From: Sediminicoccus sp. KRV36
GTDB lineage: Bacteria; Pseudomonadota; Alphaproteobacteria; Acetobacterales; Acetobacteraceae
Assembly (NCBI RefSeq): GCF_023243115.1
Contig: NZ_CP085081.1
Span: 3,100,001-3,164,000 of the forward strand
DNA length: 64,000 nt
Direction: 5' to 3'
Shown here: positions 1-64,000 of the stretch, one piece after another
Layout of the letters: every line of letters starts with the position of its first letter
Position numbering within the stretch: the stretch's first letter is position 1
Made by a program: the position numbers and the translations under genes
Notes under the pieces: model-generated
Database searches by the model: none
Seen by the model: the letters and a program-made list of their open reading frames with translations, nothing else
What the model was told of the DNA's origin: nothing

Positions 1-2050
1 GACCTTCACCGTCACGCGCACGGGCGATGTCAGCGGCGCCTCCAGCGCCGCATGGGCCATCGCGGGCTCCGGCCTCAACCCCACCGATGCGGCGGATTTC
101 GTCGGCGGCGTCCTACCCTCCGGCATTGTTTCCTTTGCCGCGGGCCAGACCTCCAGGGTCATCAACGTCAATGCCGCCGGCGATACCGCCTGGGAAGCGG
201 ATGAGAGCTTCACCCTGACACTTTCCAGCCCGGTCGGAACCGTGCTCGGCACCAGCACCGCCCAGGGCATCCTGCGCAATGACGACCCGACGCGCTTCGC
301 CATCACCGCCACCGATGCCGTCAAGTCCGAAGGCCAGGCGGGCAGCACGCCCTTCACCTTCACCGTGACGCGCGATGGCGATACCTCCGTCGCGCACAGC
401 ATCACCTACGGCGTCGTTCCCAATGGCGCGAGCAAGGCCAATGCGGCGGATTTCGTGGGCGGCGCCTTCCCGACCGGCACGGTGGATTTCGCCGTGGGCG
501 AGACCAGCAAGACCCTCACCATCAACGTCCAGGGCGATACCGCGATCGAGGCCAATGAGGGCTTCGCCGTGCAGATCTCCACCGCAACGCCCGGCCTGGC
601 CATTGCCGCTTCCACGGCTTTTGCCAGCATCCTCACGGATGATGCGCTGCTCGCCCTCACCGGCGGCGCACCATTGGCCGAGGGCAATTCCGGCACGACG
701 GCCTTCACCTTCACCGTCACCCGCAGCGGTGACACGACGAGTGCCGTCAGCGCGAATTGGGCTGTGACGGGAAGCAGCGGCCAGCCGGCCACCGCCGCCG
801 ATTTCCTGGGCGGCGTGCTGCCCAGTGGCGTGGTGAGCTTCGCCGCCGGCCAAACCACCCAGACCATCACGGTGGATGTCCTGGGCGACACCACCCTGGA
901 GCTGAACGAGCAGTTCAGCCTGACCCTCTCCAGCCCATCGGCTGGTGCCTCGCTCGGCACTGCCATCGCGTCGCGCGTGATCGTGAATGATGATGCATTG
1001 CTGAACATCAGCGGCCCCGTCGGCCTGATCAACGAAGGCGATGCCGGCAGCACGGCCTTCACCTTCACCGTGACACGCCTGGGCGATACCACCGGTGCGG
1101 CATCTGCCAGCTATGCTGTCAGCGGGACGGCCAATGCGGATGATTTCGTGGGTGGCGTGCTGCCCAGCGGCACCGTCAACTTCGCCGCGGGCCAGACCAC
1201 CCAGACCATCACCATCAATGTCGCCGGAGATACTGATTTCGAGGTGAATGAGGCCTTCGCGGTCACCCTCTCAGCGCCCTCCGGTGCCTCGCTCGGCACC
1301 GCCACGGCCAGCGCGACCATCCGCAATGATGATGCGGCCCCGCCCGCCACCCTCAGCGTGGCCGCCACCCTGGCGGACCGGCCTGAGGGCCTGCCCGGCA
1401 GCACCTTGCTGACCTTCACCGTCACGCGCACAGGCGATGTCAGCGGTGCCTCCAGCGCCGCATGGGCCATCGCAGGCTCCGGCCTCAACCCCACGGATGC
1501 GGCGGATTTCGTCGGCGGCGTCCTGCCCTCCGGCATCGTCTCCTTCGCCGCGGGCCAGACCTCCAGGGTCATCAACGTCAATGCCGCCGGCGACACAGTC
1601 TGGGAAGCGGATGAGAGCTTCACCCTGACGCTCTCCAGCCCGGTTGGCTCCGTGCTGGGCACCAGCACCGCCCAGGGCGTCCTGCGCAATGACGACCCGA
1701 CACGCTTTGCCATAGCGGCCGCCGATGCCGCCAAGTCCGAAGGCCAGGCGGGCAGCACGCCCTTCACCTTCACCGTGACTCGCGATGGCGATACCTCCGT
1801 CGCGCACAGCATCACCTACGGCGTCGTCGGCAATGGCCCGAGCAAGGCCAACGGGACGGATTTCGTGGGCGGCGCCATGCCGGGCGGCACGGTGGATTTC
1901 GCCGCGGGCGAGACCAGCAAGCTGCTCACCATCAACGTCCAGGGCGATACCTCGGCCGAGGCCAATGAGGGCTTCGCGGTGGTCATTTCCACCGCGACCC
2001 CGGGGCTGGCCATTGCAACCGCCGTGGCGCTCGGCAGCATCCTCAATGAG
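1..2050 (+). repeat. Long-period duplication (1410 bp) in the Calx-beta array
   Basis: Bases 1 to about 640 and 1411 to about 2050 are nearly the same sequence with a constant offset of 1410 bp (470 codons, about four Calx-beta units). Examples are the GACCTTCACCGTCACGCGCA start at 1 and 1411 and the GTGCTSGGCACCAGCACCGC block at 242 and 1652. The differences are mostly silent. The two copies are separated by more diverged units. Confidence 0.85.
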
Positions 2051-2533
2051 GATGCCGCGGCCATTGTCGGCAGCAACGCGGCCAATACGCTGACCGGCAC
2101 GGCCTTCGGCGAGGCCATCTTCGGCCAGGGCGGCAATGACCTGCTGGATGGCGCCGGCGGCGATGACGTGCTGGATGGCGGCAACGGCAATGACACGCTG
2201 ATCGGCGGGGCCGGGAAGGATCGCCTGACCGGCGGGGCGAATGCCGATACCTTCCGCTTCGACGATGTGTTCGACGCCGATGGCGATGTCATCACCGACT
2301 TCACCGTCGCCCAGGGCGACAAGGTGGACCTCCAGTTGATGGACGCCGACTCCAATACGCTGGGCGACGAAGCCTTCGCCTTCATCGGTGCGGGCGCCCT
2401 CACGGGCCTGGCCGGTGAGTTGCGCTTCGATGCGGGCATCCTGGAAGGCGATGTGGACGGCAACGGCATCGCCGATTTCCAGGTGCAGATCACCGGCGTC
2501 GCCAGCCTCGCATCCACGAATTTCTGGCTGTAG
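2..2533 (+). CDS. Calx-beta / RTX repeat surface protein (5'-truncated)
   Basis: The reading frame is already open at the window edge, so only the last 843 residues are seen. About six Calx-beta-type beta-sandwich units of roughly 115 residues follow each other, each with a TFTVTR-G-D strand, an ADFVGG-LPSG segment and an N-DD linker. They are followed by RTX glycine/aspartate nonapeptides (GGNDLLDG, GGDDVLDG, GNGNDTLIGG at about 2127-2235) that bind calcium, and a C-terminal ending like that of serralysin-type type I secretion substrates. It is probably an exported adhesin or matrix protein, secreted by a T1SS not visible here. The Calx-beta array contains a long-period duplication (see repeat entry). 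Confidence 0.85.
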   Translation, partial: TFTVTRTGDVSGASSAAWAIAGSGLNPTDAADFVGGVLPSGIVSFAAGQTSRVINVNAAGDTAWEADESFTLTLSSPVGTVLGTSTAQGILRNDDPTRFAITATDAVKSEGQAGSTPFTFTVTRDGDTSVAHSITYGVVPNGASKANAADFVGGAFPTGTVDFAVGETSKTLTINVQGDTAIEANEGFAVQISTATPGLAIAASTAFASILTDDALLALTGGAPLAEGNSGTTAFTFTVTRSGDTTSAVSANWAVTGSSGQPATAADFLGGVLPSGVVSFAAGQTTQTITVDVLGDTTLELNEQFSLTLSSPSAGASLGTAIASRVIVNDDALLNISGPVGLINEGDAGSTAFTFTVTRLGDTTGAASASYAVSGTANADDFVGGVLPSGTVNFAAGQTTQTITINVAGDTDFEVNEAFAVTLSAPSGASLGTATASATIRNDDAAPPATLSVAATLADRPEGLPGSTLLTFTVTRTGDVSGASSAAWAIAGSGLNPTDAADFVGGVLPSGIVSFAAGQTSRVINVNAAGDTVWEADESFTLTLSSPVGSVLGTSTAQGVLRNDDPTRFAIAAADAAKSEGQAGSTPFTFTVTRDGDTSVAHSITYGVVGNGPSKANGTDFVGGAMPGGTVDFAAGETSKLLTINVQGDTSAEANEGFAVVISTATPGLAIATAVALGSILNEDAAAIVGSNAANTLTGTAFGEAIFGQGGNDLLDGAGGDDVLDGGNGNDTLIGGAGKDRLTGGANADTFRFDDVFDADGDVITDFTVAQGDKVDLQLMDADSNTLGDEAFAFIGAGALTGLAGELRFDAGILEGDVDGNGIADFQVQITGVASLASTNFWL

Positions 2534-2534
2534 G

Positions 2535-2554
2535 GGCGGGGCGGCCGCCCCGCC
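2535..2554. terminator. GC-rich palindrome between convergent genes
   Basis: A perfect 20-base palindrome lies between the stop codons of the converging RTX and amidohydrolase genes. It can form a very stable hairpin on either strand. There is no T-tract, so its role as a bidirectional terminator is inferred from position. Confidence 0.5.
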
Positions 2555-2557
2555 GCC

Positions 2558-3424
2558 TCAGAAGCCGTAAAGCGCCGCCGGATTCTCCACCAGGATCCGG
2601 CGGCGGGTTGCCGCATCCGGCACCCATTCACTGAGCCAATCCAGCAGCATCCCGTCATCGAGCATCTGTGCGGGCGTCTGGAATTGCGTGTGCGGCCAAT
2701 CCGTGCCCCAGACGCAGCGCTCCGGCGCGGCAGCCACAAAGCGCCGCGCGATGGGCGTGAGGTCGGCATAGGGCGCCACACTCGCGCGATATCCACACAG
2801 TTTCACATGGGCGCGCCCCGCCTCGATCAATCGCAGGGCGGCCGAAAGCGCCGCGCCATCCGGCCCATGCGCCGCATTCACCCCCGCCATATGGTCCAGC
2901 ACCAGGGGCACCGGCAGCGTGGCAAGCCGCGGGGCGAGCGCCATCAGCACATCGCCCTTCATGTAGAGCTGGATATGCCAGCCGAGATCCGCGACGCGTC
3001 GGGCCAGGGATTCCAGTTGCTCCACCGGCGTGCCATTGCCGCTGACCGCGTTGAAACGCACGCCCACCGCTCCGGCATCGGCCAGGCGCCGCAGCTCCGC
3101 CCCGGTCGCTGCGTCATCCACCACCACGATGGCGCGCGCATTGTCATGGCCGAATTGCGCGACGGCATCCATCGTGACGGCATTATCCGTGCCGTAGACG
3201 CTGGCCTGCACCACCACGCGCCGCGTCAGGCCGAGTGTCCGCGCCATATCCAGGTAATGGGCGATCAATGCGGGGGGCGGGGTGTAGGGGCGCGTCGCAC
3301 TCAAGGGGAAGCGATCATAGGGTCCGAAGATATGGAAATGGCTGTCGCAGCTGCCCTCGGGCGCGCGCTGGCGGGGCGGGTTTGTCACCGCATGGGCGGG
3401 GGCACAGGTGAAGGTCAGCTCCAT
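2558..3424 (-). CDS. Amidohydrolase family protein (2-pyrone-4,6-dicarboxylate hydrolase-like)
   Basis: 288 aa. The N-terminal DSHFHIFGP metal-binding motif, a TIM-barrel body and the C-terminal WGTDWPHTQ segment are those of the COG3618-type predicted hydrolases, which include LigI lactonase. These enzymes hydrolyse lactones or related carbonyl compounds in the cytoplasm. The frame is open upstream to 3475, but the Met at 3424 places the protein start in the usual position ahead of the HFH motif. It is divergent from the SDR gene at 3490 with a 65-bp shared promoter region. The substrate cannot be told from the sequence. Confidence 0.8.
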
Positions 3425-3489
3425 GGGGTGAGATTGCTTGCATCGCCGGCCCGGCGCAATCTTGCGGCACAGCATGCGGGAGAAACGCG

Positions 3490-4239
3490 ATGAACAAGGT
3501 TGCAGTGGTCACGGGCGCCAGCACGGGAATCGGGCGCGCCGTCGGTTTGGGCCTTCTGGCCGCGGGGTATCGCGTGGCGCTGGCCGCCCGCCGGCAGGAC
3601 GCACTGGACGAAACGGCGCAGATGGCGGGCGCCAACAGCGCAAACGCGCTGCCCATGGCGACCAACGTCGCCTCGCCCGACAGCGTGAACGCGCTGTTCG
3701 CGGCGGTGAAGGCCAAGTGGGGCCGGTGTGACCTGCTGTTCAACAATGCGGGCATGGGCGTGCAGGGCTTTCTGCTGGAAGACCTGCCCGTGGAAAAATG
3801 GCTGGAAATGGTGAGTGTGAACCTCACCGGCAGCTTCCTTTGCGCGCAGCAGGCGTTTCGCATGATGAAGGAGCAGACGCCCCAGGGCGGCCGCATCATC
3901 AATAACGGCTCGATCAGCGCCCATACGCCCCGCCCAGACAGCGTGGCCTATACGGCGACCAAGCATGCCATCACGGGGCTGACCAAGTCGCTGATCCTGG
4001 ACGGGCGGAAATACAACATCGCCGCGGGCCAGGTGGATATCGGCAATGCCGCGACGAACATGACGGCACGCATGCAGAAGGGCGTAAAGCAGCCCAATGG
4101 CGAGATGATGGTGGAAGCCACCATGGATGTGCAGAACGTGGCCAAGGCCGTGCTGTTCATGGACAGCGTGACGCCCGAGGCGAATGTTCCCTTCCTGACC
4201 GTGAAGGCCTCGCTCATGCCCTGGGAGGGGCGCGGCTGA
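3490..4239 (+). CDS. SDR family NAD(P)-dependent oxidoreductase
   Basis: 249 aa, the normal size for a classical short-chain dehydrogenase. The cofactor motif TGASTGIG (residues 8-15), NNAG near residue 85 and the catalytic Y154-x3-K158 with a Ser around 141 are all present, so the enzyme should be active. The alcohol/ketone substrate is unknown. It is divergent from the amidohydrolase and converges on crtI, with only two bases between stop codons. Confidence 0.9.
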
Positions 4240-4241
4240 CC

Positions 4242-5762
4242 TTAACGAAGCTGGGCAGAAGCCAAGGGGACGGGATCGGGCACGATCTCGTCCAGCACCT
4301 GGGCCGAGGAAATCACCCCCGGCACCCCTGCCCCCGGATGCGTCCCCGCCCCCACCAGATACAGGCCTTCCACCTCCTCGCTCTTGTTGTGCGGGCGGAA
4401 CCAGGCGCTCTGGAAGAGTTGCGGCTCCAGGGAAAACGCCGCGCCATTGACCGAGGAAAGCCGGTCCTGGAAGTCCTGCGGCGTGAGCATATGCGACGTG
4501 GCGATCACATCGCCCAGCCCGGGCATCACCGTCTCCTCCAGCCGCTTCTGGATGGCGGCGCGATAGGGTTCGGCGCGCTCGCGCCAATCCGTGCCACTGC
4601 CCAGATGCGGCACCGGGGCCAGCACATAGAAGGCATCGCAACCGGGCGGCGCCAGTGACGGGTCATTGGCTGTAGGGCGGTGCAGGTAGAGGCTGAAATC
4701 CTTGGCCAGACGCTTGGTGGTGAAGATGTCCTTCAGCAATTCGCGGTAACGCGGCCCCAGCACCATGGTGTGGTGATACACATCCTCGAAGCGCTTGCTC
4801 GTCCCGAAATACCAGACGAACAGCGACATGGAGTAGCGCGCGCGGCCCAGCTTGCGGTCGGTCCAGCGCTTGCGCGGCGTCTCCGACAGCAGCTTGCTGT
4901 AGGTCCAGGCGACATCGGCGTTGGAGACAACGACCCCCGCTTCGAGGTGCTCGCCCGAGGCCAGCCGCACGCCCGTCGCGCGGCCGCCTTCGACGGTGAT
5001 CTGGGAGACCTCGGTGTTGTAGCGCATCGCACCACCGACACCTTCGATCAGCCCGACCAGGCCGCGCACCAGGGCACCCGTGCCGCCCATCGCGTAATGC
5101 ACCCGGTGCAGCCGCTCCAGATGCGCGATCAGGCAGTAATAGGCCGTGGTGGTGAACGGGTTTCCGCCGATCAGCAGCGGATGGAAGCTGAAGGCGATGC
5201 GCAGCTTCTCATTCTTGAAATAGGTGGCGACCTTCTGGTGCACCGTGAGATAGCCGCCCAGGCGCAGCATGTTCGGAATGGCGCGCAGCATGGTCGTGAA
5301 GCGGTGAAAGGGCTGGTCGGCCAGTTCCACGAAGGCGACCTTGTAGATCGCCTCGCTGTCCCGGATGAAGCGATCGAAGCCCTCCACATCGCCGGGCGAA
5401 ATCCGCGCCACCTCGGCGCGCATCGCCGGCAGGTCCGCCGTGCAGGAGAAGGTTTCGCCATCATCGAATCGGATCTTGTAGAAGGGATCAATCGCCCGAA
5501 GCTCGACATCATCCGAGAGCTTGCGGCCACAGAGTGCCCAGAGTTCTTCCAGGAGATAGGGCGCCGTGATGATGGTCGGCCCCGCATCAAAGGTGTAGCC
5601 ATCCTGCCGATAGACATAGGCGCGCCCGCCTGGCCCATCGAGCTTCTCCAGCACCGTCACGCGATAGCCGCGCACCCCCAGCCTGACGGCGGCAGCAAGG
5701 CCGCCAAAGCCGGAGCCAATCACGATGGCGTGGGGACGGAGATCAGGGGCGCGTTCGAGCAT
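4242..5762 (-). CDS. crtI: Phytoene desaturase
   Basis: 506 aa from the Met at 5762; the longer open frame to 5885 would run into the upstream gene. An FAD-binding Rossmann motif GSGFGGLAAAVRLG lies at the N terminus, and the C-terminal block with VGAGTHPGAGVPGV is the CrtI signature. The enzyme introduces double bases into 15-cis-phytoene to give neurosporene, lycopene or related carotenes at the membrane. No crtB or crtE is in the window, so the rest of the carotenoid pathway is elsewhere. It lies 41 bp downstream of the YqaA-like gene, same strand, and may be co-transcribed. Confidence 0.9.
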   Translation of the reverse strand: MLERAPDLRPHAIVIGSGFGGLAAAVRLGVRGYRVTVLEKLDGPGGRAYVYRQDGYTFDAGPTIITAPYLLEELWALCGRKLSDDVELRAIDPFYKIRFDDGETFSCTADLPAMRAEVARISPGDVEGFDRFIRDSEAIYKVAFVELADQPFHRFTTMLRAIPNMLRLGGYLTVHQKVATYFKNEKLRIAFSFHPLLIGGNPFTTTAYYCLIAHLERLHRVHYAMGGTGALVRGLVGLIEGVGGAMRYNTEVSQITVEGGRATGVRLASGEHLEAGVVVSNADVAWTYSKLLSETPRKRWTDRKLGRARYSMSLFVWYFGTSKRFEDVYHHTMVLGPRYRELLKDIFTTKRLAKDFSLYLHRPTANDPSLAPPGCDAFYVLAPVPHLGSGTDWRERAEPYRAAIQKRLEETVMPGLGDVIATSHMLTPQDFQDRLSSVNGAAFSLEPQLFQSAWFRPHNKSEEVEGLYLVGAGTHPGAGVPGVISSAQVLDEIVPDPVPLASAQLR

Positions 5763-5803
5763 GTCCACATCATGTGACACTGAATCAGCGAATGGCAACC
5801 GCG

Positions 5804-6241
5804 TCACATGAGGCCAAGGGTGATCAGCGCGAGGGTCACGTAACGACCCGTCTTGGCCAAGGCGACCAGCAGCACAAAGCGCCAAAGCGGCTCACGCAGC
5901 ACGCCGGCCACGATGGTCAGCGGATCGCCGATGATGGGCGCCCAGCTCAGCATGAGGGACCAATGGCCCCAGCGCCCGTACCACCGCTCGGCCCGCGCCA
6001 GCGCCTCGGGCGAGGCCGGGAACCAGCGCCGGTCCCGGTAGCGGTGGATCAGCCGGCCCAGGGCCCAGTTCACCACCGAACCCAGGGTATTCGCCACGCT
6101 GGCCACCAGAACCAACGCCCAGACGGCATGATCGCCGGTGACCATGAGGCCGACCAGGACAGCCTCGGATTGGAGCGGAAAAATCGTCGCGGCCACGAAG
6201 GCGGAGAGGGCCAGGGTGATGTAGGCGGTGAGCGTGGACAC
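5804..6241 (-). CDS. YqaA-like small inner-membrane protein (DedA/SNARE-assoc superfamily)
   Basis: 145 aa with a GTG start at 6241. Several hydrophobic segments and a central APIIGDPLTIVAGVLR stretch match the re-entrant loop region of YqaA/DedA proteins. Members are inner-membrane proteins, and some DedA relatives move polyprenyl-phosphate or phospholipids. The specific function here is unknown. It lies between crtI and coq7 on the minus strand. Confidence 0.75.
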   Translation of the reverse strand: MSTLTAYITLALSAFVAATIFPLQSEAVLVGLMVTGDHAVWALVLVASVANTLGSVVNWALGRLIHRYRDRRWFPASPEALARAERWYGRWGHWSLMLSWAPIIGDPLTIVAGVLREPLWRFVLLVALAKTGRYVTLALITLGLM

Positions 6242-6258
6242 GATCTAGGCGGAAGGGA

Positions 6259-6308
6259 TCAAGGGGCGCCGCCCCTTGACCACCCCGGGAGGAAAACGGG
6301 TTTCCTCC
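6259..6308. terminator. Two adjacent hairpins downstream of coq7
   Basis: The 98-bp gap holds two palindromes. One has a 9-bp stem and 3-base loop (6259-6279); the other is GGAGGAAA/TTTCCTCC with a 5-base loop (6288-6308). Both can act on minus-strand transcripts leaving coq7. A similar pair occurs at 25151-25199, suggesting a recurring intergenic element. Confidence 0.5.
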
Positions 6309-6339
6309 ACCTTCTGTCCGTCAGGGACCTGCAACGCCT

Positions 6340-6861
6340 TCAGATGCGCCGGGCGGCATGGACGGCGGCTTCGCTGCCGAAGCCGACCAGCCGGCCCCAG
6401 CCGCGCAGCGCTGCGCCCACCACACCGGCATGCATCTGCCGTGCTTCATCGCGGTGGTGCACCTCCTCCTCCTGGCAGCGGGCCAGCATGTCGCGCAGGT
6501 CCGGGAAGATGCGCTCGGCGTCGAGCCGGTCGAGCTGCTGCTGGTAGTGATGGTCCACGAAGGTCTCCACCGCATCAATCGTCGCATAGACGGCGCGCGG
6601 GCCGAACAGCGCGGGCACGGCGCCGGTGATCCAGCCGGCCACGCGCCAGATGGGCAACAAGCGCGAATGCTGCGCCTTCGGCAGCACCTCCTCGATCAGG
6701 CGCAGATGCCCTTGCTCCGTCTCCATGTGGCGCTGGGCGAAATCGCGCAGGGTGGCATCCCGGCAGAAGGCCAGGATCCCGCGGTAAATCATCACGGCGC
6801 CCGTCTCGCCCGCATGGTCGGAGCGGAGTTCGGCGATGAGCCAGTCGGGGAAGCTTTGCAT
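6340..6861 (-). CDS. coq7: Demethoxyubiquinone hydroxylase (Coq7 family)
   Basis: 173 aa. The full di-iron ligand set can be placed: E19 in HAGETGA, E49-x2-H52, E99, and E133-x2-H136. The four-helix carboxylate-bridged core is complete. The enzyme performs the penultimate C-6 hydroxylation of ubiquinone biosynthesis at the inner membrane, replacing UbiF in many alphaproteobacteria. It is divergent from the DCC gene at 6915 with a 53-bp gap. Paired hairpins follow its stop. Confidence 0.92.
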   Translation of the reverse strand: MQSFPDWLIAELRSDHAGETGAVMIYRGILAFCRDATLRDFAQRHMETEQGHLRLIEEVLPKAQHSRLLPIWRVAGWITGAVPALFGPRAVYATIDAVETFVDHHYQQQLDRLDAERIFPDLRDMLARCQEEEVHHRDEARQMHAGVVGAALRGWGRLVGFGSEAAVHAARRI

Positions 6862-6914
6862 GGAGCGGCATATCGCCCGGTTGCGCCATACGGCAAGCCC
6901 ACCATCTGCCTGTC

Positions 6915-7265
6915 ATGGCCGAAGATCCGCGCACCCAGGTGTATTTTGATGGCGGCTGCCCCGTCTGCTCCCGCGAAATCGCGACCTATCGGCGGGCCGA
7001 AGGGGCGGCGGCGCTGTGCTTTGTGGATGTCTCCCTGCCCGACGCCCCGCTGGCGCCCGGGCTGACGCGCGAGGCCGCATTGGCGCGGATGCATGTCCGG
7101 CGTGCCGATGGCAGCATGGCGAGCGGCGCGGCCGCCTTCGCCGCCCTCTGGAGCGCCTTGCCGCGCTGGGCCTGGCTCGGTCGCATCTCCGCACTTCCCG
7201 TCGTGGCGCCGGTACTGGAGCTTGGCTATCTCGGCTTCCTGCGGCTTCGCCGCGCCTGGCGCTGA
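6915..7265 (+). CDS. DCC family (DUF393) thiol-disulfide oxidoreductase-like protein
   Basis: 116 aa, typical DUF393 length. The N-terminal YFDGGCPVCSRE block gives the D-x2-CxxC (C15, C18) signature of the family. These are thioredoxin-fold-like proteins of uncertain role. The C terminus is rich in hydrophobic residues. Divergent from coq7. Confidence 0.85.
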   Translation: MAEDPRTQVYFDGGCPVCSREIATYRRAEGAAALCFVDVSLPDAPLAPGLTREAALARMHVRRADGSMASGAAAFAALWSALPRWAWLGRISALPVVAPVLELGYLGFLRLRRAWR

Positions 7266-7301
7266 CGCTTCGCCATTTCGCTTGCCAGCCCTGGCCCGGC
7301 A

Positions 7302-7330
7302 CTTCCAAGATGGCTCCATGCCTTTGGAAG
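7302..7330 (+). promoter_or_regulatory. Hairpin overlapping the ribosome binding site of the DUF1194 gene
   Basis: CTTCCAA (7302-7308) pairs with TTGGAAG (7324-7330), and the loop contains a second small stem ATGG/CCAT. The distal arm overlaps the GGAAGG that would serve as Shine-Dalgarno for the ATG at 7341, so folding could hide it. This is seen in sequence only. Confidence 0.35.
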
Positions 7331-7340
7331 GTTTCCCGAG

Positions 7341-8030
7341 ATGACCGTTCCGCGCCGCCTGTTGCTGGCGGCACCCGCCGCCCTCACCGCCCGTCGCGCC
7401 GCCGCGCGCGAAGCGGTGGACATGCTGCTGGTGCTGGCCATGGATGCCTCGGGCTCCATCGGGGAGGATGAATTCCGCCTGCAGCGCGAAGGCTATGCCG
7501 AGGCGCTGACCCACCCCCAGGTGGTGGCCGCCATTCGCAGCAAGCCGCGCGGCGCCATGGCCATCGCCATGATCGAGTGGGGCAGCCCCGGCGGTTCGCA
7601 GACCATCGTGGACTGGCAGCGCGTGCATGACCTTGGCTCCGCCCAGGCCATCGCCGATGCGCTGCTGGGGGCCCCACGCACCCAGCAGACCTATAATGCG
7701 ATCGGCGATGCCATCCATCACGCCAGCCACTTGCTGCGCGAGGGGCCCTTCCACGCCGAGCAGATGGTGATTGACGTCTCGGGCGATGGGCCGGACATGC
7801 GCAGCATGCGGCCTGCCCCGGTTGCGCGGGACATCGTCGTGCGGCGGGGAATGGTGGTGAATGCGCTCGCCATCTCAGGCTCCGGCCAGGTGACCCGCGC
7901 CGGCGAGACGCTGGAGGAGCATTACCGCCGCGATGTGATGGGCGGGCCCGGGGCTTTCGTCATCACGGCCGAAAGCCGGCGGGATATCGCGCGCGCATTG
8001 CGGGCCAAGCTGATCCGCGAAATGGCCTGA
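7341..8030 (+). CDS. DUF1194 von Willebrand A-type protein, probably exported
   Basis: 229 aa. An N-terminal Arg pair plus a hydrophobic stretch ending near residue 22 looks like an export signal, possibly Tat. The MIDAS metal site D35-ASG-S39 opens a VWA domain that fills the rest of the protein, as in DUF1194 members. The family is widespread in alphaproteobacteria and functionally undefined; protein binding in the periplasm is the natural inference. It stands alone downstream of the DCC gene with a 75-bp gap. Confidence 0.8.
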   Translation: MTVPRRLLLAAPAALTARRAAAREAVDMLLVLAMDASGSIGEDEFRLQREGYAEALTHPQVVAAIRSKPRGAMAIAMIEWGSPGGSQTIVDWQRVHDLGSAQAIADALLGAPRTQQTYNAIGDAIHHASHLLREGPFHAEQMVIDVSGDGPDMRSMRPAPVARDIVVRRGMVVNALAISGSGQVTRAGETLEEHYRRDVMGGPGAFVITAESRRDIARALRAKLIREMA

Positions 8031-8061
8031 CGGCCGCGGGACGGCACCCCCCGCGAGCGCA

Positions 8062-9186
8062 TCACCCCGATGAGGTTTTTTGCGCCATGGCGTGGCTGGG
8101 CCGCGTGCGCTCGGAAAACACCGCGATGGTCCAGAGTGCCGCGATCCCTGTCAGAACCAGCACCACGCCGAGCATGCCCGCCTGATCGGGCATGGCTTCC
8201 ATCACGCGCGAGATGATCCAGGCGAAGAACAGCCCCACGCAAAACACCCGCAGGCTGTGCCGGCCAATGGCAGCCAAGGCACGGCCCAGCATGCCATCCA
8301 TCCAGCCGGCCTCGCGCGGCACCAGCACCGCCACCAGGTAGGCCAGCGCCAGCGCATGGGCGAGCCGCGTCGGTGCCAGCACTTCCTTGTGTTGCAGGGC
8401 GGAGGCGGCGAAGGCCGGGCCATCCAGGAAACCATGCTCCACCAGGCGGGCGGCAAAACCCGCCAGGACGATCAGCGCAGCCGCCCCCGTCATCCAGCCA
8501 GCGCGCGGCAGGGCCACGCCATGCAGCGCCCGCCAGCCGAGCAAGCCGCCCAGCAGATACAGGAATTGCCAGGCGAGCGGATCAAACCCGATCAGCGAGC
8601 CGCCAAGCCCCGGCGTTTCCACCCAGCCAAGATTTGTAGCGGCATAGAGCAGGAAGCTCGGCAACAAGGCCCAGGCGCCGATGCGCCGCACCAGAAGCAG
8701 AAACGGCCCAAGCACCAGCATCCCCACGACGAAAACAGGCAAAGTGCCCATGAAATCCGGCTGGTAGAGCGTGGTGGCCGAGAGCGCCACCGCGGCGAAA
8801 GGCTGCTCCACCAGGAAGCGCCAGCCAAAGCGATCCACGGCATCCGGCACGTGAAACAGCAGATCAGCCACCAGGACCATCGCCGCGAACATGAAGAATA
8901 CCCGGAGATGGGTGCGGTAAAGCCGCCAGGCGCGCATCAGCAGATCCTGCTGCGCCAGCCCCGCCCCCTGCCGCGCCAGCTTGAGCCCGAACACCGAGCC
9001 CAGCGTGAGGCCCGAAAGCAGGATGAACATCTCCGAACTGTCGGAAAGCCCCCAGGCCGCGTGGATTCCCCAGGCCAGGGAGGTGCCGACGACATGCGAG
9101 ATGAAGATCGAGATCTGCATCCAGCCACGCAGCACATCAAGGCGCAGATCGCGCGGCGGGCGGGCCGGCAGGGCAACGGGCGACAC
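8062..9186 (-). CDS. OpgC-type membrane acyltransferase
   Basis: 374 aa, GTG start at 9186. The protein is nearly all hydrophobic helices (about ten), with the N-terminal RDLRLDVLRGWMQISIFISH segment typical of OpgC/acyltransferase-3 proteins. OpgC succinylates periplasmic glucans at the inner membrane; here the glycan could equally be another polysaccharide. It begins 3 bp after the stop of the DoxX-like gene, so the two are one transcript. Confidence 0.8.
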   Translation of the reverse strand: MSPVALPARPPRDLRLDVLRGWMQISIFISHVVGTSLAWGIHAAWGLSDSSEMFILLSGLTLGSVFGLKLARQGAGLAQQDLLMRAWRLYRTHLRVFFMFAAMVLVADLLFHVPDAVDRFGWRFLVEQPFAAVALSATTLYQPDFMGTLPVFVVGMLVLGPFLLLVRRIGAWALLPSFLLYAATNLGWVETPGLGGSLIGFDPLAWQFLYLLGGLLGWRALHGVALPRAGWMTGAAALIVLAGFAARLVEHGFLDGPAFAASALQHKEVLAPTRLAHALALAYLVAVLVPREAGWMDGMLGRALAAIGRHSLRVFCVGLFFAWIISRVMEAMPDQAGMLGVVLVLTGIAALWTIAVFSERTRPSHAMAQKTSSG

Positions 9187-9189
9187 GGC

Positions 9190-9633
9190 TCAGGCCGCCA
9201 GGGCGGCGCGGCGCGGCAACAGCGCCAGGAGTTGATCGCGCCGCAACCAGGCCACCAAAAGCCCCATGGTGAAGGTGAAGCAGGCCTCCTTGAAGAGGGC
9301 ACCGCCATCCTCATAGGGGTCCACGCCGAGCGGGGTAAAGAGGTGAAAGAAGATGGCGCCGCCCATGATGCCAGCCGCGAACAACCCGCCCAAACCCTGG
9401 GTGCGCGGCACCAGGACAAGGATCGCCGCGATGATTTCCATGCCGGCCACAAAAAGGCGCAAGGGCTTCTCCGGGATGCCCGACCAGTCGGACAGACGGT
9501 CAAAGATCAGCGTCGGGCCGGTGAGCTTGTACTGCTCGTAGTAGAGCAGCTCATAGGCAATCCAGATGGCCGCAGCCCAGGCGGCGAGGTTGAGCAGGAT
9601 GGTCTTCCAGTTCGGCGAAGCGGCGTGATCCAT
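9190..9633 (-). CDS. DoxX-like four-helix membrane protein
   Basis: 147 aa with four predicted membrane segments and a GMEIIAAILVLVPRTQGLGG region like DoxX/DoxD proteins. The family is associated with redox or quinone-linked functions but is poorly characterised. It is co-transcribed with the OpgC-like gene. The protein is complete. Confidence 0.6.
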   Translation of the reverse strand: MDHAASPNWKTILLNLAAWAAAIWIAYELLYYEQYKLTGPTLIFDRLSDWSGIPEKPLRLFVAGMEIIAAILVLVPRTQGLGGLFAAGIMGGAIFFHLFTPLGVDPYEDGGALFKEACFTFTMGLLVAWLRRDQLLALLPRRAALAA

Positions 9634-9734
9634 GACAACCTCAGCGCTTCATCAGGCCCCCTGGATTGGCGGGCTTTTAGCGAGCGTTGAGGTCAATTCG
9701 CCGGGAGATGAGGAAGGGTTAGCACGGGCAACAA

Positions 9735-10280
9735 TTACAATTTTCTTACAATGCGCGCCCTGACGGCGAGGAGGCAGGCCTCGAACAGCGTGACATCCGC
9801 CCAAGGCAAGGGCTGTTCCGCCCGCAGCAGCACGCCCCCCGAGGCGGCGATGGCGCCCTCCAGCATCAAATTCTCCGCCAGGCCGAAATCCTCGATCTCC
9901 AGCCCATCCGCATCCCGCCACATGGCGCCGTCGCGCCGCGCGCCGGGCACCCGCGCGCGGTAATCCGCCGGCGCGTGGGTATAGCCGAAGACCGGCCGAC
10001 CGAGCCCGCGCATATAGCCCAGCTCGAACACCGTCCCCGGATCCGCCGCGACCCCACGAAACGGCGTCAGATTGGCCACCAGCACGTCACAGCCCTGGAT
10101 ATGCGCCTCGTTCGCCGCATGAATCCGCCGCCAATCGGGCGGGCCGGAGGGCATGGGGGCCGGCGCATCCAGCGGGAAGACGCCCACCATCCCATGCCGC
10201 GCGCAGATCGCCTTCTTCGCAGCCCCCGCGGCCAGGGGTTCAGGCAGAAAGACTTCGGGGCCGGCAAGGTAGATGCGCAT
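9735..10280 (-). CDS. Nucleoside 2-deoxyribosyltransferase family protein
   Basis: 181 aa from the Met at 10280; the frame stays open far upstream but there it overlaps the divergent hydrolase. MRIYLAGPEVF at the start, a central CDVLVANLTPFRG and D-x-GTVFELGYM are the nucleotide-binding motifs of the N-deoxyribosyltransferase/YtoQ-like fold, including the catalytic Glu in FELG. Such enzymes exchange or cleave the base of deoxynucleosides. It is divergent from the gene at 10326 with 45 bp between starts. Confidence 0.8.
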   Translation of the reverse strand: MRIYLAGPEVFLPEPLAAGAAKKAICARHGMVGVFPLDAPAPMPSGPPDWRRIHAANEAHIQGCDVLVANLTPFRGVAADPGTVFELGYMRGLGRPVFGYTHAPADYRARVPGARRDGAMWRDADGLEIEDFGLAENLMLEGAIAASGGVLLRAEQPLPWADVTLFEACLLAVRARIVRKL

Positions 10281-10325
10281 CCCCCCATTGTGCCAAAAAA
10301 GCGCCGGCTGGCCTATCATCGCGGC

Positions 10326-11117
10326 ATGGACCTCGAAATCGAATACAACAACCGCGCCCGCGTGCCCGGCCACCCCGCCATCATCGCGGAATGGATGCGC
10401 CAATCCGCCGCCCTGCGAACGGCCCATCCCCCCCAGCAGATCGCCTACGGCCCCGGCCCGCGCGAAGTGATGGACCTGTTCCTGCCCCGGGAGGTTCGCG
10501 GCGTCGCGATGTTCTTCCATGGTGGCTATTGGCAGGCGATGGACCGCTCGGCCGTCAGCCATTGCGCGGCGGGGCTGCTGGCCCACGGGGTGGCGGTCGC
10601 CTGCCCTTCCTATGATCTGTGCCCCGCCGTCCCGCTGGCCCAGATCGTGGAACAGGCCGAAGCCGCCGCGCGGGCGCTGCATGGGCGGCTGAACCGACCC
10701 ATGCTGGTGAGCGGCCATTCGGCGGGTGGGCACCTGGCCGCGATGCTGCTGGCACGGCTGCCGGCCCACTTGGTCGCGGCGGCGGTGCCGATATCCGGGC
10801 TGTTCTGGCTGGAACCGCTGATCCCCACCAGCATCAACACCGCCCTCGGGCTTGATGCGGCGGCCGCGCGCGCCCTCTCGCCCGGCTTGCTGCCCGCGCC
10901 GGGGCGGCCGCTGCATTGTGTGGTGGGTGGCGCGGAAAGCAGCGAATTCCTGCGCCAGAGCGCCGAATTCGCGGCACTCTGGGGCGGCGGGTCCGAGGCT
11001 ATGCCCGGGCTGGACCACTTCACCATCCTCAGCCCCTTGCCGGATGCGCAACATCCGCTGACGATGAGGGTCGCGGCACTTGCATGGCAGGTTTGCGATG
11101 ATGTATCGAATGTTTGA
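10326..11117 (+). CDS. Alpha/beta hydrolase, kynurenine formamidase-like
   Basis: 263 aa. HGGYW near residue 60 is the oxyanion motif typical of bacterial/eukaryal arylformamidase-like hydrolases, GHSAGG carries the nucleophile Ser, and DHFTIL near the C terminus supplies the catalytic His. No other tryptophan-degradation gene is adjacent, so the substrate is open. It precedes the ABC binding-protein gene by only 26 bp. Confidence 0.8.
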   Translation: MDLEIEYNNRARVPGHPAIIAEWMRQSAALRTAHPPQQIAYGPGPREVMDLFLPREVRGVAMFFHGGYWQAMDRSAVSHCAAGLLAHGVAVACPSYDLCPAVPLAQIVEQAEAAARALHGRLNRPMLVSGHSAGGHLAAMLLARLPAHLVAAAVPISGLFWLEPLIPTSINTALGLDAAAARALSPGLLPAPGRPLHCVVGGAESSEFLRQSAEFAALWGGGSEAMPGLDHFTILSPLPDAQHPLTMRVAALAWQVCDDVSNV

Positions 11118-11143
11118 AGCTTAAAGCAATTGGAGAGCATCTG

Positions 11144-12340
11144 ATGGCGTTTCAGGTTCCGGGTTTGCCCCGCCGCACCCTTCTGGCCTCCAGCGCCGGG
11201 CTGCTCGCAGCCCCCGCCGTCCAGGCCCAGCCGACCCCGATCAAGATCGGGCTCGTCGCCCTGCTCACCGGCCCCGCCGCCGCCAATGGCACCCATCTGC
11301 GCGATGGCTGGATGCTGGGCATGCGGCAGTTGAACAACCAGCTGGGCGGCCGCCCGGTCGAGACCATCGTGATCGACGATGAACTGCGCCCCGATGTCGC
11401 CGTCACCAAGGTCCGCGCCGCGATCGAGCGGGACAAGGTTGATTTCGTCGTCGGCGTCGTCTTCTCCAACGTGCTGGCCGCCATCATGCGCCCGGTGACG
11501 GAGAGCAACACCTTCCTCATCTCCACCAATGCCGGCCCCTCGACCTTCGCCGGCCGTGGCTGCAATCCCTTCTTCTTCACCACCAGCTACAACAATGACC
11601 AGGTCCATTCCGTCATGGGCCAGGTGGCGCAGGATGCCGGCTACCGCCGCGTCTTCGTGATGACGCCGAATTACCAAGCCGGGCGCGATGCCGTGGCCGG
11701 CTTCAAGTCACGCTTCCAGGGCACCGTGGTGGATGAGGTTTATGTCCCCCTCACCCAGCTCGATTTCTCGGCCGAGCTGGCGCGCATCGCCTCGATGCGG
11801 CCGGATGCCATCTTCACCTTCATGCCGGGCGGCCTCGGCGTGAATCTGGTCCGGCAATACCGCCAGGCGGGCCTGGCCAATATCCCCTTCCTCTCCACCT
11901 TCACCGTGGATGAAGCGACGCTGCCGGCCCAGGGCGAAGCGGCACTGGGCTTCTTCAGCGCCGCCAGCTGGGCGCCCAACATGGACAACCCGGTGAACCG
12001 CCGCTTCGTCTCCGAGTTCGAGGCAGCCTTCAACTATGTGCCGGCCACCTACGCCGCGCAGAGCTATGACGCGGCAAACCTGCTCAACGCCGCGGTGCGG
12101 CGCGTCGGTGGCAATCTGTCCGACAAGAACGCGGTTCGCGCGGCAATTGCAGCGGCTGATTTCCAGTCAGTGCGCGGGCCCTTCCGCTTCGGCGTGAACC
12201 AGTATCCCGTGCAGGATTTCTGGCAGCTCCAGGTGGCGCGCCGCCCCGACGGCAAGTTCCAGACCGAGACGGTGCGCAAGGTTCTCGAAGCCAATGTGGA
12301 CCCCTGGGCGGCCGAGTGCCGGATGGCGGCGCGCATCTGA
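11144..12340 (+). CDS. ABC transporter substrate-binding protein (LivK/branched-chain type)
   Basis: 398 aa from ATG 11144, which has a GGAGAG ribosome binding site 6 bases upstream; a TTG at 11114 is less likely. An RR-containing signal peptide (RRTLLASSAGLLAAPAVQAQ) directs export. The mature part is a Peripla_BP_6-type two-lobe binding fold beginning IKIGLVALLTGPAA. It captures the substrate (amino acid, urea, aromatic acid or similar) for the permease and ATPase genes that follow directly. Confidence 0.88.
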   Translation: MAFQVPGLPRRTLLASSAGLLAAPAVQAQPTPIKIGLVALLTGPAAANGTHLRDGWMLGMRQLNNQLGGRPVETIVIDDELRPDVAVTKVRAAIERDKVDFVVGVVFSNVLAAIMRPVTESNTFLISTNAGPSTFAGRGCNPFFFTTSYNNDQVHSVMGQVAQDAGYRRVFVMTPNYQAGRDAVAGFKSRFQGTVVDEVYVPLTQLDFSAELARIASMRPDAIFTFMPGGLGVNLVRQYRQAGLANIPFLSTFTVDEATLPAQGEAALGFFSAASWAPNMDNPVNRRFVSEFEAAFNYVPATYAAQSYDAANLLNAAVRRVGGNLSDKNAVRAAIAAADFQSVRGPFRFGVNQYPVQDFWQLQVARRPDGKFQTETVRKVLEANVDPWAAECRMAARI

Positions 12341-12344
12341 TTCG

Positions 12345-13265
12345 GTGAACACCACGCTCCTTTTCGTGCAGGCGTTGAACGGGCTGCAATTCGGCATCCT
12401 GTTGTTCCTGGTGGCGGCGGGGCTCACGCTGGTCTTTGGCGTGATGGATTTCATCAATCTGGCCCATGGCGTGCAGTACATGCTGGGCGCCTATATGGGT
12501 GCCACGCTGGCGGCCCTCACCGGCAGCTTCTGGTGGGGGCTGCTGCTGACGCTGCCGGCCACACTCGGCTTCGGCCTGCTGCTGGAATTCCTGGTCTTTC
12601 GCCATTTGTATGAGCGGGACCACCTCTCCCAGGTGCTCGCCACCTTCGGCGTCATCCTGTTCCTCAACCAGGGCGTGAAGGCGGTCTTCGGCACCGCCCC
12701 CATGCAGATGCCCCTGCCCGAATTGCTCAGCGGTGGCGTGCCGGTCATGGATGGGCTGCTCTACCCCACCTACCGCATTGCCATCCTGGTGGCCGGCCTC
12801 GCCATTGCCGGGCTGCTCTGGTTCCTGGTGGAGCGTACGCGTGTGGGCATGCTGGTCCGCGCCGGTGCATCCAACGCGGCCATGGTCTCGGCACTCGGCG
12901 TGGATATCCGGCGCCTTTTCATGCTGGTCTTTGGCTTCGGCGCCATGCTCGCGGGCTTTGCCGGCGCCATGGCGGCCCCCATCCTCTCGGTCGAACCGGG
13001 GATGGGCGACAACCTGCTCATCCTCGCCTTCGTGGTGATCGTGATCGGCGGGATCGGCTCGGTGCGCGGCGCCTTCATCGCGGCCCTGCTGGTGGGGCTG
13101 GTGGAGACCATCGGGCGCGGGATGATGCCCGATCTGATGCGCCTGTTTCTCGACCCTTCCGCCGCGCGCCAGGCTGGGGCGGCGATGGCCTCCATGCTGA
13201 TCTATGTGGTGATGGCGGCAATCCTCGCCTTCCGGCCGGCCGGCCTGTTTCCGGTGCGCCGATGA
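12345..13265 (+). CDS. livH: Branched-chain-type ABC transporter permease
   Basis: 306 aa, starting at a GTG four bases after the binding-protein stop. A ubiquitous LivH block (TLVFGVMDFINLAHG) near the N terminus and about eight membrane helices are seen. It forms the inner-membrane channel with LivM. The gene order binding protein-H-M-G-F is complete. Confidence 0.9.
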   Translation: MNTTLLFVQALNGLQFGILLFLVAAGLTLVFGVMDFINLAHGVQYMLGAYMGATLAALTGSFWWGLLLTLPATLGFGLLLEFLVFRHLYERDHLSQVLATFGVILFLNQGVKAVFGTAPMQMPLPELLSGGVPVMDGLLYPTYRIAILVAGLAIAGLLWFLVERTRVGMLVRAGASNAAMVSALGVDIRRLFMLVFGFGAMLAGFAGAMAAPILSVEPGMGDNLLILAFVVIVIGGIGSVRGAFIAALLVGLVETIGRGMMPDLMRLFLDPSAARQAGAAMASMLIYVVMAAILAFRPAGLFPVRR

Positions 13266-13266
13266 G

Positions 13267-14196
13267 ATGCTCATGAAGCGGCAGGATATTGCCATCGCGC
13301 TGGCCATTTTCGCAGCCCTGGCGCTGGCACCCTTCATCGGCTTCGGCCAGGGCTATTCGCTGACGCTGCTGGCGCGCGCGATGATCTTTGGCATGGCGGC
13401 GATCTCGCTCTCGCTGCTGGTGGGTGGCGCCGGCCTGGTCAGCCTGGGCCAGGCCGCGATGATGGGTGTGGGCGCCTATGCCGTGGTCGTGCTGGATCAT
13501 GGCCGCATCACCGAGGCCTGGATGGTGGTGCCCATCGGCATCGCCGCCGCCGCCGCCTTCGCGCTGCTGACGGGGGCCATCGCCATTCGCACCTCGGGCG
13601 TACATTTCATCATGATCACGCTGGCCTTCGGGCAGATGGCCTTCTTCACCACCTCCTTCTTCGCGCTGTATGGCGGCGATGACGGCTACACGCTCTATAA
13701 CCGGCTGGAGGTGTTCGGCTCGCGCGTGCTGGAGGGCGGGTTGGTGTTTCACTTCGTCTGCCTGGGCCTGCTGATCGCCGTCTGGGCGCTGGTGCAGGCG
13801 CTGCTCAACAGCCGCTTCGGCCGCGTGCTGCAGGCCGCGCGCGACAACGAGACCCGCGCGCGGGCGGTCGGCTTCGAGCCCTATGCCTATCGGCTGGTCG
13901 CCTATGTCATCGCCGGGGCCATTGGCGGACTCTCTGGCGTCCTGCTGGCCAATGCGGCGGAATTCGTGGCCCCTGCCTATCTCGCCTGGCAGCGCAGCGG
14001 AGATCTTCTGTTCATGGTGATCCTGGGCGGACTTGCCGGGCCGCATGGCGCGCTGATGGGTGCGCTGGCCTTCGTGCTGATCGAGGAATGGCTCGCCAAG
14101 CTGACCGAGCATTGGCGGCTGATCTTCGGGCCGATGCTGATCTTCTGCGTGTTCTTCATGCGTGGCGGCATCGCCGGGCTGTTGCGTCGTGGGTGA
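13267..14196 (+). CDS. livM: Branched-chain-type ABC transporter permease
   Basis: 309 aa; a second in-frame ATG at 13273 is an equally good start. LivM-family features include ARAMIFGMAAISLSLLVGGAG and the SLGQAAMMGVGAYA motif, with about nine hydrophobic helices and the cytoplasmic coupling loop containing RDNETRARAVGF. It pairs with LivH and begins one base after that gene's stop. Confidence 0.9.
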   Translation: MLMKRQDIAIALAIFAALALAPFIGFGQGYSLTLLARAMIFGMAAISLSLLVGGAGLVSLGQAAMMGVGAYAVVVLDHGRITEAWMVVPIGIAAAAAFALLTGAIAIRTSGVHFIMITLAFGQMAFFTTSFFALYGGDDGYTLYNRLEVFGSRVLEGGLVFHFVCLGLLIAVWALVQALLNSRFGRVLQAARDNETRARAVGFEPYAYRLVAYVIAGAIGGLSGVLLANAAEFVAPAYLAWQRSGDLLFMVILGGLAGPHGALMGALAFVLIEEWLAKLTEHWRLIFGPMLIFCVFFMRGGIAGLLRRG

Positions 14197-14244
14197 CCGC
14201 GCGAGGGAAAACGTGGGTGACCGCGCGGGCGAAAACGTGGCTGA
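14189..14244 (+). repeat. 24-bp tandem repeat over the livM/livG junction
   Basis: Two 24-bp units (14189-14212 and 14213-14236) match at 22 of 24 positions, followed by the first bases of a third. Each unit starts with GTG in the livG frame, so the duplication multiplies candidate start codons (14189, 14213, 14237). The first unit overlaps the livM stop. Confidence 0.85.
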
Positions 14245-14989
14245 GACGCTCCTCGAACTCCGCCATCTCAGGAAGCGTTTCGGTGGCCTGACGGTGACGG
14301 ATGACGTCTCGCTTGATCTTCGTCGCGGCGAAATCCATGCGCTGATCGGCCCCAATGGCGCGGGCAAGACCACGCTGATCCATCAGATCAGCGGCACGCT
14401 CGCCCCCGATTCCGGTGAGATTTTTTTCGCGGGCGAGGATGTGACGCGGCTGCCCATGGCCAGGCGCGCCCGCGCCGGCCTCGCGCGCAGTTTCCAGATC
14501 ACCAGCGTCATCCTGCCCTTCACCGCGCTCGAGAATGCAGCGCTGGCCGTGCAGGCGCGCAGCGGTTCCTCCTTTCGCTTTTTCCGCGCCGCCAATGCCG
14601 AGGCCGAATTGAACGCCGAAGCGATGGCGGCACTGACCGAAGTCGGCCTCGAACGGCGCGCCGATGTCCCGGCGGCGGTGCTCAGCCATGGCGAAAAGCG
14701 ACAGCTGGAACTGGCCATCGCCCTGGCCATGCGGCCGCGTGTCCTGCTGTTGGACGAGCCCCTCGCCGGGACCGGCGCCGAGGAAGCCGAGCGCCTGATG
14801 CGCATCCTGGGCAGCTTGCGCGCGCGCTACGCCATCCTGCTCATCGAGCATGACATGCCCGCCGTCTTCGCCCTGGCCGACCGCATTTCCGTCCTGGCGC
14901 AGGGGCGCGTCATCGCTGCCGGCACGCCCGACGACATCCGCGCCAATGCCGCCGTGCGGGACGCGTATCTCGGCGAGGACGAAGCATGA
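14213..14989 (+). CDS. livG: Branched-chain-type ABC transporter ATPase
   Basis: 258 aa if started at GTG 14213, which has AGGG upstream; GTG 14189 and 14237 are alternatives created by the tandem repeat, and the conserved protein (ETLLELRHLRKRFGG) begins right after the last one. Walker A GPNGAGKTT, the family's C-terminal IEHDMPAVFALADRI block and Walker B VLLLDEPLAG are intact. The ABC signature is LSHGEKR instead of the usual LSGGQ-like form, which is normal for many LivG proteins. It powers uptake together with LivF. Confidence 0.9.
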   Translation: MGDRAGENVAETLLELRHLRKRFGGLTVTDDVSLDLRRGEIHALIGPNGAGKTTLIHQISGTLAPDSGEIFFAGEDVTRLPMARRARAGLARSFQITSVILPFTALENAALAVQARSGSSFRFFRAANAEAELNAEAMAALTEVGLERRADVPAAVLSHGEKRQLELAIALAMRPRVLLLDEPLAGTGAEEAERLMRILGSLRARYAILLIEHDMPAVFALADRISVLAQGRVIAAGTPDDIRANAAVRDAYLGEDEA

Positions 14990-15014
14990 GGCATGCCACC
15001 GCGCCGCACCCGCA

Positions 15015-15099
15015 GGCATTCGCCCTTCAGCGATCGGAGAAACCAGCCCGCTGCGCCACCGATTCACGCTTCCGGGCATTCGCCCTTCAGCGATCGGAG
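15015..15099 (+). repeat. Two 25-bp perfect direct repeats, 60 bp apart, upstream of livF
   Basis: The same 25 bases occur at 15015-15039 and 15075-15099. The second copy ends in CGGAG, which with the next G forms the ribosome binding site of livF (ATG 15105). The 115-bp livG-livF gap is otherwise empty. Confidence 0.9.
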
Positions 15100-15104
15100 G
15101 CGTG

Positions 15105-15806
15105 ATGCTCTGGATCGAAAGCCTCGCCGTCGCCTATGGGCAGAGCCAGGCCCTGCATGACATTTCCCTCAGCGTCGAAACCGGTGAGGTGGTGACGCTG
15201 CTCGGCCGCAACGGCATGGGCAAGACCACCACCGTGCGCGCCATCATGGGCATGCTGGGGGCGCTGGGCGGGCGCGTTACGGGCGGGCGCATTGCGCTGG
15301 ACCAGGCGGAACTCAACGGCCTTGCCTCCCATGTCATCGCCCGGCGCGGCATCGGGCTGGTGCCGGAGGGGCGCCAGGTGTTTCCCACCCTCAGCGTCGA
15401 GGAAAACCTGATCGCCACGGCGCGTCCCGGCCGCTGGGATCTGGCGGGCATCTACGCGCTCTTTCCGCGCCTGCGGGAGCGGCGGGGCAATTCCGGCCGC
15501 AACCTCTCGGGCGGTGAGCAGCAGATGCTCGCGGTCGGGCGCGCCCTGATGACCAATCCGCGCCTGCTCATCCTGGACGAAGCCACCGAAGGCCTGGCGC
15601 CGCTGATCCGCGCGGAGATCTGGGCCGTGCTCGGCACGCTGAAAGCCGAGGGCCAGGCAATCCTGCTGATCGACAAGAACCTCTCGGCCGTCATGCGCCT
15701 CGCGGACCGGCACGTCATCATCGAGCGCGGCCGCACAGTCTGGACCGGTGACAGCGCGGCGCTGGCCGCGGCACCTCAGCTGCGGGAGCAATACCTCCAT
15801 GTCTGA
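15105..15806 (+). CDS. livF: Branched-chain-type ABC transporter ATPase
   Basis: 233 aa. Walker A GRNGMGKTT, signature LSGGEQQ, Walker B LLILDEATEGL and the terminal LREQYLHV ending are standard for LivF. The start is chosen at ATG 15105 with CGGAGG upstream. It completes the five-gene importer. A 141-bp gap with modest inverted repeats follows before the cupin gene. Confidence 0.92.
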   Translation: MLWIESLAVAYGQSQALHDISLSVETGEVVTLLGRNGMGKTTTVRAIMGMLGALGGRVTGGRIALDQAELNGLASHVIARRGIGLVPEGRQVFPTLSVEENLIATARPGRWDLAGIYALFPRLRERRGNSGRNLSGGEQQMLAVGRALMTNPRLLILDEATEGLAPLIRAEIWAVLGTLKAEGQAILLIDKNLSAVMRLADRHVIIERGRTVWTGDSAALAAAPQLREQYLHV

Positions 15807-15947
15807 GGTTTTTTGCGCGCCGGGCGCCGGCCGCTCGCTTGGCTTCGCGGCCGAGATATGGTGCGCTTTGCCGCCGGTGAGGCGCCCCGGCGGAAGCCTT
15901 GAGGCCAAGCCGCCATTTTCCAGACCGACCACCAAGAGGAGACCAGC

Positions 15948-16388
15948 ATGATCGAAACCGCAGGCATCACGCGGGCCGGAACCGGCCTGGACGGCACCAC
16001 CTGGAACATCCTCGGCCAGACCTATCATCCCAAGCAGACCACCGATGACTGCTTCGCCTTCGAGGCTTTCTCCCCGCCCGGCACCTTCGTGCCGCCGCAT
16101 ATCCACCCCATGCAGGATGAATACATCCTCATGCTGGAGGGCGAGTGGCGCGTCATGCTCGATGGCCAGTCGCACATCGCCAAGCCCGGGGATCTGGTGC
16201 GCATGCCGCGCGGCATCATGCATGGCTATTTCAACGAGAGTGGCGCGCCCGGCCGCGCTTTCTTCTGGGTCAGCCCGGCGCGCCGCCTGCTCGATCTGTT
16301 CAAGGCCATCCACAACGTGCCGGACCCGGCGGAGGTGATGCGCCTCTCCGCCCTGCATGAGGTGGATTTCCTGCCGCCGCCGGGCTAA
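15948..16388 (+). CDS. Cupin domain protein
   Basis: 146 aa, single cupin. The metal-binding motif 1 (PPHIHPMQDEYILMLEG) and motif 2 (PRGIMHGYFN) supply HxH, Glu and His ligands, so a metal-dependent activity such as a quercetin-dioxygenase-like or isomerase reaction is possible. An AGAGGAG ribosome binding site precedes the ATG. The neighbouring transporter may share its substrate, but nothing shows this. Confidence 0.8.
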   Translation: MIETAGITRAGTGLDGTTWNILGQTYHPKQTTDDCFAFEAFSPPGTFVPPHIHPMQDEYILMLEGEWRVMLDGQSHIAKPGDLVRMPRGIMHGYFNESGAPGRAFFWVSPARRLLDLFKAIHNVPDPAEVMRLSALHEVDFLPPPG

Positions 16389-16397
16389 CACCCGCGG

Positions 16398-17564
16398 ATG
16401 ATCTCCACGGGCCGATTGGCTGCGCTGCTCGGTCTGCTTGCAGCCTTCGGCCCGCTTTCCATTGACATGTATCTCCCGGCCTTCCCCGATATCGGGGCGA
16501 GCCTGGGCGGCAGCGTGGAAGGCGTGCAGCTCACCCTCGCCGCCTATTTCGTAGGCATGGCTGGCGGGCAGCTGCTGCATGGGCCCCTCTCTGACCGGCT
16601 GGGCCGGCGCCGGCCGCTTTTCGCCGGGCTCATCGTCTATGTCGTCGTCTCGGCACTTTGCGCCCTGGCCACCAGCATGGAAGCGCTGGTCGCGCTGCGG
16701 CTGCTCCAGGCGCTGGCGGGTTGCGCTGGAATGGTCATCTCCCGCGCCGTGGTGCGCGACGTCTCCGATGTGCTGGACCCCGTTCGCCTGATGGGGCGCC
16801 TGATGCTGGTCATGGGGGTCGCCCCCATCCTGGCGCCGCTGATGGGAGGTTATATTTCGGCCTGGTTCGGTTGGCGGGCGATTTTCTGGTTCCTGGCGCT
16901 GGTCGGCCTCGGCACGTTGATCCTCTGCACGTTCTTCCTCCCGGAGACTTTGCCGGACGCTCGCCGCCGGCGCGTCTCCTTCCTCGAAATCCTGCGCAGC
17001 TATGCCAGCCTGCTGGTCAATCGGCGCTTCATGGGTGCCGCGCTGGCCTCGGGCTTCGCCATCGCCGGCATGTTCGCCTATATCGCCGGCTCGCCCTTTG
17101 TCTTCATCACGCTGAACGGTGTGGCAGCCGAGCATTATGGCTGGCTTTTTGGTGGTGCCGCGGCGGGCTTCATCGTGTTTTCGCAGCTCTCCGCGCGCCT
17201 CGCCGCGCGCCTGGGGCGAGAGAGGCTGTTCAACCTCACCATCGCCATCATTGCGGCCTCCGGCATCGGGCTGGTTGCGCTGACGGCGCTTGGCGCACCC
17301 TTCCTCGCGCAATACGCGATGATCTTCCTCTACGTCTCGCTGCTGGGGATCGCGCTTCCGCTCGGCACCATCATCACCATCACGCCATTTCCGCATATGG
17401 CCGGCACGGCCTCAGCCCTGGTCGGGACGCTGCAATTCGGCATGGGCGCGGTCGCGGGGACGATCATCTCCGTCCTGCATGACGGCACCGCGCTGCCGAT
17501 GGCCCTGACCATCGGCCTGGCCGGCAGCGCGGCCCTGGTGGCGCGGGTTCTGCTGCGGGAATAG
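16398..17564 (+). CDS. Bcr/CflA-type MFS drug efflux transporter
   Basis: 388 aa with about 12 helices. PLSIDMYLPAFPDIGASLG at the N terminus and LHGPLSDRLGRRRPL in the first cytoplasmic loop are Bcr/CflA hallmarks. It exports small compounds by proton antiport at the inner membrane. It lies 9 bp after the cupin gene, probably one transcript, and ends at a strong hairpin. Confidence 0.88.
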   Translation: MISTGRLAALLGLLAAFGPLSIDMYLPAFPDIGASLGGSVEGVQLTLAAYFVGMAGGQLLHGPLSDRLGRRRPLFAGLIVYVVVSALCALATSMEALVALRLLQALAGCAGMVISRAVVRDVSDVLDPVRLMGRLMLVMGVAPILAPLMGGYISAWFGWRAIFWFLALVGLGTLILCTFFLPETLPDARRRRVSFLEILRSYASLLVNRRFMGAALASGFAIAGMFAYIAGSPFVFITLNGVAAEHYGWLFGGAAAGFIVFSQLSARLAARLGRERLFNLTIAIIAASGIGLVALTALGAPFLAQYAMIFLYVSLLGIALPLGTIITITPFPHMAGTASALVGTLQFGMGAVAGTIISVLHDGTALPMALTIGLAGSAALVARVLLRE

Positions 17565-17565
17565 C

Positions 17566-17586
17566 GGGAGGGACGCTGTCCCTCCC
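17566..17586. terminator. Bidirectional terminator-like hairpin
   Basis: GGGAGGGAC and GTCCCTCCC form a 9-bp stem around a GCT loop, directly after the MFS stop and facing the convergent molybdenum hydroxylase gene. Confidence 0.6.
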
Positions 17587-17608
17587 TGCCCGGAGAGGCC
17601 TGGCTGCC

Positions 17609-19945
17609 CTAACCCGCCGCGTGGATCGCCCGCCAGAGCTTCTCCGGCGTGACCGGCATGTCCAGATGGTTGACGCCGAGCGGGCGCAGCGCATCCACCA
17701 GCGCATTCATCACTGCCGGCAGGCTGCCCGCGCAACCAGCCTCGCCGCAGCCCTTGGCGCCGAGGGGATTGGTCGTGCAGGGCACCGGGTGGCTTCGCAC
17801 GGCGAAGTCCGGCAGGTCATCCGCGCGGGGTAGGCCGTAATCCATGAAGCTGCCGGAGAGAAGCTGGCCTTCCTCGGAGTAGGAGACCTGCTCGTGCAGG
17901 ATCTGCCCGATGCCCTGGACGATGCCGCCATGCGCCTGGCCCGCGACCAGAAGCGGGTTCACCACCACGCCGAAATCATTGACCGAGGTGTAGTTCACGA
18001 TCTTGGTCAGGCCCGTATCCGGGTCAATCTCCAGCTCGCAGACATGGCAGCCATTGGGATAGGCCATGGGCGCCTGGTCAAAGACATGCTGCACATCGAG
18101 CGAAGCCGGCACTTCGGAAGGGAGGGAATGGCTCTCACGCAGCTTCGCGGCCAGTTCCATGATGCCAACACCGCGATCCGTGCCGGCGATGGTGAATTGG
18201 CCGGCTTCGAACTCGATATCCGCCACCGAGCTTTCCAGGATATAGGACGCCGCGAGCTTGCCCTTCTCGATCACCAGGGCCGAAGCCTCGATGATGGCGG
18301 CACCCGAGGCCATGAGCGATTTCGACCCACCCGTGCCACCACCGGCGACGAGTTCGTCAGAATCACCCTGCAGCAGGCGGACGCTCTCAAACGGCACGCC
18401 GAGATACTGATGCAGGACCTGCGCGAAGGCCGACCAATGGCCCTGCCCGTAATCCAGCGTGCCGGTGATGATGGTGACGGTGCCATTCTTCTCGAAGCGG
18501 ATGCCGCCCTGCTCCTTGGCGGGGGGGGCCGTGCATTCCAGGAAATTGCCGATACCGATGCCGCGCAGCTTCCCGCGGGACTTTGCTTCCGCACGCCGCG
18601 CCTCAAAGCCCGCATGATCGGAGGCACTCAGCGCCTCCTCCAGGATCGCGGAGAAATCGCCCCCGTCATAGACGCTGCCCGAAGGCGCCGCGTAGGGAAA
18701 TTCATCCGGCTTGATGTGGTTCAGCTTGCGCAGCGCCACGGAGGATTTGCCCATGGCGCGCGCCGCCTCTTCGATCAGGCGCTCCATGAAGTAATTGCCC
18801 TCCGGCCGGCCGGCGCCGCGATAGGCCGAGACGGGCGTGGTGTTGGTCAGCATGCAGCGGGTGCGGACCTCGATCAGCGGCAGCGTGTAGTTGGACTGGA
18901 CATTCTTCACGAAATTGCCAGTGCCCATCAGCGGCGCCACGGTCGAGAGATAGGCCCCCATATTGGCAAAGCTGACGAGCCGCACGGCGAGGAATTTCCC
19001 CTCGGCATCCAGCGCAAGCTCGGCCTCCACCTCATGGTCCCGCCCATGCTGGTCCGACATGAAGGAGCCGCTTCGCTCATCGGTCCATTTCACCGGGCGG
19101 CCCAGCATTTTGGCCGCATGCAGCAGCGGCAGGTATTCCGGATAGGCATTGGCCTTCATGCCAAAGCTGCCGCCCACATTGCCGGTCAGCACGCGCACCT
19201 GGCTCTTGGGCAATTTCAGGATGTCATCGGCCAGCTGGTTGCGCAGGCCGAACACGCCCTGGCAGCCGACATGCAGGGTGAAGCGGCCATCCGCGAATTC
19301 GCCGATGGCGCTGCGCGGCTCCATCGCCGCCACGACGATGCGGCTGTTGCGGATGGAGAGCTTCTGGACATGCGCGGCCGAGGCGAAGGCCGCGTTGACC
19401 TTGGCCGCATCGCCAAAGGCGAAGTCCAGCACGCAGTTTTCCGCGATATCGTCATACAGCAACGGCGCGGCGGCGGCTGCGGAAGCCTCCGTCACGGCGT
19501 CCAGCGCCTCGACATCCAGGGCCACAAGCTCTCCGGCATCCTTGGCCTGGGCCTTGGTTTCAGCCACCACCACGGCCACCGGGTCGCCCACGAAGCGCAG
19601 CTTGCCGGTGGCAAGGGCCGGGCGGCGGGTGGTGCGCATCGGGCTGCCATCGGCATTCTTCAGCGGCATCGGGCAGGTCATGTCGCCATATTCGGTAAGG
19701 TCGGCGGCGGTGATCACGGCATGCACACCCGGGGCGGCCAGCGCCTCGCTCACATCCACGCCGTTCAGCACGGCATGGGCATAGGGGCTGCGGACCACAT
19801 AGGCATAAAGCTGGCCCGGCAGCGCCAGATCATCCGTGTAGCGCCCCTGCCCTTGCAACAGCTTCGGATCCTCCTGCCGCGGCACGGGCTGGCCCACGCC
19901 GAATTTGAGGCGCGAGGGATCGAAGGGCAGGTTCGTATCAGGCAT
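17609..19945 (-). CDS. Xanthine dehydrogenase-family molybdopterin-binding large subunit (form II CoxL-like)
   Basis: 778 aa from ATG 19945, which has GGAGAA at the right distance; the frame is open to 20023. Molybdopterin contacts GGSFGMK (258-264) and AYRGAGR (374-380), and the C-terminal GCGEAG with catalytic Glu are present. AYRGAGR rather than AYRCSFR means form II, not a true CO dehydrogenase. Normally this chain works with FAD and 2Fe-2S subunits, but neither is next to it, so partners must be elsewhere. It would hydroxylate an aldehyde or N-heterocycle. Confidence 0.88.
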   Translation of the reverse strand: MPDTNLPFDPSRLKFGVGQPVPRQEDPKLLQGQGRYTDDLALPGQLYAYVVRSPYAHAVLNGVDVSEALAAPGVHAVITAADLTEYGDMTCPMPLKNADGSPMRTTRRPALATGKLRFVGDPVAVVVAETKAQAKDAGELVALDVEALDAVTEASAAAAAPLLYDDIAENCVLDFAFGDAAKVNAAFASAAHVQKLSIRNSRIVVAAMEPRSAIGEFADGRFTLHVGCQGVFGLRNQLADDILKLPKSQVRVLTGNVGGSFGMKANAYPEYLPLLHAAKMLGRPVKWTDERSGSFMSDQHGRDHEVEAELALDAEGKFLAVRLVSFANMGAYLSTVAPLMGTGNFVKNVQSNYTLPLIEVRTRCMLTNTTPVSAYRGAGRPEGNYFMERLIEEAARAMGKSSVALRKLNHIKPDEFPYAAPSGSVYDGGDFSAILEEALSASDHAGFEARRAEAKSRGKLRGIGIGNFLECTAPPAKEQGGIRFEKNGTVTIITGTLDYGQGHWSAFAQVLHQYLGVPFESVRLLQGDSDELVAGGGTGGSKSLMASGAAIIEASALVIEKGKLAASYILESSVADIEFEAGQFTIAGTDRGVGIMELAAKLRESHSLPSEVPASLDVQHVFDQAPMAYPNGCHVCELEIDPDTGLTKIVNYTSVNDFGVVVNPLLVAGQAHGGIVQGIGQILHEQVSYSEEGQLLSGSFMDYGLPRADDLPDFAVRSHPVPCTTNPLGAKGCGEAGCAGSLPAVMNALVDALRPLGVNHLDMPVTPEKLWRAIHAAG

Positions 19946-20025
19946 GCGTGGCTTCTCCGGAGATGCATGGATGGTAGGCAGCGCTGGGGCTTCCGCAAGG
20001 GGCTGGGGCCGGTCAGGCTGCATGG

Positions 20026-20907
20026 ATGGTGTTTCCCCGCCTCAATCCCACACCGGCCGGCATGGCCCTGGCCGCGATGGCGGGCCTCACTTTTTGCGTG
20101 CTCAACGTGCTGCTTCGCATCCTGGCGACCGAATTGCCGCCCTTCCAGGTGCAGTTCCTGCGCTATGCCAGCGGCCTCGTCGTGCTGCTGCCCTGGATCC
20201 TGCGGCAGGGCCTCGCGGCCTACCGCCCCCGTGGCATCCGTGGGCAGCTGTGGCGCGGCATGGTGCATTCCACCGCGCTCTATCTCTGGTTCGCCGCCCT
20301 GCCGAACATCCCCTTCGCCGATCTCACCGCCATCGGCTTCACGAGCCCCCTGTTCGTGATGATCGGTGCCGTGATCTTCCTGCGCGAGAAGATGTTCTGG
20401 CAGCGCTGGGTTGCGGGGTTGTTGGGCTTTGCCGGGGTTCTGGTGGTGGTGGGGCCGCAGCTCAGTGGGGCGGGCGGGCATTATTCCCTGTTGATGCTGG
20501 CCTCCGCACCGCTCTTCGCGGCCTCCTTCCTGATCACCAAGGCGCTGACCAGGCGCGACACGCCCGAGGTGATCGTCGCCTGGCAATCCATCACCGTCTC
20601 GCTGTTCACGCTGCCCATGGCGCTGCTGGTCTGGGAATGGCCTGATGCGCGGCAATGGGGGCTGGTGCTGGTCTGCGGGTGCCTGGGCAGCTTCGGCCAT
20701 TGGATGCTGACCCACGCCTTCCGCCTGGCCGATATCTCCAGCGCCCAGCCCGTCAAGTTCCTGGATCTGATCTGGGCCGCGAGCCTGGGCTACCTGATCT
20801 TCGCCGAGACGCCCACGACCTCGACCTTTCTCGGCGCGCTGGTCATCTTCGTCTCCACCACCTGGATCGCGCGCGTCGAGGCACGCCGCGTGAGGAGCCC
20901 CTCCTGA
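20026..20907 (+). CDS. EamA/DMT family transporter
   Basis: 293 aa with ten hydrophobic segments in two EamA repeats. It probably moves small metabolites out across the inner membrane; the substrate is unknown. It is divergent from the CoxL-like gene with an 80-bp gap, and its stop overlaps the start of the hydrolase that follows (TGATG). Confidence 0.85.
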   Translation: MVFPRLNPTPAGMALAAMAGLTFCVLNVLLRILATELPPFQVQFLRYASGLVVLLPWILRQGLAAYRPRGIRGQLWRGMVHSTALYLWFAALPNIPFADLTAIGFTSPLFVMIGAVIFLREKMFWQRWVAGLLGFAGVLVVVGPQLSGAGGHYSLLMLASAPLFAASFLITKALTRRDTPEVIVAWQSITVSLFTLPMALLVWEWPDARQWGLVLVCGCLGSFGHWMLTHAFRLADISSAQPVKFLDLIWAASLGYLIFAETPTTSTFLGALVIFVSTTWIARVEARRVRSPS

Positions 20908-21737
20908 TGAACCCTGAGATCGCCGCCCTGGACGCCAGCGCCACCCACCACCGCACGGCCGGCCATCTGGTCTGGCGCGAATGGGGGCCAAGCGACCGCG
21001 AGGCCGCGCCACTGGTCCTGCTGCATGGTGGCTCAGGCTCCTGGCGGCATTGGCTGCGCAACATCGCGGCGCTTTCGCAGCATTATCGCCTGCTGGTGCC
21101 CGACATGCCGGGCCTCGGCGAATCCGCCCTTCCGGAGGAGGAGACGCCGGCCGGCGCCGCCCTGGTGCTGCGCTGGGGGCTGGAGGCGCTGCTGGGCGCC
21201 ACGCGCCGCTATCATCTGGCCGGCTTTTCCTTCGGCGCCAATGTGGGCGGGCAATTGGCGGCGATGGAGGGGGCCCATATCCGCAGCTACACCGCCATCG
21301 GCGCGGCCTCGCTCGGGCTGCCACGCCCGCCGCTCGATCTTTTGAAGGTGCGCGACAAGCAGGGGGATGCGCGGCGTGAAGCGCATCGGGAGAACCTCGC
21401 CCGCCTGATGATCCATGACCGCGCGCTGATTGATGACACGGCGCTGGATATCCAGGAATTCAACACACAGCACGCCCGCCTCCGCTCCCGCGGCTTTGCC
21501 GGCAGCGCCATGCTGCGCGACGCGCTGGCCGAAGCGAAGGCGCCGCTGGCCGGCATCTGGGGCGAGCGCGATGCCGTGGCCTGGCCCGATGTCTCGGCAC
21601 GGCTGGATGTGTTGCGCAGCCTGGACCCTGACCTGCTGGAGGCGGTGATCCCGAACGCGGGCCACTGGGTCGCCTATGAAGCGCCCGAGGCCTTCAACGC
21701 TGCACTCCTGGGGATTCTGGCGCAACGCGCAGCGTGA
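20907..21737 (+). CDS. Alpha/beta hydrolase
   Basis: 276 aa. LLHGGSGSWRHW is the oxyanion loop, GFSFGAN holds the nucleophile Ser, and NAGHWVAYEAPEAF the catalytic His, as in meta-cleavage-product hydrolase-like enzymes. It overlaps the EamA stop by one base, so it is translationally coupled. Its 3' end overlaps the convergent MFS gene by 44 bp. Confidence 0.85.
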   Translation: MNPEIAALDASATHHRTAGHLVWREWGPSDREAAPLVLLHGGSGSWRHWLRNIAALSQHYRLLVPDMPGLGESALPEEETPAGAALVLRWGLEALLGATRRYHLAGFSFGANVGGQLAAMEGAHIRSYTAIGAASLGLPRPPLDLLKVRDKQGDARREAHRENLARLMIHDRALIDDTALDIQEFNTQHARLRSRGFAGSAMLRDALAEAKAPLAGIWGERDAVAWPDVSARLDVLRSLDPDLLEAVIPNAGHWVAYEAPEAFNAALLGILAQRAA

Positions 21738-22869
21738 ACAGGGCCACAAAGGCGGCCAGTGACAAGGTGGCGGTGAACCACAGGGCCTGAGCACCGAATC
21801 CCGCCACCACAAAGCCAAACAAAGCCGGGGCCAAGGCCCCGAGGAACCGCGCCGGGGCCACGATCAGCCCCTGCCGCGCGCCATATCCGGCGGCGCCGAA
21901 CAGCGCGAGCGGCAGGGTGCCGCGCACGATGGTGTTGATGCCATTGCCCGCGCCATGCAGCAGCACAAAAACAGCCGCGAAGGGCGCGCCGAACAGCAGG
22001 AGGATCGCCGCACCCACGGGATGGGCCACCTGCGCGAGCTTGGCCGAAAGCAGGGGATGCGCGCGCCGCAACACGGTGAATTCCAGCACCCGCGCCGCCA
22101 CCTGCGCCGGCCCCATCAAGGCGCCGGCGGCGATGGCCGCGGCCGGCGTGGCCCCGGCCGCCACCAGCAATGCCGGCAGATGCGCGCCCAGGGCGGCCGC
22201 GGAAAACCCGCCCGCCGCGAAGATGAAGGCCAGCAGGATCGCCGTGCGCCGCGTCTCGCGCACGGCGGTGGCGGTGGGTGGCGCGGCCGGCGCGGCAACG
22301 AGCGGCGCGCGCGCCTCGCCACGCGGCAGCAGCAGATTGAGCGGCATGGCCAGGGCCAGATGGATCAACGCCCAGCCCCAGCAGGCACCGCGCCAGCCGA
22401 ATTCGGCCAGCATGATCCCGCTCAGCGGCCAACCCACCGTACTGGCGAAACCGGCGATCAGCGTGATGCCGGTGATGGCGCTGCGCGCTTCCTTGCCATA
22501 GAGCCCGGCCAGGGTGGCAAAGCCCGCATCATAAAGCCCCATCGCCATCGCCAGGCCCAGCACCAGCCAGGCGGCGAACAGCATCGCGGGGCCCTGCGCC
22601 AGTGCCAGCATGGCCAGGCCCAGGATGAAGACGAGGTTGGAGAGGATCAGCACGACCCGCCCGCCATATTGATCAATCGCGCGGCCCACGCGCGGCCCGA
22701 GAAAAGCCGTCAACAACATGGCGCAGGAAAACGCGATAAAGACGGTGGAGCTCTCGATACCCAGGTCCCGCGCCATGGCGCCGGCCAGGATGGCGGGGAT
22801 GTAGTAGCTGCTGGCCCAGGCCAGGGTTTGCGTCGTGCCCAGCAGCAGGACGACGCCGCGCTTGCTCAC
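21694..22869 (-). CDS. MFS transporter
   Basis: 391 aa starting at GTG 22869, where the sequence turns into SKRGVVLLLGTTQTLAW; the frame upstream is only a shadow of the dehydrogenase gene. Twelve hydrophobic segments and a GPRVGRAID loop fit the major facilitator superfamily. The GTGA overlap with the preceding dehydrogenase stop shows coupling. The substrate may be a carboxylic or hydroxy acid related to that enzyme, which is inference only. Confidence 0.82.
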   Translation of the reverse strand: MSKRGVVLLLGTTQTLAWASSYYIPAILAGAMARDLGIESSTVFIAFSCAMLLTAFLGPRVGRAIDQYGGRVVLILSNLVFILGLAMLALAQGPAMLFAAWLVLGLAMAMGLYDAGFATLAGLYGKEARSAITGITLIAGFASTVGWPLSGIMLAEFGWRGACWGWALIHLALAMPLNLLLPRGEARAPLVAAPAAPPTATAVRETRRTAILLAFIFAAGGFSAAALGAHLPALLVAAGATPAAAIAAGALMGPAQVAARVLEFTVLRRAHPLLSAKLAQVAHPVGAAILLLFGAPFAAVFVLLHGAGNGINTIVRGTLPLALFGAAGYGARQGLIVAPARFLGALAPALFGFVVAGFGAQALWFTATLSLAAFVALFTLRVAPESPGVQR

Positions 22870-23792
22870 GGCTTGTCCGTCCTGTCGCGAAGCAGCGGCT
22901 GTGCCGCGGCCAGCACGCGCTCGTAGCGCGCGCGCTCCTCGGCCGCGCGTTCTGCCGGCCAGTCGCGGTAGCCGCGCCCGGTCTTGGGCCCAAGCCGGCC
23001 TTCCGCAACCAGCCGGGCCAGGCCGGGTGAGGGCTCGGGGCTGGTGTTCAGGCTGGGGTAGATGGTGGCCGCGGCGGCCAGCTGCGTCTCCAGCCCGGCC
23101 AGTTCCTTCTGCAGGATCGGCCCGGCCGCGAGGTAGCGGAAGCCGAAGCAATACCGCACCGCGCGGTCCACATCCTCGGCGCTGGCGAGGCCGGAATCGA
23201 TGCAGGAAAAGGCCTCGCGCATCAGCGCATGCTGGATGCGGTTGGCGAGGAAGCCAGGCTCATCCCGCGCGACACGGATGGGCATGCGGCCCAGCGCTTC
23301 CATGATCGTGAAGAAGCGGTCCACCACCCACGCCTCGGTCGCCTCGCCCTTCACCACCTCCACACCGGGGACCAGATGCGCCGGCAGGAAGAAATGCAGG
23401 TTGCACATGCGTGATTTCGTGGCGCATTCGCGTGCAATCTCGGTGATGCGATAGCCCGAGGCGTTGGAGCCGATGGGGATGCTGTCCGGCACCAGACCAT
23501 CCAGCTCGGCAAAGAGCGCGCGTTTCAGCGCCAGGTTTTCAGGGGCTGCTTCGACGACGCAGGCGCTTTCCGCGAAGGGCATGGCCGCCAGCGAGGCATA
23601 AAGCGTCAGCCCGGCATCCAGAGCCGGGTCGGCGCCCAGCTGGCCAAGGGCCGTGCGCACCCGGGCGCGCTTCTCGGACCAGGCGGCCTCATCCGGTTCC
23701 TGTGCCGCGACGCGCCAGCCGCCGGCCAGGAAAATAGCCGCGATGTCGCAGCCCATCAGCCCCATGCCGATGATGGCGGCTTGCTCGCTCAT
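22866..23792 (-). CDS. 3-hydroxyacyl-CoA dehydrogenase family protein
   Basis: 308 aa. The NAD-binding motif GMGLMG (9-14), CVVEAAPENLALKRALFAEL and the EPGFLANRIQHALMREAF helix are those of the 3HCDH family, which also includes carnitine and gulonate dehydrogenases. It overlaps greB upstream and the MFS gene downstream by four bases each. The precise hydroxy-acid substrate is not evident. Confidence 0.85.
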   Translation of the reverse strand: MSEQAAIIGMGLMGCDIAAIFLAGGWRVAAQEPDEAAWSEKRARVRTALGQLGADPALDAGLTLYASLAAMPFAESACVVEAAPENLALKRALFAELDGLVPDSIPIGSNASGYRITEIARECATKSRMCNLHFFLPAHLVPGVEVVKGEATEAWVVDRFFTIMEALGRMPIRVARDEPGFLANRIQHALMREAFSCIDSGLASAEDVDRAVRYCFGFRYLAAGPILQKELAGLETQLAAAATIYPSLNTSPEPSPGLARLVAEGRLGPKTGRGYRDWPAERAAEERARYERVLAAAQPLLRDRTDKP

Positions 23793-24355
23793 GCCCCGTC
23801 GTCCGAAGCCGGGCGTTCGGGATAGAAAATCTTCACCACTTCGATCTCCTCCACGCCGGCTGGCGTGCGCAGCTTCATCACATCACCCACGCGCTTGCCC
23901 AGCAATGTGCGCGCGATGGGCGAGACCCAGGAGATGCGGCCCTGCTCGGCCACCGCCTCCTCCATGCCGACGATGGTGACTGTCGTCTCGGAATCATCTT
24001 CGCGGGCATAGGTCACGGTCGCGCCGAAAAACACCTGGTCGCGGCGCTTCTGGTCGCGCGCATCCACCACCTCGGCCCGGTGCAGGCGGCGCTGGATGAA
24101 GCGGACGCGGCGGTCAATCTCGCGCAGGCGGCGCTTGCCGTACTGGTAATCGGCATTCTCGCTGCGATCCCCCAGGGCGGCCGCCCAGGAGACGATCTGC
24201 GTCACCTTGGGCCGTTCGCCATGCCACAGCGCGTGCAGCTCGGCCTGGAGCGCGGCCTGGCCCTCGGGCGTCATGTAGAAGGGGGTGCCGGGGGGAACGC
24301 CGGGCGGCCCTTCATCGTCATCATCATCCTCATCCGGGCCGCTCAAGGCATCCAC
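23789..24355 (-). CDS. greB: Transcript cleavage factor GreB
   Basis: 188 aa from GTG 24355. An acidic N-terminal extension (DEDDDDDE) precedes the GreA/B coiled coil (TPEGQAALQAELHALWHGERP, with GDRSENADYQYGKRR) and the FKBP-like C-terminal domain. GreB rescues backtracked RNA polymerase by stimulating RNA cleavage. Its start overlaps the SDR stop by 13 bases and its stop overlaps the dehydrogenase start by four, so it sits inside a metabolic operon. A later start would drop the acidic leader. Confidence 0.9.
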   Translation of the reverse strand: MDALSGPDEDDDDDEGPPGVPPGTPFYMTPEGQAALQAELHALWHGERPKVTQIVSWAAALGDRSENADYQYGKRRLREIDRRVRFIQRRLHRAEVVDARDQKRRDQVFFGATVTYAREDDSETTVTIVGMEEAVAEQGRISWVSPIARTLLGKRVGDVMKLRTPAGVEEIEVVKIFYPERPASDDGA

Positions 24356-25077
24356 AACCCGCCATTGATGTGATGCACCTGGCCCGTGATCCAGGAGGAT
24401 TGCTCCGAGGCCAGGAAGCAGGCCAGCTCCGCGATGTCGGAAGGCTGGCCGAGCCGCGCGATGGGGATGGTCTTCACCCGCTCGGCCAGCTCGTCCTCGG
24501 TGTTGCCGTAGCGCGGTTGCGCGGTATCCGTCAGGCCAGGCGCGATGGCGTTGACCCGGATGCCATGCGGCGCCAGGGCCAGCGCCATGGCGCGCGTCAG
24601 CCCCAGGAGCCCCGCCTTGCTCGCCGAATAATGCGCCCCGCGCGGATCACCCCGCACAGCCGAGGAGGACATGGTGATCGCCACCCCAGGCCGGCCCGCC
24701 GCGACCAGCGCGCGGGCAAAGAGCTGCGTCTGGAAAGCCGTGGATTTCAGGTTCACATCCTGCACGGCGTCCCAGGTGTCCTCGGTGAGTTCGAGGAATT
24801 CCGCGCGCGGGAAAATGCCCGCGTTGCACACCAGGATATCCGGCAGGCCAAGCAGCCGTTCGGTCTCAGCCTGGAGATGCGCGCGGCCGGCGGAGGTGCG
24901 GATATCGGCCTGGATGGCGACACCGCCGCAGGACGCCGCCACGCGCGCACCTGCCTCGGCATCATCCAGCCAATTCACCGCGACGCGCGCACCCTCGCGG
25001 CCGAAGGCCTCGCAGATGGCGGCGCCGATGCCCTGCTGGGCGCCGGTGACGATGGCGATGCGATTGCTCAGGCGCAT
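24343..25077 (-). CDS. SDR family oxidoreductase (FabG-like)
   Basis: 244 aa from ATG 25077, which is preceded by GGAGAA. TGAQQGIG (11-18), CNAG near 84-87 and catalytic Y150-x3-K154 are intact, and GITVRVNAIAPG-type and HHINGGLWMP C-terminal segments are as in 3-oxoacyl-ACP reductase-like SDRs. First gene of the overlapped SDR-greB-dehydrogenase-MFS string. Confidence 0.88.
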   Translation of the reverse strand: MRLSNRIAIVTGAQQGIGAAICEAFGREGARVAVNWLDDAEAGARVAASCGGVAIQADIRTSAGRAHLQAETERLLGLPDILVCNAGIFPRAEFLELTEDTWDAVQDVNLKSTAFQTQLFARALVAAGRPGVAITMSSSAVRGDPRGAHYSASKAGLLGLTRAMALALAPHGIRVNAIAPGLTDTAQPRYGNTEDELAERVKTIPIARLGQPSDIAELACFLASEQSSWITGQVHHINGGLWMP

Positions 25078-25150
25078 GGGGGGTTCTCCACGGAGCGGCG
25101 CGGCCGCTTCGAAACCCAGCCGCAAAACAGCGCGGCGCCGAGAGGGAGAT

Positions 25151-25199
25151 GCAAGAACCTCAGGTTCTTGCCGGGGAGCTCGAGGGGCAGCGCCCCTCG
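25151..25199. terminator. Paired palindromes downstream of the DapA-like gene
   Basis: GCAAGAACCT/AGGTTCTTGC with a one-base centre (25151-25171) is followed by CGAGGGGC/GCCCCTCG with a 3-base loop (25181-25199). The arrangement mirrors the pair at 6259-6308. Confidence 0.5.
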
Positions 25200-25213
25200 C
25201 CCTGCCTGCACCC

Positions 25214-26146
25214 TCATTCCGCCGCCAGCTTCATCGCCACCGGATCCCGCCGCGCCAGGCGCGCCAGCATGGCATCCACCTCCCCCCGCGTCGCATCGGA
25301 GAGCTTCGGCCCAGGTGCGCGGATGGTCGCATGCGCGATGATGCCGCGCCGCGTCAGCACGTATTTGCGCACCGCCAGGCCCAGGCCCGGCTGGTGCTCG
25401 GTGCGGATCAAAGGCAGATGCGCCTCGAACAGGTCCATCGCCGCGTCGTGGTTGCCCGCCTTCACCAGGGCGATCACCCGCACCAGCATCTCCGGGAAGG
25501 CATAGCCCGTCATCACGCCATCATTGCCGCGCTGGATTTCCTCGGGCAGGAACAGCCCGCCATTGCCGCCATAGACCGCGATGCGGCGCATCTCGCCCTT
25601 GGCCATCATGGCCTTGAGGGTGGTGATCTTGTCGAGGCCGGGCCAATCCTCGGCCTTCAGCATCACGCAGCGCTCATCGGCGGCCAGGGCGGCGATCACG
25701 CGGGGCGAGAGGTGGACGCCGTTGGCCTGCGGGAAATCCTGCAGCACCCAGGGGGCGGGCGAGACGGCCTCGGCAGCCCCCTGCAGCCAGCTGAGCGTCG
25801 CCTCATCGCCGCGCAGCCCCGTGGGGGGCGCGATCATGACGCCGGCAGCCCCTGCCTCCATGGCACGCGCGGACAGGGCCTTCATTGGCGCGTAGCCGGG
25901 CGCCGAGACGCCGACGATCACGGGCAGGCCATGCGCATGCTTCAGCACGATCCGCGTCAGGCGCATCGCCTCCTCGGCGTCCAGCTTGGGCGCCTCGCCC
26001 ATGATGCCGAGGATGGTGAGGCCGGTGGCCCCGGCCGCGACATAGGCCTCGGTCATGGTGGCGGCGCTGCGTTCATCGAGCGCGCCATCGGGCGTGAAGG
26101 GGGTGGGGCAGATCACGCAGACGCCAGTGGCTGCAGCGGTGAGCAT
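25214..26146 (-). CDS. Dihydrodipicolinate synthase family protein, atypical
   Basis: 310 aa from ATG 26146, with AGGAG upstream. The TIM-barrel aldolase/lyase pattern with Schiff-base Lys K164 (VMLKAED) is present. The family's GTTGE is GIMGE (47-51), and the usual tyrosine of the YNxP motif is replaced (LQDFPQ, residues 135-140). This argues against lysine synthesis and for another member of the N-acetylneuraminate lyase superfamily acting on a keto acid. It is divergent from the deacetylase gene. Confidence 0.82.
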   Translation of the reverse strand: MLTAAATGVCVICPTPFTPDGALDERSAATMTEAYVAAGATGLTILGIMGEAPKLDAEEAMRLTRIVLKHAHGLPVIVGVSAPGYAPMKALSARAMEAGAAGVMIAPPTGLRGDEATLSWLQGAAEAVSPAPWVLQDFPQANGVHLSPRVIAALAADERCVMLKAEDWPGLDKITTLKAMMAKGEMRRIAVYGGNGGLFLPEEIQRGNDGVMTGYAFPEMLVRVIALVKAGNHDAAMDLFEAHLPLIRTEHQPGLGLAVRKYVLTRRGIIAHATIRAPGPKLSDATRGEVDAMLARLARRDPVAMKLAAE

Positions 26147-26210
26147 GGGGGACTTCTCCTGAATTGCGGGCGAAACTAAACCCGTTCCACCAAGCTGCGA
26201 AGGATGGACC

Positions 26211-27146
26211 ATGGATCTCCCTGGGGGAATGCCGCCGGCCGGCCGGGACCTGCGCGGCTATGGCCGCCACCCGCCCGATCCACGCTGGCCCGATGGGGCG
26301 CGGCTGGCCCTCTCTTTCGTGGTCAATGTGGAGGAAGGCGCCGAATTGTCGCTGGCCAGCGGCGATGCGCGCAATGAAAGCGTGCATGAAATCCGCGAGG
26401 AAGTGACGGGCCAGCCCGACCCCTGCATGGAAACCCATTATGCCTACGGCGCCCGCGCCGGGCTGTGGCGAATCCTGGATGGCTTCGCGGAACACCGCAT
26501 GCGCGCCACCTTCTCAGCCTGCGGCCGGGCCGTGGCGCATTCACCGCATCTGGCCCAGGCGCCGCACGCCGCCGGCCACGAAATCAGCGCGCATGGCTGG
26601 CGCTGGGAAAGCCACGCGAATATGCCGGAGTCCACGGAGCGCGCCGTCATCGCCCGCACCGTCGCCGCCATCCGCGACGCGACGGGCGAGCGGCCGGTGG
26701 GCTGGCACACACGCTCCGCCCCCTCGATGAACACGCGGCGCCTGCTGCTGGAGGAGGGCGGCTTTCTCTACGACAGCGATGTCTACGATGACGACCTGCC
26801 GCGGATGCACACCGATCCATCTCGGCCCACCACCGCGGGGGGCCACGTCATACTGCCCTATGGCTTCGATGTGAACGACATGCGCTTTTCGCCCGGCGGC
26901 GGCTTCGTCCAGGCCGAGGATTTTTCCCGCTATGCCATCGGCGCGGTGGATTGGCTGCTGCGCGAGGGCAAGACCGCCCCCAAGATGCTCTCCATCGGCC
27001 TGCATCTGCGCATCATCGGCCGGCCTGGCCGCATGCCGGGGCTGGCGGCACTTCTGGCGCATGTGGCGAAAACCCCGGGCATCTGGGTGGCGCCCCGGCG
27101 GGACATTGCGGCGCATTGGCGCAATCGCGCCCAGGACCTGCCATGA
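26211..27146 (+). CDS. Polysaccharide deacetylase family protein (PuuE allantoinase-like)
   Basis: 311 aa. The NodB-fold pattern has FVVNVEEGAE near the N terminus and EISAHGWRWESH with the metal-binding histidines; the latter is typical of the PuuE/metal-independent allantoinase branch rather than cell-wall deacetylases. No signal peptide is seen, so it is cytoplasmic. The divergent DapA-like aldolase suggests a small catabolic pair, possibly in purine or amide breakdown. Confidence 0.8.
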   Translation: MDLPGGMPPAGRDLRGYGRHPPDPRWPDGARLALSFVVNVEEGAELSLASGDARNESVHEIREEVTGQPDPCMETHYAYGARAGLWRILDGFAEHRMRATFSACGRAVAHSPHLAQAPHAAGHEISAHGWRWESHANMPESTERAVIARTVAAIRDATGERPVGWHTRSAPSMNTRRLLLEEGGFLYDSDVYDDDLPRMHTDPSRPTTAGGHVILPYGFDVNDMRFSPGGGFVQAEDFSRYAIGAVDWLLREGKTAPKMLSIGLHLRIIGRPGRMPGLAALLAHVAKTPGIWVAPRRDIAAHWRNRAQDLP

Positions 27147-27166
27147 TGATTGCGCTATAAGGACCT

Positions 27167-28138
27167 ATGCATCCCGCGCTCTCCATCGTTGTCCCCTGCT
27201 ACAATGAGCAGGAGGTGCTGCCCGAATTCCACCGCCGCCTCGTGGCCGCGATGGAGGGAATCGGCCTCGATTGGGAGGTCGTCTACGTCAATGACGGCTC
27301 ACGCGATGCTACGCTGACCGTGATGAGCAGCCTGGCGACCGCGGATTCGCGCGTGGCGCTGGTCAACCTCTCGCGCAATTTCGGCAAGGAGATCGCGCTC
27401 ACGGCCGGCCTGGATCATGCACGCGGCCATGCCGGGGTCGTGGTGATTGACGCCGACCTCCAGGACCCGCCGGAGGTGATCCCCGAACTCCTGGCCGCCG
27501 CGCGCCAGGGCTACGACATCGCCTATGCCCAGCGCAGCGCCCGGCATGGCGAAGGCGCGCTGAAACGCTTCACCGCCTCCGCCTTCTACCGGGTGATGCA
27601 ACGCCTGGGCGGCAAGGTGCAATTGCCGCCCGATACCGGCGACTTCCGCTACATGTCCCGCCGTTCGCTCGATGCGCTGCTGCAACTGCGGGAGCAGCAT
27701 CGCTTCATGAAGGGGCTGTTTGCCTGGGTGGGCTTCCCGGCCATCGCCGTCCCCTATGAGCGCGCGCCGCGCGCCGCGGGCGAGACCAAGTGGAACTACT
27801 GGAAGCTCTGGAACCTCTCGCTGGAGGGCATCACCAGCTTCACCGTGGGGCCCTTGAAGATCGCGAGCTATCTGGGCCTCGCCACCGCCTTCTTTGCCGG
27901 GCTCTATATCTTTCAGCTGGTCATCCGCACCGTCTTCTTCGGCAACCCCACGCCCGGCTATCCCAGCCTGATGGCCGTGGTGCTCTTCCTGGGCGGCGTG
28001 CAGCTCATGACACTGGGCATCATCGGCGAATATCTCGGCCGCATCTTCAATGAGACCAAGGGACGGCCCCTCTATATTGTCGAGCGGCACATCCCCTCAT
28101 CGGCACAGGCCGAGGCCACCCAGCGCAACGCAGCCTGA
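27167..28138 (+). CDS. Family 2 glycosyltransferase, GtrB/ArnC-like
   Basis: 323 aa. The N-terminal GT-A domain begins SIVVPCYNEQEVLPEF and has the nucleotide-sugar motif DADLQDPPE; two C-terminal helices anchor it in the inner membrane. Such enzymes load a sugar onto undecaprenyl phosphate on the cytoplasmic side. AAGGA precedes the ATG. Its last 42 bp overlap the end of the convergent membrane-protein gene. Confidence 0.88.
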   Translation: MHPALSIVVPCYNEQEVLPEFHRRLVAAMEGIGLDWEVVYVNDGSRDATLTVMSSLATADSRVALVNLSRNFGKEIALTAGLDHARGHAGVVVIDADLQDPPEVIPELLAAARQGYDIAYAQRSARHGEGALKRFTASAFYRVMQRLGGKVQLPPDTGDFRYMSRRSLDALLQLREQHRFMKGLFAWVGFPAIAVPYERAPRAAGETKWNYWKLWNLSLEGITSFTVGPLKIASYLGLATAFFAGLYIFQLVIRTVFFGNPTPGYPSLMAVVLFLGGVQLMTLGIIGEYLGRIFNETKGRPLYIVERHIPSSAQAEATQRNAA

Positions 28139-29698
28139 ACCCGAAAGGCCTGACCCGATGCGCAGCTCGCCAGGTGCGAGGGGGCGGGCCAGGGTTTCAG
28201 CATCGGTGCAGCGCGGCGGCTCCCGCCAGCGTGCCGCATACATGGTGTTGACCGGGCGCGGCGTTTCGCTGGCCAGCAGCAGGATTTCCAGCGAAAGCAC
28301 GCGCGCCGCCGAATCCTCCGGCGGGATGCAGGGCCAGGAGGGAATGAGGGTGATCTGGCCCGCCTCCCGCAGCATCGGGCGCAGCGCCGCGGCTTCGATG
28401 CTCCAGGGGGCGCGCTCATGCGCCCAGGCGGCGAGGGCCTGGCGCATCGGCGCGGCATCGGTGAATTGCAGCAGCGCGCAGGCCGCGAAGATCACGGGCC
28501 GGCGCTGGAGCAGCACGGCGGCGCCGATCATCAGCGCATAGCCCACCGGCCAGAAGAAGCGGCCCGAGGCTCGGAATTGTTCGAGAAAACCAGGCGCCGG
28601 GCCAAGATCAAGCAGCACCACACCGCCCAGCCCGATGCGGAAGGACACCGCGATCGCCGTCAGCCCCAGCAGGGCCAGCACCAGGCCGAGATGCGCCCGC
28701 AGCCCGGGTGCGATGAAGCCCCGCCCGAGCGCGGCGCCGGCCACCAGCGCGGCCCAAAGGCCCAGGCCCAGCCAATTATAGCCCTCCCAGCCGCCATGGC
28801 CCGTGGCGTCCACCTCGCGCGCCACCAGCCAGCCCAGCGTCGCTGAACGGAAGGGCCAGATGGGGGAGAGAAGGTTCAGCGCATATTGGCCGTAACCGCC
28901 ATCACCCGAAGCGCCGAAATAGCCGAGCAAGGCCATGGTGCCGAGCATCGCCCCGGCGGATGCGGCCACGCCGAGTGCCGCGCGCATGAAGGGCGCGCCG
29001 CGCAGCAGCAGGCTCAGCGGAACGGCAGCCAGAAGGGCCAGGGACATCAGCGCCAGATAGGGATGCACCAGCAGCGCCAGCGCCTGGAATGGCACGGCGA
29101 GCCGCCACCAGCGCGCGTCACCCAGGGCGCGGAAATACAACCCGAGTGCTGCCAGGATCACGAAATGCCCGCACAGCGCCGCATGGCCATAGCGCATGAT
29201 GAAGGCCGGCATGGCGCTGGCCATCACCGCGACGGCAATGCCCGGCAGCAGGCCGCGCACCCCCGCCCCGCGCAGCGCCCAGACGGCGGCGACCGGCTGC
29301 AGCACCCAGGCCAGGGCGTAGAACAGCCCGATTCCGTGGAAGCCCTCGGGCAGGACTGGCGCCAGAATCTTCAGCGGCAGGGCGAGGGCCGGAATACCGT
29401 CCAGAAAGGCGAGATTGACGCCCTGCAGCGTGCCCACATTCAGGAGGGGCCATCGCCACGCATCGGCCAGGAAATGCCGCTGCGCGATGGCATGCTGCGC
29501 CGCATCCCCCACGGGCCGCCAATCCAGACCGGCACGCGGCCAGATGAAGTCCAGTCCAAACAACTGCATGGCGAGCAAAGCTCCCAGCAGGGCTGAAGCC
29601 GGATACGCAAGACGGGACACAGCGCGCTCCGCGAGAGGGGTCAAAGCCCTGCCATCCCAGGCCCAAGCCCGCAAGGGCAGGATTTGTTGCGCTGCCAC
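28097..29698 (-). CDS. DUF6311-type polytopic membrane protein (glycosyltransferase-like)
   Basis: 533 aa with many hydrophobic helices and the LNLLSPIWPFRS and YNWLGLGLWAAL segments. The topology resembles GT-C transferases that use polyprenyl-linked sugars made by GtrB-like enzymes, and the GtrB-like gene is right beside it, convergent and overlapping. A decorating sugar transfer in the periplasm is inferred. Confidence 0.65.
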   Translation of the reverse strand: MAAQQILPLRAWAWDGRALTPLAERAVSRLAYPASALLGALLAMQLFGLDFIWPRAGLDWRPVGDAAQHAIAQRHFLADAWRWPLLNVGTLQGVNLAFLDGIPALALPLKILAPVLPEGFHGIGLFYALAWVLQPVAAVWALRGAGVRGLLPGIAVAVMASAMPAFIMRYGHAALCGHFVILAALGLYFRALGDARWWRLAVPFQALALLVHPYLALMSLALLAAVPLSLLLRGAPFMRAALGVAASAGAMLGTMALLGYFGASGDGGYGQYALNLLSPIWPFRSATLGWLVAREVDATGHGGWEGYNWLGLGLWAALVAGAALGRGFIAPGLRAHLGLVLALLGLTAIAVSFRIGLGGVVLLDLGPAPGFLEQFRASGRFFWPVGYALMIGAAVLLQRRPVIFAACALLQFTDAAPMRQALAAWAHERAPWSIEAAALRPMLREAGQITLIPSWPCIPPEDSAARVLSLEILLLASETPRPVNTMYAARWREPPRCTDAETLARPLAPGELRIGSGLSGSGCVALGGLGLCR

Positions 29699-29839
29699 AT
29701 TCTTGCCTCAACCGGGTCCAATTGCCGCCCGGGATGGGGGTCATATCAGCGGCGTGGCCAGGAGCGGATGACCTGTTTCCCCGCCACACCAAGATCGGGG
29801 CTGCCGGTTTTCGCCGGGTGTTCCGTGAATGAGGCACAG

Positions 29840-30568
29840 ATGCCCGGCCTGGACGCTTTTACGTCCCTGCAACGTGAGACCGCCATCCGCGAGACGCGGA
29901 TCGGCGGTCGCTATGCGGCCCCGCAGGCCGTGCTGGCGCCGACGCAAGGCGCGTCGCTGCAGCCCACGCTGAAGCGCGCGATGGATATCCTGGGTGCGGG
30001 CGCCATGCTGCTCATCCTCGCCCCGGTGTTCCTGCTCCTTGCGCTGATCGTGCGCGCCGATGGCGGCCCGGCCTTCTTCGCGCATCGCCGCGTCGGCCGC
30101 GATGGCGAAGGCTTCGGCTGCCTCAAGTTCCGCTCCATGGTGACGGACAGCCAGGCGCGGCTGGAAGCCCTCCTCGCCAGCGACCCGGCGGCGCGCGCCG
30201 AATGGGATGCCACGCGCAAGCTGAAGAATGATCCGCGCGTGACGCGGATCGGCCGCTTCCTGCGCGCCACCTCGCTCGATGAGCTGCCGCAACTGCTGAA
30301 CGTGCTGCGCGGCGAGATGAGCCTGGTCGGCCCCCGCCCGGTGATCCAGTCCGAGCTGGATCGTTTCTATGGCGCCGCCTCCATGCACTACATGAGCGTG
30401 CGCCCCGGCATCACGGGCCTGTGGCAGGTTTCCGGCCGCTCCGACACCAGCTACGCCCAGCGCGTCGCACTCGACATGGCCTATGTGTCGAGCCTCTCCG
30501 TCTGGCAGGACATCCGGATCCTGCTGCGCACGCCCGTGGCCGTGCTGTCGCGCCGCGGCGCATGCTGA
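29840..30568 (+). CDS. Polyprenyl-phosphate sugar-1-phosphate transferase (priming enzyme)
   Basis: 242 aa from ATG 29840 (GAGG five bases upstream); the frame is open to 29684. A single N-terminal helix follows LKRAMDILGAG, and the WbaP/ExoY catalytic core has KFRSM, DELPQLLNVLRGEMSLVGPRP and GITGLWQVSGRS. It starts repeat-unit synthesis on undecaprenyl phosphate for an exo- or capsular polysaccharide. It is the first gene of the locus reading right; the 141-bp gap upstream should carry the promoter. Confidence 0.9.
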   Translation: MPGLDAFTSLQRETAIRETRIGGRYAAPQAVLAPTQGASLQPTLKRAMDILGAGAMLLILAPVFLLLALIVRADGGPAFFAHRRVGRDGEGFGCLKFRSMVTDSQARLEALLASDPAARAEWDATRKLKNDPRVTRIGRFLRATSLDELPQLLNVLRGEMSLVGPRPVIQSELDRFYGAASMHYMSVRPGITGLWQVSGRSDTSYAQRVALDMAYVSSLSVWQDIRILLRTPVAVLSRRGAC

Positions 30569-30574
30569 GCTAAG

Positions 30575-30597
30575 CTCCGGGCCGTGCAGGCCCGGAG
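30575..30597 (+). promoter_or_regulatory. Hairpin that buries the flippase ribosome binding site
   Basis: CTCCGGGCC (30575-30583) and GGCCCGGAG (30589-30597) make a perfect 9-bp stem with a GTGCA loop. The distal arm contains the GGAG of the GGAGG that sits 8 bases before the flippase ATG at 30607. It could also act as an attenuator between the priming enzyme and the rest of the operon. Confidence 0.5.
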
Positions 30598-30606
30598 GTC
30601 CCCCCA

Positions 30607-32133
30607 ATGAGCGAGACCGCCCAGGCGCGTGCCCGGCCAAGGCGCCTGATCTCCGGCATGTTCTGGAACGCGATGGGGCGCGGCCTTCCCCTTCTTCTGG
30701 CGCTGGCTCTCACGCCACTGCTGTTGCAGCAGATGGGCCTGGAGCGTTGGGGGCTCTTCACCCTCGCCCTGGCCCTTGCGGGTGTCTTCGGCGTTTTCGA
30801 CCTGGGCATCGGCCCTGCCCTCACCCGCGGCCTCTCCGAACGGATGACGGATGGCGCGGAGGATGCGGAAGCCGGCAAGCTGGTCGGCACGGCCATGCTG
30901 GCGCTGGGCGGCTTCGCGACGCTGGGGGCCGCAGCACTCTGGATGCTGCTGCCCTGGCTGATGCAAAGCGCGCTGAACGTGCCGCCCGCCTTGCAGGAGG
31001 AGGCGTTGATCGCCTTCCGCATCCTGGCCTGCGCCGCACCGCTGATCGTGCTCAATGCCGCATTGTGGGGCGTTCTGGCAGCGCATCAGAAATTTGCCGC
31101 GGCCAACCTCGCCACCATTCCGGTGGCCGTCATGTATTATGTCGGGCCGGTGATCCTGCTCATCTTCTGGCAAAGCCTCATCGGCGTGATGATCGTGCTG
31201 GTGCTGTGCCGGCTGGCCAATACGCTGTCCTATCTGTGGCTGGCGCGCCCGGTGCTGCCGCGGCTCTCGGTCGGCAGCCCGTTGATGGTGCTGCCCCTGC
31301 TGCGCATCGGCGGCTGGATGACCTTCGCCTCGGTGCTGAACCAGGCGTTGCTCTACGCGGACCGCTTCCTGATCGGCGCGCTGCTGACGCTGGCGGCGGT
31401 CGCTTACTACGCCACACCGCTCGATCTTGTGCTGCGCATGTGGATCCTGCCCCTGGCCATCGCGCAGGCGCTGCTGCCAGCCATGGCCTCGGCCTTCCGC
31501 TTGCTGCCGGAGGTGACGGCCGGGTTGCTGCGGCGCGGGGCGCTGCTGATGCTGCTGGCATCGCTGCCGCCCTGCCTCGTCCTGGCCGGCGTGGGGGATT
31601 GGGTGCTGGCGCTCTGGCTCGGGGCTGATTTCGCGGCGGGCGGCGGCATGGTTCTGCGCATCCTGGCGGCGGGTATCTTCTTCTCCTGCCTCAACTTCGC
31701 GCCCAATGCCCTGCTGGAGGCCATCGGGCGGCCGGATGCCACGGCCAAGCTCATCCTGGCGCAGGTGGTGATCTTCCTGCCGCTTTCGGCGCTGATGCTG
31801 TGGCTTTGGGGAATCGAGGGCGCGGCGGTGGCCTGGGCGCTGCGCGCGGTCGGCGATTGCGCGGCCAAGTTCTGGATGGCGGGCCGGCTTTACCCGGCGG
31901 CACGCGACAGCGCGCGGCAATTCGCCCCGGCGCTGTGCCTTTCTGGCATCGCGCTCATCGCCATGGTCCTGGCCCCCGATGCGCGCTGGGCGGCGGGCAT
32001 GGCGCTGCCGGGCTTCCTGCTGGTTGTCGCCGCCATGTTGCGCGTGCTGACGCCGGCGGAGCGCGCCGCCCTCAAGCCGCTGCTGCGCCGGCCTTGGCAG
32101 GCGAAGCGCCTGCTGCAATCAGGCGCGACATGA
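30607..32133 (+). CDS. Polysaccharide flippase (Wzx/MATE-like)
   Basis: 508 aa with about 12-14 hydrophobic segments and the FWNAMGRGLPLLLALALTPL N-terminal pattern of polysaccharide-export oligosaccharide flippases. It moves the lipid-linked repeat unit to the periplasmic face. ATGA overlap with the following glycosyltransferase shows coupling. The ribosome binding site is within a hairpin. Confidence 0.85.
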   Translation: MSETAQARARPRRLISGMFWNAMGRGLPLLLALALTPLLLQQMGLERWGLFTLALALAGVFGVFDLGIGPALTRGLSERMTDGAEDAEAGKLVGTAMLALGGFATLGAAALWMLLPWLMQSALNVPPALQEEALIAFRILACAAPLIVLNAALWGVLAAHQKFAAANLATIPVAVMYYVGPVILLIFWQSLIGVMIVLVLCRLANTLSYLWLARPVLPRLSVGSPLMVLPLLRIGGWMTFASVLNQALLYADRFLIGALLTLAAVAYYATPLDLVLRMWILPLAIAQALLPAMASAFRLLPEVTAGLLRRGALLMLLASLPPCLVLAGVGDWVLALWLGADFAAGGGMVLRILAAGIFFSCLNFAPNALLEAIGRPDATAKLILAQVVIFLPLSALMLWLWGIEGAAVAWALRAVGDCAAKFWMAGRLYPAARDSARQFAPALCLSGIALIAMVLAPDARWAAGMALPGFLLVVAAMLRVLTPAERAALKPLLRRPWQAKRLLQSGAT

Positions 32134-33194
32134 TCGCGATCAACGGCCGATTCCTGACCCAGGGCCTGACTGGCGTGCAACGCTACGCACGTGAAATGAC
32201 GCGCGCGCTGGACGCTCTGGTCGCGGCGGGTGAGGCACCGGCCATGCGCCTGATCGCACCGCCGGGTGCTGAGGGCCTCGCTGATTTCCCCAATCTCGCC
32301 GCCGCCATCACCGGCACGCGGGGCGGGCAGCTTTGGGAACAGCTTGACCTGCCGCGCGCCGCGGCCGGCGATTTCCTGCTCAACCTGGGCAACACCGCCC
32401 CCGTGGCCCAGGGCCGCAACCAGGCCGTTGTGATCCATGATGCCGGCGTCTTCGATACGCCGGAGAGCTATTCCTGGAAGTTCCGCAACTGGTATCGCGG
32501 CCTGCAGCGCATGCTGGTCTTTCGCCACACGCAAATCCTGTCCGTCTCGGCGTTTTCAGCGGGCCGCATCGCCACGCATCTCGGCCTCGATGCGACGCGC
32601 ATCGGCGTGACGCTGGAAGGCGGAGAACATATCCTGCGCGAGGTGGCCGATGGCGGCATCCTGGCCCGCCACGGCCTCACGCCGCGCGGCTATGCCCTGG
32701 TGATCGGCACGGGGGCAGCGCACAAGAATCTCGCGGCCCTCCAGCACGCCATCGGCGCCCTGGCCGCGCGGGGGCTGGTGCTGGCGGTGGCGGGCGCCAA
32801 GGACGCGGCGGTGTTCCGCCAGGATGGCGCCCCGCCCAGCGAGAATGTGAAGCCGCTGGGGCGCGTGTCCGATGCGGAGCTTCGGGCACTATACGAATCC
32901 GCGCTCTGCCTGGTGTTTCCCTCACGCTATGAGGGGTTTGGCCTGCCGCCGGTGGAGGCCATGTGGTGCGGCTGCCCCGTCATCGCCTCGCGCGCCGGCG
33001 CCGTGCCCGAAGTTTGCGCCGATGCGGCGCTGTGGTTCGATGCGGCGAGACCCGAAACCCTGGGCGAAGCCGTGGCAGCCCTGGCCGATGCACCAGCCGA
33101 GCGCGCCGCGCTGGTGGCGGCGGGCCATGCGCGCACCAGCGCGTTTTCATGGGATTTGGCGGCGCGCCGCCTCTTGGGATTCCTGCCGCGATGA
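32130..33194 (+). CDS. Family 4 glycosyltransferase
   Basis: 354 aa, GT-B fold. INGRFLTQGLTGVQRYAREM opens the N domain; PSRYEGFGLPPVEAMWCGCPV is the conserved EX7E donor-site region of GT4 enzymes. Cytoplasmic, adding a hexose to the growing unit. Overlaps the flippase stop and the next gene's start by four bases each. Confidence 0.88.
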   Translation: MIAINGRFLTQGLTGVQRYAREMTRALDALVAAGEAPAMRLIAPPGAEGLADFPNLAAAITGTRGGQLWEQLDLPRAAAGDFLLNLGNTAPVAQGRNQAVVIHDAGVFDTPESYSWKFRNWYRGLQRMLVFRHTQILSVSAFSAGRIATHLGLDATRIGVTLEGGEHILREVADGGILARHGLTPRGYALVIGTGAAHKNLAALQHAIGALAARGLVLAVAGAKDAAVFRQDGAPPSENVKPLGRVSDAELRALYESALCLVFPSRYEGFGLPPVEAMWCGCPVIASRAGAVPEVCADAALWFDAARPETLGEAVAALADAPAERAALVAAGHARTSAFSWDLAARRLLGFLPR

Positions 33195-34315
33195 AGATCG
33201 CCATCATCCATGAATGGCTCGACAGCTACGCCGGATCCGAGCGCGTGTTGGAGCAGTTGCTGGCCTGCTTCCCCGAGGCCGATCTCTACGCGCTCTGTGA
33301 TTTCCTGCCGGAGAATCAGCGCGGCTTCCTGGGTGGAAAAATTCCCACCACCAGCTTCATCCAGCGCCTGCCCCTGGCACGGCGGATGTTCCGCAACTAC
33401 CTGCAACTCATGCCGCTGGCCGTCGAGCAGTTCGACTTGCAGGGCTATGACATGGTGCTCTCCTCCTCCCACGCGGTCGCCAAGGGGGTGATCACCGGGC
33501 CCGGCACGCGCCATGTCAGCTATGTCCACAGCCCGATGCGCTACGCCTGGGATTTGCAGCACCAGTATCTGCGCCAGGCCGGGCTGACGCGCGGATTGAA
33601 GGGGCTCTACACGCGCTGGCTGCTCGGCCGCATGCGCGCCTGGGACCAGATGAGCGCTGCCCGGCCGGATGTGATCCTCGGCAATTCGCGCTACATCGTA
33701 GAGCGCATCCGCAAGGTCTGGCGGCGAGAAGCCTCGGTGCTGCATCCGCCGGTGGACCTCGCGGGCTTCCCCTTGGGCTCCGGGCCGCGCGGCCATTTCC
33801 TCGTCGCCTCCCGCCAGGTCCCCTATAAGCGGATCGAGCTGGTGGCCGAGGCGTTTGCCCGCATGCCAGAGCTGAAGCTGACCATTGTGGGCGATGGTCC
33901 GGCAGCCCCCCTCGTGGCGGCGGCCGCGGCCGGCGCGCCCAACATCACCATCCGTGGCCGCGTGCCGCAGCCCGAGTTGGTCAGCCTGCTGCAGACCGCC
34001 CGCGCCTTCGTCTTCGCCGCCGAGGAGGATTTCGGCATCGCCATGGTGGAAGCGCAATCCTGCGGCACGCCCCTCATTGTCTATGACCGGGGCGGCGCGC
34101 GCGATATCGTGGACGAAGGCCGCACCGGCCTGTTTTTCGACGCGCAGACCCCTGATGCCATCATCGCCGCCGTGCGGCGTTTCGTGGCGCACGAAGCGGA
34201 TTTCACGCCGCAAGCCTGCGCGGCGCAGGCCCAGCAATTCAGCATCGCCGAATTCCGCCGCAAGCTGATGGAGATCGTGGCGGCACCGTCGGGCGCGTCG
34301 GGGCTGGCCCCATGA
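33191..34315 (+). CDS. Family 4 glycosyltransferase
   Basis: 374 aa. IIHEWLDSYAGSERVLEQLL at the start and AAEEDFGIAMVEAQSCGTPLI in the C domain mark it as a GT4 similar to mannosyltransferases of capsule loci. It starts in an ATGA overlap and ends in one with the next gene, so the whole block is translated in tandem. Confidence 0.88.
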   Translation: MKIAIIHEWLDSYAGSERVLEQLLACFPEADLYALCDFLPENQRGFLGGKIPTTSFIQRLPLARRMFRNYLQLMPLAVEQFDLQGYDMVLSSSHAVAKGVITGPGTRHVSYVHSPMRYAWDLQHQYLRQAGLTRGLKGLYTRWLLGRMRAWDQMSAARPDVILGNSRYIVERIRKVWRREASVLHPPVDLAGFPLGSGPRGHFLVASRQVPYKRIELVAEAFARMPELKLTIVGDGPAAPLVAAAAAGAPNITIRGRVPQPELVSLLQTARAFVFAAEEDFGIAMVEAQSCGTPLIVYDRGGARDIVDEGRTGLFFDAQTPDAIIAAVRRFVAHEADFTPQACAAQAQQFSIAEFRRKLMEIVAAPSGASGLAP

Positions 34316-35184
34316 TCTCCCTCATCGTCTCCACCAAGGGCCGCGTGGCCGAGATCGGGGCGCTGTTCGACAGCCTGCTCGGCGATGCGACGGCGGCTTT
34401 CGAGGTGATCCTCGTGGACCAGAATGAGGATGACCGCCTGGCTGCCCTGGCCACGCGATACGCCCCCCTCATGCCGCTGCGCCATCTGCGCAGCCCGCGC
34501 GCCCATGCCAATGCCGGGCGCAACCTGGGGCTGCGGCATGCGCGCGGCGATCTGGTGGGCTTTCCCGATGATGATTGCGTCTTCCCCCCCGGCGCGCTTG
34601 CGCAGGTGCGTGCGGCTTTTGACGCTGATCCGAGGCTCGCGATCCTCACCGGGCCTGCCGCCGCCCCGGAAGGCGGGCTTGGCTCGGGCCGCTGGAATGA
34701 AGCGGGCGGCCCCATCACCCTGGCGAATGTCTGGACCAGCGTGATCGAGTTCAACCTCTGGCTGCGGCGGGATGTGGCACTGGCCATGGGTGGCTTTGAC
34801 GAAGCCATGGGGCCGGGTGCCCGCTTCGGTTCGGCGGAGGGCAATGATCTGGTTTGCCGCGCCATGGCGGCCGGCCATTTCGCCCGCTACGCGCCAGGCT
34901 TGCGCATCATCCACCCCGACAAGCGCCTGACGCCGGAGGCCGTGGCCCGCGCCGGACGCTATGGGCTGGGCCTCGGCTTCGCGCTGCGGCGCCATGCCGT
35001 GCCCGCCAGCACCTGGGCGCCGCTGCTCTATCGCCCGCTGGGCGGCATTGGCGTCTCGCTGCTGCGTGGGCGGTGGCTGCATGCGCGCTATTATTGGGCG
35101 ACGTTGCAGGGGCGCCTTGAGGGTTTTCTTGCGGGAGAGGCGACGTCCCTGCCCCACCCCGCCGCACTGGAGCCCATCCCGTGA
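34312..35184 (+). CDS. Family 2 glycosyltransferase
   Basis: 290 aa, GT-A fold starting SLIVSTKGRVAEIGALFDSL with the metal-binding FPDDDCVFP motif (a DDD variant of DxD). No membrane helix is evident, so it is a cytoplasmic transferase acting on the lipid-linked intermediate. Overlaps both neighbours by four bases. Confidence 0.85.
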   Translation: MISLIVSTKGRVAEIGALFDSLLGDATAAFEVILVDQNEDDRLAALATRYAPLMPLRHLRSPRAHANAGRNLGLRHARGDLVGFPDDDCVFPPGALAQVRAAFDADPRLAILTGPAAAPEGGLGSGRWNEAGGPITLANVWTSVIEFNLWLRRDVALAMGGFDEAMGPGARFGSAEGNDLVCRAMAAGHFARYAPGLRIIHPDKRLTPEAVARAGRYGLGLGFALRRHAVPASTWAPLLYRPLGGIGVSLLRGRWLHARYYWATLQGRLEGFLAGEATSLPHPAALEPIP

Positions 35185-36053
35185 GGATCGCCATCGGCAT
35201 CGCGACGCGCGGCCGCCCGGCCATCCTGGCCGAGGTGCTGCGCGAACTCGACCGCCAGACCCGCCCGCCGGACCGCATCCTGGTCTGCCACGTGACGCCT
35301 GCCGATGTGGCCGATCTGCCGCGTGATTTTCCGGGCGTCGAATTCCTGACGGGCGAGGCCGGGCTGCCGCGCCAGCGCAACCGCATTCTGGATGCCCTGG
35401 GTGATTGCGACGCCGTGCTGTTCCTGGATGATGATTTCATCGCGGCCCCTCTTTGGCTCCAGGCGCTGCAAGCCGTGCTGACAGCGCACCCTGATTGCGC
35501 GGTGGCCACCGGCACCGTCATCGCCGATGGCGCCAAGGGGCCGGGGATCACGCCGGAGGAAGCCCGCGCGATCCTGGCTGGCGACACTCCGCCCGCCAGC
35601 CTCACCGCGGCGCATGAGCATTTCAACGGCTATGGCTGCAACATGGCGTTGCGCCTGGCCCCCATGCGGGAATACGGGCTGCGCTTCGATGAGAAGCTGC
35701 CGCTCTATGCCTGGTATGAGGATATTGACCTGACGCGCCGCCTGCTCCCGCACGGCAGGATCCTTCGCCTGGAAGCCGCGCGCGGCGTGCATCTGGGCGT
35801 GAAGCAGGGGCGTGTGCCGGGGCTGCGGCTGGGCTATTCGCAGGTGGTGAATCCCATCTACCTGGCCCGCAAGGGCAGCTTCCCCTGGTCCCACGCCATT
35901 CCATCGGCGGCGCGGCATTGCCTGATCAACCTGCTGCGCTCCTTCAATCCCGAGCCGGAAGTGGATCGCTGGGGGCGCTTCAAGGGCAATCTGCGCGGCC
36001 TGCTGGACCTGCTGACCGGGCGGGCTGATCCGGAACGGATCCTCTCCCTGTGA
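35181..36053 (+). CDS. Family 2 glycosyltransferase
   Basis: 290 aa from GTG 35181. IAIGIATRGRPAILAEVLREL and the FLDDDFIA motif define a GT-A transferase. It has the same length as the preceding transferase, but the sequences are clearly different, so this is not a recent duplication. GTGA overlaps at both ends. Confidence 0.85.
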   Translation: MRIAIGIATRGRPAILAEVLRELDRQTRPPDRILVCHVTPADVADLPRDFPGVEFLTGEAGLPRQRNRILDALGDCDAVLFLDDDFIAAPLWLQALQAVLTAHPDCAVATGTVIADGAKGPGITPEEARAILAGDTPPASLTAAHEHFNGYGCNMALRLAPMREYGLRFDEKLPLYAWYEDIDLTRRLLPHGRILRLEAARGVHLGVKQGRVPGLRLGYSQVVNPIYLARKGSFPWSHAIPSAARHCLINLLRSFNPEPEVDRWGRFKGNLRGLLDLLTGRADPERILSL

Positions 36054-36520
36054 ATCGCGCCGCCTGGCGCATCGTCACCATCCGCGAGCGGCCGGACCTT
36101 GTTCCCCTCGTCGCCAATTGGCTCTGGGATGCCTTCTGGCACCCCAATGGCCACCCGCTGGAAGAAGTGCGCGAGATCTTGCGCGAATGCACCGCGGAAG
36201 TGGGCACCCCCCAATCCTTCGTGCTGATGGCGGGCGAAGTGCCCTGCGGCACGGCCAGCTTCGTTGCCGCCGATCTCGAAATCCGCAACGAAATCGGCCC
36301 CTGGCTCGCTGGCGTCTATGTCGTGCCGGAGGCGCGCGGCCAGGGCTGCGCGCAACGCCTGATCGAGACGGTCGAGGATGCTGCCCGGGACGCCGGGCAC
36401 AATGCCTTGTTCCTCTACACGCATGACGCGCAGAAGCTTTACGCGGCCCTGGGCTGGTATGTGATCGAGGAGACGGTGGATGCGCACCGGCCGGTGAGCA
36501 TCATGCGGCGGGACCTGTAG
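36050..36520 (+). CDS. GNAT family N-acetyltransferase
   Basis: 156 aa from GTG 36050. LAGVYVVPEARGQGCAQRLIE is the acetyl-CoA binding motif A (V-x5-RGQGxAxxL), followed by LYTHDAQKLYAALGW. As the last gene of the overlapped polysaccharide block it may acetylate an amino sugar or precursor, but GNAT proteins have many roles. Confidence 0.85.
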   Translation: MNRAAWRIVTIRERPDLVPLVANWLWDAFWHPNGHPLEEVREILRECTAEVGTPQSFVLMAGEVPCGTASFVAADLEIRNEIGPWLAGVYVVPEARGQGCAQRLIETVEDAARDAGHNALFLYTHDAQKLYAALGWYVIEETVDAHRPVSIMRRDL

Positions 36521-36526
36521 CCCGCC

Positions 36527-37324
36527 TCAGGGGGCTGGCAGGAGTGCGCTGGTGCGCCCGAGCAGGCGATAGATCACGAGGCCGGTAAATTCCCGGATGG
36601 CCCATTCGGCCTGGCCCAGCCGGAAGGAAAATGGCGGGTCGAACCAGCCCTGCCCGCCCGGCGCCGTCGAGTAATTCACCGGCCAGGCCGTGATTTCCCA
36701 GCCCGCCCGGCGAAAGCAGCCCATGGAGCGCGGCATGTGGCTGGCCGAGGTGACCAGCAACCAGCGCTCGCCAGGCTTGGGTTGCAGCAGGGCGTGGGTG
36801 ATGGTCGCGTTTTCCCAGGTGTTGCGCGCCTGGTCCTCCAGGATGACGCGCGGGCCCTCCAGCCCCATCCCCGCCCAGAGTTCGCGCGCCACATCGGCCT
36901 CGGTCTTGGCTCCGGGCAGCAGCGTGCCCTGGCCGCCGCTGAAGACGATCCTCGCCTCAGGGTACAGCCGTGCGAGCGTGACGGCCTCGGTCATGCGCTC
37001 GGCCGCGCCATTCAGGGCGGGCATGCCGCGGCGCTCGGTCAGCAATTGCTCCACGGCGCCGCCCAGGATGATGATGCCATCTACGCGCGCCGGTGCCTCG
37101 GGGCGCGGAAAGCGATCCTCCAGCGGCAGGGTGAGCCAGGCGGATAAGGGCGTCACCATCACGGTCACGAACCAGCCCAGCCCCAGCAGCAACGGCCAGC
37201 GGCCCCAGCGGCGCCGGGCCAGCAGGGCACCCGCACCGACGCATGCCAGGAAAAGGGCGAAGGTATTGGGCCGGGCAAACAGCCAGAAGACTTTGGAGAC
37301 GACGAAGAGGGTATCCTCGATCAT
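36527..37324 (-). CDS. YdcF/ElyC (DUF218) family membrane protein
   Basis: 265 aa. Two N-terminal helices precede a DUF218 domain (GIIILGGAVEQ, FSGGQGTLLPG, LVTSASHMPRS). ElyC and SanA relatives influence envelope polymers and undecaprenyl-linked intermediates, which fits the neighbouring glycan genes. ATGA overlap with the GT39-type gene upstream. Confidence 0.85.
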   Translation of the reverse strand: MIEDTLFVVSKVFWLFARPNTFALFLACVGAGALLARRRWGRWPLLLGLGWFVTVMVTPLSAWLTLPLEDRFPRPEAPARVDGIIILGGAVEQLLTERRGMPALNGAAERMTEAVTLARLYPEARIVFSGGQGTLLPGAKTEADVARELWAGMGLEGPRVILEDQARNTWENATITHALLQPKPGERWLLVTSASHMPRSMGCFRRAGWEITAWPVNYSTAPGGQGWFDPPFSFRLGQAEWAIREFTGLVIYRLLGRTSALLPAP

Positions 37325-38817
37325 TCCGCTTCCACCCGCCGCCAGAGTTCCACCGAGCCGCGCACCTCAGCGAAGCTCGCCGCCAGTTCATAGCCCTCTT
37401 CCAGGGCTTCCGTCAGCATGGACATGGCGGAGGGGCGCATCGCGAACCACTCGGTCCGGTCCAGCACGATGAAGCGCGGACGGGAAGCCAGGATGCGCGC
37501 GACTTCGGCATCCGTATCCACCCCGGCAAGATTGGCGAAGCCGCCGGTCAGATGCACCGGGAAGGGAAAGCGGGTGGGCAGCCGCGCATTGGTGAGGAAG
37601 TAAACGACCGGCTGATAATTCGGCACGAAGATGGTGTCGCCCGGTTGGAGCTCATCATTCATCAGGGCCGCCATGCGCCGGGGCGTATCGGGCGCGCCGA
37701 CGGCGAAGCCGCGCGACAGCCGCGGCGCCACATCGATGGAGACGAGGTCAATCGCCACGAAGCCGGCCACCGCCGCCAGCAGCCACCGGCCCCGGGCCCC
37801 CGCGATGCGTTCGGCGAAGGCGTAGATGCCGATGGCCGCGAGCAGCGCCAGCGGCGGCAGCAAGATCAGGAAGTAGTGCGGAAAGAAGAAGCCGGGCACC
37901 GCCACGGCCAGGCTGGCGGCACCCAGCCACGCCAGGGCAAACAGCGTCAGCCGGCGCAGCGCGGGGTCCCGCCAGGGCAGGAACAGCGCCCCCAGGCTCA
38001 GCACCAGCAGCCAGCGCAGCGCGATCGCGGAGAGGGTGATGCGCCAGAACATCTGCTCCAACGGAATGCGGCCGGAGGCATATTGCAGCGGCGCGAGCAC
38101 CGTACTCTCGAACCAGATGTCGAACTCGCCGCGCAGCCAATAGAGGCCGGCCACCAGCAAGGTCGGCATCAGGCAAAGCAGGGCATAGACGGCGGCCGTC
38201 GCGAGCAGCAGGCCCCAGCGCCTTTGCCGCAGCAAAGGCCAGGCGAAGATGGCGTAGGCGAGGCAACCCTCCGGCGTCACGACCTGCTTGATCAGCAGGG
38301 CACACCCCACCAGCAGCCCCATGCCGACCAAGCGCGGCCAGACCGGCCCGCGCGCCAGAGCCAGCGCCATGCTGGAGACGACGAGCGGCGCGAAGATGAT
38401 CTCGGTGTTGGAGGCGAGCCCACCCATCAGCACGGTATGCGCCGCATAGAAAATGGCCGCCGCATAGCCTAGCCGGCGCGGGGCACCAACGACCCGGGTC
38501 AGCGCGATCAGCGCATATCCCGTGGCTGCCACGCAGAACACGCCCAGCAACCGCACCGTGAACAGGCTCTCGCCCAGCAGCAGGAAGGCACCGGCGATGA
38601 CCGCTGGCGCGCCGGGCGGATGCATGTCCCAAACGCCGGAGAAGGGCCAGTTCCCGCGCAACCACTCCCGCGCCTGGAGGATGTAGAGCGTCTCGTCCCA
38701 GTCAATCACCGAAGGCAGGAAAGAGGCCCAGCGGATGACGGCCACGGCCAGCGGAAGCAACGCCAAGGCGATGAGCCAGCGGTGATGCGGCAGGCGCGTG
38801 GAAAATTCAGCGGACAT
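37321..38817 (-). CDS. GT39/ArnT-like membrane glycosyltransferase
   Basis: 498 aa with about 11 helices. The first periplasmic loop contains SVIDWDETLYILQAREWLRG, with the acidic D-x-D/E catalytic site of polyprenyl-phosphate-sugar dependent GT-C enzymes. It would transfer a sugar from a lipid carrier to a periplasmic acceptor. Coupled to the YdcF gene. Confidence 0.82.
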   Translation of the reverse strand: MSAEFSTRLPHHRWLIALALLPLAVAVIRWASFLPSVIDWDETLYILQAREWLRGNWPFSGVWDMHPPGAPAVIAGAFLLLGESLFTVRLLGVFCVAATGYALIALTRVVGAPRRLGYAAAIFYAAHTVLMGGLASNTEIIFAPLVVSSMALALARGPVWPRLVGMGLLVGCALLIKQVVTPEGCLAYAIFAWPLLRQRRWGLLLATAAVYALLCLMPTLLVAGLYWLRGEFDIWFESTVLAPLQYASGRIPLEQMFWRITLSAIALRWLLVLSLGALFLPWRDPALRRLTLFALAWLGAASLAVAVPGFFFPHYFLILLPPLALLAAIGIYAFAERIAGARGRWLLAAVAGFVAIDLVSIDVAPRLSRGFAVGAPDTPRRMAALMNDELQPGDTIFVPNYQPVVYFLTNARLPTRFPFPVHLTGGFANLAGVDTDAEVARILASRPRFIVLDRTEWFAMRPSAMSMLTEALEEGYELAASFAEVRGSVELWRRVEAE

Positions 38818-38865
38818 GGGTTCCCATTGGCCCCAAGCGCGCCGGGCCGCAACCTCGGCGGCGGC

Positions 38866-39789
38866 TCACCGCTTCAGTCCCAGCTGGACTTCCCGCCACC
38901 AGATGTAGAGACCCGACCCGACCAGGATCAGGATGCCCATGCCGTCCCATCCATCCGGCGCCTCCGCCCAGATCAGCGCGCCCAGCAATGTGGTCCAGAT
39001 GATGCCTGAGTATTCGAAGGGCGCCACCAGGGTGGGCTCGCCCGAGCGGTAGGCATCGGTCATCAGCAATTGCGCCAGGGCCGAGACGATGCCGATCCCC
39101 AGCAGGAGCAGCCACTGCCACGCACTCGGCCAGATCCAGACCGGCAAGCTGGCGGAAAACGCAACGAAGGAGGAGCCGACGGCGAACCAGAGCACGATGG
39201 AAACGCCACTCTCCCCCGCCTCGCCCATGCGGCGGATGGTGATCATGGCCAGCGCCCAGGCCAGGGCCGCCACCAGCACGATCAGGCTCGGCACCACTTC
39301 GGCGGCGCCCGCGCCAAAGGGGCGCACCATCATCAGAACACCCAGGAAACCGATCACCACGGCGCTGCCCCGCCGCCAGCCCACGCGCTCGCCCAGCAAC
39401 GGCACGGCCAGCAGTGTCAGGAATAGCGGCATGGTGAAGCCCAGCGCCGTGACGGTGGCGAGCGGCATGGTGGAATAGCCGTAGAAGGCGCCCCCCATCC
39501 CGACCAGGCCAAACAGAGTGCGCCAGGCGTGCCCCATGGGGTTGGTGGTCCGCAGCGCGCCCCAGCCCCCTGCCTGGCGCAGCAGAGGCAGCAGCACCGG
39601 GAAGGCAAAGAGGCTGCGGAACAGCACGAGCTGCGCCAGCGGCACCGCGCCATCCAGCGCCTTCACGCAGGAGGCGGCCAGGGCAAAGAGGATGGCCGCC
39701 GCCAGGATGGAGAATACCGCGCGGCGGCGATTGGCCCGCGTGGCAGCGGGCAGCGCCGCCTTCTGAGAAATTTGCAAGCTCTGGCTCAT
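38866..39789 (-). CDS. EamA/DMT family transporter
   Basis: 307 aa with ten helices in two EamA repeats (MGHAWRTLFGLVGMGGAFYG, PFEYSGIIWTTLLGALIW). It is a different subgroup from the EamA protein at 20026. Divergent from the NUDIX gene with 37 bp between starts. Substrate unknown. Confidence 0.85.
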   Translation of the reverse strand: MSQSLQISQKAALPAATRANRRRAVFSILAAAILFALAASCVKALDGAVPLAQLVLFRSLFAFPVLLPLLRQAGGWGALRTTNPMGHAWRTLFGLVGMGGAFYGYSTMPLATVTALGFTMPLFLTLLAVPLLGERVGWRRGSAVVIGFLGVLMMVRPFGAGAAEVVPSLIVLVAALAWALAMITIRRMGEAGESGVSIVLWFAVGSSFVAFSASLPVWIWPSAWQWLLLLGIGIVSALAQLLMTDAYRSGEPTLVAPFEYSGIIWTTLLGALIWAEAPDGWDGMGILILVGSGLYIWWREVQLGLKR

Positions 39790-39826
39790 GGACGCGCGTG
39801 AGGCGCGAGGTTACGGTCCCCGCGAC

Positions 39827-40486
39827 ATGAGCGCCATACCTCCCAAGGATCGGCCACCCAAGGCTCCGCCCATCCCGCCTTATCCCGGCCTCGAAATCCG
39901 CGCCGATGAGGTGGTCTGGGCCGGCCGCTTTCCCTTGCAGCGCGTGCGCTTCACCTATGAGCGTTTCGATGGCGCGCGCTCGTCTGAACTCATTTGGGAG
40001 TTGTGGCGGCGCAGCGGCGGGGTGGCCATGCTGCCCTACGACCCCTGGTCGGACCGGCTGGCATTGATCGAGCAGTTCCGCCTGCCCGTGCATGCGGCCG
40101 GCCTGCCGCCCATCCACACCGAATGCGTGGCGGGCCTGCTGGAGCCCGGCGAGGAGCCCGAAGCCGCCGCCCGCCGGGAAGCGCTGGAGGAAGCGGGCGT
40201 CACGCCCGACCTCGTCGAGCATATCGGCCGCTATATGCTGATGCAGGGCGGCTGCGACGAGCTGATGCAGCTCTATTGCGGCCGCGCCCGCCTGCCGGAG
40301 CAGCCCGCCCCCGGCACGCATGGTCTGATGCATGAGGGCGAGGATATCCGCCTGCTCATCATGCCGGCCGAGGACGCCTTCGCCATGCTGGACCGCAACG
40401 CCATCCAGAACGCCACCTGCGCCCTCACTCTTTTCTGGCTGCGCCAGCACCGCGCCCGCCTGCGCACCGAATGGACCCGCGAATGA
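39827..40486 (+). CDS. NUDIX hydrolase (ADP-ribose pyrophosphatase-like)
   Basis: 219 aa from ATG 39827. A complete Nudix box spans residues 103-125 (G-x5-E-x7-RE-x2-EE-x-G). The N-terminal strand region and VAMLPYDPWSDRLALIEQFR match NudF/TrgB-type ADP-ribose pyrophosphatases. It removes ADP-ribose or related sugar nucleotides. First gene of a four-gene overlapped operon. Confidence 0.88.
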   Translation: MSAIPPKDRPPKAPPIPPYPGLEIRADEVVWAGRFPLQRVRFTYERFDGARSSELIWELWRRSGGVAMLPYDPWSDRLALIEQFRLPVHAAGLPPIHTECVAGLLEPGEEPEAAARREALEEAGVTPDLVEHIGRYMLMQGGCDELMQLYCGRARLPEQPAPGTHGLMHEGEDIRLLIMPAEDAFAMLDRNAIQNATCALTLFWLRQHRARLRTEWTRE

Positions 40487-41202
40487 CCGAGACCTTGTTC
40501 CGTGACGATGCCTATCTGCGCGAAGTGACCGCGCGCGTCCTCAGCGCCGATGGCGCTGGCGTGATCACCGACCGCAGCAATTTCTACCCGCGCGCCGGCG
40601 GCCAGCCAGGAGATTCCGGCATGCTTCGCTGGCCAAGCGGCGAGGCCGTGATCATCGAAGCCGCCAAGGCCGAGGCGGACGCCATCCTGCACCGCCTGCC
40701 GGAGGGCAGCGCCCTGCCCCCGCCTGGCAGCGAGGTGACACTCACGCTCGATTGGGAGCGCCGCCACCGCCACATGCGCATGCACACCACGCTGCACCTG
40801 CTGTGCAGCCTGATCCCCGGCGCCGGCGTGACCGGCGGGCAGATCGGCGCCGACAAATCGCGCCTCGATTTCGACCTGGCCGAGCCACCCACGAAGGAAT
40901 CGCTGACGGAGCGGCTGAACGCCCTGATCGCCGGGAACCACGCGATCAGCGAGACCTGGATCACGGAAGCCGAACTCGACGCCAATCCTGGGCTGGTGCG
41001 CACGCTGTCGGTCCAGCCGCCGCGTGGTGCGGGGCGGGTGCGCCTGGTGCGGATCGGCCCCCTGGAAGCACCGGTGGATTTGCAGCCCTGTGGCGGCACG
41101 CATGTGGCCGCCACAGGCGAAATCGGCCGCGTGGAAGTGCTCAAGCTCGAAAACAAGGGGCGGCAAAATCGCCGCATCAGCATCGCCCTGGTGGAGGAAT
41201 GA
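40483..41202 (+). CDS. Alanyl-tRNA editing protein (AlaX family)
   Basis: 239 aa from ATG 40483 in an ATGA overlap. FYPRAGGQPGDSG, zinc ligands H101-x3-H105 and C203-x3-H207 (CGGTH) reproduce the AlaRS editing domain without the synthetase. It hydrolyses Ser- or Gly-tRNA(Ala) in trans. Its placement next to sulfur amino-acid genes is unusual. Confidence 0.9.
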   Translation: MTETLFRDDAYLREVTARVLSADGAGVITDRSNFYPRAGGQPGDSGMLRWPSGEAVIIEAAKAEADAILHRLPEGSALPPPGSEVTLTLDWERRHRHMRMHTTLHLLCSLIPGAGVTGGQIGADKSRLDFDLAEPPTKESLTERLNALIAGNHAISETWITEAELDANPGLVRTLSVQPPRGAGRVRLVRIGPLEAPVDLQPCGGTHVAATGEIGRVEVLKLENKGRQNRRISIALVEE

Positions 41203-42044
41203 TCTTGGAACATCTGGTCAGCACGGATTGGCTCGCCGCACAGCTTGGCGCGGCCGATCTGCTGGTGTTCGACACCACGAAATACCTGCCGAACGAGCCG
41301 CATGACGGTGCGACGAAATTCGCCGAGGCGCATATCCCCGGCGCGCATTTCTTCGACCTCGATGTCGTGGCGGACCCGGACGCGACGCTGCCGCATATGA
41401 TCCCGAGTGCGGCGCGCTTTGAGAAGCTCATGGGCGCCATGGGCGTCACCAACGCCACCCGCGTGGTGTTCTACGACCAGAAGGGGCTGCAATCCTCGGC
41501 GCGGGGTTGGTGGCTCATGCGGTTGTTTGGCCATGAGAAGGCGGCCGTGCTGGATGGTGGCCTGCCCAAATGGCTGCGCGAGGGGCGGCCCGTCGCCTCG
41601 GGCACGCCGGTTGCGCCACAGCCCGCGCGCTACGTCGCTGATTTCGTGGCGGGCCGTGTGTTCGGCATCGGCGATATCAAGCGCGTGCTGGCCGATAAAT
41701 CGGCGCTGGTGCTGGACGCCCGCGCCGCCGGCCGCTTCCACGGCACCGCACCGGAGCCCCGCGCCGGCCTGCCCTCCGGCCACATGCCCGGGGCTTCGAA
41801 TATCCCGTTCAATGAGCTCTTTGCCGCTGACGGCACCATGCTGCCGCCCGAGGCGCTGCGCGCACGCTTCGCCGCGGCCGGGGCCGACGCCTCACCCGCC
41901 CTGGTGACCAGCTGCGGCACGGGTGTCACCGCCTGCATCCTCACCCTCGGCGCGGTCCGCGCCGGGCTGCCCGAACCCGCCGTCTATGACGGCTCCTGGA
42001 CCGAATGGGCGAGCCGCCCCGAAACCGTGAAAGCGACCTCCTGA
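41199..42044 (+). CDS. sseA: 3-mercaptopyruvate sulfurtransferase
   Basis: 281 aa with two rhodanese domains. The active-site loop C239-GTGVTA resembles the CG[S/T]GVTA of mercaptopyruvate sulfurtransferases rather than the CRKGVT of thiosulfate enzymes; the N-terminal domain lacks a catalytic Cys as usual. It transfers sulfur from mercaptopyruvate to thiol acceptors. Overlaps AlaX by four bases and MetC by one. Confidence 0.88.
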   Translation: MILEHLVSTDWLAAQLGAADLLVFDTTKYLPNEPHDGATKFAEAHIPGAHFFDLDVVADPDATLPHMIPSAARFEKLMGAMGVTNATRVVFYDQKGLQSSARGWWLMRLFGHEKAAVLDGGLPKWLREGRPVASGTPVAPQPARYVADFVAGRVFGIGDIKRVLADKSALVLDARAAGRFHGTAPEPRAGLPSGHMPGASNIPFNELFAADGTMLPPEALRARFAAAGADASPALVTSCGTGVTACILTLGAVRAGLPEPAVYDGSWTEWASRPETVKATS

Positions 42045-43234
42045 TGCCAGACACCCACTCCAACACCTTCGGCTTCTCCACCCGCATGAGCCATGCGGGC
42101 CGCGAGGGCGTGCGCATCCACGGCTTCGTGAATCCCGGCGTGCATCGCGGCTCGACCGTGCTGTTCCCCAATTGCGAAGCGCGTCGGGACGGCGCGGCCA
42201 AGCGCTACGAACAATTCATGACCTACGGTACGCAGGGTGGCCCCACCCATTACGCGCTGGAGGATGTGATCGCCGAGATCGAGGGCGGCACGCGCTGCAC
42301 CATCGTCGGCACCGGCCTGGCCGCCGTGGTGGTGCCCCTGCTCGCCTATCTCAAGGCGGGTGATCACTGCCTGATGCCCGACAGCGTCTATGGCCCGGCG
42401 CGCAACATCGCCAACACCATGATGAAGGGCTGGGGCATCGAGACGACCTTCTACGACCCCTGCGTGGATGAAGCCGGCATGGCCGCGCTGATCAAGCCCA
42501 ACACCAAGGTCGTCTATACCGAGAGCCCCGGCTCCCACACCTTCGAAATCCAGGACATCCCGGCCATCGCCCGCGCCGCACATGCACGCGGCTGCAAGGT
42601 GATGATGGACAACACCTGGGGCATCCATACCTTCCAGCCCTTCGTGCATGGCGTGGATATCTCGATCCAGGCCCTCACCAAATATGTCGGCGGGCATTCC
42701 GATATCCTGCTGGGCAGCGTGACCGTGAACAGCGAGGAGGATCACCTGATCGTCCGTGCCGCCGCCTCCACCATGGGTCATTATGCCAGCCCGGATGATG
42801 TCTGGCTGGCGCTGCGCGGCGTGCGCACCATGGCCATGCGCCTCAAGGTCCAGGAGGCCGCCAGCATCGAGGTGGCGAAGTGGCTGGAGGCGCAGCCGCA
42901 GGTGAAGCAGGTGATGCATCCGGCCCTGCCCTCCCATCCGCAGCACGCCCTGTTCAAGCGCGATTTCAACGGCGGATGCAGCCTGTTCGGCATCGTGCTC
43001 GATGCGAAATACACGCAGGAGGACATGTTCCGCTTCATCAACGCCCTGACGCTCTATGGCATCGGCGCGAGCTGGGGCGGCTATGAAAGCCTGGCGCTGC
43101 CGACCACCGGCTTCATCAACCGCACCGCCGGGACAGGCGATTTCGGCGGGCAGATGGTGCGCATCCATATCGGGCTTGAGGATGTGAAGGACCTGATCGC
43201 CGACCTGGCGCAGGGATTGCGGGTTCTGGGCTGA
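42044..43234 (+). CDS. metC: Cystathionine beta-lyase
   Basis: 396 aa, PLP-dependent Cys/Met metabolism family. K213 in LTKYVGGHSD forms the internal aldimine; GTGLAAVVVPLLAYLKAGDH and SVYGPARNIA are typical of the bacterial MetC branch. It cleaves cystathionine to homocysteine, pyruvate and ammonia. Last gene of the operon and the last clearly chromosomal gene before the prophage. Confidence 0.9.
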   Translation: MPDTHSNTFGFSTRMSHAGREGVRIHGFVNPGVHRGSTVLFPNCEARRDGAAKRYEQFMTYGTQGGPTHYALEDVIAEIEGGTRCTIVGTGLAAVVVPLLAYLKAGDHCLMPDSVYGPARNIANTMMKGWGIETTFYDPCVDEAGMAALIKPNTKVVYTESPGSHTFEIQDIPAIARAAHARGCKVMMDNTWGIHTFQPFVHGVDISIQALTKYVGGHSDILLGSVTVNSEEDHLIVRAAASTMGHYASPDDVWLALRGVRTMAMRLKVQEAASIEVAKWLEAQPQVKQVMHPALPSHPQHALFKRDFNGGCSLFGIVLDAKYTQEDMFRFINALTLYGIGASWGGYESLALPTTGFINRTAGTGDFGGQMVRIHIGLEDVKDLIADLAQGLRVLG

Positions 43235-43249
43235 TCGAAAGACCTGACA

Positions 43250-43321
43250 GGGCTGCCCTGCGAGCCGGAAGCAGGGCAGCCCCGGCATGAAGGAAGCCGG
43301 CACAGCGCAAGCTGGCCGGCT
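43250..43321 (+). terminator. Two hairpins after metC
   Basis: GGGCTGCCCTG/CAGGGCAGCCC makes an 11-bp stem with an 11-base loop (43250-43282). AGCCGGC-A-CAGC-GCAA-GCTG-GCCGGCT makes an 11-bp stem with one bulged A and a GCAA tetraloop (43295-43321). No T-run follows either. Position after a four-gene operon suggests termination. Confidence 0.6.
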
Positions 43322-43350
43322 GAGCCTACGTCTGATGGGTGATATGGAGT

Positions 43351-43369
43351 TGGCGCACCCGGAAGGACT
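43351..43369 (-). other. Putative prophage attachment remnant: tRNA 3' end
   Basis: Read on the minus strand this is AGTCCTTCCGGGTGCGCCA: the last T-loop bases, the T-stem 3' strand, a 7-base acceptor strand CGGGTGC, discriminator G and CCA. The bases further upstream do not form the rest of a tRNA, so it is a 3' fragment only. The orientation, with CCA pointing at metC, is what integration into the 3' end of a minus-strand tRNA leaves at the far end. Confidence 0.65.
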
Positions 43370-43473
43370 GCAATTTGCGTTTCTTTTCAGGCTCTTGAGA
43401 CTTCCAACCCCGCTTTGATGGCCCATCCGAATCAATGACTTAGGAGCCGTTTTCCAACCCTCAGAGGGCGGTT

Positions 43474-43668
43474 TCAGACTTGCTTGCCACGGGCGGCCTC
43501 CATGATTTTGGCCCAAACCCGATTGCGGCGGGCTTCGTCGTGGTTTCCCTCGCGGAGGTGGTATGCCTCCGCCTCGGCGTGCGATAGCTCGCGTGGCCCA
43601 AGCCAGCCCCTCATCACAATTCGCATGGGCGGGGCTTCGATGGTGGTTCCAGACTGGTCATTCGACAT
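43474..43668 (-). CDS. Hypothetical small phage protein
   Basis: 64 aa from ATG 43668, which has AGGAG eight bases upstream; an earlier in-frame Met at 43716 lies inside the preceding gene. The charged C-terminal half (SHAEAEAYHLREGNHDEARRN) looks helical. It overlaps the preceding gene by 11 bases. No known family recognised. Last gene before the attachment site. Confidence 0.6.
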   Translation of the reverse strand: MSNDQSGTTIEAPPMRIVMRGWLGPRELSHAEAEAYHLREGNHDEARRNRVWAKIMEAARGKQV

Positions 43669-43894
43669 TGGCAGGCTCCTCGGCAACGAAGTCGTAAAGA
43701 ACCCCATCATCGTCATCCATCAGGTAATGCGCCCCCTCGGCGCACTCGACGTAAAGACCCTCTGCGTCCTGCTTCACGACGCATCGCGCCCCGTGATCAA
43801 GGCACATCCCGTCCGCTACGGTGAACCCCGTGTCGCAGCGCAGCGTGTCGCCGGCCTTGATTGCGGCCAGCTTGGTGGTTTGTTGGTCGCTCAT
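43658..43894 (-). CDS. Hypothetical small acidic phage protein
   Basis: 78 aa, acidic, with GDTLRCD and a terminal HYLMDDDDGVLYDFVAEEP stretch. Three cysteines occur, but no clear zinc motif. GAGGGGA precedes the ATG. It overlaps both neighbours. Function unknown; the size and beta-rich composition fit small phage regulators. Confidence 0.6.
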   Translation of the reverse strand: MSDQQTTKLAAIKAGDTLRCDTGFTVADGMCLDHGARCVVKQDAEGLYVECAEGAHYLMDDDDGVLYDFVAEEPANVE

Positions 43895-44121
43895 GCGCCC
43901 ATTCCCCTCATCGCCTTTCGGACCTCATCAGCCGCGTTCTGGAGGCAGTCACTGGCGAAGTCGTCCCGCGTGCAAAGCTGGGCACTTTGAAGCGCCGCCA
44001 GCGCATCCAGGGCATGACGCAGCCCGTCAATCTGGACGCTGCACAGCGCCAGCGGAGGGCATTCGGCATAGCCGTCCGACTTGCCGCCATCGGGCTCGGT
44101 GGTTTCAGTCTTCTCGTTCAT
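43891..44121 (-). CDS. Hypothetical small phage protein
   Basis: 76 aa, predicted mostly helical (LRHALDALAALQSAQL, LQNAADEVRKAMRGM). AGGAG lies seven bases before the ATG. ATGA overlaps join it to the recombinase-like gene upstream and the acidic protein downstream. No family recognised. Confidence 0.6.
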   Translation of the reverse strand: MNEKTETTEPDGGKSDGYAECPPLALCSVQIDGLRHALDALAALQSAQLCTRDDFASDCLQNAADEVRKAMRGMGA

Positions 44122-44720
44122 GGCTTCACTCCTCGCTTGAGCATGTAGGCTTCGCGGTTGCCAAACCGCCTGTAGAGCGTGCTGACGCTGGCCTTGACCT
44201 GTTCGGCCACCTGTTCCGCGCTCAATTCGGGATTGGCCCAGGCGTCACCGGCCCGCGCCAGGGCCGCACCCTTGAGCGCAGCGGGTGGCCCGGCATGGCG
44301 CGTGACACCGCGCCGCGCCTTGGCCGCGCGCTCCTTCTGCCCTTGGCTTTCGGCCTCGGCCGCGAAGCCGATGGCCTTGGCCGCGTCGGGATGCACCGTC
44401 ACCACCTGGCCGCTGGCGCAGTCATAGATGCTGGCCCCGGCCTCTCCGATGGCCTGGAGCGCCAGCAGCACATCGGCGCGGGTGGAGCCCAGGCGGGCGG
44501 GCGAGTGGATGGCAAGCTCATCACCCTCGCGCAGCGCCCGCAGGGCATCGGTGCGAGCCGGGGTGACATCGGCGCCCGGCTTGGCGCGGCGCGGTGGGGC
44601 CTCATCCACATAGACCGGCCCCATCGCGGTGAAGTCATCCACCCCTGCCGCGCGCAGGGCCGCTTCCTGCTGTTCGCGGGTCGGGCCGGCTTTGTCGATC
44701 CTGATGTAGCCCAATCTCAT
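44118..44720 (-). CDS. Serine-recombinase-like protein lacking the catalytic serine
   Basis: 200 aa with the Hin/resolvase layout: N-terminal GYIR-I (residues 4-8), an ARLG segment (75-78), and a C-terminal helix-turn-helix (LSAEQVAEQVKASVSTLYRRF, about 167-186). Where Hin has GYIRVS with nucleophile Ser10, this protein has GYIRID-K, so Ser is replaced by Asp9. The second Arg of the RLGR motif is Ser79. DNA binding should be kept, but strand cleavage should not. It may serve as a repressor or accessory factor rather than the integrase. A divergent inverted repeat lies just upstream. Confidence 0.75.
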   Translation of the reverse strand: MRLGYIRIDKAGPTREQQEAALRAAGVDDFTAMGPVYVDEAPPRRAKPGADVTPARTDALRALREGDELAIHSPARLGSTRADVLLALQAIGEAGASIYDCASGQVVTVHPDAAKAIGFAAEAESQGQKERAAKARRGVTRHAGPPAALKGAALARAGDAWANPELSAEQVAEQVKASVSTLYRRFGNREAYMLKRGVKP

Positions 44721-44728
44721 TCTTCCAA

Positions 44729-44759
44729 ACTCTATCTGTTTGACAACCTGACAGAGAGT
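44729..44759. promoter_or_regulatory. Imperfect inverted repeat upstream of the recombinase-like gene
   Basis: ACTCT-at-CTGT (44729-44739) and ACAGAGAGT (44751-44759) flank an 11-base centre that begins with a TTGACA hexamer (44740-44745). The site lies eight bases from the minus-strand start at 44720 and about 80 bases from the plus-strand small ORF, as expected of an operator between divergent genes. No matching -10 is convincing. Confidence 0.35.
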
Positions 44760-44836
44760 GTGGCAGAAATCAAGCGCACAGAATACCAGGGGCGACGGAT
44801 TGGCCGCCTTCCCTGTTCCAAACCCCGGAGGCCGAC

Positions 44837-44932
44837 ATGCCGACTGACGCCCAGCTTATTGACCTGATCGGGTCGCTCGCTTTTTTCGCGTTGGCTGTCG
44901 GTGCCGTCGCCTACCTGTTCACGTCCAAGTAA
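44837..44932 (+). CDS. 31-aa single-pass membrane peptide
   Basis: A short frame starting MPTDAQLIDLIGSLAFF, with one strongly hydrophobic helix and a short TSK tail. GGAGG stands six bases before the ATG, an ideal ribosome binding site, and a terminator-like hairpin follows 20 bases after the stop. It is the only rightward gene seen in the phage part. Size and topology recall small toxic or regulatory membrane peptides; no family is recognised. Confidence 0.6.
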   Translation: MPTDAQLIDLIGSLAFFALAVGAVAYLFTSK

Positions 44933-44952
44933 CCCGGTCCATCGAACGCAAA

Positions 44953-44969
44953 AAACCCGGCGCGGGTTT
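44953..44969. terminator. Terminator-like hairpin
   Basis: AAACCCG/CGGGTTT with a 3-base loop, with A-residues on one side and TTTC on the other. It lies between the rightward small ORF and the end of the leftward endolysin gene and could serve both. Confidence 0.55.
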
Positions 44970-45008
44970 CCCCGGCCGGGCGGCAACTCTCAAGCGACAC
45001 TTAAAGGT

Positions 45009-46025
45009 TCACCCCAGCGCGGCCTTGATCTTGGCCTCACGCGCCAGGACATCCTCCAGGCCGATGTAGCCGCCGTTCCCCCGTCGCCTGATCTCTCGGC
45101 TATCGCCGGCATCAGCCAACTTGTTGCCGGACATTGACGCCCAGAAAATGCAGGCCGACCGCGCGGCCCCGGCCCGGGTTTCCAGCGGAGAGGCATCCCC
45201 GGATAGCGCCTCAAGCGCCTCGCCCGTCACGCGTGCCAGCGCGGTGTAATTGTCGCGCCCCGTGGTCTGGTAGCAGCCGCGCCCCCTGAACCGCCACCCA
45301 TCGCCCGGCTGGGTATTGCCCATCCTGTTGCCATAGACGCGCTCGGCCAGCGCGGGGCCATTCGCGGCATAGGGCTGGGCGCTGGCCAGCGTCGGGAAGC
45401 GGCTGGGCCACACCTCGGTCATGCGCTGCGCGCTGTAGTGCAGCACCTCGACCAGCCGGGTCAGGTTGCCAGTCTCATGCGTGATGTTGGCCAGGAACGC
45501 CGCCATCCGCGCGTCGGTGATGATGCTGTGGCGCTGCATCTCGCCCGAGAGCACAGCGGCCCACGCGGCCGGGTCCTGAGCCCCAACCGCCCGCAAGGCA
45601 CGCTCTACCCGGGCGGTGAACGCATCCACGGCCAGAGGCGGCACGAACACCGCCGGGGCCGTCACCTCGCCCACGCCCAGCGCGCGCCAGGTGCTCGGCC
45701 CCACCACGCCATCGGCCAGGAGGCCCGGCTGATCGTCCTGCCACGCGGCCACTGCGGCGGCCGTCTGGGGGCCATACCAGCCATCGGCCGGGGCAGCACC
45801 GACGCGGGCTTGCACCCACGCGACATCCTGCCCGCGCGGCACGCCGAGGCGCAGAACGCGGTCGCCCAGGGCGCGCGGGGCCGGCGCGGGCGGGATCACC
45901 ACCGCGTCATGGGGGACGGCGAGCGCGGGCGAAGCCATCGGCCGCGCATCATCCGCGCTTGCCCGCGCATCCGCGCTATTGACAGCCGCCCCCGTCACCC
46001 GCCGCCACCAAGCAGCGATGCTCAT
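45009..46025 (-). CDS. Endolysin: peptidoglycan-binding domain plus GH19 chitinase-like lysozyme
   Basis: 338 aa from ATG 46025. Residues about 55-118 form a peptidoglycan-binding repeat (RLGVPRGQDVAWVQARVG, DGWYGPQTAAAVAAWQ, DGVVGPSTWRALG). Residues about 135-335 are a GH19 domain with catalytic H-E184-TG and WRFRGRGCYQTTGRDNY. It degrades the cell wall at lysis. No signal peptide is evident, so release depends on the holin. ATGA overlap with the preceding small membrane-protein gene. Confidence 0.9.
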   Translation of the reverse strand: MSIAAWWRRVTGAAVNSADARASADDARPMASPALAVPHDAVVIPPAPAPRALGDRVLRLGVPRGQDVAWVQARVGAAPADGWYGPQTAAAVAAWQDDQPGLLADGVVGPSTWRALGVGEVTAPAVFVPPLAVDAFTARVERALRAVGAQDPAAWAAVLSGEMQRHSIITDARMAAFLANITHETGNLTRLVEVLHYSAQRMTEVWPSRFPTLASAQPYAANGPALAERVYGNRMGNTQPGDGWRFRGRGCYQTTGRDNYTALARVTGEALEALSGDASPLETRAGAARSACIFWASMSGNKLADAGDSREIRRRGNGGYIGLEDVLAREAKIKAALG

Positions 46026-46318
46026 GGCTTCACCTCGCCCACCAGCGCGCCGAGGCGCTCCAACCCCTTCACCGCCGCCTCGGGCAGCCCAAGCGGCTCC
46101 GGCGGCGGCTGTGGCGTCAGGATCCGCGCCAGTGCGGCCGCAGGCCCGGCCACAGCCGCCATCAGCGCCAGGATGCGCCCGGCCGACGCTTCGGCCTGGG
46201 TCAGCAGCGCGTTCACATCCACGCCCAGCAGCAGCGCGATCAGCACCACCAGCACGCTCAACTGCCCGATGCCGGAACGCGTGGAATCCTCGCGCAGACG
46301 CGCGGCAAGCCATTGCAT
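46022..46318 (-). CDS. Small membrane protein of the lysis cassette (holin/spanin-like)
   Basis: 98 aa with two hydrophobic segments (IGQLSVLVVLIALLLGVDV and ILALMAAVAGPAAALARIL) and a proline-rich charged tail. Its place between the holin-like gene and the endolysin, overlapping the endolysin start, points to a second holin, antiholin or spanin component. No lipobox seen. Confidence 0.6.
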   Translation of the reverse strand: MQWLAARLREDSTRSGIGQLSVLVVLIALLLGVDVNALLTQAEASAGRILALMAAVAGPAAALARILTPQPPPEPLGLPEAAVKGLERLGALVGEVKP

Positions 46319-46390
46319 GGGAACCTCCTTCGATGTGTGGAAATCAGCGGCGCCAGATGCGCCAGATGGATGTGGAGCGCGGCGGGCGGA

Positions 46391-46693
46391 TCACTTGCCC
46401 GCGCCGCCACCCCAGCGGGACCAGGCCAGCCGCGTGATCGTGGCCCAGCCGAGAACGCCGATGAACCCGCTCAGGCCAGCCGCAAATTGGGCGCTGACTG
46501 GCCCGCCCAGCGCAGGCGGCAGGCCCACCAGCGCGTGGAAGGCCAGGAACGACAGCCCGCCCGTGGCGATGGCGTCCAGCAGCACCAGGCGCAGGGAGCG
46601 CGGCTGATCGGCAATACTGGCGCGCACGGCCACGGCCACCGCCGCCGCCGCCGCGCTGGCTGCGTCGGGCCATTGCTCCATCCAGCTCGACAT
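46391..46693 (-). CDS. Holin-like protein
   Basis: 100 aa. An Ala-rich N-terminal helix and two membrane helices (LLDAIATGGLSFLAFHALVGL and AAGLSGFIGVLGWATITRLAW) end in a short Gly/Lys tail, as in LydA/HP1-type holins. It would open the inner membrane for the endolysin. The start overlaps the stop of the 57-aa gene (TGATG). 72 bp with nothing clear separate it from the next gene. Confidence 0.7.
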   Translation of the reverse strand: MSSWMEQWPDAASAAAAAVAVAVRASIADQPRSLRLVLLDAIATGGLSFLAFHALVGLPPALGGPVSAQFAAGLSGFIGVLGWATITRLAWSRWGGGAGK

Positions 46694-46866
46694 CAGGGCG
46701 CCTCAAACGGCGTGACGGTATTCTCTGCCATCCACGCGACGAGCAGCCCGCGAAGCCAGGTGTCGGGCGGATGGCTGAGATCGTCGAAATATGTGCTGCC
46801 ATCCTCCATCACCACGCGGATGCGCGTGGATGGCGAGGCCTCGAAATACGCGACGGATTGGATCAT
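46693..46866 (-). CDS. Hypothetical 57-aa phage protein
   Basis: A short frame beginning MIQSVAYFEASPSTRIR and ending TPFEAP, three bases after the tail-fibre stop and overlapping the holin start by one base. The tight spacing on both sides and the phage-like composition support it as a real gene. Small proteins with this beta-strand-like pattern often follow tail fibres. Function unknown. Confidence 0.6.
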   Translation of the reverse strand: MIQSVAYFEASPSTRIRVVMEDGSTYFDDLSHPPDTWLRGLLVAWMAENTVTPFEAP

Positions 46867-46869
46867 GGA

Positions 46870-47955
46870 TCAGAACTCCGCATCGGCCTGAATCCAGGCG
46901 CTGGTGTTGGCGCTGACCGGCACGCATGTGTATTGCGTGGCGACGCTCCCGGCCGCGACGCCGAGGGTCAAAATCCAGACATTCCCGCCTGTATCGGAGC
47001 CGGCCGTAAGGCTGTTGCAGGCGACGCCGTTGAGCGAAAATCCCGACGCGGAGGATGTCAAAATGGAAGGGGCGGCGCGCTTCGGGCGGAACGGGATGGG
47101 CAGCCCTGTCACCACCATCGGGTTGATGTTGGTCGTGAGCGCCCCGGCCCCGAGATAGGAGCCATTGGCGTAGTTTCGCCGCTCGAAATACCACTGGCAC
47201 AGCGCCAGTTCCGCAGCGTAAGCCCGGCGCTCAAAGGGCGTGGCGATGGGCCCCGGTTCCAGCTGCGCGAGTGTGAAAGTGCCGCCTGTGAACCGGATCG
47301 TCGTGTTCGTGTTGGCGGTAAGGTTGACGGTGCCCTTGTTCGAGATCGCCGAGCCATTGACTGTCGCGGTTGCCGTGCCGGTCCAGGACAGCGTGTGGAT
47401 GCCGCCCAGGTTGTTCGCGGTCTCGATGACCTGCTCAATGCCGCCGGCCGGCGCGGTAACGGTGCGGACGCCCCCGCTGTCGGTCCAGGATGCGTTCTGC
47501 CCCGAGGTCACGACGCGCCAACGGTCGAGCGTGTATTGATTCGCGCCGCTGGTGGCAGCGCCAGAGACATAGGCGCGCTGGTTGATCGTGGGATTGCCGT
47601 TGATGAGCAAGTTCCTGAAGCCCGCCAGCGGCCCGCTGCGCTGAAGCGGCAACTCGCGCGCCGGATAGGCGTTCCAGGCCGTGCAGGTCGAGGAGAACGT
47701 CTCACCTGCCGTGCTCTCAAGGCGGTCGTTCCAGATGATTTCCGTGATGGTCGCTGTGCCGCCGGAGTTGACCGTCCAGACGCCCGTGATGGTGCGGCCG
47801 AGGCCATCGGACAGCACGAAATACGCAGGGCTGGTGGCCCCGAATGCAGCCAGCCAGGAGCGGTAGCCGGTCGGCACTGCACCAAGCGTGATGGTGCTAC
47901 TGACAGCCACCGGCCCAGGGTTGGCGACCGTGCATTTGACGCGATCAGCGAGCAT
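46870..47955 (-). CDS. Tail fibre / receptor-binding protein
   Basis: 361 aa. The central block FRNLLINGNPTINQRAY followed by YTLDRWRV is common in tail-fibre C-terminal jelly-roll domains that bind surface glycans. N-terminal beta-rich repeats (VKCTVANPGPVAVSSTITLG) should link to the tail tip. Being the last structural gene before the lysis cassette fits a host-recognition fibre. Confidence 0.75.
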   Translation of the reverse strand: MLADRVKCTVANPGPVAVSSTITLGAVPTGYRSWLAAFGATSPAYFVLSDGLGRTITGVWTVNSGGTATITEIIWNDRLESTAGETFSSTCTAWNAYPARELPLQRSGPLAGFRNLLINGNPTINQRAYVSGAATSGANQYTLDRWRVVTSGQNASWTDSGGVRTVTAPAGGIEQVIETANNLGGIHTLSWTGTATATVNGSAISNKGTVNLTANTNTTIRFTGGTFTLAQLEPGPIATPFERRAYAAELALCQWYFERRNYANGSYLGAGALTTNINPMVVTGLPIPFRPKRAAPSILTSSASGFSLNGVACNSLTAGSDTGGNVWILTLGVAAGSVATQYTCVPVSANTSAWIQADAEF

Positions 47956-47958
47956 GGA

Positions 47959-48723
47959 TCAGAGCCTTTCGAGAATGGAAGCGGACCAGGATCGGAAAGC
48001 GGCGACCCGATCCACGAAGCCGCGCCGGCCGGGCGTCAGCATGCCCAGGACGGCTTCGGATGATGCGCGTGCGCTGTTGGGAAGCGGGACAAACAGAATG
48101 TTCCCTCCCTGCGCCGCGATGGTTTCCAGGGCGTCAAGCCAGCCGATATCCGCGTCGCGGATCACGTCGAGGCGCAGCGCCCATCCGCGCCGCTTTGCGA
48201 GATATGTGGCGAAGACGGTCCCGCCGCGCATCTCCGCGTCATCCCGCTTCGGCTCAAGCCCGTAATCCGTGCCCATCGAGATTGCTGCCTCGATGCACGG
48301 GCCAGCGTAGCAAAGCGGGATATTCAGCAGGCCATCGGGGTTCGTGGGGTCCGCGATATCAATCTGCATGGCGAGCGCGGAGACGGCGGCCGGCATGAGG
48401 TGCAGCGCCTGGCCGATGCCGAAAGCGACACCGGCCGAGATGGTGCCGCTGTCGTAAGCGCCCACCCGCACGCGCATGGTGGCGCTGGTGGTCAGATTGG
48501 TGCGGGACAGGCACGCCGCCCGCCATGACACCGCCGCCGGCGCGGCAATCAGCAGCGATGCCGCCGTCACGCCGAAAGGCGTCTGCCAGGCGACTGAGGA
48601 TGCCCCAATGGCCGAGCCTTGCGGAATGCGCAGGTTTTCCGCGCTGAACCCATCCGCTGCGCTGGACGGCGCCAGCGTGGTTGCCGTGTTGTCCAGCGCA
48701 TTCTGATAGCCGAAAAGTGCCAT
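47959..48723 (-). CDS. Phage tail-tip structural protein
   Basis: 254 aa, beta-rich. ALFGYQNALDNTATTLAPSS at the start and the C-terminal RRGFVDRVAAFRSWSASILERL have no catalytic motif. It lies between the tail hub-like protein and the fibre, each separated by a few bases, and is therefore probably a tip or fibre-attachment protein. Inferred from position. Confidence 0.55.
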   Translation of the reverse strand: MALFGYQNALDNTATTLAPSSAADGFSAENLRIPQGSAIGASSVAWQTPFGVTAASLLIAAPAAVSWRAACLSRTNLTTSATMRVRVGAYDSGTISAGVAFGIGQALHLMPAAVSALAMQIDIADPTNPDGLLNIPLCYAGPCIEAAISMGTDYGLEPKRDDAEMRGGTVFATYLAKRRGWALRLDVIRDADIGWLDALETIAAQGGNILFVPLPNSARASSEAVLGMLTPGRRGFVDRVAAFRSWSASILERL

Positions 48724-48730
48724 TTAACCC

Positions 48731-50455
48731 TCAGACCAGCACGAGGAGAGACGCGGTGGATTGCCCGCCGCGCACGCTGTCACCCACCACCTGCCCGCGC
48801 GCGCCGGAACGCAGCCCATCGGCGGGCCATGTCAGCCGCACCACGTCGCCAATGTCGCGGAGCAGGACCGCGCCAGTCGGCATCGTCACCTGGTAGAGCT
48901 GACGCGGCACGCCCCAGAGCGCGCCGAGCACATGGGCCAAAGACGTGGCGTCCGCTGGGGCCAGCAGCGCCGTCTCAACCAGATCGGGCCGGGACGACTG
49001 CGCATAGCGGGTCAGGTTGTTCAGGTCGGCCCAGGTAGCCGTGCGCCAGGGTTTCGTCAGCCGCTCCCGCTCAGCCGCCGTGATGGTGCTGTTCGGCGCG
49101 GTGATGAGCGCCTGCGTCTTGCCATAGCCCACGCTCCATACCGCAGTCGGCGGCGTCAGCGGCGCGCCAAGCTGAACGGGCGTCACAGAGACTGCATTGC
49201 CCGGGTCAAAGCTGGCGACGGGCACGGCATCGCCCGAGATGGCGCGGAGAGGCCACAGCCGAAGCCCGCCAGAGCGAGAGGACACCAGCCGGGCATTCAG
49301 CGCCGCCAGGAGCGGCCTGATAGCCTCCCGCGCCGTCTCACGGCCCGTCCAGGCCCAGCCGCCGGGCCAGGGCGCCACCGCCGCCGTGGTGGTGATGGAG
49401 GATTCATCCAGAAAGCCCGCTGGGAGGCCCGTGGTCGTCATCACCAATTCGCGGATCACGGCGGCGGCGGTCACAAAGCCGGCCTGCCCTGCGCCATCCA
49501 CCGTGATCTCGCCGGCCGGGTCGGAGCCCAGGCGAAGATGCCCGGTCGCGTCATAGACGAAGGTGCCAGCGCCAGGCGAGGCCGCGAAGACATCGGCCAC
49601 AAGGCCAGCGTTCGTGTAGGTCTGCTTCCCAGCCTCATAGAGCGCCACCAGCGCGCCGCCGCTGTCGTTCCAGCGGTAGATGCGGCTGGCCGCATTGACC
49701 AGCACCACCGGGCAGTTGCGCACAGGGCTGGCCGCCGAGCCACCGCGCACCATGGGGAAAGGCGTGCCGGCGAGATCAGCCGGGCCTTCCGCGCCGCCCG
49801 TGCCGAGGAACTTCCGCGCCTGGATGGGCGCATCCAGCCAGGCCGATGGATCGCGAAGTGGGATCTCCGCGCCGTCCGTGATCGGCAGCCACGTCATCGC
49901 CATGCCGGCGAATGCCTCGACCAGAGCGGCGCTGGTCGGATCGAGGATGATGCCCCGGTCGCTATCAAAGGTCTGCATGCCGGCGCGGAGCCGCACGCGG
50001 CGCATCGCCGTGTCGCGGGAGGCGAGCGAGGTATTCGGCAGCACGCCCGGCCGCGCCAGCGTGAGCGAGCCCCAGGCGAAGGTATCGTTTGCGGATGGCG
50101 CCAGCGCGACGCGGCGCTCGATGTTCGGACCTCCCGACAGGATCGGCGGATAAGGCTGCGCGCCCCCAACATCGCTGTCTTTGGATCGCCATCCCAGATC
50201 GCTGACGCGGATGATGGTCCCGCCGCCCGCGCCTGCAAAAGCTGGCGGGATATCCCCCCACGAGCCGTCAGCCCAAGCAGGCCCGCCTTCCGGCAAAGTG
50301 CCGCCGTCCAGCGCCGCCTCGATCTCGGCGATCCAGACCAGCGCGCCGGAATAGCGCGGGTCAAAGGCGGCGGCCGGCAGAGATGGAATGCTGCTGGACG
50401 GCGGCACCGGGATGCTGGGCTCTGCCGCCCATGCGTCTTCTGCCCAGACCGTCAT
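48731..50455 (-). CDS. Tail hub / baseplate-like protein
   Basis: 574 aa following the tape-measure gene in an ATGA overlap, the usual place of distal tail or hub proteins. A Trp/Pro-rich N terminus (WAEDAWAAEPSIPVPP) precedes a large beta-rich region, and the C-terminal part (RDIGDVVRLTWPADGLRSGARGQ) resembles OB-fold hub domains. No enzymatic motif found. The exact counterpart in known phages was not recognised. Confidence 0.6.
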   Translation of the reverse strand: MTVWAEDAWAAEPSIPVPPSSSIPSLPAAAFDPRYSGALVWIAEIEAALDGGTLPEGGPAWADGSWGDIPPAFAGAGGGTIIRVSDLGWRSKDSDVGGAQPYPPILSGGPNIERRVALAPSANDTFAWGSLTLARPGVLPNTSLASRDTAMRRVRLRAGMQTFDSDRGIILDPTSAALVEAFAGMAMTWLPITDGAEIPLRDPSAWLDAPIQARKFLGTGGAEGPADLAGTPFPMVRGGSAASPVRNCPVVLVNAASRIYRWNDSGGALVALYEAGKQTYTNAGLVADVFAASPGAGTFVYDATGHLRLGSDPAGEITVDGAGQAGFVTAAAVIRELVMTTTGLPAGFLDESSITTTAAVAPWPGGWAWTGRETAREAIRPLLAALNARLVSSRSGGLRLWPLRAISGDAVPVASFDPGNAVSVTPVQLGAPLTPPTAVWSVGYGKTQALITAPNSTITAAERERLTKPWRTATWADLNNLTRYAQSSRPDLVETALLAPADATSLAHVLGALWGVPRQLYQVTMPTGAVLLRDIGDVVRLTWPADGLRSGARGQVVGDSVRGGQSTASLLVLV

Positions 50456-53400
50456 GCTGCCGGCCGCATCAGTAGCATCGTCATCGTGGCGCGCAGGGCA
50501 GCGACTTCGGCTTTGAGATCAGCGACGCTATCCACGACGCGATCCGTGTTCTGGCGGTCGTTCTCGCGCACCCAGGCTTGCGTGAGCGCCTCGCTGCCGA
50601 GCCCGCTGATGGCGCCGATGCGCTGCTCGATCAGGGAGATGGCATCCGCAAAGCCCTGGCCGCCGCCATAGACCTCGCGCGCCGCCAGCCGATACGTCTC
50701 GGCCGCCGATTGCAGGCCGGCGATGGAGTTGGCGTCGCCCGCGCTGGCCGCACCGAAGATGGCATCGAACTGCCGCTGCGAGCCCGACAGGCGATCAATC
50801 GCCGTGCCCGCGCCGGCCTGGGTGGAGGAGAGCGCGCCGACATAGTCCCGCAGGCTGATGATGGTCGAGAGCGCGCCGCCGGCGGCAGCTTGCAGCGCCT
50901 GGGGCGTGAGGCCCACGACGCCGGTTGCAATCGCCGCCTTGCGCGTCTGTTCAGCCTCGGCCGCCTGGATCGCCGTCAGACTGGCCACCGCCGCCGCGAC
51001 GCCATCAGAGTTGATGCCGAGCTGCGTCAGCTCATCGCTGAGTGCCCGGATTTCCTCCCGCGCGCGGCGCGCCGCATCGAAGGCGTCGGCATCACCTGAC
51101 ACCAGCCCAGCCCGCATGGCGCGGCTCAGAAGGCTGTCGTTCGCAGCACCGAAGCCCAGCGCGCGGGCTTGGCTGGCGGCTTCCAGATCGGCCGCGCGCT
51201 GCGCCTCGGCCGCCTGCCGCGCCGCGAGCCGGCCATACGCCTCGGCCTGGAGTGCTCCCGTGAACTGATACACATCGGCGCCGACTTCACCCGCCGTGAG
51301 GCCCAGCGCCTGCAACTGCGTGCGCATCTCCTCGATGGCCTGCGTGGTCTGGGCGGCCTCGATCCGCGCGTTGATACTGTCGGCCAGGCCCTGGCCATCG
51401 CCCGCCAGCGCGCCGGAATTCACGAGCCGCAGCGCGATGCCATCGCGGATATTGGCCACCTGCGCGTCACGCTGCGCCGTGGCCTTGGCGATGGCTTCCT
51501 CGCGCCGCGCGGTCAACTGATCTTCCGCCAGCGAAAGCGTCCGGGCGCGGTCAATGGCATCGTTGTAGGGCTTGGCCAGCGCGTCGAGCTGCGTCTGGAA
51601 TTCGTTCGTCGCCTCGGCCGTCTTGGCCAGCGCCTTATAGGTGCCCTCATAGAATTCGAGGTTGCTTTTCAGCGCGTCCAGGCTGCCGGAATTGTTGACC
51701 AGCTTATTGTAATCGCCGACGGCGACGCTGCGGAACGCCTCCAGCACGAACTGCGCGGCCTGATCGGCTAGGGCCTTGCTGCCCTCCTCATCATTGCCGA
51801 ACTGCGCCTTGCGGCCGGCCACATCGAGGTAAAGCGTGCGCTCCGTCACACCCACGGCCGCATTGCCATTGATGCGCGCGCCGCCCAGCGCATCGCCCAG
51901 CTGCGTGGCGAGGTTGACGATGGACTGCGCGGCCGATGCGCTCTGATCGCGGTTGGCCTGGCTGTAGCGATCCCCGCTCAAGCCCGCATAGGTTTGCGCG
52001 CCGGAGTTGAAATCCACGCGGGTTTCCTGGCCGCGCGAGCTGGGCTTCTGGCCAGGGAGGAGAGCGCCTGCGATGGACAGCACCGCAGCTGCAATCCAGC
52101 CATAGACCGGCACGGAAAGCCCCGCGATGATGGCCGCGCTCAGGCCCGCCGTCAGCGCACCGCCCGCAACCTGCGCGCCACCACCCAGGCCGCCCTTCTG
52201 GATTCCGCTGTAGATGCCGTAAGCGCCGCCCGCGATGCCCGCAGCGCCGCCGATGGCACCGGCCGCCGAGAGCGAGGCAGAGCCATCCACAATCGGAACG
52301 CCGCCCGCGCCCACATAGCCCGTCGCAGTCAGGGTAGGCGACGTAAGCTGCGTGTTCAGCAGCCCATCCACGCTACCCCATCCGGTATTGGCCAGGCCGT
52401 TGCCGGTGAAGGCGTTGCCCAGGTTGCCATAGCTGCCCGCCTGCCGCAGCCCAGCGAGTTGCCCGGCCTGCTGCGTTGCGCCCGTGAGGCTGCCGCCATT
52501 GCTCACCACCGCCTGCGCGTTGCCACCCGGGCCAAGGATGGAGCCAATGCCGCCGGCGCCGTAGATCGTCGGTGAATTCGTGCCGCCCAGCGCGTTCTTC
52601 AGCGGGTTGATGACCGCCAGGCGCAGCATCGCCTGCGCGACTTCGCTGAAGACCGCCTTCGCAATATTACCGAATTTCAGGCTCTGGAGCGTGCCGTTGG
52701 CGAAGGCGGTCGTGATCGCGCTGCCGATCCGATCGAAGGCCTGCTCGCCGACGCGCTGAATCTCGGTGAAGGCCGATTGCTGCCGCTGGAGCGCCTGCGT
52801 CGCTTCGGCGATGCGGGCGGCATTGAGCAAGCGTGGGTCTTCCGCGCCGGGCGCAGCCTCGCCCGTGCCCATGATGCGCTGGCGCTCTCGCAGAACCGCA
52901 AGCTCGCGCTCCCGCACCACGACGCCGGCGCCGACCAGTTCCGTCTCGCGCTGGATGAAGGCAAGCTGATCTTCCTGGCTCGACACCGTCGTCGCGCGGT
53001 TGAGGGCTTCTTGGGCATCGCGCGTGCGCAGCAGCAGCCCGACGCGATTGTCGAGCGCCTGCTCGAAGCGAGGATCGCTCGCCTGATATTTGAGCAGGGT
53101 TTCGTTGTAGGCTTGGATCGCGATGCGCGCTTCGTTGGCGGCCCGCGTGCCCAGCGCCTGGGCCTCGGCCTGCGCCTCGATGCCCGTGATGTTGCGCTGG
53201 ATGATGCGGTTGTCGTTGGCGAATTCCTGCGCCAGACGCTGCCGCACCAGCCGCATGGCCTCGCCCGCCGCCGCGGCCCCGCCGCTGGCATTCTCGACGG
53301 CGATCAGCGCCTGGGCCATCTCCCGATCGGCGCCGTCGGCGTGCTGGGCGAGCGTGATCTGTTCGCGCAGCCCCTTCAGGTAATCCGCGACCGGGCCCTG

Positions 53401-54912
53401 CATCCCGCGATAGGCCTCGTTCAGCTCCTGGAGCCTGGAGCGCAGCAAGCGCGCGTCATCGCCCGTGGCGCCTGGGAGGGCATCGCGCGTCGCGCCGGCA
53501 AGCTCCCGGTTGTCCCGCTGCTGGAGGAAGCGCGGGTTGGCTTCACGGGCCAGTTGAAGCTGCCGTTGCAGCGCCGTCTGGCCGGAGTTGCTGGAGGTGG
53601 CTGCCGGGCCTGCGGGGTCGCCGAAGAAGAAGCGCGCGACGTTGCTGTCGCGGAGCGCCGCGGCGAGGTCGTTGATCCCGCCGACGAGCGCGGCGATCGC
53701 GCGCACCGCCAGCGAGAGGCCCGTGACGAGGAACGTGCCGACGCCGACGACGACGGGCTGGATGCCCTGCCAGAGCCGGGTAAAGGCGTTCGACAGTTCC
53801 TCGGTCGCGCGCTGGAGCGGCGTCTTGGCGATCTCGCCGATTGCTCGGTTATAGGCGTCCAGCGTGAGGCGCGCGGCATCGGCGACGCGGCCCTGGTTCT
53901 CCAGGCTGCGGATCGTGCGGACGAGCCCCTCGTCCATTGTGCGCAGGCCGCTGGTCGCCAGTGCCTCGGCCGCCTGGCGCGGGCGGTCGAGGGCCTCGGC
54001 CATTTTCGTTGCCGCCGTTGCGACATCAGTGCCCATCGCAACCGCGAGTCGCTTGGCTTGCGAAATCAAACGCTCCTGCTCATCCCCGCCACCCGTGAAG
54101 TTGCGCGATGATGCGATGATGCGCCCGGCCGTACGGGCATCATTGGTGCTGATCGGCCCGCTCGCCGCCGCGCGCCTGGCCGCGTTCTCTGTGGTCTGGG
54201 CAAGCGCCTCATAGTCGTCGCGCGTGATGCGCAGCCGGTTCGAAAGCTCGGCCAGCGCGCGACCCTGCGATTCCGCAATTATGGTGACAGCCGCGATGGA
54301 GGCGCCAGCCGCCACGGTCGCGCCGATGGTGCTGAAGGCCGCCGCGCGAAGCAAGCCGAAGGCCCGGCCGATGCCACCCACGGCATCGGTGATCTGCGGT
54401 CCCTGCTGCACCAGCACCATCAGCGGGTTCATCCCGCCGAGCAGCGTCACGCCCACGTCGGCGATCTGAGGCGAGAGCTGCTGAAGCTCGCGCGCCGTGA
54501 GGCGGGCGGATGAGCCGACGCCGCTGATGGCAGCGCCCGCGCCCGCGTTCGCCTTCTCCAGGGCGGCCAGGTCTTCGCGTGCCTTCTGGACGCGCAGGCC
54601 CATGGCAGCCAGGGCGCGCTCTGCCGCCGCCTGGCGTTCGCCGCCAGCCGCCAGATCGACGTTGAGGGCCTTCTGCGCCGCCGCCTGCTGTTGCTGCGCC
54701 CGGGTGACGCGCTGCGACGCTGCCGTCATGGGGTCGGCCGAGCGAAGCCAGGATTCGGCCGATCGGGTGGAGCGCGTGACCTTCTCGTCCGTCTCGACCA
54801 CCGCCACGCCAAGCTTTTTCATCGAGGCCGCGGCAGCATCCGCGCCGGCGCTCATCTGGTCGTCAAAGACGCCACGGTAGGCGGCGCGCGTGACCTGTTC
54901 GATCGTCGCCAT
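50452..54912 (-). CDS. Tail tape measure protein
   Basis: 1486 aa, the longest gene in the window. The N-terminal coiled coil (QRVTRAQQQQAAAQKALN, ERALAAMGLRVQKAREDLAALEK) leads into the family segment LQQLSPQIADVGVTLLGGMN (about 144-162) and a hydrophobic stretch (191-213). A glycine-rich hydrophobic region follows after about residue 900, and long helical repeats fill the C-terminal third. It sets tail length and is ejected with the DNA. The length suggests a long flexible tail. Confidence 0.88.
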   Translation of the reverse strand: MATIEQVTRAAYRGVFDDQMSAGADAAAASMKKLGVAVVETDEKVTRSTRSAESWLRSADPMTAASQRVTRAQQQQAAAQKALNVDLAAGGERQAAAERALAAMGLRVQKAREDLAALEKANAGAGAAISGVGSSARLTARELQQLSPQIADVGVTLLGGMNPLMVLVQQGPQITDAVGGIGRAFGLLRAAAFSTIGATVAAGASIAAVTIIAESQGRALAELSNRLRITRDDYEALAQTTENAARRAAASGPISTNDARTAGRIIASSRNFTGGGDEQERLISQAKRLAVAMGTDVATAATKMAEALDRPRQAAEALATSGLRTMDEGLVRTIRSLENQGRVADAARLTLDAYNRAIGEIAKTPLQRATEELSNAFTRLWQGIQPVVVGVGTFLVTGLSLAVRAIAALVGGINDLAAALRDSNVARFFFGDPAGPAATSSNSGQTALQRQLQLAREANPRFLQQRDNRELAGATRDALPGATGDDARLLRSRLQELNEAYRGMQGPVADYLKGLREQITLAQHADGADREMAQALIAVENASGGAAAAGEAMRLVRQRLAQEFANDNRIIQRNITGIEAQAEAQALGTRAANEARIAIQAYNETLLKYQASDPRFEQALDNRVGLLLRTRDAQEALNRATTVSSQEDQLAFIQRETELVGAGVVVRERELAVLRERQRIMGTGEAAPGAEDPRLLNAARIAEATQALQRQQSAFTEIQRVGEQAFDRIGSAITTAFANGTLQSLKFGNIAKAVFSEVAQAMLRLAVINPLKNALGGTNSPTIYGAGGIGSILGPGGNAQAVVSNGGSLTGATQQAGQLAGLRQAGSYGNLGNAFTGNGLANTGWGSVDGLLNTQLTSPTLTATGYVGAGGVPIVDGSASLSAAGAIGGAAGIAGGAYGIYSGIQKGGLGGGAQVAGGALTAGLSAAIIAGLSVPVYGWIAAAVLSIAGALLPGQKPSSRGQETRVDFNSGAQTYAGLSGDRYSQANRDQSASAAQSIVNLATQLGDALGGARINGNAAVGVTERTLYLDVAGRKAQFGNDEEGSKALADQAAQFVLEAFRSVAVGDYNKLVNNSGSLDALKSNLEFYEGTYKALAKTAEATNEFQTQLDALAKPYNDAIDRARTLSLAEDQLTARREEAIAKATAQRDAQVANIRDGIALRLVNSGALAGDGQGLADSINARIEAAQTTQAIEEMRTQLQALGLTAGEVGADVYQFTGALQAEAYGRLAARQAAEAQRAADLEAASQARALGFGAANDSLLSRAMRAGLVSGDADAFDAARRAREEIRALSDELTQLGINSDGVAAAVASLTAIQAAEAEQTRKAAIATGVVGLTPQALQAAAGGALSTIISLRDYVGALSSTQAGAGTAIDRLSGSQRQFDAIFGAASAGDANSIAGLQSAAETYRLAAREVYGGGQGFADAISLIEQRIGAISGLGSEALTQAWVRENDRQNTDRVVDSVADLKAEVAALRATMTMLLMRPAA

Positions 54913-55553
54913 CAGATCCTCGCCGAGATCACGAGGGCCGGGCTCTGGACGGTCTTCCCGTCGCCGGTGCGATACTTGCCGGGGAAGTTCACGTCATACC
55001 GGCGATAGGCGTCCACCGCGTTGCCGAAGCGGCCTCGCAGGGCCTTAGCCGCGTCGCCGTAGAGGTCGGGCGGAACCTTGAATCGCAGCCGGCGACCGCC
55101 GACCTTCTGGACATCCACGAGGCGGTTGTAGGGCTCGACGTTGCCGATCGTGATCTCTGCGACATCCGGTGTCACCGCCTCCGGGTTGAAGTTGGCGGCC
55201 CGCACGAACTTGCCCGCGCCGCCCTTCGTCATGGCGATGCCCAGGAAGAAGCCCTTCTTGAAGTCGCCCGACAGCACGGGCGATCGAGCCTGGAGGAACG
55301 CCAGCGCGAAGGCGGCCACGTCGCCCAGGTAGTAGAATTCGTCCACGATCAGGCCGGTGGGCTTCACGCTGGAGGCCGGTGCGTTCTTCACGCCGTCCAC
55401 GATGCGAGTGAAGCGGGGCGCGGCCCGGCGTGATGCGATCAGATCCCGCGTGCCGCGCTCCGCCACATCGGCGAGCGCCGCCGACATCGCCGCCGGCGAG
55501 AGCGAGCGGCTCAGGAAGACATCTACGCTGCGCTGGAATGCCGTCCCGCTCAT
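54912..55553 (-). CDS. Phage protein between the tail chaperones and tape measure
   Basis: 213 aa from ATG 55553. The N-terminal part is helical (VDVFLSRSLSPAAMSAALADVAERG) and the middle beta-rich (YYLGDVAAFALAFLQAR, FFLGIAMTKGG). It overlaps the chaperone stop by four bases and the tape-measure start by one. In lambda-like phages T is followed directly by the tape measure, so this is an extra gene. Function unknown; a completion or chaperone role is guessed. Confidence 0.6.
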   Translation of the reverse strand: MSGTAFQRSVDVFLSRSLSPAAMSAALADVAERGTRDLIASRRAAPRFTRIVDGVKNAPASSVKPTGLIVDEFYYLGDVAAFALAFLQARSPVLSGDFKKGFFLGIAMTKGGAGKFVRAANFNPEAVTPDVAEITIGNVEPYNRLVDVQKVGGRRLRFKVPPDLYGDAAKALRGRFGNAVDAYRRYDVNFPGKYRTGDGKTVQSPALVISARI

Positions 55554-55819
55554 TGAGGCTTCGCCGCCCTGCGGAGGCGCTCCTGTTCGTTGTGGATATC
55601 CATGAACTGGTCGTCCATGGCGCAGATGCATGCGTCGAGGAACATCGTCTCTGCCTCGCTGTAGCGATGCGCCGAGGCCCAGCGCATCACGGTTGTCCAG
55701 GGCAGGTGCATGGGCGATGCGCCCATGCCGCCGATCCATGGCCGGTCGCCCCGATGCAGGCGCCACCAGCAGCGCCAGACCCAGAGCAGAGCGGGATCAG
55801 GAATCACCTGGTCCCGCAT
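55550..55819 (-). CDS. Tail assembly chaperone T domain (made mainly as a -1 frameshift fusion)
   Basis: From Met 55819 this is 89 aa, Trp-rich (LLWVWRCWWRLHRGDRPW). The frame stays open upstream to about 55945, overlapping the end of the preceding G gene in the -1 frame. Frameshifting at 55933-55939 would give a 265-aa GT protein: 138 residues of G, 38 linker residues (starting LCAALGWQLSQ) and these 89. Internal initiation at 55819 is possible but has no known precedent role. GT recruits the tape measure during tail assembly. Confidence 0.75.
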   Translation of the reverse strand: MRDQVIPDPALLWVWRCWWRLHRGDRPWIGGMGASPMHLPWTTVMRWASAHRYSEAETMFLDACICAMDDQFMDIHNEQERLRRAAKPQ

Positions 55820-55905
55820 TTTGTCGGCGGCGAGTGCGGCTGCGATTTCGTCGCCAGTCTCTTCCGCGATCTCCTGGAGGTTGACTGCGTCGGTGCGCGC
55901 CTGGC

Positions 55906-56346
55906 TCAGTTGCCAGCCAAGGGCGGCGCAGAGTTTCCCTTGGCCTCATCGAGCACCCCCGCGCGCTGCTGGCCGACCTGCGCGGCCGCCTTGAAGCATG
56001 CGAGGAACAGCTCGGGGTAATCGGGGTCGCGGAGAAGGTCGAAGAACTGGTCAGCGGTGACGGGCACCCCGGCGTCGTCGGTCAGGTTCCGCACGGGGGG
56101 CTCGAGCAGCACATGCTCGATGAGGCACTCGATATTGATCTCGCGCCGCTCGGCGGTCAGGAGCTTGCGCTCGTCGCCGCCATACTTCTGTGCCGCGCGC
56201 CGCTGCCGCGCGGCCTGGGCATCGTAGTAGGCGTCCGTGAAGCCGCGGGTGTTGATTTCCAGGTCGTCGTATTCGTCGCCGACGCGAATCCACTCGCCGT
56301 TGCGGATGAGCGTGCTGTTCTGTCGAAAGCTGCTGAATTTCGCCAT
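55906..56346 (-). CDS. Tail assembly chaperone G
   Basis: 146 aa from ATG 56346 (AGAAGGA upstream). AKFSSFRQNSTLIRNGEWIR at the start and the helical ERREINIECLIEHVLLEP and DQFFDLLRDPDYPELFLACF segments match small siphovirus chaperones encoded after the tail tube. Its last codons contain a slippery heptamer that lets some ribosomes continue in the T frame. It coats the tape measure protein with GT. Confidence 0.75.
   Translation of the reverse strand: MAKFSSFRQNSTLIRNGEWIRVGDEYDDLEINTRGFTDAYYDAQAARQRRAAQKYGGDERKLLTAERREINIECLIEHVLLEPPVRNLTDDAGVPVTADQFFDLLRDPDYPELFLACFKAAAQVGQQRAGVLDEAKGNSAPPLAGN
55933..55939 (-). promoter_or_regulatory. Programmed -1 ribosomal frameshift heptamer G GGA AAC
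   Basis: On the minus strand the codons AAG GGA AAC contain G-GGA-AAC in the correct X-XXY-YYZ phase of the G reading frame, nine codons before its stop. The -1 frame is open from just upstream of this point through the T gene. Lambda uses the near-identical G-GGA-AAG in the same gene pair. Confidence 0.8.
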
Positions 56347-56406
56347 AGTCGATCCTTCTCGGGGTTGCGTCGCCATCACGGCGATGCGTTGCGGGGTGCG
56401 GGAAAT

Positions 56407-56440
56407 GGGGGTGGACGCCCCCCGCAGAACGTCCACCCCC
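56407..56440 (-). terminator. Strong hairpin between tail tube and chaperone genes
   Basis: GGGGGTGGACG (56407-56417) and CGTCCACCCCC (56430-56440) form a perfect 11-bp stem with a 12-base loop in the 138-bp gap. It follows the tail tube stop on the transcript. Partial termination or 3' end protection would give more tail-tube mRNA than downstream mRNA. No U-tract. Confidence 0.55.
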
Positions 56441-56484
56441 TCACCAGCGCGCGGTGCCTCCGAGGCGCACGCGCACCCGGAGCC

Positions 56485-57948
56485 TTATTCAAAGTATTCC
56501 AGGCGATCCAGCGTGATCATCACGCCCGTCAGCGTGTCGCGGCTGGCCTTCATCATCGCCTTCAGCATCACGTCGCTGTTGCGCGAGCCGGCGTTCGGAT
56601 TGCCGCTCATCGGCGTCACCCGGGGCAGGCCCCAGACGAGAGCCTGGCTGTTCTTGAACACGCGCCAGGACAGGTTGGTCGGCGTGCCGCCCATGACCTT
56701 CGTGAAGATGACGTTGTCGCCGAAATAGACCTCCAGGTCGGCCGTCACGTCGAGCGATCCCGAGCCCAGGTCAACCGCGGCGATGGCGTCCACCGCTTCA
56801 ATCATCCGCATGTTGTTGCGGATATTGAGGGTAATGGAGCTGGCCCAATTCGACGTGGTGATCTGCACGCCGTTTTCGGCGAGGCGTCCGACGTTCGCGC
56901 TGCCGGCCAGGACCTGGAAGATGGCCGGGTCCGGAGCCGCGTCGTATGTCGAGCCGTTGGCGACCGTGCCCTGGCCGCCACCCATGCCCATGAAGGACAA
57001 GCTGCCGCCGATCTTCTTCTTCTTCTCGAAGGGCAGCGAGAGGCTATCCACGGTCATCCCGCGCTGGATGATATGCGTGGGTGCGGCTTGGCCAAGGAAG
57101 CTGCGCTCCAGCGATATGCCGATCTCGGTCGTGCCGTTGCGCAGCCGATCGCCGAAGAAGATGCGGATGGTCTTGCCAGCACCTGCGTCCACCGCGGCGC
57201 TGGGCATGTTGTCCAAGGTCAGAGCGGTGGCGCTGATCGCGGTGATGCGGGCCCAATCATTGCGCGCGGCGGTGGCGAACTGGAATGCTGCGCCCGTGCC
57301 GCCGACCTTGATCCACTGGCCGACCGCCAGGCCGAGCGTCGTGAAGTTGAGCGTGGTGCTGGCAAGCCCGGTTGCCGTCGCGGTGATGTCGCCGCTGACG
57401 CCCTGGCAGCCCACCACCTTAGCGCGCGACGCGGCGGGCGGCACGGCCTCCGCGACGAAGCCCGAGGCTGTGCTGACGAAGCTGGTCGCGCCGCCGGTGG
57501 TGACGGGGAACAAGCCGTTGTTCGCAGCCTGCGCGTTGCCGGTGAGGCGCACCAGGTGGCCGACGACGAAGGCAGCGCCCGTGGTGCAGGTCAGGGTGTT
57601 GGCGGTGGTGCCGATATCGGTGATCACCGAATCCGCGGTGCCATCGTTGTCCCGTTCGGGGGTCTGCACGAAGCTGCTCTGGAACGCGCTCTCCAAGACG
57701 GTCGAAAGCAGCGTGCTCGGCATGGGATAGATCAGCTCGAAGTTGATCCCGCCGTCGTTCTTCTCGCCCACCTTGAAGGGATCGACCGTCTGGCGGTCGT
57801 CGCGGATTTCCTCGCTCTCCTCCATCTGCGGCTGATAGGCGAGGCTTTCGCCCTGCATCCGAAAGCCGCGCATGCGAGGGGATGCAGGCGTGGTGCCCAG
57901 CGTCGTTTCGCGAACGCCGCTCAACCTTACGCGATTTGTGTCGGTCAC
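56485..57948 (-). CDS. Major tail tube protein
   Basis: 487 aa from GTG 57948 with GGAG upstream. VRLSGVRETTLGTTP, ESEEIRDDRQTVDPFKVGEKNDGGINFELIYPM-type strands (about 40-75) and the C-terminal ITLDRLEYFE are those of siphovirus tail tube proteins. It is longer than the common 200-350 aa, with an inserted beta-rich region of Ala/Thr/Gly repeats (about 100-230) that may be an Ig-like decoration. It polymerises into the tail tube. Confidence 0.8.
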   Translation of the reverse strand: MTDTNRVRLSGVRETTLGTTPASPRMRGFRMQGESLAYQPQMEESEEIRDDRQTVDPFKVGEKNDGGINFELIYPMPSTLLSTVLESAFQSSFVQTPERDNDGTADSVITDIGTTANTLTCTTGAAFVVGHLVRLTGNAQAANNGLFPVTTGGATSFVSTASGFVAEAVPPAASRAKVVGCQGVSGDITATATGLASTTLNFTTLGLAVGQWIKVGGTGAAFQFATAARNDWARITAISATALTLDNMPSAAVDAGAGKTIRIFFGDRLRNGTTEIGISLERSFLGQAAPTHIIQRGMTVDSLSLPFEKKKKIGGSLSFMGMGGGQGTVANGSTYDAAPDPAIFQVLAGSANVGRLAENGVQITTSNWASSITLNIRNNMRMIEAVDAIAAVDLGSGSLDVTADLEVYFGDNVIFTKVMGGTPTNLSWRVFKNSQALVWGLPRVTPMSGNPNAGSRNSDVMLKAMMKASRDTLTGVMITLDRLEYFE

Positions 57949-58045
57949 TGGGTGGGCTCCTTCAAAGGGAATGCGGCGTCATCACGACGCTGCGGTCAGG
58001 CCTTGCCGAAGGGCCGGATTAGGCGCCGCCTGGTGGCGGGAAGGG

Positions 58046-58261
58046 TCAGTCGCCGTCGCGCGGGGCGTCGGGCGTGCGGAGCGGCTTCGTGGCTCGGGTG
58101 GGAAGCTCGGCCACCGCCTCGGCCGGTGCCGGGGGCGCCTCCAGATGGCCGATGCGCTGCCAATCGGCGACTGTCATGGGGCCGTCCAGCTGCTCGGGCT
58201 CGATCTCGGCGCCGGCCGGGAAATGGCTGGTCGGTGTGGTGATGTCCTTCAGGACGCGCAT
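58046..58261 (-). CDS. Hypothetical 71-aa phage protein
   Basis: From ATG 58261 with AAAGGA upstream. RVLKDITTPTSHFPAGAEIE and a Pro/Ala-rich tail. It starts 5 bases after the tail terminator stop, between it and the tail tube gene, and is followed by 97 bp without a clear gene. Unknown function; position suggests a small tail or decoration protein. Confidence 0.6.
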   Translation of the reverse strand: MRVLKDITTPTSHFPAGAEIEPEQLDGPMTVADWQRIGHLEAPPAPAEAVAELPTRATKPLRTPDAPRDGD

Positions 58262-58266
58262 GGGGA

Positions 58267-58686
58267 TTATCCTTTGATCCAGTTGATGCGGACGGGCAGC
58301 GCCCACCATGCGCCCCGATCCTCTGCCGCGACGCCCAGGCCGATGCTGATGTCGCGGAACTCGATATCGGCCAGCTGGAGGCCGCGGTAGATTTCGGCCA
58401 GCGCGGAGGCATAGGTGCGGGCCAGAACGCTGCCGATGCCCTCTGGCACTATGACGGTCAGGAGAAGGTCGCCCTCCTCCTCCCAGCGATTGGCGAGGCG
58501 GTTGCCCGCGCCGATGGATGCCTGGTCGAAAAGGTCGCCGATGATCTGCACATGAACGAAGGGCAGATCGTTGCCGCTGGCGTCGGCCGGCGTGGTGAAG
58601 GCCTCGTTGTCCCACGAGAGGGGCGTGGTCGTCCACATGGTTGTGAGGTGGTCGCGGATTTTGGTGAAGGCGTCGAGTGTGCTCAT
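58267..58686 (-). CDS. Tail terminator protein (DUF4128-like)
   Basis: 139 aa. TLDAFTKIRDHLTTMW, LPFVHVQIIGDLFDQASIG and the terminal ALPVRINWIKG fit the alpha/beta tail terminator fold (lambda gpU type, DUF4128) that caps the tail tube and joins the head. It lies in the expected place between the closure protein and tail tube genes, coupled by an ATGA overlap. Confidence 0.7.
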   Translation of the reverse strand: MSTLDAFTKIRDHLTTMWTTTPLSWDNEAFTTPADASGNDLPFVHVQIIGDLFDQASIGAGNRLANRWEEEGDLLLTVIVPEGIGSVLARTYASALAEIYRGLQLADIEFRDISIGLGVAAEDRGAWWALPVRINWIKG

Positions 58687-59015
58687 TTCGCGCCGCCTCG
58701 CAGCCAGAGCCGGTAGCCAACGACCGTGCTGCCCACGACCAGGGGGTGCGAGCCCATCACGCGCCAGGCGGTGCCGTCCACCTGAAGCAGGTCGTTTGCC
58801 GCGGGCGCGGTCAGGGTGCCGACATCGGCGCCGATGGTGGCGCGGCTGTCGCCCTGCTGGATGAGCCCGATGATCTCCGACGGGTTGAAGGCCACGACGA
58901 AGCCGGTCACGGCCGTCTCGGTGAACGTCGAAAGCGCGGTTCCCGTGCGGCGACGCAGTGCCATGGGCCGCCCGTTGCGGGCCAGCATGCGGGGCACGGC
59001 GTCGGGCAAGCTCAT
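58683..59015 (-). CDS. Head-tail joining (head closure) protein
   Basis: 110 aa from ATG 59015. Small beta-barrel-like pattern (FTETAVTGFVVAFNPSEIIG, NDLLQVDGTAWRVMGSHPL) as in head-closure/stopper proteins (SPP1 gp16, lambda gpFII class). ATGA overlaps on both sides. Assignment rests on size, pattern and position. Confidence 0.6.
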   Translation of the reverse strand: MSLPDAVPRMLARNGRPMALRRRTGTALSTFTETAVTGFVVAFNPSEIIGLIQQGDSRATIGADVGTLTAPAANDLLQVDGTAWRVMGSHPLVVGSTVVGYRLWLRGGAK

Positions 59016-59641
59016 ATCGTCACCTGGACATAGGGCTGGAGCATGCCGGCGACCTGCGGCGGAAGGCCGAGCGCCTCGGCGCGCGGGTCGAGGTAGGACA
59101 CGAGGCCCACGTCCTGCGCGCTCTCGCTGCGCACCATGGCATCCCGGCCGCGCCCCAGATGCGCGGAGGCGACGGCGAGGATGCAAGCCCGCTGGATATC
59201 GGCAGGCAGGTCCACGCCAGAGCCGACATCAGGCAGGATGTATCCGCTGATATAGACGACGGTGATCTTGCGCTCGGACCAGTAGGTCCTCTGGTCGCTG
59301 ACGAGGCGATGGATCAGGGCCGCGCGCTGGTCCACCTCAAAGTCCGTGCCAGAAACCAGGGTTGTGCCATCGGCGACGATGCTGGTGATGGAGGCGATGG
59401 GGCGGCGTGAGAGGATGAGGTTGCGCAGCGGAGCCTCGGGCCGGAAGAGTTCTTGGATCGTCTCCCGGACGAAGACCCGCTGGCAGTAGCTTTCGATTGC
59501 GGTGCTCGCCTGGGCGATGCGCACGGCAAGCTCGGCGTCATAGGTGGTGACCGTGAGGCCAAGCTCCATCTTCACCGCCGCGAGAGTGCAGAGATCGCGC
59601 TCCGTGGCTGGCACGGTGACGGTGAGGATGGAACCGCTCAC
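59012..59641 (-). CDS. Head-tail connector protein (HK97 gp6-like)
   Basis: 209 aa from GTG 59641. LCTLAAVKMELGLT and AELAVRIAQASTAIESYCQRVF give the helical core of HK97 gp6/YqbG-type adaptor proteins; a beta-rich insert and ADIQRACILAVASAHLGRG follow. It forms the ring under the portal. Its presence implies a head, even though no capsid gene is in the window. Confidence 0.75.
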   Translation of the reverse strand: MSGSILTVTVPATERDLCTLAAVKMELGLTVTTYDAELAVRIAQASTAIESYCQRVFVRETIQELFRPEAPLRNLILSRRPIASITSIVADGTTLVSGTDFEVDQRAALIHRLVSDQRTYWSERKITVVYISGYILPDVGSGVDLPADIQRACILAVASAHLGRGRDAMVRSESAQDVGLVSYLDPRAEALGLPPQVAGMLQPYVQVTI

Positions 59642-60162
59642 GCCAGGATTTCCGCCACGCGCGTCGGCGCCAGGATGCCCAGCGTCACGGCATAGCCGAG
59701 GAGCTGCGCGGCTTCGGGGCTGTCGAGGTTCACCGTGCCCTGAAAGCCCGCCCCGCGCTCGGCATCGTCCAGGATGGGATTGTCCCGCATCGCGATGCGC
59801 TCGGCCCGCGCGAAGCGGTCGAAGAACGCCTTGGCCGAGATCACGCGCGGGCCGAGCGCCGCGATGCGCCCCACCAGGGCATCCGCCACCCAGGCCGGCG
59901 CCTCATGCACACCAGCCGGGCGCGTGATCGCCTCTGTCGCGCGGATCAGCGCCACCCAGGCGGGCTGGCCGGTCACATCCACCGTGGCGCGGACGTGCAT
60001 GCCGGCGACGCTGGGATGGCGCGGCGGCGGCTCGGCCGAGGCATCGGGCATCCAGCCGAGGGCGATGCCTTCATCAGGTGTCGGCCACCAGCCCAGCGCC
60101 AGCAGGGCCGTGCGCATGGCCAGCGGCGTGCCCGTCCAGGCCGTGTCGAAATATTCGGTCAT
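59638..60162 (-). CDS. Phage structural protein of unknown role
   Basis: 174 aa from ATG 60162. MTEYFDTAWTGTPLAMRTAL, GWWPTPDEGIALGWMPD and FFDRFARAERIAMRDNP have no recognised motif. Between the spike-fibre-like gene and the connector, overlapping the latter. Probably virion or spike-associated; inferred from context. Confidence 0.55.
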   Translation of the reverse strand: MTEYFDTAWTGTPLAMRTALLALGWWPTPDEGIALGWMPDASAEPPPRHPSVAGMHVRATVDVTGQPAWVALIRATEAITRPAGVHEAPAWVADALVGRIAALGPRVISAKAFFDRFARAERIAMRDNPILDDAERGAGFQGTVNLDSPEAAQLLGYAVTLGILAPTRVAEILA

Positions 60163-60172
60163 GCGATGATCC

Positions 60173-61324
60173 TCATGCGCGCAGGCCCGGCAGAGCCGCG
60201 TCGGGTAAGGCATAGGGGAGGTATCGGAGGGCGCGGCAATAGCCGTACGGGGAGTTGCCGCCCGCAGCCGTGTTGGCAATGCGCAGCGTCGTCATACCGG
60301 ACGTAGGGGCGCCAGAGACAGACACTACAGCGCCCCCACTTACAGTGTTTGCGATGCGCCCCGCCCCGTCAGACGCGATAGCTGCGTAGAACGATGCACC
60401 CGGGGTCATTGAAAATGTCGCGGCATCCACGCCATTCGCGTTAGCGACCACCAGACTTGATCCGGCGCTGTTACGCATAGACCACCGAAACGTGTCAGAC
60501 GCATCGTCCGTCTGAAGCAGCCACTGCCCCAGCCCAGCCGGCGCGGGCTGCGGCAGCATGAACTCGCCCCAGATCGTGCAGGCGCCGGATGCCGGGATGC
60601 CCAGCGCGGCGAGCGAAAAGGTCAGGTTGTCCGTCAGCCGCGTGCCGGCCATGCCCGTGGTGACGATGGGAGAGCTGCAAAACGCGGCATCCTCGAATTG
60701 CGGCTGGCAGGAATAGAAGAACGAACCGCTGGCGATGTCAGCCCTCAGCACCATCGGGTAATCCGCAGTCGTAGATGGGACATAGACCCGCGAAATTCGC
60801 TGCCACTGATCCCGGATGGAAAGGTTCGCATCCACAAGAGTGGCACTGGATGTGGGGAGGTCCTGCGATAGCGTCAGCGCCGGAGCCCCGCCGTAGTTTT
60901 GGCTCGAAGGCAGATATATCCAGCAATGCATCGCGCATTTCTGCCCCGCCACGACCGAGAAACCGGCCAGCGCGCCTACATTGTTGGAGGCCGCGGCCGT
61001 ATCCCGCGTGTGCTTCCTGATCAGTGTCCCAGCCCCGAAAGAGGGGATATCCGTGCTGGCCACATTCGCGTTGGGGGCAGGGCCTGGATTTGCAATGCCC
61101 GCCGCCGAATCAAGCACGCGGTTTGTCCGCTGGCCTTCCAGCATCAGCCCCAGCGTCGGGTCAAAGCGCGGGACGTTGCTCCCATAGGCGAGCAGCGATC
61201 CGCCCACCACCTGCCAAGCCGCCGAGCCGCGCGTGAAGTTGGCGGCCGAATGCAGCCCCCGCACATCCATCAGCGAGATGGGGCCGGCATTCCCGCGCCA
61301 GAAGCTGATGCCGGTCCCGATCAT
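60173..61324 (-). CDS. Head-spike-fibre-like carbohydrate-binding protein
   Basis: 383 aa. The middle LGLMLEGQRTNRVLDSA is the signature of phage head spike fibre domains, followed by two beta-sandwich regions with Ser/Thr/Gly-rich strands, the second LamG-like (ACTIWGEFMLPQPAPAGLG). Together with the 83-aa base protein whose stop it overlaps (TGATG), it resembles the GhsA/GhsB head spikes of Rhodobacter gene transfer agent, which bind capsule. Here it would give the capsid a glycan-binding fibre. Confidence 0.65.
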   Translation of the reverse strand: MIGTGISFWRGNAGPISLMDVRGLHSAANFTRGSAAWQVVGGSLLAYGSNVPRFDPTLGLMLEGQRTNRVLDSAAGIANPGPAPNANVASTDIPSFGAGTLIRKHTRDTAAASNNVGALAGFSVVAGQKCAMHCWIYLPSSQNYGGAPALTLSQDLPTSSATLVDANLSIRDQWQRISRVYVPSTTADYPMVLRADIASGSFFYSCQPQFEDAAFCSSPIVTTGMAGTRLTDNLTFSLAALGIPASGACTIWGEFMLPQPAPAGLGQWLLQTDDASDTFRWSMRNSAGSSLVVANANGVDAATFSMTPGASFYAAIASDGAGRIANTVSGGAVVSVSGAPTSGMTTLRIANTAAGGNSPYGYCRALRYLPYALPDAALPGLRA

Positions 61325-61575
61325 CAGGCGAGGCCGACGATACCCGTGGCCGTGCTGGCCAACGCCACGCGCCGCGCCCGAATGGGCAGGATCGCCCCCG
61401 CCAGCACGTTGAACGTCACAGCCGCGCCACCCGAAGCCGGCGTGGCAATGACGGTCCCGGCACCGCCGATAAACAGCGCCTTCGGGATCGTGGCCAGATC
61501 GGTATCAGCCGGCGTGATGGCAAAGAAATTGCGGGCCGAAGCCGTCAAGCCGTCCTGCTGGAAGTTATCGCTCAT
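61324..61575 (-). CDS. Spike base protein, RCAP_Rcc01079 (GhsA) family
   Basis: 83 aa from ATG 61575. DNFQQDGLTASARNFFAITP and the beta-rich AILPIRARRVALASTATGI ending match the small spike base proteins first described in the Rhodobacter gene transfer agent head. It should anchor the spike fibre on the capsid. Its start lies inside the end of the helicase gene (11-base overlap), so it is translated from the replication transcript. Confidence 0.75.
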   Translation of the reverse strand: MSDNFQQDGLTASARNFFAITPADTDLATIPKALFIGGAGTVIATPASGGAAVTFNVLAGAILPIRARRVALASTATGIVGLA

Positions 61576-62914
61576 CCACCTCGCGATCCGCCTCGCTGGG
61601 CATGGCCCAGGCCAACTCCTCCAGCTCATCCGGGATCATCGGGAAGGGGTCGTCATGCAGCACGATCCAGCGGGCGGCGAGGATGGCGCCGATCTGATCC
61701 GCCACACGCTGCGACCCGCCATCTCGGGCGATGATCTGCTCGCGCGCCGCGGCGAAGGCATCAGGGAAGCGCGGCAGCGCCTCCAGCACGCGGCCCAGCA
61801 GCGCCGGCCCCATGGACTTGATCTCGGCCATCTGCGCCTCGCTGGGTGCCGTGGCCCCCTTGGGCAGGGCCAACAGGCCGAAGTTCGTGATGCGGCTGGC
61901 ATCGGCCGGCAGCAGGCTGGGCGAGAGCGTGCCGCCCATGATGAAGCTGGCCACCGCGTGGAAGCTCTGCGCCACGCCGCCAGCGCCGCCGCGCACGGTG
62001 GTGGCGCCCTTGCCGCCACTCATCAGCCGGATGAAAGCGATGACGCGCTGAAGTTTCTCGGCTGCCACCTGGTCATCAGGATCCGCTTCATCCAGCAGCA
62101 CGCCGCAGGCCGAGCCGGTGATGGTCTGGCGGATGCCGGCCTCGGTGTAATTATCCATCAGGCTGGACAGCGGGCTCGCCGCCTGCAGCAGCTCGAACAG
62201 GGTGGATTTGCCGGAGCCCGGCTCCCCCACGATGAAGGCATGCGGGCGCCAGGCGATGGCCGCGCCCATCATGCTGGCGGCCCAGAGCCCGAACATGACC
62301 TCGGCCCCCATGGATTCGCGCCAGTTCCACCGCCGGAGCAGGGTTTCCAGCTTGCGCACCTGCTCGGGCGAGGCGGGCCGCGCCGGCTTGGCGGCGGCCG
62401 GCAGAGCGGGCCAGAGCGCATCATCCTCCCGGAAGCCCGGGCGACGCCACACATCCGGCTCCTCCGGCTTGGCGCGGCCCCAGCGGATGGTATTGCCCAG
62501 ATGCAGCACCACGCGGGCGCCGACGCGCCAGACGCCGATGCCGCGCCGCTGCATATCGGGCGCGAAGAGGCCCAGCCGCCCCGATTCCTCGATGATCCAG
62601 ATATTCACCTTGCGCGTGGCGAATTGCCCGGGGACGGGGTTGCCCTCCTTGTCCTTGGCCGGGAATTTTTCCGCCAACCAGGCGCACCCGGCACCACCGA
62701 AGAGGGCCGCGATCTGCGCCGCCTCCCCGATCTTCTGGGCATTCAGGACGCGGATCTGCCCGAGGTAGTCGAAGAAGTAGAAGCCATCATCCCGCTGGCC
62801 GAGGAAGCCGACCGGGCAGCCATCCTCCTCCCGTTCGGGCGGCGGCTCATCCGGCGGGGGCGGGGGTGGGGGGCCATCGAATCCACCGGATGGGAACTTC
62901 ACCACGGCACTCAT
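61565..62914 (-). CDS. Phage replication P-loop ATPase (helicase-like)
   Basis: 449 aa from ATG 62914. A proline-rich N-terminal region (PPPPPPPDEPPPE, 15-27) precedes a DUF927/superfamily-3-like helicase core with Walker A GEPGSGKST (230-238) and Walker B LLDEAD (273-278). It is placed after the primase with an ATGA overlap, so the two act as a primase-helicase unit for phage DNA replication. It is followed directly by virion genes, which is unusual. Confidence 0.75.
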   Translation of the reverse strand: MSAVVKFPSGGFDGPPPPPPPDEPPPEREEDGCPVGFLGQRDDGFYFFDYLGQIRVLNAQKIGEAAQIAALFGGAGCAWLAEKFPAKDKEGNPVPGQFATRKVNIWIIEESGRLGLFAPDMQRRGIGVWRVGARVVLHLGNTIRWGRAKPEEPDVWRRPGFREDDALWPALPAAAKPARPASPEQVRKLETLLRRWNWRESMGAEVMFGLWAASMMGAAIAWRPHAFIVGEPGSGKSTLFELLQAASPLSSLMDNYTEAGIRQTITGSACGVLLDEADPDDQVAAEKLQRVIAFIRLMSGGKGATTVRGGAGGVAQSFHAVASFIMGGTLSPSLLPADASRITNFGLLALPKGATAPSEAQMAEIKSMGPALLGRVLEALPRFPDAFAAAREQIIARDGGSQRVADQIGAILAARWIVLHDDPFPMIPDELEELAWAMPSEADREVDER

Positions 62915-63966
62915 GCCCACTCCCCGATTTTCTGTTCGATCATATCCGCCAGCACATCGGCGTAATCGCCCCAGGGCTCGCGCGGCAGGCGGATATCGGC
63001 TTGCACACCTTGCGGCTTGAGCGCGGCCTGGAGGGCGCGCGCGGCGCGCAGGCCCGTGCCTTCCGGCTTGCCCTTGGGATCGTCCCGATCCGCGAAGATC
63101 GTCGCATGCTGCACATCGAAGGGCGGCGCCTGGCGCTGCAACTCGCCGGCCGAAATGCAGGCCCAGCAGGGAATGCCCGTCAGCTTCCACGCCGCCAGCG
63201 CCGTCTCGATCCCTTCCGCGAAGCCCAGATGCGGCACGGGCGGCGAGAGGCGGATGGCCGAGCCGTCAATCGGGCCGAGCGCCAGCTTTGCATTGATCGG
63301 CCGGCCCTCGGCATCGAGGCCGGAGAGCTTCGTGCCCTCGACCGTCAGATAGGTGCGGTGCACGGCGCGCGGCGCGCCGTCCGGCCCCTGCACCAGCGCC
63401 AGCAGCACGGGATGGTCGCAGCCCGTGGCCGGGTGGCGCAGGTGGGCGGAGCGCAGCACCTGGTGCGCTTCCTGCGGCAGGGGCCAGAGGTGCCGGCGCG
63501 TGAGATAGGCGCGGGCGATGCCGTTCAGCGGCCCGGCGGCCTGCCAGATGCGCAGGGCCGCGCCGATATGCCAGGCGCGGCGCTCGGCGGCCTCGATCTC
63601 GCGCGGGGTGGGCGTGCGGGGCGCGGTTGGCTCCTCCGGCGCTGGCGCAGGGCGGGGGGCGTGGCGCGGGCGGTCCGGCAGGCTGACGCCAGCCTCGGCC
63701 GCCACGCGCTCGATCGCCTGCGGGAAGCTCAGGCCCTCGGTGCGCATCACCCAGCCGAAGGCATCGCCATGGGCACCGCAGCCGAAGCAATGGAAGGTGC
63801 CGCGGCTGTCATCCACCGTGAAGCTCGGGCTGCGCTCATTGTGGAAGGGGCAGAGGCCCGCCTGCAGCTTGCCCGCGCGCTTGAGGGGCACGCGCCGCGA
63901 CACCCAGGCCGAGATCGGCATGGCGTGGCGGAGCTGCTCCAGCAGGGCTTCGGGCAGGCGGCTCAC
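62911..63966 (-). CDS. Phage DNA primase (CHC2 zinc finger + Toprim)
   Basis: 351 aa from GTG 63966. The zinc site is C39-x2-H42 ... C60-x2-C63. A Pro-rich linker (about 97-122) leads to a Toprim domain with E251-GIETA and D293-R-D295. It makes RNA primers at the phage origin. The last 34 bases of the window upstream of the start carry no complete feature. Confidence 0.85.
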   Translation of the reverse strand: MSRLPEALLEQLRHAMPISAWVSRRVPLKRAGKLQAGLCPFHNERSPSFTVDDSRGTFHCFGCGAHGDAFGWVMRTEGLSFPQAIERVAAEAGVSLPDRPRHAPRPAPAPEEPTAPRTPTPREIEAAERRAWHIGAALRIWQAAGPLNGIARAYLTRRHLWPLPQEAHQVLRSAHLRHPATGCDHPVLLALVQGPDGAPRAVHRTYLTVEGTKLSGLDAEGRPINAKLALGPIDGSAIRLSPPVPHLGFAEGIETALAAWKLTGIPCWACISAGELQRQAPPFDVQHATIFADRDDPKGKPEGTGLRAARALQAALKPQGVQADIRLPREPWGDYADVLADMIEQKIGEWA

Positions 63967-64000
63967 GGGCGCACCCGGGGAATGCGTTTGGCGGCATGGA

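Follow-up and report, generated by a model that had tools for sequence, protein, structure and literature searches.

In lambda and its relatives the G and G-T genes lie between the major tail or tube gene and the tape measure gene, where an in-phase heptamer of the form XXXYYYZ near the end of the first open-reading frame is followed by an extension in the -1 frame, as the accessible part of PMC5009743 describes. The same source covers the g-t genes of the haloarchaeal viruses HCTV-1, -2 and -5, two of which carry G_GGA_AAC and A_AAA_AAC, the third having G_GGA_AAG. In bacteria, a published frameshift prediction concerns gp18/gp19 of Burkholderia phage KL1 (record JF939047), with the heptamer GGGAAAC and parts of 142 and 122 aa (PMC3483164, in its available text), and the tail chaperones of Caulobacter phages phiCbK and Colossus have AAAAAAC and GGGAAAC, respectively (PMC3556154, likewise). 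For tail chaperone sites from another cluster, experiments yielded values of 6 and 7%, according to the excerpted text of PMC3711429. A literature search, mostly without subscription papers, returned KL1, phiCbK and Colossus as the nearest cases and nothing on members from the Acetobacteraceae.

Here we describe a locus of this arrangement in a 64,000-nucleotide stretch of the Sediminicoccus sp. KRV36 genome (contig NZ_CP085081.1, positions 3,100,001 to 3,164,000; hereafter the window, to which all coordinates refer unless own-genome positions are stated). At a probability of roughly 93%, judged from sequence comparison, we read it as a -1 programmed tail assembly chaperone frameshift of the lambda G/GT kind, belonging to a siphophage-type prophage of this member of the Acetobacteraceae. 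The features concerned are these:

56485..57948, minus strand: tail tube protein gene, upstream of G (PF18906 Phage_tube_2, E=1.9e-33)
56353..56360, minus strand: SD-like GAGAAGGA of the G start codon, seen in the sequence
55906..56346, minus strand: open-reading frame G, predicted first tail assembly chaperone, 146 aa unshifted, with its first 138 codons common to the fusion (phrog_19222, E=3.8e-28, and relatives)
55933..55939, minus strand: putative slippery heptamer G GGA AAC, in the slip phase of G, with XXXAAAC in 142 of 151 loci
55906..55945, minus strand: 40-nt stretch open in both the 0 and -1 frames, from the reading frames and relatives
55550..55933, minus strand: the T part in the -1 frame, 127 codons and a stop, with the C at 55933 read twice
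54912..55553, minus strand: 213-aa gene between T and the tape measure gene, function unknown (phrog_16336, E=1.8e-47), its ATG overlapping the T stop codon
50452..54912, minus strand: tape measure protein gene, 1486 aa (PF06791 TMP_2, E=7.4e-25)

On the minus strand G runs from an ATG at 56346-56344 to a TGA at 55908-55906 (146 codons and a stop) and ends in the codons GCC AAG GGA AAC TCT GCG CCG CCC TTG GCT GGC AAC TGA, the AAC of the heptamer being nine codons before the TGA. The -1 frame is open from 55945 to 55550, with its stop at 55552-55550, and 138 codons through AAC plus 127 in the -1 frame give a predicted G-T fusion of 265 residues; after the slip the first ATG of this frame, which is also the first ATG, GTG or TTG, comes 38 codons on, at 55819. 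The preliminary description had put the heptamer at 55939-55933 of the minus strand in slip phase, which is correct to the base, a recount of codons agrees with its nine codons from AAC to the stop at 55906, and its open -1 frame from about 55945 to 55550 and 265-aa fusion (138 + 38 + 89) tally in coordinates and lengths. It had also compared the site with a lambda G GGA AAG at the equivalent point: the likeness holds for the arrangement, but the lambda site as quoted ends in G (AAG) whereas the window has AAC and its family always C, and the window has an extra gene between T and the tape measure gene. Its placing of G after the tail tube gene is borne out by the PF18906 gene upstream and the TMP_2 gene downstream. 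T does not stand directly before the tape measure gene, as the 213-aa gene intervenes.

Family assignments are stronger for T than for G. T matches phrog_8233 (E=3.3e-10) and phrog_3817, named 'tail chaperonin' (E=2.4e-9), G matches phrog_8233 weakly (E=0.0023), and this one profile ('tail assembly chaperone', 271 positions) spans both halves, with G at 6-116 and T at 138-258. Among 38 members each, 33 T proteins match Pfam Phage_TAC_18 at E<=0.01 (the window's own T at 19.2 bits, below the cut-off of 27), whilst 7 G proteins match phrog_313 and 6 phrog_8233, both named tail assembly chaperone. The window's G had no match in Pfam, none of G, T and the 213-aa gene had one in NCBIfam, and a Rfam search of 50-64 kb returned nothing at the gathering score. 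Further upstream of the tube gene are matches to head-tail adaptor, head closure and tail terminator families. Taken together, the position between tube and tape measure genes, the in-phase heptamer, the conserved open -1 frame and the chaperone-family match place the pair among the G/GT frameshift genes, and the earlier naming of G and T as tail assembly chaperones is supported by gene order, by the profile matches and, above all, by conservation of the heptamer and the T frame.

The 213-aa gene found no match in a single-protein search of viral contigs, and in a search of phage records it was 47% identical over 83% to gene 42 of Azospirillum phage Cd (NC_010355). Phage Cd has the same gene order as the window across genes 41 to 42, with GGGAAAC and then TAA; G is gene 41, the T frame is open for 371 nt past the stop and aligns with other T proteins, and the T part (27394-27768 of the record) lies unannotated between genes 41 and 42. 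Ordinary gene calling had been expected to miss the fusion and to report two unrelated small proteins, and in this record, the one inspected, the fusion is indeed missed, but what stands there is a single protein followed by a blank stretch, not two proteins; the pair is indicated to make a fused tail chaperone. KL1 shares with the window both GGGAAAC and an intervening gene before the tape measure gene, and its T part aligns with the T profile (hhalign 97.5%, E=8e-12; G part 72.5%), yet its intervening protein has 144 aa against 213, and its stop follows the heptamer directly, as in most relatives, whereas that of the window comes nine codons after AAC (KL1 features from the available text of PMC3483164). 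The likeness of phiCbK and Colossus is in the two heptamers, and that of two of the three HCTV viruses in the shift site, their hosts being archaeal, unlike that of the window (PMC5009743, accessible part).

Most ribosomes would make G, of 146 aa, whilst a minority, with tRNA-Gly on GGA and tRNA-Asn on AAC, would slip back one base onto GGG AAA and make the 265-aa G-T fusion. By analogy with lambda, G may bind the tape measure protein and G-T may recruit tube subunits, with the slip rate setting the ratio of G to G-T. We infer the occurrence of the slip, its rate, the tRNA movement and the roles of both products; comparison gives the phase, the conservation of the heptamer, the conservation of T from just after the slip and, in 21 distinct relatives, the confinement of the shift.

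An alignment of relatives had been set beforehand as a check, and it came out with both the heptamer and the T frame conserved. The set holds 151 loci, including the own copy and duplicates: 45 oriented loci (44 relatives, phage Cd among them, and the own copy), 58 viral contigs retrieved with G, and 48 loci retrieved with T (39 on viral contigs and 9 on genome contigs). Merging copies identical over ±60 nt gave 103 distinct sites, which fall into 38 clusters at 60% identity, the clustering using motif-bearing loci only. An in-phase XXXAAAC stands at the homologous place in 142 of the 151 loci, and in 43 of the 44 first-collected relatives (43 obtained via the G family in genomes, plus phage Cd). 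The distinct heptamers are GGGAAAC (85), AAAAAAC (17) and CCCAAAC (1), and the X triplet switches as a block between GGG, AAA and CCC, with at least 8 changes on a 50-row tree; this joint change of all three X bases supports the slip, because the slip geometry demands it and the protein does not.

The G family (phrog_19222) was found in 34 of 395 genomes from the order of the host and in 3 of 385 from its class, the own genome counted in both. Eight of the nine genome contigs found through T are from Gluconobacter, Swaminathania, Acetobacter or Pseudoroseomonas, the ninth from an alphaproteobacterium. Searches with single proteins reached less far: G matched in 3 of 147 related genomes, own included, and had no match in phage records and viral contigs, and T had none in genome contigs. 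A distant DNA search of phage records with 54900-57960 gave four matches, each covering at most 24% of the query, in phage Cd (twice), EBPR siphovirus 3 and Rhodobacter phage RcSimone-Hastad.

None of the nine loci lacking the motif has another canonical heptamer in phase, and four of them are cut, broken or doubtful: L062 ends before the slip site, L142 and L154 have the heptamer and a following TGA out of phase with their G match, and L110 has a weak T match. The other five (L022, L058, L059, L060 and L071, the last identical to L058 in the site region) form a side clade with C CCT TCC where L057 has C CCA AAC. In this clade the T frame continues in -1 with the conserved start PFLR[TR]ALRLTLDW, and the -1 shift therefore seems to be kept; the exact slip in the five loci we infer from sequence. 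CCCTTCC has the same shape as the 'threetwotwo' motif of the PRFect preprint, explained there by G:U pairing, as judged by motif name and example from the accessible text (PMC10274946). Relatives without the slippery phase had been named as evidence that would tell against the frameshift, and on this point the phase stands in all but the nine loci, whereas the CCCTTCC clade departs from the canonical heptamer with its T frame still open.

The window sequence alone is only suggestive, because synonymous shuffling yields such a site in 8-12% of trials: with the codons of the open-reading frame itself, 7.6% of trials produced a heptamer at the window's place and 11.6% a canonical in-phase one (Y = A/T) anywhere in the last 13 codons, the latter figure becoming 46% when heptamers with Y = C or G are counted too. 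Across relatives the in-phase heptamer is far beyond chance, as XXXAAAC occurred at none of 11,265 control positions, taken in phase at least 20 codons upstream in the same genes, against 142 of 151 loci; any XXXYYYZ occurred at 10 of these control positions, and one with Y = A/T at 1. GGA, the glycine codon needed at the slip, otherwise accounts for 51 of 835 Gly codons in the G genes of the set, and the counts of GGA and AAC at the slip itself, which among the 103 sites are by construction, are not counted as evidence.

The stop of G lies in two layouts. It follows the heptamer directly in 69 of the 103 distinct sites (54 TGA, 15 TAA), whilst the other 34, which include the window, have it 25 to 67 nt downstream of the heptamer's first base. 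The stop-adjacent layout speaks for -1 slippage while the heptamer occupies the E and P sites, in competition with release factor, and there is a bacterial precedent in which release factor competed with the shift when a stop was placed after the HIV slippery sequence (earlier work recounted in the accessible part of PMC4373837). We consider this unlikely for the family: the window has a sense codon after its heptamer and the layouts switch at least nine times on the tree (seven of the switches forced by well-supported branches), so that an adjacent stop is not required. A single cluster of eight close to the window, with L038 and L049 in it, contains both layouts. Moreover, the adjacent stop falls within a Leu codon of T and the next base (CTG A or CTA A), a position that could account for it with no selection acting.

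Two further elements around the heptamer are candidate stimulators:

55944..55947, minus strand: SD-like GAGG, 4 nt upstream of the heptamer (-8 to -5), a possible stimulator seen in the sequence
55890..55932, minus strand: candidate stem-loop immediately 3' of the heptamer, folding at -20.4 kcal/mol with z -1.8, where three other stretches have z -1.1 to +1.2

AGG at -10 to -8 occurs in 75 of the 103 distinct sites against 449 of 11,475 in-phase control places; it is absent there in the window, whose GAGG lies one codon nearer the heptamer than the AGG of most relatives. Where the AGG place holds a Glu codon it is GAG in 51 cases and GAA in 6, against 413 and 366 elsewhere, and pooling Glu, Lys and Gln gives the codon bias a Fisher p=4e-8, a significance exaggerated by relatedness among the sequences. 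Of the 38 cluster representatives, 26 have an SD-like 4-mer between -16 and -4, versus 93 of 742 control windows. The raw SD signal is strong; once amino acids are fixed, a small gain in pairing energy is left, at -0.35 ± 0.19 over all 103 sites, -0.52 ± 0.20 in the 69 stop-adjacent ones and -0.16 ± 0.37 in the 34 others, control places ranging from -0.19 to +0.32. AGG and the stop-adjacent layout showed no association. Folding across the family is slightly stronger at the site itself, with a mean z of -0.75 where the stretch starts at the heptamer's first base and -0.85 where it starts 12 nt further on (both ± 0.28), against -0.04 to -0.61 at eleven other offsets, and a common downstream fold was sought among the relatives and none seen. 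The upstream SD-like AGG or GAGG is a possible modulator of the shift, and so is the adjacent stop, which most relatives have and the window lacks.

All 103 distinct sites close the heptamer with C (AAAC), and across the 151 loci a canonical heptamer that ends otherwise occurs at the site only in overlap with GGGAAAC, namely GGGGGGA in L020 and L030 and AAAGGGA in L086. In the E. coli ranking of heptamers, AAG types perform best, and A_AA.A_AA.C and G_GG.A_AA.C are of low efficiency and very likely used by insertion sequences (PMC4066793, accessible part). The 44 tRNA matches of the host, all scanned, include Asn-GTT and Gly-TCC, in favour of the proposed slip, along with Gly-CCC, Gly-GCC and the lysine tRNAs Lys-CTT and Lys-TTT. 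A lysine tRNA reading AAG perfectly would weaken AAG sites, an idea that would give a reason for the use of AAC, but the second lysine tRNA is no proof of it, as AAG motifs occur in insertion sequences of many species with both lysine tRNAs (PMC4066793, same part). It is also doubtful, though conceivable, that the family settled on xxx AAC, inefficient in E. coli, usually with an adjacent stop and an SD-like AGG, as a natural bacterial case of E/P-site slippage against release factor, and that the CCCTTCC clade has retained the shift after losing the canonical heptamer. The roughly one hundred distinct variants of this frameshift site found in nature (X being G, A or C, with the stop adjacent or later, plus one non-canonical clade) form a natural experiment on two questions: why these phages use AAC although AAG does better in E. 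coli data, and whether the slip is tuned by a stop in the A site.

Conservation of T bears on a further alternative, in which T is a separate gene with its own start (ATG 55819), perhaps translationally coupled, and the heptamer is incidental. An 89-aa open-reading frame from that ATG does exist, and in the 38 cluster representatives the first T-frame ATG, GTG or TTG comes 2 to 70 codons after the slip, as near as 2 in some relatives. The first ATG itself is scattered, however, at 15 to 109 codons down, no SD-like sequence was seen just before 55819, and T is conserved upstream of this ATG. In the T alignment (38 rows, mean column identity 37%) the pattern LxxALxWxLE begins just after the slip, with Leu1 invariant and Leu5, W53, W56, L59, P74 and D107 at >=90%; Leu1 and Leu5 lie well upstream of the window's first possible T start, 38 codons on. 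The base directly after the heptamer is T in 103 of 103 distinct sites, and the conservation of Leu1 is partly forced by this T and the last C of the heptamer, which does not apply to Leu5. As a separately started T would leave the in-phase heptamer of the 142 loci without explanation, we regard this alternative as very improbable.

The flanking stops are a further constraint. At 21 of the 103 distinct sites the heptamer is closely preceded by a -1-frame stop and closely followed by a 0-frame stop, and since it is thus flanked in both frames, the shift in these relatives is confined to the heptamer or the adjacent stop. Slippage of the polymerase rather than the ribosome could find a substrate in the six A of the AAAAAAC variants (17 of 103) and in the six G before AAAC in L020 and L030. 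Most sites, however, are GGGAAAC with short runs only, and polymerase slippage does not need the strict codon phase that the family keeps, so that a transcriptional shift appears still less probable than a separate start. The possibility that G-T is really one open-reading frame, split by an error of sequencing or assembly or by a mutation as the prophage decays, is next to negligible and is refuted by the relatives, for although decay is plausible in a prophage without detected head genes, the same frame relation recurs in 142 of the 151 loci, from many genomes and metagenome contigs, and 21 of the 103 distinct sites have the flanking stops.

Programmed -1 slippage at the heptamer is thus the reading we retain. 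A few copies depart from it in T: with the heptamer intact, T is shortened in L048 (13 codons), L150 (33), L136 (57) and L043 (91), while the T of L145 extends to 511 codons. These five may be decayed copies or sequence errors.

The prophage that carries the site has an integrase (own genome 3175001-3176059) adjoining a tRNA-Arg gene (3176088-3176160), and between the integrase and the tail genes lie a CI-like repressor, a primase and a helicase-like gene. The helicase-like gene runs directly into genes of gene transfer agent (GTA) type, its end overlapping the start of the spike gene:

61327-61572, minus strand: GTA-type spike base protein gene (NF048002, 75 bits)
60176-61324, minus strand: spike fibre gene (NF048003, 58 bits)

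In this prophage, taken as 42000-64000 of the window and 3164001-3176059 of the own genome, head genes were sought with PHROGs, Pfam and NCBIfam (at least one of them for each open-reading frame), covering all 17 filter-picked frames of >=90 aa in 42-64 kb and, over the 18 kb that follow, 16 of 23 picked frames; picking was by a codon-position G+C filter, which can miss genes, and the 7 unscanned frames are of 101 to 175 aa. Among the scanned frames there was no match to a terminase, portal, head protease or major head protein. Such genes do stand near the tail modules of two relatives (G166 and G291), and the terminase and major head protein of G291 found no match in the own genome, an empty result that alone shows nothing. 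Because no head gene was matched and the helicase-like gene leads straight into the spike genes, the head module seems to have been lost from the window copy, whose tails may then have no virion to serve. This copy may be a remnant without heads or a tail maker, and its intact frameshift site and T frame would reflect either a recent loss or tails that are still of use. Near the left side of the prophage lies a gene resembling resolvases and DNA invertases (44118-44720, minus strand; PF00239, phrog_125).
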